Shown here: positions 1 through 32,633 of the stretch, in pieces
Layout: each line of letters begins with the position of its first letter
Numbering within the stretch: the stretch's first letter is position 1
Source: Bifidobacterium breve
GTDB lineage: Bacteria > Actinomycetota > Actinomycetes > S36-B12
Direction: 5' to 3'
Assembly: GCA_945870085.1 (NCBI GenBank)
Contig: CAMBQX010000003.1
Span: forward strand, 1-32,633
Length of the DNA: 32,633 nt
Program-made: the position numbers and the translations under genes
The notes under the pieces: model-generated
What the model saw: only the letters and a program-made list of their open reading frames with translations
Databases searched by the model: none
Told to the model about the DNA's origin: nothing

Positions 1-1292
1 CCGTTGTGACTTGCTCCATCATCGCCGGTCACCCCTGCACGATCAAGTACGAAAGTTACCCCCGCCTTGTGTAAAGCGCAGTCCATCAAAACCTGATCGA
101 AGGCACGGTTTAGGAAAGTCGCATACAGCGCCACCACCGGGTGTAGGCCTCCATATGCGAGCCCAGCCGCGCTGGTGGCGGCATGCTGCTCAGCAATACC
201 AACGTCGTAGATCCGTGTTGGGTAGGCCGCCGCAAATCGGTCAAGGCCCGTCGGGCCAAGCATCGCAGCGGTAATCGCCACCACATCTGGGCGTTCATGG
301 GCGATGCGCACAATCTCGTCACCGAATACGCCGGTCCAGGTGGGACCACCGGCGGTCAGGGGTTCTCCCGTGTCGGGGTCGAATACCCCTACGCCATGGA
401 AGCGATCGACATCATCGCGCTCGGCTGGGCCGTAACCTCGGCCCTTTTGGGTAATCGCATGCACAATGACCGGCCCATCAAAAACTTTCGCCCGCGCAAG
501 GGCGAACTCCATCTCGCCATGATTATGCCCGTCAATTGGACCGATGTACTTAAGACCTAGATCTTCAAACATCCCCTGCGGAGCGATAACGTCCTTGATG
601 CCTTTCTTCATCCCATGCAGAGCGCCAAATATCGAGCCACCGACAACCGGAGTGCGATGCAAAGTGCGCTTGCCCCATGCCATGAATCGCTCGTACCCGC
701 GCGCGGTTCGTAGTGTTGAAAGGTGTTGGGCCAACCCACCAATAGTTGGTGAGTACGAGCGTTCATTGTCGTTGACCACGATGACTACCTGACGCTCCCC
801 GGCCGCGATGTTGTTCAGTGCCTCCCAGGCCATGCCACCGGTGAGTGCGCCGTCGCCGATAACCGCAACCACATGTCGTTGCCCCAGGAGCCCGCGCTGC
901 TGCCAGGCTTTGGCCAACCCATCTGCATAAGACAACACCGTGGAAGCATGTGAATTCTCGATTACGTCATGCCCGCTCTCAGCGCGACTCGGATAACCGG
1001 AGAGCCCACCGCGCTGCCGCAAATGATCGAACCCGGCTGCGCGCCCGGTGAGAATTTTGTGCACATAAGACTGATGACCGGTATCCCACATGATGACGTC
1101 AACGGGTGAGTTGAATACCCGATGCAATGACATCGTTAACTCGACGACACCTAGATTTGGGCCCAGGTGCCCGCCGGTGGCCGAGACTTTCTGGACCAAG
1201 AATGCCCGAATTTCAGCCGCCAACTCGGGAAGTTGCTCAGGGGCAAGGGCCCGAAGGTCTCGGGGATCGTGAACGCCCTGTAGCAGACTCAA
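1..1292 (-). CDS. dxs: 1-deoxy-D-xylulose-5-phosphate synthase (partial; 3' end beyond window)
   Basis: Minus-strand translation reads (M)[59 protein letters not shown]...[18 protein letters not shown]..., the typical DXS N-terminus and TPP motif. TTG start at 1290-1292 preceded by GAGG. The ORF runs off the left edge and so is absent from the ORF track. Confidence 0.95.
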
Positions 1293-1361
1293 CTCGGACC
1301 TCAATTCTTAAGCACCTCAGGTGACCGACAACTGCACCAGTCTACGTTGCCCGGGAGGTTT

Positions 1362-1745
1362 TCACCCGCGCGCTGCCGGCAAATTCGTGCCCGCCAGGGC
1401 AAGCAGCGCTCCCTCGACCAGGGCTAGCTCTCGCTGCAACTGCAAAAATCGGGCACCCGCCGCCTCAAATCCTTGTTGTGCGGTTGCTACTTCAGCCGCG
1501 GTCAGCAGTGGGCCTAATTCCACCCGCGCCTGTCCGTAAGCCCTCCTAGCGCCATTTAGGCCACCCTCGGCGTAATGGATTAGGTAGCGAACTAAAGCCA
1601 GCGGCAGGGTGCGCAAAACCGATGAGCGAAGGTCTGGGGGGCCCTGGTCGAGTAACCAAGGCACCACTCGCTCCGCGAACTCGCTCGAGCCCGGGGGCGC
1701 CAACTCCCGGGGCCAACCCGGTGGCGTGCGGCCCCGGTCGATCAC
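1362..1745 (-). CDS. conserved actinobacterial hypothetical protein
   Basis: 127-aa ORF; its GTG start overlaps the aconitase TGA stop (GTGA). PxxWPxE...AVxWLLDxxPPDxR...-like pattern that I recall from actinobacterial hypotheticals. Confidence 0.7.
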
Positions 1746-4396
1746 AGCAGTGAGCGTAGGACGTACTGCAAAATGCCGCCGTGCCGGTAGTAGTCCGCCT
1801 CACCCGGGGTATCGATTCGAACCGAGGCTGCGAATTCGACCGTGCGTCCATCCGCGGCGACGGCTTCAACTGCGACTTGAGCCGGCGTGCGGCCCGAATT
1901 GAGTTCGGCGATCCCCCTGACGGTGAAAACTTCATCACCCTGCAGACCAAGACTTGAAGCGCTCACCCCGGGGGCATATTGCAATGGCAATACACCCATT
2001 CCGATTAAATTTGATCGATGTATGCGCTCATAGGACTCAGCGATAACAACGCGGACACCCAATAACGCCGTCCCCTTGGCCGCCCAGTCACGGCTCGACC
2101 CTGATCCATATTCCTTACCCGCCAAAATAACCAGCGGGGTTCCATGGCGCTCGTACGCCATCGCGGCGTCATAAATCGGAACGATTTCGTCATCCGCATT
2201 TGTGAAATCAATGGTGAACCCACCCTCAACATCGTGCAATAGCAGGTTCCGCAACCTGATATTTGCAAAGGTGCCGCGAATCATAACCTCGTGGTTTCCG
2301 CGTCGAGATCCATAGGAGTTGAAATCAGGCCGTTGAACGCCATTTTCAGCTAGATAAATACCGGCGGGACTGTCAGGCCTAATTGATCCAGCGGGTGAGA
2401 TGTGATCGGTGGTAACGGAATCCCCAAGTTTTAAGAGAACGCGCGCACCCGTGATATCAACCACCGGGCTTGGCTCCCGTTGCATACCGTCAAAATATGG
2501 AGGCTTGCGCACATAAGTACTTGCTGGATCCCATTGGAAAGTATCACCACTTGGTGTCGCAAGTGAGCGCCAATTCTCGTCGCCGGTGAAAACATTCGAA
2601 TATCGATTTGCAAACATCTGCGCATCGATTGATTCATCCACCACGCGCTGAACCTCGCGGGCACTTGGCCAGATATCGGCAAGGTATACCGGCTCACCAG
2701 CGGGATCGATCCCTAAGGCCTCATTTTGAATGTCAATATCCATGGTGCCAGCGATTGCATAAGCGACCACCAGGGGAGGTGAAGCTAAGTAGTTCATCTT
2801 AACATCGGGACTGATCCGGCCTTCGAAATTGCGGTTGCCGCTGAGCACCGCGGTAACCGCAAGATCATGCTCATTGATTGCAGTGCTGACTTCGGGTATT
2901 AATGGGCCCGAGTTGCCGATACAAGTTGTGCAGCCGTAACCAACCGTTCCGAAGCCCAACTTATCGAGATACGGAGTAAGACCAGCTTTGTCGTAGTAGT
3001 CGGTTACGACCTTAGAGCCAGGTGCCAGTGTGGTTTTAACCCAAGGCTTACTTTGTAACCCGCGTTCAACAGCATTCTTTGCGAGTAACCCAGCCGCGAT
3101 CATTACTGACGGATTCGATGTATTCGTACAGGAAGTTATCGCGGCTATCACCACCGCGCCATGCCCCATAACTACCGAATCCTCGGCCAGGGAGAACTCG
3201 ACCGTAGTGTCAGGGGACTTCGTGTAGTCAGCCAAGGCCGCGCCAAACATTGCTTTAGCGTCGGCGAGAGGAACACGGTCTTGCGGACGCTTTGGCCCCG
3301 CCAAGCTCGGCACCACGGTTGCCAAATCTAATTCAATGTATTCAGAGTAATTTGGCTCACAATTCGGGTCGTGCCACATGCCTTGAGCTTTCGCGTACGC
3401 GGCAACTAGCGCACATTGCTGCTCACTGCGCCCGGTCAGGCGCAGGTACTCCATGGTCATTTCGTCAATCGGGAAGATCGCAACGGTGCTGCCGTACTCG
3501 GGGCTCATATTTCCGATGGTTGCGCGATTCGAAAGCGGGACTGCACCAACTCCTTCGCCAAAGAACTCGACGAACTTGCCGACCACCCCATGCACCCGCA
3601 GCATCTGGGTAATTGTCAAAACTAGATCGGTGGCGGTCGCACCCTGCGGAAGTTCACCCCGCAATTTGAAACCAACGACGCGTGGGATCAACATTGATAC
3701 CGGCTGGCCCAGCATTGCGGCTTCCGCCTCAATGCCACCTACACCCCAACCGAGAACTCCCAGCCCATTGACCATGGTGGTGTGTGAATCCGTGCCGACG
3801 ACGGTATCCGGATACGCCTGGCCGCCGCGGGCCATTACGACATGGGCCAAATACTCAATGTTCACCTGATGAACGATGCCGGTACCCGGTGGCACCACCT
3901 TGAACTCATCAAATGCACTTTGACCCCAACGTAAGAACTGGTACCGCTCGCGATTGCGTTCATATTCAAGTGCAACATTGCGTGACTCGGCGTCTGGAAC
4001 CGCGAAGAAATCAGCAATTACGGAGTGGTCGATTACCATTTCTGCGGGAGCGAGTGGCTCAATTCGTGACGGATCGCCGCCAAGTTCAGCAACCGCCTCG
4101 CGCATTGTTGCAAGATCAACCACCACCGGCACTCCGGTGAAATCTTGCATGATCACGCGTGCCGGCGTGAAAGAGATTTCCTGGTTAGGTTCAGCACTTT
4201 GATCCCATGCACCAAGTGCTCGGATCGTCTCGGCCGTGACATTGGCGCCATCTTCGGTGCGCAGGAGATTCTCGAGGAGGACTTTGTGGGTGTAGGGCAG
4301 TTTCGCAGATCCGGGTACCGCCTCGATGGCAAATATTTCGAATTGCTGCCCGCCCACGGTCAGGACTCGCTTCGCTCCGAAACTGTTTTTACTCAC
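1742..4396 (-). CDS. acnA: aconitate hydratase
   Basis: 884 aa; contains [68 protein letters not shown] and [14 protein letters not shown], all aconitase hallmarks. GTG start with GGAGG upstream. Confidence 0.98.
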
Positions 4397-4412
4397 TGGG
4401 GCCTCCGAAAGT

Positions 4413-4430
4413 TATCTTGACATCAAGATA
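4413..4430. promoter_or_regulatory. perfect 18-bp palindrome TATCTTGA-CA-TCAAGATA, candidate operator of acnA
   Basis: Read directly from sequence; 8+2+8 inverted repeat located 17 bp upstream of the acnA start and containing the stop codon (4423-4425) of the upstream methyltransferase gene. Confidence 0.6.
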
Positions 4431-5646
4431 TCTGATCGTGACCCGGGATGGGCACCAGGGTGGCCACCACCTCGACGTGGTGCGTCATTGGAAAAGCATC
4501 AAAACCAGTAATTTTGTCCAGCCGGTAACCGAAGGTGTAAAAGATCGCAACATCACGTGCGAGGGCTACTGGATCACAAGCTACATAGACCACCACACGG
4601 GGTTCTTGGGCGGCAATCTGCCGAGCAATGACCCGCCCGACACCGGTGCGTGGTGGGTCAAGGACCACCCCCGATACGAGTCCATGATCGGTAGCTTTCG
4701 CCAACCACCTTGCAACATCGCTTTCCACCAATTTGACCTGGTGATCATGTTGCAGGTTGCGCCGGGCATCGCGGACCGACCGTGCAGACCCTTCAACCGC
4801 CACCACCAAGCCATTTGGCCCAACAGCCGAACTCAGATAACCGCTAAATAGCCCAACACCCGAATAAAGATCCCACCAGGTTTCACCAGGTTGTGGGTTT
4901 CCCAAGTCAAGAACCGCCCGAACTAACGCCTCCGCGGCGCCAACATGACCCTGCCAAAAGCTTTCGATATCGATATTCCAATTGCGGCCGAGTACTTCTT
5001 GATTTACTCGGCGACTACTTGTTGATCCGGATGCGGCATTCGAGATGACAAGCTCGCCATCTGAGCCCTGCGCCGAACGCACTTCCAAAACTCCAGGGTA
5101 TGTGCTTTCCGGGACTGCTCCTTGGCCTTGAGTGGCAATCAGGCAGGTATTGACGGGCAGAATCTCGCTACTGCGAAAACGGTGGAAACCGAGGTGGCCC
5201 GAACTATCAACACTCCAGCGCACTCGCGTGCGCCACGAAAGTCCACTTTGATCCCCCGGCACCGACTCGACAACAACTTCTACCTCATTAAGGCCCGCAT
5301 GCCGGCGAAATGCATCTTTCACCACCTGCTGCTTAAATGCGCGTTGCCGCGCAAGAGCAATATGTTGGAAATCGCATCCGCCGCAGGCTCCCGGCCCGGT
5401 AAATTCACACGGTGCTGTCACCCGGTCGGGGCTCTTAACCAAAATCTTGATAGCGTCGGCTCGTACCATCTTGGATCGGACTTCGGTAATTTTAATCCTT
5501 ACAGATTCACCGGTAATTGCATGCCGGACAAATATTGTGCGGCCCTGCGCATGTGCAATGAAGTGTCCGCCGTGTGCGATCTGCCCAATAGTTACTTCGA
5601 GTACATCACCGACCGCAAGCGGCACCTCGCTTGACTTACTCGTCAC
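4423..5646 (-). CDS. class I SAM-dependent RNA methyltransferase, TrmA/RumA family with TRAM domain
   Basis: 407 aa; N-terminal TRAM-like region, CEFTGPGACGGCDFQHIA cluster, LYSGVGLFSGYL SAM motif, VVLDPPRTG and VYVACDPVALARD. Confidence 0.92.
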   Translation of the reverse strand: MTSKSSEVPLAVGDVLEVTIGQIAHGGHFIAHAQGRTIFVRHAITGESVRIKITEVRSKMVRADAIKILVKSPDRVTAPCEFTGPGACGGCDFQHIALARQRAFKQQVVKDAFRRHAGLNEVEVVVESVPGDQSGLSWRTRVRWSVDSSGHLGFHRFRSSEILPVNTCLIATQGQGAVPESTYPGVLEVRSAQGSDGELVISNAASGSTSSRRVNQEVLGRNWNIDIESFWQGHVGAAEALVRAVLDLGNPQPGETWWDLYSGVGLFSGYLSSAVGPNGLVVAVEGSARSVRDARRNLQHDHQVKLVESDVARWLAKATDHGLVSGVVLDPPRTGVGRVIARQIAAQEPRVVVYVACDPVALARDVAIFYTFGYRLDKITGFDAFPMTHHVEVVATLVPIPGHDQIS

Positions 5647-7573
5647 GGTTCAGTACACGCTCACTTGACTCAAGTTGCCAAGGCACACTCGTCATCATCA
5701 CACCGGGCATGAAAAGTAACCGGCTCTTCAAACGTAATGCTGACTGATTATGCAGAATCTGCTCCCACCAATGCCCGACAACATATTCAGGCACATAGAC
5801 GGTGACAACGTCATTTGGATTGTCGGAACGCAATCGGCGCACGTACTCGATGATTGGACGGGTAATTTCGCGGTAGGGGGAATCCAAAACCTTTAGCGTC
5901 ACCGGTATTGCGCGCCGCTCCCATTCCACTTCTAGGGAGCGAGTCTCGTCCGGGTCGACATTGACCGTAATAGCCTCAAGTACCGAAGGTCGAGTGGCCC
6001 GGGCATAGGCCAAGGCCCGCAATGTCGGCTTATGAATTTTTGACACCAACACCAGTGCATGCACGCGCGTTGGCAACATGATTTTGTCCTCATCGGTAGT
6101 TACTAGCTCCACCGCCACGCGGTCGTAGTGTTTACGGATCGCTCGCATCAAGAGAAAAATAAGTGGCATCGCGACAACCACGATCCATGCGCCCTTGGTG
6201 AATTTTGTTGCAAGCACGATCACCAGGACCGATCCAGTCATGAGGAAACCCACGGAGTTAATAGCTCGCGACCTGAACATTTTACGCCGCTCAGCCGGAA
6301 CTGTCTCGGCTCGCAAGTGCCGGTTCCAATGCTTGATCATGCCGAGCTGACTCAAAGTGAAGGAAACAAATACGCCGATGATGTAGAGCTGAATTAGGTT
6401 TGTGACATTTGCCTGATAGATCACAACTAGTACGACGGCCAAGCCGGCGAGCATCAAAATGCCATTGCTAAAGGCCAACCGGTCCCCACGTGTGTGCAAC
6501 TGGCGCGGCAAATAACCATCCCGCGCGAGAATCGAACCGAGCACCGGGAATCCGTTGAAGGCCGTGTTGGCTGCGAGTGCCAAAATGAGTGCGGTCGATA
6601 GTGAAATCACCAAAACCGCAATTTCGAAGTTTCCAAAAACCGCACTCGCAACTTGGACGATCACCGTTTTCTGGGATTGCCCATCTGGTAGCCCAATCAG
6701 ATCTCTATCAAACTCGGTGACCTGGACGCGAGTTTTAATTGCAAGCCAAGTTATACCCGCGAACATAGTTGTTGCGATTAACCCGAGCATCAACAAAGTC
6801 GTTGCGGCGTTCTTGGATTTTGGCTTACGAAAAGATGGCACACCATTCGCGACAGCTTCAATACCAGTGAGTGCGGTCGTACCTGAAGAAAATGATCGTG
6901 CCACTAAGAAGATTAAGGCGGCACCGGCGAAACTTGCCTCGGGTACCACCTCCCAGTTAGCGCTCTCGGCCTCCAAATTGGCCCCGGTAGCCATCTTGAA
7001 AATTGCTACACCAATCATGGTAAAAATTGATGCTATGAAAAAATAAGTTGGGATCGCAAAAAGCGACCCGGATTCACGAATGCCACGCAGGTTTAGCAGA
7101 GTGATGACCACAATTGATCCAACCGCCCACAAAACACTATGTTCTGCAATTGCTGGGATAACGGACCCGAGGTTTGCTATCGCTGATGAGATAGATACCG
7201 CAACCGTAAGAACATAATCAATCAATAGCGCACTACCGACGAAAATGCCCCAGTTCTGACCCAGGTTCGTTGCAACGACCTCGTAATCGCCGCCACCACT
7301 TGGGTACGCGTGCACATTTTGGCGATATGAAGCCACCACGGTGAAATAAACAAGAACAACAGCTGCGGCTATCCATCCGCCGAAGGCATAAAAGGAAGCA
7401 CCACCCAATGACAGAACTAATAGGATTTCTTGGGTGGCATAAGCGTTGGATGAAAGCGCGTCACTCGCGAAAACCGGCAGGGCGATTCTCTTTGGGAGTA
7501 GGGAGTCGCTGAGACGATCACTGCGCAGCGCCCGTCCAAAAAACAGGCGCTTGAGACCATCAGAGATAGGCAC
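5636..7573 (-). CDS. APC-family amino acid/cation permease
   Basis: 645 aa; many TM segments, LPVFASDALSSNAYATQEIL, TALTGIEAVANGVPSFRKPKSKNA. Divergent from the TrkA pair, as in other actinobacteria. Confidence 0.9.
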   Translation of the reverse strand: MPISDGLKRLFFGRALRSDRLSDSLLPKRIALPVFASDALSSNAYATQEILLVLSLGGASFYAFGGWIAAAVVLVYFTVVASYRQNVHAYPSGGGDYEVVATNLGQNWGIFVGSALLIDYVLTVAVSISSAIANLGSVIPAIAEHSVLWAVGSIVVITLLNLRGIRESGSLFAIPTYFFIASIFTMIGVAIFKMATGANLEAESANWEVVPEASFAGAALIFLVARSFSSGTTALTGIEAVANGVPSFRKPKSKNAATTLLMLGLIATTMFAGITWLAIKTRVQVTEFDRDLIGLPDGQSQKTVIVQVASAVFGNFEIAVLVISLSTALILALAANTAFNGFPVLGSILARDGYLPRQLHTRGDRLAFSNGILMLAGLAVVLVVIYQANVTNLIQLYIIGVFVSFTLSQLGMIKHWNRHLRAETVPAERRKMFRSRAINSVGFLMTGSVLVIVLATKFTKGAWIVVVAMPLIFLLMRAIRKHYDRVAVELVTTDEDKIMLPTRVHALVLVSKIHKPTLRALAYARATRPSVLEAITVNVDPDETRSLEVEWERRAIPVTLKVLDSPYREITRPIIEYVRRLRSDNPNDVVTVYVPEYVVGHWWEQILHNQSALRLKSRLLFMPGVMMTSVPWQLESSERVLNRDE

Positions 7574-7655
7574 GAGCCATCATGTTACGCCCATCGATCC
7601 CGACAACTGTGATGGTGGTGGAACCGGGTGTGGTCAGGCGTGTACGGTTTGGGAC

Positions 7656-8321
7656 GTGCACGTAGTAATCATGGGATGTGGCCGCGTAGGTGCTTTACTC
7701 GCTGGACGCCTCGGCGACCTCGGCCACAGCGTTGCCGTGATTGACCAAGTTGCAACGGCTTTTGGGCGGCTCCCCGATGATTTCGCTGGGATCACAGTCA
7801 CCGGCATTGGATTTGATCGTGAAACTTTAGAGAGTGCCGGTATCACCCGCGCCGGGGCATTCGCCGCCGTAAGCAGTGGCGATAACAGCAATATTCTTGC
7901 GGCTCGGGTAGCCCGCGAAACTTTCAGCGTTGAACGCGTGGTCGCTCGGATTTATGACCCGCGCCGCGCTGAGGTGTATCAACGACTCGGGATACCGACG
8001 GTTGGGACCGTGGCATGGACAAGCGGACAAATCCTTCGAGGGATCTTGCCCATGGGCGCACATGAGGAATATCGCGACCCGAGCGGGGCAATGGCGCTGG
8101 CTGAAGTTCACGTCGGTAATGGTTGGGTTGGGCACCGCGCGGATTCACTCGAGGAAGCATCCGGGGCCCGCGTGGGTTTCATCACACGCTTCGGTGCCGC
8201 GATAATTCCGAAACCGGAGACGGTGGTTCAAGATGGTGACATCGTCCACGCTGTGTATCTGGTCGCTGACCGCGACCGTGTCGAAAATATCTTTGAGACT
8301 GGCCCGGAGGGCGCTTCATGA
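7656..8321 (+). CDS. ceoB: TrkA-family potassium uptake regulator 1
   Basis: In-frame GTG at 7656 gives MHVVIMGCGRVGALLAGRLGDLGHSVAVID (Rossmann GxGxxG); the ORF-track start at 7446 lies inside the divergent APC gene. TACGGT hexamer 7 nt upstream of this GTG. Confidence 0.92.
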   Translation: MHVVIMGCGRVGALLAGRLGDLGHSVAVIDQVATAFGRLPDDFAGITVTGIGFDRETLESAGITRAGAFAAVSSGDNSNILAARVARETFSVERVVARIYDPRRAEVYQRLGIPTVGTVAWTSGQILRGILPMGAHEEYRDPSGAMALAEVHVGNGWVGHRADSLEEASGARVGFITRFGAAIIPKPETVVQDGDIVHAVYLVADRDRVENIFETGPEGAS

Positions 8322-8980
8322 AAATCGCAGTTGCCGGAGCTGGCAAAGTCGGTAGATCCATTGCCAAGGAGCTTTTAGGCCGAGGACATACGGTGCTGCT
8401 CATCGACCGTGACCCAACTGCCGTGCGCCCGGGATCTGTTGATGGCGCCGACTTTCTCATCGCTGACGCTTGCGAAATATCTTCACTTGACCATGCCAAG
8501 CTATCTGAATGTCAGGTTGTTGTCGCCGCTACCGGTGATGACAAAGTGAATCTGGTTGTTTCGCTTCTAGCCAAGACTGAATACGGCGTTCCGCGAGTCA
8601 TAGCCCGCGTGAATCACCCAAAGAATGAATGGATGTTCGACGATTCATGGGGCGTTGATGTTGCCGTCTCGACGCCGCGAATGCTGGTGGCTTTGGTCGA
8701 CGAAGCCGTTAGTGTTGGTGACCTTGTGCGTCTGTTTAGCTTCAGACAAGGTAATGCGGATCTTGTCGAGCTCACTTTGTCAGCAGATTCACCGGTGGTC
8801 GGAAAACGCGTTGGGGATCAGGCTTGGCCGCCCGACACCGCACTTGTTGCGATAGTGCGCGGTTCACGTGTATTTGCGCCATCCGCCGATGATCCACTGG
8901 ACGCCGGCGACGAGTTGTTATTCGTCACCGCACCTGATCAAGAACCTGCACTGCAAAACATGCTCAGCACTGCCCATTAG
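8318..8980 (+). CDS. ceoC: TrkA-family potassium uptake regulator 2 (TrkA-N and TrkA-C)
   Basis: 220 aa; MKIAVAGAGKVGRSIAKELLGRGHTVLLIDRD; ATGA overlap with the preceding gene. Confidence 0.93.
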   Translation: MKIAVAGAGKVGRSIAKELLGRGHTVLLIDRDPTAVRPGSVDGADFLIADACEISSLDHAKLSECQVVVAATGDDKVNLVVSLLAKTEYGVPRVIARVNHPKNEWMFDDSWGVDVAVSTPRMLVALVDEAVSVGDLVRLFSFRQGNADLVELTLSADSPVVGKRVGDQAWPPDTALVAIVRGSRVFAPSADDPLDAGDELLFVTAPDQEPALQNMLSTAH

Positions 8981-8992
8981 GCCTACAGGTAG

Positions 8993-9679
8993 TTACTTAC
9001 TCTTAGCGGCCCGCTTTTCGGTCCAAATAGGTCCCAGTAGCCGATAGGTGAAGTAAGCCGCTGCAATGTAAAGCGGAATCCCCATCAAGATTTTGACCAC
9101 TCCGAGCGCCCCGACCGCTCCAAGCAGGTAGAGCGGTACTTGCACCACAAGACGCCCGAAAAACAGCGCCACCCAAATCCACGATGCGGCAGCGTATATG
9201 CGACGAAGTGGTTTATCTTGCCGCCAAGTGGTGCCATCGCCGGTAAAATATCCTAGGATCACCCCGAGCAGAGGCCAGCCAATGATTATTGAAACGAGAA
9301 ACGCCAACCCGTATGCCAAATTTTGTAAGAACCCGGGGAGAAAATAAGCCTCGGGACGCCCGGTCCACTTGGCCACCAGTGCGGAGACAAGGACCCCGGC
9401 GAACCCTGCCAAGACTTGTTGAAGTGGTTCGCGGCGCAACAGGCGCCAGATCATGATCAACAACCCGGCGGCAACTGCTGCCCCTACGGACCAGACCAGA
9501 TTTTGCCCGGTCACCAAATACGCGACAACAAATACCGCGGTCGGAACCCCGGAGTCGATGATCCCACGCCACCCACCGATGGCCCGCTCCAGCAGTACCG
9601 TCTCGGCCCGCACATCGGCCATTTTCTCAGGCGCACCCAGATTAGAGTCGGGTGTATTCGATTCCGATGGCTCGCTCAC
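8993..9679 (-). CDS. DUF3159-like membrane protein
   Basis: 228 aa, multiple TM segments (GLAFLVSIIIGWPLLGVILGYFTGDGTTWRQDKPLRRIYAAASWIWVALFFGRLVVQVPLYLLGAVGALGVVK), adjacent to OB-fold and DUF3710 genes. Confidence 0.85.
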   Translation of the reverse strand: MSEPSESNTPDSNLGAPEKMADVRAETVLLERAIGGWRGIIDSGVPTAVFVVAYLVTGQNLVWSVGAAVAAGLLIMIWRLLRREPLQQVLAGFAGVLVSALVAKWTGRPEAYFLPGFLQNLAYGLAFLVSIIIGWPLLGVILGYFTGDGTTWRQDKPLRRIYAAASWIWVALFFGRLVVQVPLYLLGAVGALGVVKILMGIPLYIAAAYFTYRLLGPIWTEKRAAKSK

Positions 9680-9681
9680 GA

Positions 9682-10047
9682 TTAAACCGCCATCGGGAGG
9701 AGCTCATACCTGGGGTTGTACACAACACGGGCATCGGGTGCGCAGATCAATCGGCCTGAAATAATCATGCGGCGCCCGGTGGCGATGCCGGAGATGCGGC
9801 GGCGCCCGAGCCAAATCACCGTGAGGTACCCGGAGCCGTCAAAGAGCTCTATTTCTAAAGCGGGGGTGAGCTGCGTTGGCCGCAAAGTCACCGCCCGGAC
9901 CGTGCCGGCAACGCAGACTAGGGACCCGTGGTTGCACTCGCGAATTGGAACCACCCCAACCTCGCGCATCTCATCTTGAAGCTCGGCTGCTTCGACATCG
10001 GTCTGACTTCGAGTCCAACGCCGCCACCGCTTGGCCAGTGCAATCAC
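9682..10047 (-). CDS. OB-fold nucleic-acid-binding domain protein
   Basis: 121 aa; CVAGTVRAVTLRPTQLTPALEIELFDGSGYLTVIWLGRRRISGIATGRRMIISGR, an OB-fold pattern. Confidence 0.85.
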   Translation of the reverse strand: MIALAKRWRRWTRSQTDVEAAELQDEMREVGVVPIRECNHGSLVCVAGTVRAVTLRPTQLTPALEIELFDGSGYLTVIWLGRRRISGIATGRRMIISGRLICAPDARVVYNPRYELLPMAV

Positions 10048-10093
10048 CTGAACAGATTAACCCCACAGCAAACTTGGGTTGGCACCTGCCGCG

Positions 10094-10717
10094 CTAACGG
10101 GTCTCGGTTAACTCCGGCCCGCGGATAAATGGGGCAAGAATCGGACGGCCATCGGGCAGCACCGCCGGGGCCGAATGGGATGCGGGCGAATTGGGCAATT
10201 TCATCGGGATAGGTGCACCAACCGGCATGGCATCACCGCCGCGCACCACGACTAAGTCTCGGACTAGAGCTTCAAGAATGGCTGCTTCCGGGCCGGGCTT
10301 GACCGCCGCCCCTAGGAACACCGCTCGCAAGAACCAGCGGGTGCCATCGACCCCGGCAAACCGAGCGGGCTGCATCTTGCCGTCATCACCGGTTACCTGG
10401 GCCTGTAATTCAACACCAAAAGTGCCGTTCACCTCTTCAACCAATCCGCCGCCCTTGGTGATCGAACTCTTGATTTGACCTCGCACGTCCTGCCACATAC
10501 CACCAGATTTGGGGGCGGCATATGGCTGGACCTGGACTGCTGCACCAGGTTGCGCAAATGTCAATTGCGTGACGGCGCCGGTGGCCTCATCTGCTTGAAC
10601 TTGCACATCAACACCCGGGGTGGCCCTGACTAGTAAGCCGCCCAGATCAAGTCTTTCGACACCGTCCGAAAAATCGATCTCCGCTTCATCCCATGGGCCA
10701 AACTCGCGCGTACTCAT
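10094..10717 (-). CDS. DUF3710-like conserved protein
   Basis: 207 aa; [20 protein letters not shown]...[28 protein letters not shown]; start overlaps the dut stop (4 bp). Confidence 0.85.
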
Positions 10718-11178
10718 AACGACACCGTACCCGTGTGGCCCCCGGTTGATCCAAATCCACCCGACCCCCGGTGGCTGCCTGGTAATTCGGCTACTTCATC
10801 AACGAGCGCATATGCGACCTGTTGTACGACCAATTGGGCAATGCGGTCACCTCGAGCCACCTCGATGGCGTTAGCGCTGTCGTGGTTGATCAAAATAACA
10901 CCGATCTCACCGCGATACCCAGCGTCGATTACGCCAGGGGCGTTTACCACTCCTAACCCGGCCCGAAGCGCCAGGCCGCTACGCGCGTGCACGAACGCAG
11001 CAAACCCCGGGGGCAACGCGATCGACACTCCGGTTGGCACCAAAGCTCGTTCACCCGGATCAAGACGTACCGCTGTTCGCGCGCGAAGGTCTAAACCTGC
11101 ATCGCCGGGGTGCTCATATGCGGGTAATGGTAGATCTGGGTCAAGCCGGGTGATTAGTAAACGAACGTCATGGCTCAT
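10714..11178 (-). CDS. dut: dUTP diphosphatase
   Basis: 154 aa with dUTPase motifs [63 protein letters not shown]. Confidence 0.97.
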
Positions 11179-11762
11179 GGGTTTACCTCAACTTCGTGGC
11201 CACCGGTTCGCCATGATGGGCCACCGGACGCCCGGTCTGCAATCGCCAGATCGATCTGTTCTTTGTTTCCAAACTTCATGAAGTGCTCAATTGGCACTTG
11301 CACAAATAGTGCTGACGCCGCGACCGCGATCGCACCGTTTGCATCCGAGAGTCGCCCGACCGCGGCGGTGTAGACCTTGCGTCGCATTACGCCGGTAACT
11401 TCGGCCTCAATATGCAGTATCGAACCAACAGGTACTGGTCGAAGGAACTGCATAGACAGGGCAGCGGTGACCACCGGTTCGCCCAGCAACCAGTTCAATG
11501 ATCCGAGGACTTCGTCAATCGCCGCTGAAAGCAACCCGCCGTGGGCCAGGCCGGGTGCTCCTTGGTGATGTTCGGTGACCGTGAAATTACCGGTGACGTT
11601 AAGCCCCTCACCTGCGGTGATGTGCATGTGAAGACCGGTCGGGTGATCGACTCCGCACCCGAAGCACCAACGATAATGCGAGGGTATTGATTCGCCCGGC
11701 TCAGGAGCGCTCACCAGCCGCTCTGGCATCGAGGCGCCATCGGGCAACTGGGTTGAGCGCAT
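11175..11762 (-). CDS. PaaI-family hotdog thioesterase
   Basis: 195 aa; [41 protein letters not shown]. Confidence 0.9.
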
Positions 11763-11768
11763 ACGCGG

Positions 11769-11774
11769 ACTCTA
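11769..11774 (-). promoter_or_regulatory. -10 hexamer TAGAGT, N6 before ATG of the PaaI gene (predicted leaderless)
   Basis: Minus strand TAGAGT-CCGCGT-ATG. Confidence 0.55.
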
Positions 11775-11803
11775 CCGCCGGTGATACATGGCAGACTCGG
11801 AGC

Positions 11804-12259
11804 ATGAACGCCCCCGACGTGACCTACCGCGAAAGACTGCTCCCCTCGATTTGGGTTTTCATCGTGGTATTGGCGCTCGTTGCCATGCTGGCGGTCGCCG
11901 TGGGCGCTGCCTATTTAGCTATCTACGGCTGGCTAACTTTTATCGGGCTCGGAGCCCTTTGTATTGCTGGGTTAATATTCGGGTCGCCGGTGATCACAGT
12001 AAGTGATCAAGCCCTCGGTGCTGGTCGTGCCCAGATTGCCCGCGAATTCCTCGGAGCAATCGAGGTTTTAGACGCTGGACAAATGCGAGCTGCGCAGCAC
12101 GTGGCGGAGCGCTTCATGGTGCTGCGCCCTTGGCATGCCCGCGGGGGGGTGCTCATCGCCCTGACAGATGCCGCCGATCCACACCCGGGATGGCTGCTCA
12201 CCACCAAGAACCCAGCCGGACTTGCGGTCGCATTAATGCCGACCGCGTCGATTGGCTAG
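11804..12259 (+). CDS. DUF3093-like membrane protein
   Basis: MNAPDVTYRERLLPSIWVFIVVLALVAMLAVAVGAAYL...; start moved from ORF-track 11687 (inside the divergent gene) to ATG 11804; CAGACT-N6-ATG. Confidence 0.85.
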   Translation: MNAPDVTYRERLLPSIWVFIVVLALVAMLAVAVGAAYLAIYGWLTFIGLGALCIAGLIFGSPVITVSDQALGAGRAQIAREFLGAIEVLDAGQMRAAQHVAERFMVLRPWHARGGVLIALTDAADPHPGWLLTTKNPAGLAVALMPTASIG

Positions 12260-12268
12260 CATCAAGAC

Positions 12269-12577
12269 ATGACCACAAATTCTTCTGGAGAGCACATGGC
12301 TGAGCAAGAGGCACTCGCCCCCGAAGCCCACGTCAATCCCATCGTGCATCTAATCGCACCCATTGTCGCAATTGCTGCCACGATGATTGTCCGCAAAGTC
12401 ATAACTTCTAGTTATCGTGGGTTTACGGGCAGAGAAGCCCCACGAGCTAACGATGCCGCTGTGCCGTTCGGTAAAGCCCTGTTATGGGCGGCCGCAACAG
12501 CGGCAATCGCAGCGGGTGTAGAAGTTATTGCCTATCGGGTTACCAATAATCTTGGTGCAACCAACTCGGCTAATTAG
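12269..12577 (+). CDS. DUF4235-like small membrane protein
   Basis: 102 aa; PIVAIAATMIVRKVITSSYRGFTGREAP...FGKALLWAAATAAIAAGVEVIAYR. TAGCAT-N6-ATG supports the 12269 start over 12296. Confidence 0.8.
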   Translation: MTTNSSGEHMAEQEALAPEAHVNPIVHLIAPIVAIAATMIVRKVITSSYRGFTGREAPRANDAAVPFGKALLWAAATAAIAAGVEVIAYRVTNNLGATNSAN

Positions 12578-12870
12578 GCGCAGTCCTTGCAGATGGGACC
12601 GGCTTTGCCCTCATGGTCAACTTGGCTGCGATGCTGCACCAGGTAGCAACGTACACAGGTGAATTCATCTGACTGCCGCGGCACTACCCGCACGGTCAAG
12701 CTTTCTTCCGAAAGATCAGCCCCTGGCAATTCGTGATTTTCCGCTAACTCGGTCTCATCAACGTCAATGACCGAGGATGACTTATCTACGCGCCGCGCCT
12801 TCAGCTCTTCGAGACTATCTTCAGCGAGTTCTTCGTCCGTTTTGCGCGGGGCGTCATAATCTGTTGCCAC
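12574..12870 (-). CDS. DUF4193-like zinc-ribbon protein
   Basis: 98 aa; MATDYDAPRKTDEELAEDSLEELKARR...FTCVRCYLVQHRSQ...GPICKDCA. Confidence 0.93.
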   Translation of the reverse strand: MATDYDAPRKTDEELAEDSLEELKARRVDKSSSVIDVDETELAENHELPGADLSEESLTVRVVPRQSDEFTCVRCYLVQHRSQVDHEGKAGPICKDCA

Positions 12871-13026
12871 GGTAACTGCTCTCCCTTCCTAGCTCACTTG
12901 CCATAACGAAAGCTGGCACCTCGATATTCCCGCAATCAGGACCTAGGCGCCTCGTGCGCAGATTGTGCCTTATTGAGTATTGACGTGGGTGGTTGGGCTG
13001 GCGCTCCACCCGATAGCGTGCTCCCT

Positions 13027-13545
13027 ATGCCCATTTATGCTCTAGGTGACCGCACCCCAAATATCGACGCTAGCGCTTTCGTCCACCCCCAAGCGGTCAT
13101 CATCGGCGATGTCACCGTGGGGCCAGAATCAAGTATCTGGCCCGGTGCGGTACTTCGTGGCGACCACGGGGCGATTGTCATTGGCGCCCAAACCTCAGTC
13201 CAGGATGGGGCGATCGTGCACTGCACCGCCGAACTCGACACCATCGTGGGTGACCGGTGCGTCATTGGTCACAATGCCCACCTAGAAGGCTGCACGGTAT
13301 ATAGCGATTCGTTGATTGGGTCAGGGTCGGTGGTCTTGCACCGGGCACTCATCGGGCCGAATGCACTGGTAGGTGCCTGTGCTTTGGTGCCAAATGACCG
13401 GATCGTCCCGCCCAATGCCCGCGCCCTCGGGGTGCCCGCAACAATTAGTCTCGACGTGATCGCAGATGGTGCATTTCTTGCAGCGGTAGACACATATGTG
13501 CGCAAGGTTCATCAGTACTCGGCCGAACTCCGCCTGCTAATTTGA
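13027..13545 (+). CDS. gamma-carbonic anhydrase family protein
   Basis: MPIYALGDRTPNIDASAFVHPQAVIIGDVTVGPESSIWPGAVLRGDHGAIVIG, left-handed beta-helix hexapeptides; TAGCGT-N7-ATG supports 13027 rather than 12973. Confidence 0.93.
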   Translation: MPIYALGDRTPNIDASAFVHPQAVIIGDVTVGPESSIWPGAVLRGDHGAIVIGAQTSVQDGAIVHCTAELDTIVGDRCVIGHNAHLEGCTVYSDSLIGSGSVVLHRALIGPNALVGACALVPNDRIVPPNARALGVPATISLDVIADGAFLAAVDTYVRKVHQYSAELRLLI

Positions 13546-13547
13546 TA

Positions 13548-14384
13548 TCAATCGCGATCGGCTTGCGCACTCAATAGGAATTCACGCAGCTCATGAGCTA
13601 TTGCTGGTACCGCCGCAATCATTATTGATCCATAAACATCCTCATCACGTAAGCCGGTCACCACGGCCCCCGCCTCGGAGGCAATTAGGGCTCCAGCGGC
13701 AATGTCCCAAGCATTCAAGCCGCGTTCGTAATATGCATCGAGGCGGCCGCGAGCTAACCAGCAGTAGTCAATTACCGCCGCACCAATCCTTCTTATATCG
13801 CTGACCTGTGAGATCAACTCATGAACCACCCGTCCTTGTGCCCTCCTACGCTCCGCTGCATAACCAAAACCGGTGGCTACTACCGCGTCACTTAACCGGC
13901 TGCACTCACTTACGCGAATGGGAGTTGCGATCGCGCCATTGATGACCCAGGCGCCACCACCCTTGACACCGATGTAGGCCTCATCGAACTCTGGAGTGAC
14001 AACCACCCCGACCACCGATCGGCCGTTTTGCTCGGCCGCAACCGAAACTCCCCATGTCGGCATGTGGTGTAGGTAATTTACGGTCCCATCGAGTGGATCG
14101 ACCACCCAGCGCACCCCCGAGGAGCCAAAGCGCTCGCCACCCTCCTCACCAAGTAGCCCATCGGTTGGACGGGCGCCCAGCAAACTTGCGATCAGCAACT
14201 CTTCAGCACCCTTGTCCATCTCCGAGACCAAATCTGATGGTGTTGACTTCGTGTCGATAAACAGGTCTGCGGGACGTTCATCGCGCAAAAAACGAGCCGC
14301 CTCCCAGGCAGCGTCCCATGCGAGCGGCAACAGTTCGTGGGTAGTAAGCACTTCTGCGAGCGGTGGTACCGGCCTGAGTTGCAT
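13548..14384 (-). CDS. suhB: inositol monophosphatase family protein
   Basis: MQLRPVPPLAEVL...SDLVSEMDKGAEELL, GLLGEEGG, WVVDPLDGTVNYLHHMPTWGVSVA, CWLARGRLDAYYERGLNAWDIAAGALIASEAGA. Start may be 14384 (ATG) or 14405 (GTG). Confidence 0.93.
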   Translation of the reverse strand: MQLRPVPPLAEVLTTHELLPLAWDAAWEAARFLRDERPADLFIDTKSTPSDLVSEMDKGAEELLIASLLGARPTDGLLGEEGGERFGSSGVRWVVDPLDGTVNYLHHMPTWGVSVAAEQNGRSVVGVVVTPEFDEAYIGVKGGGAWVINGAIATPIRVSECSRLSDAVVATGFGYAAERRRAQGRVVHELISQVSDIRRIGAAVIDYCWLARGRLDAYYERGLNAWDIAAGALIASEAGAVVTGLRDEDVYGSIMIAAVPAIAHELREFLLSAQADRD

Positions 14385-14431
14385 TTTCCTATCTTGCCGG
14401 GTCACATAACCGCGAACAAAGGTGGTCGCGG

Positions 14432-14437
14432 TAACGT
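14432..14437 (+). promoter_or_regulatory. -10 hexamer TAACGT, N6 before GTG of the MFS gene
   Basis: TAACGT-CACGGA-GTG read directly. Confidence 0.55.
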
Positions 14438-14443
14438 CACGGA

Positions 14444-15739
14444 GTGCTCAGTACCTATCGTGAGGTGTTACGTCTCCCTGGAGCACTCGCGTTTTCCTCA
14501 AGTGGACTAGTTGCCCGCTTACCAATGGCTATGGTGGGTTTGGGGATCTTGCTCTACATCAGTGGTGTCACCGGCTCCTATGGGCTTGCCGGAGTGATGT
14601 CAGCGGCTTTCTCACTCTCGGCCGCCGCGGGAATGATCATTTCGAGCCGCTTGGTAGATCGCCTCGGGCAGCACAAAGTCCTGGGCTGGTTAATCGCCGG
14701 CGAGAGTTTGGGCTTGGCTCTGTTCATTATAAGTATGGAGTTTGCGTGGCCCCTGGCAATCTCGGCTGTAATCGTGGTCGGCGCCGGCGCTTGCTCCCCG
14801 GCCATCGGACCGGCAGTTCGAGCGCGCTGGACATTTGTTATCGCTCGGGAGGGATTAGCTTCATCCCCAAAGCTACGCACCGCCTTTGCCCTCGAAAGTA
14901 TTTTCGAAGAACTGATTTTTACCATCGGCCCACTTATCACCGCGTGGTTGGCCATTTCATTAGCCCTTCCAGCCCCCATAATTTTAGCTATCGTCATCGG
15001 CGTTGCCGGAACTTTGGTTTTGATAAGGCAGCGATCAACTGAACCCACTCCGGCCCCACTGCACCAGTCGAAAGTTCCGCACGTTGCGGCCTTTCGACAC
15101 TCTGGAGTGCTCCTGACGATCATGTCGGCTATCGCCACCGGGGCGATCTTCGGCTCATTCGAAGTATCGATCGTCGCGTTCACCGCAGAGCAAGGCGCGC
15201 CCGAGGCAACAGGGCTGCTTCTTGCGGCGTGGGCACTGACGTCAATGTTTGGCGGACTGTGGTTTGGCTCCAGACATTTTCGCGCACCACTATCGCGCCA
15301 GTTAGTAGTCATAACCGGGTCATTGACGGTTGCGCTAGCGATAACACCATTTTTGAATTCCTTGACGGCTCTGGCACTTGCCACCGTAATCTCCGGGGCG
15401 TTGGTGGCACCGCTTTTAATAACCATCTTCAGCCTGGCCGAGCGCTTGGTCCCCAACGCCCAGTTGACCGAGGGCCTGACTTTTATGAATTCAGGGCTCA
15501 CGGTGGGCCTCTCACTTGGCATTACTGCCGGTGGTTACCTAATTGACGTTTCGGGGGCCCCGGTTGGCTTTGCTCTTGGTGTTGGTGCCGCCGCAGCCGC
15601 ATTTTTGGTCGCGGTTATTGGCCAAAGACGCCTTCAGCGCTCGGTGCGATCCGATGGGTCAATACCGCCAACTTCGGCCTTAAACACCGAGCCAATCCCC
15701 GGGCCGGCCCCCGGTGGCTTTAATCTCGACGACAGGTAA
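14444..15739 (+). CDS. MFS transporter
   Basis: 431 aa, 12-TM-like hydrophobic pattern, RLVDRLGQHKVLGWL; TAACGT-N6-GTG. Confidence 0.9.
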   Translation: MLSTYREVLRLPGALAFSSSGLVARLPMAMVGLGILLYISGVTGSYGLAGVMSAAFSLSAAAGMIISSRLVDRLGQHKVLGWLIAGESLGLALFIISMEFAWPLAISAVIVVGAGACSPAIGPAVRARWTFVIAREGLASSPKLRTAFALESIFEELIFTIGPLITAWLAISLALPAPIILAIVIGVAGTLVLIRQRSTEPTPAPLHQSKVPHVAAFRHSGVLLTIMSAIATGAIFGSFEVSIVAFTAEQGAPEATGLLLAAWALTSMFGGLWFGSRHFRAPLSRQLVVITGSLTVALAITPFLNSLTALALATVISGALVAPLLITIFSLAERLVPNAQLTEGLTFMNSGLTVGLSLGITAGGYLIDVSGAPVGFALGVGAAAAAFLVAVIGQRRLQRSVRSDGSIPPTSALNTEPIPGPAPGGFNLDDR

Positions 15740-15797
15740 AGACACAAGTTATGGCCTGTATCCCCAACCCGAACCCGTAACGCGCTAAGTTCTGAGC

Positions 15798-16538
15798 ATT
15801 ACTACCCGCCACCAACCTACGGAGTTCGCCCTGGAACCGCTCAGTGCCAAAGAGATTCAGGCCCGCGTTCGCGCCGGAGCCTCTGCGGAGATCGTTGCGT
15901 CCGAGACCGGGTGGCCACTGGATAAAGTCCAGCGATACGCCGGGCCTCCCCTTGCTGAGCGCGAGTACGTTGCCGGCCGAGCCCAACTGGTCGAGGTGCG
16001 CCGCACGGGTGGCTCAGTAACCCTCGGTGAGAGCGTTTCACTGGTTTTAACTGCCAACAATGCTGCCGACATCTCGTGGGATTCGGCCCGGCGCGCAGAT
16101 GGTAAATGGGTTGTACTTGTTTACTTCACCAGCCACAGTGAAACCCAACAGGCGTCTTGGACGTATGACAACGTCGGTCGCACCGTGCATCCGATTGATG
16201 AGACCGCACGCCGTCTCATGGGCGTCAGCGACGATCAGATCTTTGACTACATCACCGACGATCGAGCACCGGCAATCAAGGTAGAGGTCGACGTAGAAGT
16301 AGAAATCGACCGCCCGCGCCTAGTGGCCGTACCGGATGCACCGCCGGTGGAGATTTTTGCGTTAGAAGAACAAGCTCATGTCCTTGATGTGCTAATCCCA
16401 ATGGCTGAGCTAACCGAGAAGCCGCAGGTTCGGCCGGCCGCCAAACCTGCTCCAAAGCCGAAGGTTAAAGGTAAGCGCGCTAGCGTGCCGAGCTGGGATG
16501 AAATCCTTTTTGGTGCCACCCGCGGGGATGACATCTAG
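15798..16538 (+). CDS. sepH: SepH-like (DUF3071) septation protein, N-terminally short, no canonical start codon
   Basis: Frame open after TAA 15786-15788: ITTRHQPTEFALEPLSAKEIQARVRAGASAEIVASETGWPLDKVQRYAGPPLAEREYVAGRAQLVEVRRTGG...RPASVPSWDEILFGATRGDDI-like C-terminus. The ORF-track start (15996) cuts off the helix-turn-helix. Start codon assignment (ATT 15798) is tentative. Confidence 0.8.
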   Translation: MTTRHQPTEFALEPLSAKEIQARVRAGASAEIVASETGWPLDKVQRYAGPPLAEREYVAGRAQLVEVRRTGGSVTLGESVSLVLTANNAADISWDSARRADGKWVVLVYFTSHSETQQASWTYDNVGRTVHPIDETARRLMGVSDDQIFDYITDDRAPAIKVEVDVEVEIDRPRLVAVPDAPPVEIFALEEQAHVLDVLIPMAELTEKPQVRPAAKPAPKPKVKGKRASVPSWDEILFGATRGDDI

Positions 16539-16582
16539 CTTGAATTAGCCCATTGACGCCGGTAGTTCCTGCGCGTCGAGTA

Positions 16583-17248
16583 CTAAGCCTCAAAAGGTAG
16601 TGGCTCCCGTGACATATGTTCGGCCCCGGCACTCAGTGCGGTTTTTCGAGCACGGTAGTGCCGTCTGCAAAGCACTTCGTATGAGACGACCGGAATATCA
16701 TCACGCGCAGCCGCGCCATCGCCCACGTCACCTACCATCACTTGGCTGCCTTCGACCACCACGACGCCATCGACGGTTCGCGCATTGTGAATTGCCCGAG
16801 CCCCGCACCAACACAATGCTTCAACCTGCAAAACTTGCACCCGATCGCTCAGTTCAACCAGCCGCGCAGAACCAGGGAATAATCGGGTCCGAAAGTCGGT
16901 CATAATACCGAAGGCGTACACGTCAATACTGAGTTCATCAACGATCGTCGCAAGTTGCTCAACTTGTAGCTCGGTATAGAACTGGGCCTCATCACAAATA
17001 AGATAATCAATTCGCTCACCATGTGAAAGTGCATCAACAACATGCTGTCGGATATCAAGTAATTCAGTAACCTCGAAGGCACTGACACTTAATCCGAGCC
17101 GACTCGATAAGACCGACTCACCAGCGCGATCAAGTCGCGTGAACACCAAGCCGGATCTGCCCCGAGACGAATGATTGTGGTCGGTCTGCAACGCCAGGGT
17201 TGATTTACCGCAGTCCATGGTGCCCGCGAAGAAGATAAGTTCGGCCAC
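16583..17248 (-). CDS. tdk: thymidine kinase (type II)
   Basis: 221 aa; FFAGTMDCGKSTLALQTDHN (Walker A), YLICDEAQFYTELQVEQLATIVDE, VDGVVVVEGSQVMVGD and zinc-binding CWC...CRRHY. Confidence 0.95.
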   Translation of the reverse strand: MAELIFFAGTMDCGKSTLALQTDHNHSSRGRSGLVFTRLDRAGESVLSSRLGLSVSAFEVTELLDIRQHVVDALSHGERIDYLICDEAQFYTELQVEQLATIVDELSIDVYAFGIMTDFRTRLFPGSARLVELSDRVQVLQVEALCWCGARAIHNARTVDGVVVVEGSQVMVGDVGDGAAARDDIPVVSYEVLCRRHYRARKTALSAGAEHMSREPLPFEA

Positions 17249-17285
17249 GTCGTCATGGTGCCATATCGGGGTCGCCGAACTCCCC

Positions 17286-18395
17286 TCACGTCCGAACTAT
17301 GAGCCCGGGGATCTCAAGTTCATCCGCGGTGAGCGCGCCATGCTGGCCAAGGAGGGCCGACGACTTGACGTCCACCAAACTTGTAAACATTGTGGTGCCT
17401 TCAGCCACCGCCACCACATCCCCGATTCGATCTGCAATATCTAGGTCAGTTGGTCCGTACCACCCGGATTCGATTATCTGCTCTTTGGTGAATATCTGGG
17501 CCCTCGCTCCCAAGTACTGTGTCCACCTGGTGGCCACCGCTTCAGCGCAACCCGGGTTCACATAAAGGTGCCGGGCCCGCGGCTCCCCTGCGATTAAAAC
17601 AACATCAGAATTTAGTTCCGGGTGGCGTTCTATAGAGACATGCCCGGCTGGTTCGCAATTGACCATGCCGTGGTCGGCCGTGACGATCATTGCCGAATCG
17701 GGTGGTAATTGCTGCACCAATTTGTCAACCAAGGTATTGACCCGGCCGAGCCCGGCCAGCCAAGGTGCACTGCCTACCCCACTTTTGTGACCGATCCGAT
17801 CAAGTTCAAACCAATAGACATAGGTAAATGATTTCGCTGGCCCGCGGACCGCAGCCTGCACCGCGGCTACGCGCTGCGCCGTGTCTTCGGCAACTTGATA
17901 AAACCCACCCCGCAAGACTGCTGCCGTCAGTCCGGAAAATTCGTATTTGGCAGGTGCCACCGAAGTCATGCGCACCCCGTGGCGCGCCACCCGCTCGAAC
18001 ACCGTGGTCTCCGGCTGCACCATTACAGGGAGTGGATCCTTCTTCCAACGCAGTGGGGCCAACAACTCTCGAGTCTCGGGCAAAAAGAAGGTGGCACCGA
18101 CCAGCCCGTGGGCTCCGGGTAACTGCCCGGTGCCAAGGGAGCCAAGGGCCGTTGGGGTTGTGGTGGGGAACACCGAATGCAGCGCGCTACCAGCGAGCGC
18201 AATTAGTGCGGGCGCGTGTGCGCCGAATTCCTGAAGTGACCGCCAGCCCAAGCCGTCTATTAGACAAATAACCACATGTTGCAGATCACCGAGATTAAGA
18301 ACATCCGTAAACCCGGGGACGCCTACGCTGGCAGCAGCGGATGATCCGACTTCGGCCAAACTCGTCGGGGTCACCCCCGACTTGAAGGTCAGCAA
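17286..18395 (-). CDS. alkaline phosphatase superfamily / nucleotide pyrophosphatase-like protein
   Basis: 369 aa; VVICLIDGLGWRSLQEF, SVFPTTTPTALGSLGTGQLPGAHGLVG, MIVTADHGMV metal sites. Confidence 0.92.
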   Translation of the reverse strand: MLTFKSGVTPTSLAEVGSSAAASVGVPGFTDVLNLGDLQHVVICLIDGLGWRSLQEFGAHAPALIALAGSALHSVFPTTTPTALGSLGTGQLPGAHGLVGATFFLPETRELLAPLRWKKDPLPVMVQPETTVFERVARHGVRMTSVAPAKYEFSGLTAAVLRGGFYQVAEDTAQRVAAVQAAVRGPAKSFTYVYWFELDRIGHKSGVGSAPWLAGLGRVNTLVDKLVQQLPPDSAMIVTADHGMVNCEPAGHVSIERHPELNSDVVLIAGEPRARHLYVNPGCAEAVATRWTQYLGARAQIFTKEQIIESGWYGPTDLDIADRIGDVVAVAEGTTMFTSLVDVKSSALLGQHGALTADELEIPGLIVRT

Positions 18396-18398
18396 TTA

Positions 18399-18974
18399 CT
18401 AACGCAGCCGTGCCGCGGTCGCCTGGGAGAGAGCCGAAGCAAACGCTAGTGCTTGGGCTACGACGTCGGCACCGTCCGCAACTTCGGATACCCGTACTGA
18501 AAGGTCATCATTACTAGATGTTCCGGTGTACCCGTGCTCTGCATCGCACTGCGGATCACCACAACTAGCTGGCTCCAAATCGATTCGACTTACGGCGCCC
18601 CAGCCGATGGTTAAAACAACCTCCGAAGTCGCTCCACCTGGTTGATACTTGGCAGGCTCACTTACCACTCGGGTGACAACCACCGAGTCCACCCGCTCAA
18701 GACGCACCGCTTCAGTTGAAGCGGTAGCGAATGGCATTGGGTTGATCTCGTCAATGCCATGCTCATCAGTGTGGCCGACAATTAGTCGTGTTGGCGTTAG
18801 GGCCAGCACCGTAACGTGGCGTCTCAACTCGTCATGGTCAAAAGTGGCTTCGTGGTGCACCAGATATGACTTAAGCGGCTCCCCCGCCAATGCCGTATCC
18901 AGCGCATCTGCGACCAAATCGGGGTAGTAGCCGCTGCGCTGAATATCGGTGCGGAGTTGCTGGTCAAGGCTCAT
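18399..18974 (-). CDS. DUF5998-like conserved protein
   Basis: MSLDQQLRTDIQRSGYYPDLVADALDTALAGEPLKSYLVHHEATFDHDELRRHVTVLALTPTRLIVGHTDEH; GATAAT-N6-ATG supports 18974 over 19022. Confidence 0.85.
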   Translation of the reverse strand: MSLDQQLRTDIQRSGYYPDLVADALDTALAGEPLKSYLVHHEATFDHDELRRHVTVLALTPTRLIVGHTDEHGIDEINPMPFATASTEAVRLERVDSVVVTRVVSEPAKYQPGGATSEVVLTIGWGAVSRIDLEPASCGDPQCDAEHGYTGTSSNDDLSVRVSEVADGADVVAQALAFASALSQATAARLR

Positions 18975-19067
18975 CACTTGATTATCCTGCCATATGTACG
19001 CTGCCGATGGCTCGGACCGCACATGGGGCTGCGATTAACAACCGTAGCCAGCCGACTTGACGCCCAT

Positions 19068-19099
19068 ATACGGTTACTCGACACCAAGATACGGTTACT
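19068..19099 (+). repeat. two 11-bp direct repeats ATACGGTTACT, 21 bp apart, immediately upstream of psuG
   Basis: Copies at 19068-19078 and 19089-19099; each contains TACGGT (TANNNT). An inverted AACCGTA lies at 19040-19046. Confidence 0.75.
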
Positions 19100-19101
19100 A
19101 G

Positions 19102-20025
19102 GTGACCCACCCGCCAATCGTCATATCCCCAGAAGTCGCCCAAGCCCTTGCCGATAACCGCGGCGTAGTGGCCCTTGAATCCACCATCATCAGCCATGGT
19201 TTACCGCGCCCAGAGAACCTCCGGGTGGCGCTCGAAGTAGAGGCCACGGTTCGAACTCACGGCGGCGTCCCGGCCACCATTGCGATTCTCGACGGCACCG
19301 TTCACGTCGGACTCGATGAAGGGCACTTAGACCAGGTGGCCAATCGCGACGACATTAGCAAAGTTTCGGTGCGTGATATCGCGACGATCATCGCCCGAGG
19401 TGGCAGTGGAGCCACCACAGTTGCGGCCACCAGCCACATAGCCCAACTGGTCGGAATTGAAGTATTCGCCACGGGAGGCTTGGGTGGCGTACATCGAGGC
19501 GCCCGCCAAAGTTGGGATGAATCAGCAGATTTAACGACCCTTGGCGAGACCCCCATCACCGTGGTTTGTGCAGGGGTGAAATCGATTCTCGACGTTGGAG
19601 CCACCCTCGAGCGGCTAGAAACTCTAAATGTTGGCGTGCTGGGCTACGACACCATGCGCTTCCCGGGCTTTTATCTCAGCGATAGCGGCTTCCCGGTTAC
19701 CTGGTCAGTTACCAGCCCCGAAGAAGTCGCCGCCATCATGTCTGCCCGCCGCGCGATGAGAATTTCCACCGGGCTGATCGTGGCCTATCCCCTCCCCGAA
19801 GATCAGCAGCTCGACCCAGATTTGCACGATCAAGTACTGCAAGATGGAATGCGCCTGGCGACTAAGCGCGGTGTCCAAGGTAAAGATGTAACGCCGTTCT
19901 TACTTGATCACTTCCACCGATCAACACATGGCGCCAGCTTGGTCGTAAATACCAGCATAATTTTACGAAATGCAAATTTGGCAGCCCGGATCGCGGTTGC
20001 GTACGTCAGCAGAGTTGATAGATGA
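19102..20025 (+). CDS. psuG: pseudouridine-5'-phosphate glycosidase
   Basis: 307 aa; VVALESTIISHGLPRPEN, GGVPATIAILDG, FATGGLGGVHRGA, VVCAGVKSILDVGATLERLET, DVTPFLLDHFHRSTHGASLVVNTSIILRNA. Confidence 0.97.
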   Translation: MTHPPIVISPEVAQALADNRGVVALESTIISHGLPRPENLRVALEVEATVRTHGGVPATIAILDGTVHVGLDEGHLDQVANRDDISKVSVRDIATIIARGGSGATTVAATSHIAQLVGIEVFATGGLGGVHRGARQSWDESADLTTLGETPITVVCAGVKSILDVGATLERLETLNVGVLGYDTMRFPGFYLSDSGFPVTWSVTSPEEVAAIMSARRAMRISTGLIVAYPLPEDQQLDPDLHDQVLQDGMRLATKRGVQGKDVTPFLLDHFHRSTHGASLVVNTSIILRNANLAARIAVAYVSRVDR

Positions 20026-20909
20026 GCGCGCCATTTGTGCTGATCGGTGACCTCATGGTTGATATCACCGCGGTAACTAGTGGTCCTGTCAACTATGCCA
20101 GTGACACTCGGGCGAAAATCAGTGTGCACCCAGGTGGCGCAAGCGCCAACACCGCGAGCTGGCTGGCGCACCTAGGCGAAAGTGTGCACCTAATAGGTGC
20201 GCTCGGCACAGATGTCTTCGCCACGATGTTCCGGCAGTCATTCGAGAACACGGGCGTACATCTACACGCCACCGAGGTCACGGGTGCCCCGACCGGCACT
20301 TGCATAGTCATTGTTGACTCCACCGGTGAGCGCACGATGCTGCCAGATCCTGGCGCCAACTCATTTCTAACGCAGTCTCAAATAACCGACTCGCTACTTT
20401 GCGCCGGGTCACATCTGCATCTGTCCGGTTATACGTTGCTCAATCCAGCCACCCGAGCAGTTGGGAAAATTGCCTTAGCTCGCGCCCGCGCTGGAAACCT
20501 GACCTGCAGTTTGGATACCGCATCTGCAGCCCCAATCTCGGCGAATCCAGGAGCTATTCGAGAAGCCCTGGGCCAGATCGACGTGCTTTTAGCTAATACC
20601 GACGAAGCCGAAGCCCTTACCGGCTTTAGCGACCCCGCTCAGGCCTTAGCCGCACTTGCCGAAGTAGTTGACACGGTGGTGATCAAGTGCGGGCCACAGG
20701 GCGCCTTGGCCGCCCAGGGGAATCAACACGCCCAGGTGCCAGCGCTACCGGCCAAGGTGGTCGACACCACCGGGGCGGGGGATGCCTTTGCCGCTGGCTT
20801 CTTGGTCAGCTGGAGGGCCGGGGCGCCCCTGATCGAGGCCGTTACGGCGGGAGTGCGAGAAGCCACACAGGCAGTGGGCCGTGTCGGAGCCGGCCCGAAG
20901 GCCCTGTGA
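20022..20909 (+). CDS. PfkB-family carbohydrate kinase (possible pseudouridine kinase)
   Basis: 295 aa; [36 protein letters not shown] overlap with psuG. Confidence 0.92.
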
Positions 20910-21000
20910 CCGACGAGAATCGTGCACACTTCCCAGTTTTTACCGGCCGGTGCACTCTGCGCCCGGGCTGGAGTTCGGGGTTTGGCAAGAAAGGCTAAGG

Positions 21001-23448
21001 ATGGCTAGGCGCTCGACGAAGGCGGTTGCACCCGGTGATGGACGCATCGTCGATATTGACGTGTCCGATGAAATGCGGGCGTCTTTTTTGGAGTACGCCT
21101 ATTCGGTCATTTACGCGCGAGCCTTACCCGATGCCCGCGACGGCCTCAAGCCGGTACAACGGCGAATTCTATTTCAGATGGCGCAGATGGGCCTTCGACC
21201 AGAACGCGGGCACGTAAAGAGTGCGCGTGTCGTCGGTGAGGTCATGGGCCGACTTCACCCACACGGTGATTCGGCGATTTATGACGCACTTGTTCGCATG
21301 GCGCAGCCGTTTACTCTGCGACTTCCCATGGTCGACGGTCACGGCAATTTTGGCTCACTCGATGATGGCCCAGCCGCTATGCGATACACCGAAGCTCGGC
21401 TGGCCGCAGCGGCTCTTGATATGACCTTGAGTCTGGACGAGAACGTTGTTGATTTTGTTCCGAATTACGACGGCCGTGAAACCGAACCGACGGTGCTGCC
21501 TGCGGCTATTCCAAATCTGCTCGTAAATGGGGCATCCGGTATCGCCGTTGGGATGGCCACCACCTTGGTACCCCACAACCTCGGTGAAGTTATCGGTGCT
21601 ACCCGACACCTCATCAAGAATCCGAAAGCGGGACTCGGTGAGATCATGAAGTTCATCCCCGGGCCCGATCTACCCGGTGGGGGAGTAATCATCGGCCTCG
21701 CTGGAGTCCGCGAGGCCTATGAATCCGGGCGGGGCACCTTTCGGGTTCGAGCTCGCACCCGCATTGACCAAGTCTCACCAAGACGCCGCGGCATCATCGT
21801 CACCGAATTGCCGATGAATGTTGGCCCAGAAAGAGTTATCGAACGAATTAAGGATCTTGTTCAAAGTAAGAAACTACTGGGCATCGCCGATGTGACTGAT
21901 CTAACCGACGGTGATTCCGGACTCAATTTGGTTATCGATATCAAGAACGGTTTTCACGCTGAGGCTGTACTTGAGAACCTCTTTAAGCTCACCCCGATGG
22001 AAGAATCGGTCAATATAAATGCTGTCGCACTTGTTGAAGGTCAACCGCAGACGTTGGGGCTACTGACTTTATTGCACGTCTTCATCGATCACCGGCTCGA
22101 AGTGGTGCGTCGCCGCAGTCTGTTCCGTCGCGAAAAAGCACAAGATCGACTGCATTTGGTTGCCGGATTGCTCACGGCTATCCTCGATATAGACGACGTA
22201 ATTCAACTTATTCGCGAGTCTGATGATGCTGCAGCAGCAAAGGCACGTTTAATTGAAGTGTTCGACCTGAGCGAAGTCCAGTCTTCTTACATACTCGAAA
22301 TGCCGCTGCGAAGACTTACCAAGTTCTCACGAATTGAACTGGAGAAAGAGTCCGATGTCCTTAAGCGTGAGATTGAAGATCTCACCAAAATCCTTGATAA
22401 CGAAAGCGAACTGCGCGCATTAGTCTCCGATGAACTAGCTGCGATTGCGCAGGCTCATGCAACTCCACGGCGCACCTTGCTGATGGAAGCCGGCGCCGTC
22501 CCGATTTCTGCCGCGGTGCCACTAGAGGTTGACGATGAACCATGCGTGGTGTTGATGTCGAGCACCGGGCTTTTGGCCCGCACCGCTGACCAGCGATTCG
22601 AACAGGTGGGTGATATCGCGCGCGCTAATCATGATGTGATCATCAGCGCTGTCCCCGCAACCAATCGAGGGTTCATTGGGTTAGTTACCAGTACCGGCAC
22701 ACTCATTCGACTTTCGGTGGTTGACCTGCCCGCCCTGCCATCGGTGATTGGCATTCCCGCCTTGTCCGCCGGAGCGCCAATCGGCGCTTTCGTTGACCTG
22801 CCACTTGGTGAGTCGGCCCTGTGTTTAACCACCCTTGATGAGACCGGTGGCATTGCCTTAGCAACCGCCAATGGAGTTGTCAAAAGAGTCCTCCCGGATG
22901 GGCTCACAAATAAGGACTCATGGGAGATCATTCGACTTGATGAAGGTGATCAGGTGGTGGGTGCCATCGGCCTCGACGAGGCGGCGGCCGAGACTTCCGA
23001 ATTAGTTTTCGTCACCTCAGATGGCCAACTACTGCGGTTTGCGGCAAGTGCGGTGCGACCACAGGGCCGGGCCGCTGGCGGCATGGCAGGAGTGCGCTTG
23101 GCCCGTGGAGCCCGAGTCACTTCGTTTACCGCATTAACTCCGGCGGCGAGCGCTTTGGTGGTTACTATCGCCGGTTCCGCAGATGCACTGCCGGGTACCG
23201 AAGCCGGCAGTATCAAGATCACTCCCCTAGCCGAATACCCCGCAAAGGGCCGAGGTACCGGCGGGGTGCGCTGCCATAAATTCCGCTCCGGCGAAGACAC
23301 CCTGGTATTGGCCTGGGTCGGGATAGGTCAGGCACGCGCCGCTACCGCATCGGGAGTTCCGGCTGACTTACCAACGGTCCTGGGTAAAAGAGATGGCACC
23401 GGATCACCCGGTACCACACCAATTTCTGGGCTTGGCGGGCAACTTTGA
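21001..23448 (+). CDS. parC: DNA topoisomerase IV subunit A (GyrA/ParC family)
   Basis: [75 protein letters not shown]. Start set at ATG 21001; upstream extension to 20881 overlaps the PfkB gene and lacks family similarity. Confidence 0.95.
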
Positions 23449-24419
23449 GCACCGACTGTTCCAGTGCCGCACGCGAAGTCGGTGAACCACTCGCTGGTAC
23501 CGCACCGGTTGCCACCTGCTGGATTTTGATCGAGCAGCCGGGGCCCTGGGGCAAGAATGCCCTTCTTGACGCGCGCCTTGAACTTGGAGTCGGCCAACTA
23601 TTAACAAAGCGAGCCGAAGGCACCGGGGTTTCGATCTTGCTGGTGCGCCACCCAGACCGCCTAGAGCCGGCGTCAACTGTTGCCGGTAGGAATGTCTGGG
23701 TGGTCCATACCGCCCCTGGCGCTACTCGCATGCGCCACGGCATCATGCCCGATGTATCAGTTATCGCGGATTGGGATTTTTCTGAACTCGCCGCAGGCGC
23801 CCTTCCGCCATTTGGGGTATCTACCAGCCAGCCGTTGCTCTTGGTCTGCACCCACAGCGGCCGCGATGCTTGCTGCGCGTTACATGGTCGAGCCCTCATT
23901 ACCGATCTTCTCAAAAACGTCAGCGTCGAGGATCGAGGATTTATCTGGGAATCCAGCCACATTGGCGGCCATCGGTTTGCTCCTACAGTCATGAGCCTGC
24001 CATGCGGAGCCGTTTTCGGTCGACTCACGGTTGACAATGCGATCGAGATATTTTCCAGCTCTCAGCGACTGCTGTTAACTCCCGACAATTACCGCGGCCG
24101 CACCTGCTATTCGCCACCACTGCAGGTTGCTGAAATCGTCGTCCGACAAAACATGGGTATTTTCGAGCGCGATGTGCTGGATGTGCTTCGAGTAATAGAT
24201 GATCGCCCCTTGCCTATGCCGGCGCTAGCGCAGCTACCAGCGGTTGGCGAATCAATAGTTGCCGAGGTGCGCCACAACGACGGGCGGGCTTGGCAGGTGA
24301 ACCTTAGGTGTGAAGAACTTACCCAACCGCGACCTAAATCATGTGGGAGCGAACCCACCACCGCCGCCATTTGGCGTAGTGTCGCCCTAGCCGAAGCCAC
24401 GCCATGGCACCAAGGTTGA
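23445..24419 (+). CDS. sucrase/ferredoxin-like family protein (thioredoxin-like ferredoxin fold)
   Basis: 324 aa; [71 protein letters not shown] start overlaps the parC stop (TTGA). Confidence 0.9.
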
Positions 24420-24423
24420 ACTG

Positions 24424-25788
24424 CTAAGTCTTAGTTTGCCTGGCCGCTTTCAGTAAGTCTTCGCTGCTTTGAATAGTAGTTCGATCCCGGTCTTTGCCGG
24501 CTCCAAGTGCTCGCTCAGCCGAATCAATAGCGCGCCAGCCAAAATTATCAACAACCTGCTTCCCCGACTCGGCCAGCCATGAGTCAAACTCGCTTGGGTT
24601 CGACATTGGCGCGACCGGCAATTTATCGCAATCAGCTAGCACCGAGGCCACGGTCGCGGTCGCATCCTTCTTATTGGTGCCGATGATCCCGGTTGGGCCA
24701 CGCTTGATCCAGCCGGCCACGTATTCACCGCTCACCGCGCCACCATCACACTGAACTCGACCCTCCACGTGCGGGATAACGTTGCGATCTTCATCAAATG
24801 GCACACCAGGTAAGGCCAGGCCCCGGTAACCGACACTGCGAACCACTAGATCTGCAGCAATGACGAAAGTCTCGCCGGTGCCTTTGGCGCCACCTGCGCC
24901 ATCTAGCTCGGTGCGTTCGACGACCACCTCACGCACTCTAGTATCACCGCGTAGCTCTACCGGACGAGCCATAAAGTGCAAGTGAATGCGTCGTGATTTT
25001 CCGGTTTGTTCTTTTGTGGCCCACGTTTTAACTACTTCGACATTGCGAGCCACCGCTTTATCGTCGGCAATAACTTGCTCACTCGCGGCGTCGAATACTA
25101 AGTCCGCAGGGTCGACCACGATGTCAGCGTCAACCAGTTCACCCAGTTCACGCAGTTCTTTTGTGGTGTAGGTGGCCTGTGCCGGCCCCCGCCTGCCCAG
25201 TACGTGAATATCGGTGATCACCGACTTTCGCAGGGTGTCGAATACGTATTCGGGCATATCAGTGTGCGTGAGTTCATCAACTGTCTTCGCCAACACGCGG
25301 GTAACGTCAACTGCCACATTTCCTACACCCACCACAACGACACAGGTTGCAGTAGGGATTAGCCGCTCAAAAGTCTCGCGATCGGCATCGGGGTGCCCGC
25401 AGTACCAAGCCACTAGGTCGGTAGCGGCCACACTGGCATCTAGCTCTTCACCTGGTATCGCAAGCCGACGGTCACGCGAGGCGCCATAGGTGAACACGAT
25501 GGCATCAAAATACTCGTGAAGGGTGGCAACCGAAATATCAACCCCAACCTCGACATTGCCGATGAAGCGCACCCCAGGCTTTTCGAATACTTTGTCAAGG
25601 GTGTCGCGCACCGAACGAATACTGATGTGGTCAGGGGCTACGCCGTAACGCACCAAGCCAAATGGCACCGGCAATTTGTCAATGACATCAACAGTGACCG
25701 GGATCTCCTGTTGGCTAACTAGCGCATCCGCCGCATACATACCTGATGGACCAGAACCCACCACTGCAACGCGTAACGGTCGAGCCAT
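24424..25788 (-). CDS. fpr: ferredoxin/adrenodoxin-type NADP+ reductase (FprA-like)
   Basis: 454 aa; RVAVVGSGPSGMYAADALV, VDVIDKLPVPFGLVRYGVAPDH, VVVVGVGNVAVDVTRVLAK, GWIKRGPTGIIGTNKKDA. Confidence 0.96.
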   Translation of the reverse strand: MARPLRVAVVGSGPSGMYAADALVSQQEIPVTVDVIDKLPVPFGLVRYGVAPDHISIRSVRDTLDKVFEKPGVRFIGNVEVGVDISVATLHEYFDAIVFTYGASRDRRLAIPGEELDASVAATDLVAWYCGHPDADRETFERLIPTATCVVVVGVGNVAVDVTRVLAKTVDELTHTDMPEYVFDTLRKSVITDIHVLGRRGPAQATYTTKELRELGELVDADIVVDPADLVFDAASEQVIADDKAVARNVEVVKTWATKEQTGKSRRIHLHFMARPVELRGDTRVREVVVERTELDGAGGAKGTGETFVIAADLVVRSVGYRGLALPGVPFDEDRNVIPHVEGRVQCDGGAVSGEYVAGWIKRGPTGIIGTNKKDATATVASVLADCDKLPVAPMSNPSEFDSWLAESGKQVVDNFGWRAIDSAERALGAGKDRDRTTIQSSEDLLKAARQTKT

Positions 25789-25799
25789 GCCGTGACCTC

Positions 25800-25827
25800 C
25801 AAGTGGCTAGTTACAAGTGGCTAGTTA
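25800..25827. repeat. perfect 14-bp tandem repeat (CAAGTGGCTAGTTA)x2
   Basis: Read directly; lies 11 bp upstream of the fpr start codon, between fpr and parE. Confidence 0.9.
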
Positions 25828-25856
25828 ACTGGGCCTACTTGCCGCAGAGCGTATTA

Positions 25857-27998
25857 CTAGGCATCGATTCGCTCCCGATCTAACCCTGCCGCACCTTCGA
25901 CAATGAACTCCTTTCGAGGGGCAACTTCACCGCCCATTAGGAGATCGAATACCGCGCTCGCCCCGGCAACATCCTTCATGGTGATTCGACGCAGAGTCCG
26001 GTGGGCGGGATCCATTGTGGTCTCGCGCAGTTGGCCAGCATCCATCTCACCTAATCCCTTATAGCGCTGAATAGGATCCTTGACCTTCTTGCCGCGTTTA
26101 TTCGCATCGGCTAAAACCGACTTCATCTCGCCATCGGAGTAGGTGTAGATAAGGTCATTGGATTTGCTCCCGGCATTCACAATTTCGAGTCGATGAAGTG
26201 GTGGCACTGCCGCATAGACCCGCCCGGCCTCCAACAGTGGGTGCAGATACCGGTTGATCAAGGTCAATAGCAGACATCGAATATGCGCACCGTCAACGTC
26301 TGCATCGGACATCAGGATCACTTTGCCGTATCGCGCTTGCTCAAGATCAAATGATCGACCAGAACCAGCCCCGATCACCTGAATAATCGAGGCGCACTCA
26401 GTGTTCTTGAGCATGTCAGCGAGGGAGGACTTCTGCACATTTAAAATCTTGCCGCGGATCGGCAGCAGTGCTTGGTAATCGGCATTTCGGGCCACTTTCG
26501 CGGTACCCAGCGCACTATCACCTTCAACAATGAACAATTCACTGCGCTCGACGTCGTCGGTTCGACAATCCACCAACTTAGCCGGCAAAGCAGATGACTC
26601 AAGTGCTGTCTTTCGCCGTTGGGTATCGCGGTGGGTCCGCGCAGCCACCCGTGCACGCATGGCATTCGCGGCTTTCTCCAGGACCGACTTCGCGGCGACT
26701 TTCTCACCCCTGGGCGGGTTGGTAAACCACGTGGTTAACTCCTTGGTGACCACGTTACCCACTATCCGCGTGGCAGCGGGGGTTCCTAAAATCTCTTTAG
26801 TTTGGCCTTCAAATTGCGGCTCGGCGAGGCGCACGGTGACAACAGCGGTCAGGCCCTCAAAAACGTCATCCTTGGTGATGGTGTCTTCGGCGCCTTTTAG
26901 AATCTTCGCGGCTCGCACTTGGTCATTGACAGTTTTGACGATGGCTCTTTCAAATCCGGTCAGGTGGGTACCACCCTTGGGAGTCGCGATCACGTTCACG
27001 AAGGAACGAATATCGGATTCGTAACCGGCATCCCAGCGCAAGGCGATATCGACACCTAATTCGCGTTCAACATCTTGCGGAGTCATGTGCCCTTTGTCAT
27101 CCAGCACCGGGACAGTCTCGTGGAAGTGCCCCTTGCCGTGCAATCGAATTACCGAGCTCACGGGCTCACCAACCGACAAGGCCTCGACATATTCGGTGAT
27201 GCCACCTTTGTGCTGAAAAGTCTCCTCGTAGCGATCTTCGGGATCGCGTAAATCGATAACCGTAATAAGTAATCCCGGGACTAAGAACGTGCTTTGCACT
27301 GCGCGTTCGCGTAGCCCTTCGCGGTCATAGCCGGCTTCCTTGGTGAATACCTGCGAATCAGCCCACCACCGCACCCGGGTGCCGGTTCGAGTGCGCGGGC
27401 AGGTGCCAGCGATATGCAGGCCACTCTTGCGGGTGAAATCCCCCATCGGACCAACTCCGTCAAAAACTCCGGGCACCCCCCGTCTAAAAGACATGGTGTG
27501 GGTCTTGGCCCCGCGGTCGACCTCAACATCTAGCCGCGCAGAAAGCGCATTGACCACCGAGGCACCAACCCCGTGTAGCCCACCCGAGGCCGTATACGAA
27601 CCGCCGCCGAACTTACCGCCGGCATGTAACTTGGTCATCACGACTTCAACGCCGGTCAATTTAGTCTTGGGTTCAACATCGACGGGGATCCCGCGACCAT
27701 CATCACTAACCTCGGCCGAACCGTCAGGATACAAAGTCACGATGATTTTCTTGCATGAGCCGGCGAGCGCCTCATCAATCGCGTTGTCGACGATTTCCCA
27801 GAGGCAGTGCATTAATCCGCGGCCATCATTTGATCCGATGTACATTCCGGGCCGCTTACGCACGGCGTCTAAGCCCTCAAGCACGGCCAGATTCTTGGCG
27901 GTATACGCCCCGGCGGCAGCAATGCCTCCACCACCGGCACCGCCAGCGGCACTAGTTGCTGCCGATCGGGCTGATTTCCGGGGCAATTTGGCGGCCAT
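25857..27998 (-). CDS. parE: DNA topoisomerase IV subunit B (GyrB/ParE family)
   Basis: VRKRPGMYIGSNDGRGLMHCLWEIVDNAIDEALAG, GRGIPVDVEPKTKLTGVEVVMTKLHAGGKFGGGSYTASGGLHGVGASVVNALS, EGDSALGTAKVARNADYQALLPIRGKILNVQKSS, MSDADVDGAHIRCLLLTL, QRYKGLGEMDAGQL. Start at ATG 27998 (MAAKLPRKSARS) with TAATCT-N7-ATG. Confidence 0.96.
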   Translation of the reverse strand: MAAKLPRKSARSAATSAAGGAGGGGIAAAGAYTAKNLAVLEGLDAVRKRPGMYIGSNDGRGLMHCLWEIVDNAIDEALAGSCKKIIVTLYPDGSAEVSDDGRGIPVDVEPKTKLTGVEVVMTKLHAGGKFGGGSYTASGGLHGVGASVVNALSARLDVEVDRGAKTHTMSFRRGVPGVFDGVGPMGDFTRKSGLHIAGTCPRTRTGTRVRWWADSQVFTKEAGYDREGLRERAVQSTFLVPGLLITVIDLRDPEDRYEETFQHKGGITEYVEALSVGEPVSSVIRLHGKGHFHETVPVLDDKGHMTPQDVERELGVDIALRWDAGYESDIRSFVNVIATPKGGTHLTGFERAIVKTVNDQVRAAKILKGAEDTITKDDVFEGLTAVVTVRLAEPQFEGQTKEILGTPAATRIVGNVVTKELTTWFTNPPRGEKVAAKSVLEKAANAMRARVAARTHRDTQRRKTALESSALPAKLVDCRTDDVERSELFIVEGDSALGTAKVARNADYQALLPIRGKILNVQKSSLADMLKNTECASIIQVIGAGSGRSFDLEQARYGKVILMSDADVDGAHIRCLLLTLINRYLHPLLEAGRVYAAVPPLHRLEIVNAGSKSNDLIYTYSDGEMKSVLADANKRGKKVKDPIQRYKGLGEMDAGQLRETTMDPAHRTLRRITMKDVAGASAVFDLLMGGEVAPRKEFIVEGAAGLDRERIDA

Positions 27999-28183
27999 TT
28001 GCCTTAGATTACGGCGAAATTGGCCGGATCTGTCCCCCGGCCGGTCGTGTCGTCCACAGATCATCGCAACGCGTTCGCTCTGCGTGAACCAACGGCCTGC
28101 GGCGTGTCGGGAATGCAATTGTGGTGAGAGAATGTTACCAATGGCGACAAGCACAAATAAATGGCCGAGGAGGTGCCTGGTAC

Positions 28184-28402
28184 ATGACCACGACGATGAC
28201 TGCCCCCGCACTTAGTGCGACCGATAGGTGTGACCGCTGCAACGCGCAGGCTTATGTGCGCGTGATATTGCACGGCGGCTCCGACCTGCTTTTCTGTGGG
28301 CATCACTGGTCACGCCATGAACTGGTCCTGCGGCCGAGGGCTGCGACCATCGTCGATGAGACCCATCGCCTAACGGATGCACCGGCTAGCGATAACCGGT
28401 AG
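28184..28402 (+). CDS. DUF7455-like small zinc-finger protein
   Basis: MTTTMTAPALSATDRCDRCNAQAYVRVILHGGSDLLFCGHHWSRHELVL; GAGGAGG upstream of ATG 28184. Confidence 0.85.
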   Translation: MTTTMTAPALSATDRCDRCNAQAYVRVILHGGSDLLFCGHHWSRHELVLRPRAATIVDETHRLTDAPASDNR

Positions 28403-28466
28403 GAGATCGCAGAACGCTTCTTCGCACCGTTGTTTGCAGTGCGCCACTGGATAACTTGGGTGCGGG

Positions 28467-29912
28467 TTAATCCAAGTAATCTCGTAGCACCTGCGAACGT
28501 GACGGGTGGCGAAGCTTCGACATAGTCTTACTCTCTATTTGCCGGATCCGCTCACGGGTAACCCCGTACACCTTGCCAATTTCGTCCAGCGTTTTCGGCT
28601 GGCCGTCGGTTAGGCCAAAGCGCATTCTGACAACTCCGGCCTCACGGTCTGACAAAGTGTCAAGAACCGACTCGAGTTGCTCCTGCAGCAAGGTGAATGA
28701 AACCGCGTCGGCGGGTACAATCGCCTCGGAGTCCTCGATTAAGTCACCGAATTCACTATCACCCTCCTCGCCGAGTGGCGTATGAAGTGATATCGGCTCG
28801 CGTCCATACTTTTGAACTTCGACAACTTTCTCAGGAGTCATGTCGAGCTCTTTCGCCAACTCTTCTGGCGTTGGTTCGCGGCCCAAGTCTTGCAGCATTT
28901 GCCGCTGCACCCGGGCTAGTTTGTTAATTACTTCGACCATATGCACTGGGATGCGAATGGTTCGAGCTTGATCAGCCATGGCCCGGGTGATGGCCTGTCG
29001 AATCCACCAGGTGGCGTAAGTCGAGAACTTGTAGCCCTTGGTGTAGTCGAATTTCTCGACCGCGCGAATCAAACCCAGGTTGCCCTCTTGAATCAAATCG
29101 AGGAACAACATGCCACGCCCGGTGTAGCGCTTTGCCAGCGAAACCACAAGTCGCAGGTTCGCTTCAAGTAGGTGATTCTTCGCGTTGCGACCATCACGTG
29201 CGATCCACTCGAGGTCACGATGCATTTTCTTTTCGATTTTCTTGCCCTCATTGAGCATCTCTTCGGCGAAGAGCCCGGCTTCAATGCGCTTGGCAAGATC
29301 AACTTCCATCTCCGCATTTAGCAGTGGGACCTTGCCTATCTGCTTTAGATAATCCTTTACCGGGTCTGCGGTGGCACCAGCAACCATAACCGTCTGCACT
29401 GGCTCATCGGTATCGTCAACATCTGAGATAACGAAACTGGCCTCATCGCCATCACCGGTATCGGCGACGGCCTCAGCGATGTCTACGGCAATGTCAGCTT
29501 CAAGATCAGCCTCAAGAACCGCAACTACCGCGAGGTCCGCGGGATCGATATCGTCGGCATTGATCACGACCAAGCCGTCCTCGGTCGCAATCACCTCTAT
29601 CATTTCTAAGTCAATTTTCGCGGGAGCCGCCTTCTTAACAGGTGCCGCCTTCTTCGCAGGAGCTACCTTCTTAACAGGCGCCACTTTCTTAACAGGTGCC
29701 GCCTTCTTCGCGGGAGCCGTTTTCTTAACAGGTGCCGCCTTCTTAACAGGCGCCACTTTCTTAACAGGTGCCGCCTTCTTCGCGGGAGCCGCTTTCTTAA
29801 CAGGTGCCGCCTTCTTAACAGGTGCCGCCTTCTTCACGGGTGAGGTCTTCTTCACGGGTGAGGTCTTCTTCGCGGGAACTACCTTCTTCGCCAAATTCTT
29901 TACCGGTGCCAT
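28467..29912 (-). CDS. sigA: principal RNA polymerase sigma factor (RpoD/SigA/HrdB type) with Lys/Ala/Pro repeat N-terminus
   Basis: [126 protein letters not shown]-like region 4. Start taken at ATG 29912 ([10 protein letters not shown]); 29951 TTG is an alternative. Confidence 0.96.
29624..29878 (-). repeat. 18-bp coding tandem repeat encoding (P-V/A-K-K-x-A)n in the sigma factor N-terminus
   Basis: Units such as ggtgccgccttcttaaca / ggcgccactttcttaaca / ggtgaggtcttcttcacg on the + strand, about 14 units. Confidence 0.85.
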
Positions 29913-29953
29913 CTTTGTAGGTAACGCCTTTCTCCCACTTCCCCACGACAAGA

Positions 29954-29984
29954 GCCCGTGTCAAGCCTGATGGCTTGTACGGGC
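29954..29984. other. imperfect stem-loop GCCCGT-gt-CAAGCC-tgat-GGCTTG-t-ACGGGC between the PKD gene and sigA
   Basis: Two 6-bp stem blocks with a small asymmetric internal loop, 4-nt loop; no clear U-tract on the minus strand. Confidence 0.6.
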
Positions 29985-30037
29985 GTGAGGCCACCAGTGT
30001 GCCACCGCCAATAGCGCCCAGCCCAGCCGGGGGCCCC

Positions 30038-30862
30038 TCATGGGATGAGCACGCCCCGAGCCTGGCCTACTGCCACCACGGTGTTGTCGGTTTGCGTGAC
30101 AGGACTCGCAATGGGGAAAGGCCCGAGGCCATCGACGGTGTAGGTCGCTGACCAGCTGGTGGTCAACGATACCTGAAATCTACCGCCGCGCTGGTACCCG
30201 TGAGCCACGGATAGATTCGGATAGAAACCACCTGGCGAGGTGGTATCAAGGTGGCCCCCATCACCGAAATCCCAAGCCCACCGCGGTGTCGGCGAGAGCA
30301 CCACCTGTTGCCCGGCGACCCAGTAGGTGGACGGTGGCACTGACCCCGGCTGGTTTGAACTAAATATCACCGGTAAATACGGCAGCACCCCACGCCCGGG
30401 TTGATAGCTGATGCGACTTGGCGGCATGGTTCGTTCAAAATCGTCCGAGATCGCGACGCCGGCGGCGGCGACGGTCACCGGCCCATCATTAGACACGCAG
30501 ATCAAACCCTTATTTTGCCAGGTCGCTCCGCCATTGAAGGAGAGCCAGGCTCGCAGGAGCTGTTCATCGGCGCCCTCGCAGGCGTGCAAAATAATGATGC
30601 AACCCGGCGCAAATACCCCAGCACAGGGTTCGCGGAGCCGCCACCGGCAATCAATGCACGCTGCTACCTCATGCCGGGTTTCATCGGACACGGTACCCGG
30701 AAGCACCAGCCCCCCGGTGCCCACAAACCGATCTGCACCATCGTCGACCGAAATATCCACGGAAGGTGCACCTGTCGCCGTTGCCAGCCCGAGCCCTGCG
30801 ATCGGGGCGATCAAAACGACAAGCGCGGCCACCAGAACCACCAGGACAATCCTGCTATGCAT
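30038..30862 (-). CDS. secreted/membrane-anchored PKD-domain protein, otherwise unknown
   Basis: 274 aa; N-terminal hydrophobic segment MHSRIVLVVLVAALVVLIAPIAGLGLA, PRWAWDFGDGGHLDTTSPGGFYPNLSVAHGYQRGGRFQVSLTTSW (PKD), and a Cys-rich segment CIDCRWRLREPCAGVFAPGCIIILHAC. Confidence 0.8.
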   Translation of the reverse strand: MHSRIVLVVLVAALVVLIAPIAGLGLATATGAPSVDISVDDGADRFVGTGGLVLPGTVSDETRHEVAACIDCRWRLREPCAGVFAPGCIIILHACEGADEQLLRAWLSFNGGATWQNKGLICVSNDGPVTVAAAGVAISDDFERTMPPSRISYQPGRGVLPYLPVIFSSNQPGSVPPSTYWVAGQQVVLSPTPRWAWDFGDGGHLDTTSPGGFYPNLSVAHGYQRGGRFQVSLTTSWSATYTVDGLGPFPIASPVTQTDNTVVAVGQARGVLIP

Positions 30863-30868
30863 AGTGCC

Positions 30869-30874
30869 ACGTTA
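30869..30874 (-). promoter_or_regulatory. -10 hexamer TAACGT, N6 before ATG of the PKD gene, with GTGACA 17 bp further upstream
   Basis: Minus strand GTGACA-N17-TAACGT-GGCACT-ATG. Confidence 0.6.
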
Positions 30875-30938
30875 CGTCCGCTCAGTACCGATGTCACCTA
30901 GTAATTCTTAGCCTGTGGAAAACCGGTTGCTAGGACTC

Positions 30939-31703
30939 TTAGTCTGGGTCCGCGAGCTTGATTCCAGCCTTTAAAAGGCCACTTTCTACGGCGGCATTTA
31001 CTGTCTCAAGCACCTTTACTCGCGCGTAGAGCTTGTTATCGGCTTCCACGACCGTCCAGGGTGCATTGGAAGTATCAGTGCGATCGAGCATCTCGGTGAT
31101 TGCCAGTTCATAGGCTGGTCGCTGCTCGCGGTTGCGCCAATCCTCAGCTGTGAGTTTCCAGCGCTTAAGTGGATCCTTCTCGCGCGATTTAAACCGTTTC
31201 AGCTGTTCATCACTGGAAACATGCATCCAGATCTTTACCAACACCATGCCTTCATCGGTCAAAGTCCGCTCAAAGGACTTGATCTCGTCATATGCACGCC
31301 GCCACTGTTCCTCGGTGGCAAATTCTTCAACGCGCTCAACCAAAACCCGGCCGTACCAACTGCGATCCAAAATGGTCATGCCGCCCCAGCCAGGTAGATG
31401 CGGCCAAAACCGCGACAGGAAGTGGTGCCGCTTCTCATCAAAGGTGGGCGCAGCAATTGAAATCACGCGCACATGACGTGGGTCGATGGGGGCCACTAGG
31501 CGGGCAATCGCACCGCCCTTACCGGATGCATCCCAGCCCTCGAAAACCACGCAGATAGGTGGGCCAAGGGTGCCAGATCCGTCATAGATTCCCCCGACGA
31601 CTAGCCGCAGATAGAGCATCCGGCGCTGCGCTGCTGAAAGCCGGCGCTCACCTTCATCCCTGGCAAGTTTGAGCGAAAGGTCGTAATTATCAAGGATGCC
31701 CAT
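30939..31703 (-). CDS. ppk2: polyphosphate kinase 2 family protein
   Basis: PPICVVFEGWDASGKGGAIARLVAPIDPRHVRVISIAAPTFDEKRHHFLSRFWPHLPGWGGMTILDRSWYGRVLVERVE; CATTAT-N6-ATG supports M6 (31703) rather than 31718. Confidence 0.95.
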   Translation of the reverse strand: MGILDNYDLSLKLARDEGERRLSAAQRRMLYLRLVVGGIYDGSGTLGPPICVVFEGWDASGKGGAIARLVAPIDPRHVRVISIAAPTFDEKRHHFLSRFWPHLPGWGGMTILDRSWYGRVLVERVEEFATEEQWRRAYDEIKSFERTLTDEGMVLVKIWMHVSSDEQLKRFKSREKDPLKRWKLTAEDWRNREQRPAYELAITEMLDRTDTSNAPWTVVEADNKLYARVKVLETVNAAVESGLLKAGIKLADPD

Positions 31704-31782
31704 CCGCCAATAATGCACTACTGCGACGGCAATAGGTTTCGCCCTCTCCTAGCGCAGGTGAAATCGCGTACTGGTCAAACAA

Positions 31783-32633
31783 CTACCGAAGCGTCCGCGC
31801 GTGCTGAACCGCCTGTTGCACGAAGTATGCGACCTGCTCATCTTCAACCAAAAAACCATCGTGCCCGTGTAGCGAGTGCACCGTATGCAACCCATCAGCG
31901 CCCGGCACCAGATCCACCAGTTGATGCTGCTGGCGATTTGGAAATAGCCGATCAGAATCGATTGCCACGACGGTCAACGGAACACTGACGCGACCCAGCG
32001 CCGCTTCGACACCCCCACGACCTCGGCCAACATCGAACAAACTCATCGCGTTTGTCAAAGTGACGTAGGTATTGGCATCAAAGCGCCGCGCGAGTTTTTC
32101 AGCGTGGTGGTCAAGGTATGAAGTGATCGCAAATGGTGCCAGCGGCTGGCCAACAGTTTGACCGGAGACGTCATGGGGATCGACACTTTGTATTTCGCGG
32201 CCGAAGCGTTCATCTAGCTCATCTGAGCTGCGATAGGTTAAATGCGCGATTCTTCGAGCGATCCCCATCCCAATATGCGGACCTTGGCCCGGTGCGGCGT
32301 CGTAATAATCACCGCCATTAAATCCTGCATCCGCGTAGATAGCCGACAATTGCGTTACGTGGGTGCCAATTTGGTCGGCTGAAACCGCTGCGGTCGTGCC
32401 GAGCACCAGTCCCCCGCGAATCCGGTCCGGGTGTACCACCAGCCACTCGAGTACCCGCATGCCGCCCAAGGATGGGCCAAGCATCAGCGCCCAAGAATCA
32501 ATACCGAGGGCATTGGTAAGTTGCACTTCAACTTTAACCATGTCGCCAACGGTTATTACCGGAAAGCGGCTCCCCCAGGCTCGACCATCCGGTGCCAACG
32601 ACGCTGGCCCGGTAGTGCCCTGGCAGCCGCCCA
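31783..32633 (-). CDS. metX: homoserine O-acetyltransferase (partial; 5' end beyond window)
   Basis: Frame continues to the edge with GCQGTTGPASLAPDGRAWGSRFPVITVGDMV, GPSLGGMRVLEW nucleophile region and HSLHGHDGFLVE. Confidence 0.95.
   Translation of the reverse strand, partial: GGCQGTTGPASLAPDGRAWGSRFPVITVGDMVKVEVQLTNALGIDSWALMLGPSLGGMRVLEWLVVHPDRIRGGLVLGTTAAVSADQIGTHVTQLSAIYADAGFNGGDYYDAAPGQGPHIGMGIARRIAHLTYRSSDELDERFGREIQSVDPHDVSGQTVGQPLAPFAITSYLDHHAEKLARRFDANTYVTLTNAMSLFDVGRGRGGVEAALGRVSVPLTVVAIDSDRLFPNRQQHQLVDLVPGADGLHTVHSLHGHDGFLVEDEQVAYFVQQAVQHARTLR

Follow-up and report, generated by a model that had tools for sequence, protein, structure and literature searches.

A Conserved Palindrome Upstream of acn in a Small-Genome Aquatic Actinobacterium, a Probable TamR Operator

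Introduction

In Streptomyces coelicolor the MarR-family regulator TamR represses aconitase and other genes linked to the TCA cycle, and citrate and trans-aconitate release it (PMC5487221). Streptomyces encodes both TamR and the related PecS, and TamR answers citrate-type compounds and not urate (PMC6391409). PecS, in contrast, is encoded divergently from pecM and is urate-responsive. The targets of the S. coelicolor TamR regulon include tam, tamR itself, sacA and other TCA-cycle genes. Malate dehydrogenase and isocitrate dehydrogenase are reportedly among the targets described in a paper of 2015 on TamR of this species. A similar role is held in Corynebacterium by a protein of a different family, the TetR-type AcnR, which represses aconitase and controls acn in C. 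glutamicum (PMC9936768).

The transcriptional control of central metabolism has hardly been described in uncultivated small-genome actinobacteria. In this work a palindrome located before the aconitase gene of a small-genome aquatic actinobacterium was compared with its counterparts in relatives and across the phylum; very probably it serves as the operator for a TamR orthologue, a MarR-family protein of the UrtR/PecS-like branch, which would regulate aconitase. The comparison yields a concrete, putative three-site circuit and a motif predicting TamR targets across the class. As far as found, a TamR operator is new to this lineage and the regulon is of a known kind; a search of the available literature for the letters of the motif found no paper.

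Results and Discussion

The Palindrome between rlmD and acn

The window (the whole stretch of 32,633 nt that was analysed) carries on its minus strand acn, encoding an aconitate hydratase AcnA of 884 aa and proposed as the regulated gene (1742..4396), and upstream of it, on the same strand, a gene for a 23S rRNA (uracil-C5)-methyltransferase of 407 aa (4423..5646). A sequence-only reading of the window had labelled this gene TrmA-like, a label that was not retained, the RlmD/RumA model TIGR00479 being the best one (209 bits, cut-off 183.6); the gene is called rlmD-like below.

The proposed TamR operator, TATCTTGACATCAAGATA at 4413-4430, is a perfect 8-2-8 inverted repeat of 18 bp with a 2-nt centre, TATCTTGA-CA-TCAAGATA, to which no strand is assigned and which reads TATCTTGATGTCAAGATA in the direction of acn. 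The minus strand runs toward acn as GATCAGA-TATCTTGATGTCAAGATA-ACTTTCGGAGGCCCCA-GTG. The TGA that ends the rlmD-like gene (4423..4425, minus strand) corresponds to palindrome positions 6-8 and lies 26 nt from the acn GTG at 4396, and the Shine-Dalgarno GGAGG of acn, as read from the letters, is found at 4402..4406 on the minus strand, 6 nt downstream of the palindrome. The perfect 18-bp palindrome, the stop codon within it, the 26-bp gap and the placement 5' of the Shine-Dalgarno had all been pointed out in the sequence-only reading, and they agreed with the sequence and the gene coordinates.

The palindrome was rejected as significant by itself. Two perfect 8-2-8 palindromes occur in the window (4413-4430 and 18707-18724), and base-shuffled windows contained a mean of 0.63, with at least one in 43% of them; since a single palindrome is within chance, its significance must come from recurrence. 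The second palindrome, CCGCTTCAGTTGAAGCGG, lies within a DUF5998 gene and is probably a product of chance.

Conservation in Relatives

The relatives were 99 genomes from the genus, the family and the order, and the order contains a family with genomes of 1.2-2.0 Mb. The perfect TATCTYGAYRTCRAGATA was found in 51 of them in at least one copy, often two, and a reversed control pattern was found in none. The 76 readable perfect sites, from about 50 relatives, were located beside acn (47), mdh (20) or the marR gene (6), the other three being truncated by contig ends and adjoining rlmD. When seven acn loci from within the genus were compared, all 16 arm positions were invariant, as against 57% of 90 upstream coding positions (a third of the third codon positions there) and 20% of 20 downstream positions. 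This pattern of invariance is what a binding-site footprint would leave, and it is conservation, not palindromicity, that appears to mark a genuine operator. The earlier reading had been staked on the palindrome being kept in sister genomes despite its overlap with coding sequence, and on the motif being present in relatives and at other genes; it survived both comparisons.

In one relative (G063) one contig starts and another ends with the same 18-mer (L119:1-18 and L120:1502-1519), the assembly having broken at the acn palindrome. At loci of genus g2 and its relatives (L094, L097 and L100) the acn operator is followed after a few bases by a second, imperfect copy of the motif (e.g., gataccttgacgtcaagaaa), which suggests tandem sites in genus g2.

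Copies in the Own Genome

The genome to which the window belongs is an assembly of 1.78 Mb in 224 contigs and is 79% complete, so that further targets may be missing. It contains exactly two copies of the perfect 18-mer, one before acn and one on contig 64 before the malate dehydrogenase gene, behind which the NADP isocitrate dehydrogenase gene follows after 55 nt; the single site may serve mdh and icd together, and these are the genes that here carry the operator as TCA-cycle targets of a TamR regulon. A third copy, AATCTCGACGTCAAGATT, with 16 of 18 matches, lies 19 nt before a MarR-family gene of 166 aa. A scan for the motif before TCA-cycle genes and a marR gene had been proposed from the sequence alone, and in this genome it was found at both. 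The occurrence of a palindrome of the same type before aconitase, and of a site before tamR itself, as in an autoregulated gene, are features shared with the S. coelicolor TamR regulon.

One-mismatch cores (13 in this genome) were considered as extra targets and set aside: those examined were mostly within coding sequence, and just one, 81 nt before an HMG-CoA-lyase-like gene, was plausibly placed.

On contig 48 (segment L005:798-1538) tamR is preceded by a FasR-like TetR gene and by an ORF resembling a fatty-acid desaturase, and its operator starts one base past the TetR stop codon, which recalls the tight packing at acn. This position of tamR behind a FasR-like TetR gene, the possible sharing of a single site by mdh and icd, and the overlap of the acn operator with an upstream stop codon are differences from the S. 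coelicolor regulon.

Identity of the Regulator

The product of the MarR-family gene (P0003) showed 66% identity to the Streptomyces regulator encoded divergently from trans-aconitate 2-methyltransferase, of which it is an orthologue, and paralogues of about 44% identity fell outside the TamR orthologue group and are plausibly PecS. Its best matches among solved structures were the 8ylf and 8ylh entries, followed by HucR, the 8ylh group being PecS (8YLI, 8YLJ). These matches are shared with the UrtR/PecS/HucR/MftR branch of the MarR family, as is the (T/S)SGT DNA-contact element, present in the regulator as VTSGT/VSSGT. No pecM-like gene was seen among the viewed neighbours of P0003. The close named relatives of the regulator came from Actinomycetota MAGs (98% and 89% identity) and from 'Candidatus Nanopelagicales' MAGs (67-69%). 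Together with the presence in the order of a family with such small genomes, these relatives make a placement in Nanopelagicales likely.

In genus g37 (genomes of 6-11 Mb), which we take to be Streptomyces, each genome has one perfect site, TATCTCGACATCGAGATA, which immediately follows a TAGAGT hexamer and lies some 128-156 nt upstream of aconitase, and the MarR orthologue is divergent from trans-aconitate 2-methyltransferase (353 bits, curated cut-off 320), with palindromes between the two genes. The arms of the acn site are TCTCGA in Streptomyces and TCTTGA here. A divergent tam-tamR pair together with a site of at least 15/18 was present in 56 of 80 named loci, mostly from Streptomyces; the divergent tam is absent from many of the non-Streptomyces loci among them and was therefore treated as lineage-specific and not as defining for the operator. 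No good site was found before tamR in some other families of the class. The TamR-like reading proposed at the outset was thus upheld by a motif located at TCA-cycle and marR genes and by a MarR gene orthologous to the tam-divergent Streptomyces regulator. We infer TamR binding, repression and ligand by transfer from the S. coelicolor protein, the presumed link to which is drawn from orthology, synteny and reviews.

Co-Occurrence of Motif and Regulator

Among the 99 relatives the orthologue and the motif were found together in 49, the orthologue only in 11, the motif only in two and neither in 37 (Fisher p = 9e-15, shared ancestry ignored). Over 397 genomes across the phylum, the motif was present in 33 of the 36 with the orthologue and in none of the 361 without it (Fisher p = 4e-45, shared ancestry ignored). 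Six of the 11 orthologue-only genomes have a readable acn start, and all six keep 16-17 of 18 matches before acn. TamR-negative genomes have 9-13 matches there, with the sole exception of G074, which has a 17/18 site at acn, yet just a distant MarR match. Sites in the absence of a detected TamR occur in G038 and G045, both of them drafts whose congeners carry the gene. Both TamR states occur in each of the genera g7 and g11, and within each genus the acn site goes with the regulator, so that joint loss of TamR and its operator probably occurred more than once; such repeated loss would offer a natural experiment in regulon decay.

These distributions bear on a second candidate of the sequence-only reading, AcnR, that is, on the view that a different regulator binds the site and that its co-occurrence with TamR is indirect. 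A regulator of this type does control acn in Corynebacterium and a TetR gene adjoins tamR in the own genome, but this gene is FasR-like, no TetR-family match turned up immediately downstream of acn, and the presumably mycobacterial family f10 lacks the motif. AcnR was dropped on these three grounds; moreover, the motif tracks the MarR orthologue over the 397 genomes and precedes that gene itself, and binding by a regulator other than TamR is considered very unlikely.

Targets in the Rest of the Class

Genomes elsewhere in the class contained 37 perfect sites, 32 of them before acn and one before tamR. The other four lie before an NADP isocitrate dehydrogenase of the type present in the own genome, a monomeric isocitrate dehydrogenase unrelated to it, a methyltransferase of unclear type whose score against the Tam model, 51 bits, is far under the cut-off, and an MFS transporter. 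The sharing of the operator by two non-homologous isocitrate dehydrogenases argues that it follows the function of the pathway over the common descent of a promoter. The perfect site in G359 (L193:1512-1529) lies 12 nt before the sub-cut-off methyltransferase, which could be a diverged trans-aconitate methyltransferase. That in G410 (L144:1501-1518) lies 18 nt before the MFS gene (L144:220-1482, minus strand), which could be a further TamR target, for example a transporter of organic acids.

No trans-aconitate 2-methyltransferase above the curated cut-off was found in the own genome or in the 99 genomes of the order, and TamR appears here as a regulator of the TCA cycle without its namesake gene tam. 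The nearest tam genes of the order, with 290 and 292 bits, were found in two genomes of the TamR-negative genus g14 (L232 in G055 and L233 in G028), the reverse of the TamR-positive genera.

The variety of genes preceded by the motif is also relevant to a function of the palindrome as RNA, in which a hairpin would terminate or stabilise the rlmD transcript or control the translation of acn. Folding of the transcribed strand gave a hairpin (-19.4 kcal/mol, z -3.1) adjoining the Shine-Dalgarno, part of which is paired, but folding as RNA is common to any DNA palindrome, neither a U-run nor a terminator call was found at this one, mdh, tamR and icd genes that have no rlmD upstream are preceded by the same 18-mer, and the distance from site to start codon varies from 12 to about 170 nt. 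In addition, tamR and some acn sites have the transcribed-strand arms TATCTCGA/TCAAGATA, with C opposite A, and the retention of such sites disfavours action at the RNA level. By this strand asymmetry, the missing U-run and the presence at unrelated genes, a terminator or RNA hairpin was rejected, leaving it the slightest probability of all the explanations considered.

Promoter Geometry and Proposed Mechanism

Among 41 acn representatives, hexamers of the form TANNNT gave 28 hits starting at -10 to -5 and one at -22 to -11, the count at -5 being inflated because the first T of the palindrome completes the hexamer. This placement points, for many lineages, to a -10 element adjoining the operator and to a transcription start inside the latter, where a bound dimer would block initiation. 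In the window a promoter scan found no consensus promoter at acn; a weak candidate -10 element, CACGAT, is located at 4435..4440 on the minus strand, in the register where some other lineages carry TANNNT, and the geometry in the own genome is likely one of initiation block.

Alternatively, bound TamR might act mainly against read-through from rlmD into acn, as a roadblock or insulator, without blocking an acn promoter. The location of the site in the window's family (f1) at the very end of rlmD, 26 nt from acn, where no strong promoter is visible, would suit such a role, but in many other lineages the TANNNT hexamers lie just before the palindrome, and no rlmD lies upstream of the mdh and tamR sites. 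From these two observations promoter control is probably the shared mode, and a roadblock is unlikely, though less so than the binding of another regulator.

With promoter control by TamR as the preferred mechanism, a dimer would occupy the 18-bp dyad, which lies directly 5' of the ribosome-binding site and would abut or overlap the acn promoter, and prevent transcription initiation at acn. When citrate, cis-aconitate or trans-aconitate accumulates, for instance after damage to the iron-sulfur cluster of aconitase, the ligand would loosen TamR, with joint derepression of acn, the mdh-icd unit and tamR.

The Operator-Encoded Stop Codon

Among the 47 acn loci whose rlmD could be read, 25 have as the stop codon of this gene the TGA at palindrome positions 6-8, in a single register, and all 25 belong to family f1; in lineages outside it, the stop of rlmD normally precedes the palindrome by tens to hundreds of bases. 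In the TamR-negative genera g8 and g14 rlmD still stops at the corresponding TGA and the palindrome has decayed (TACCTTGAGGGCACGTGA, TACGTTGAGAGCAGTTAA, TAAGTTGACGTCCACAGA). The simplest reading is that the fusion of operator and rlmD arose early in family f1 and that the stop persisted once the operator had lost selection. With a stop codon supplied by the operator, this is a clear instance in which a binding site constrains the end of a protein.

A wider view, which is speculative and which we hold to be rather doubtful, is that the older core task of TamR was to control aconitase, isocitrate dehydrogenase and malate dehydrogenase by feedback, tam being a later addition or repeatedly lost, and that the rlmD-fused operator is a dual-purpose element, writing a stop codon while the bound repressor may affect the transcription leaving rlmD, and turning into a stop-codon fossil after loss of the regulator.

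The rlmD-like gene of the window ends with ATA TCT TGA (Ile-Ser-stop), its stop codon and nearly all of the last two codons forming the left arm of the palindrome. With 45 of 389, ATA is used least among the isoleucine codons of the window, and its scarcity is consistent with a constraint at the DNA level on the end of rlmD.
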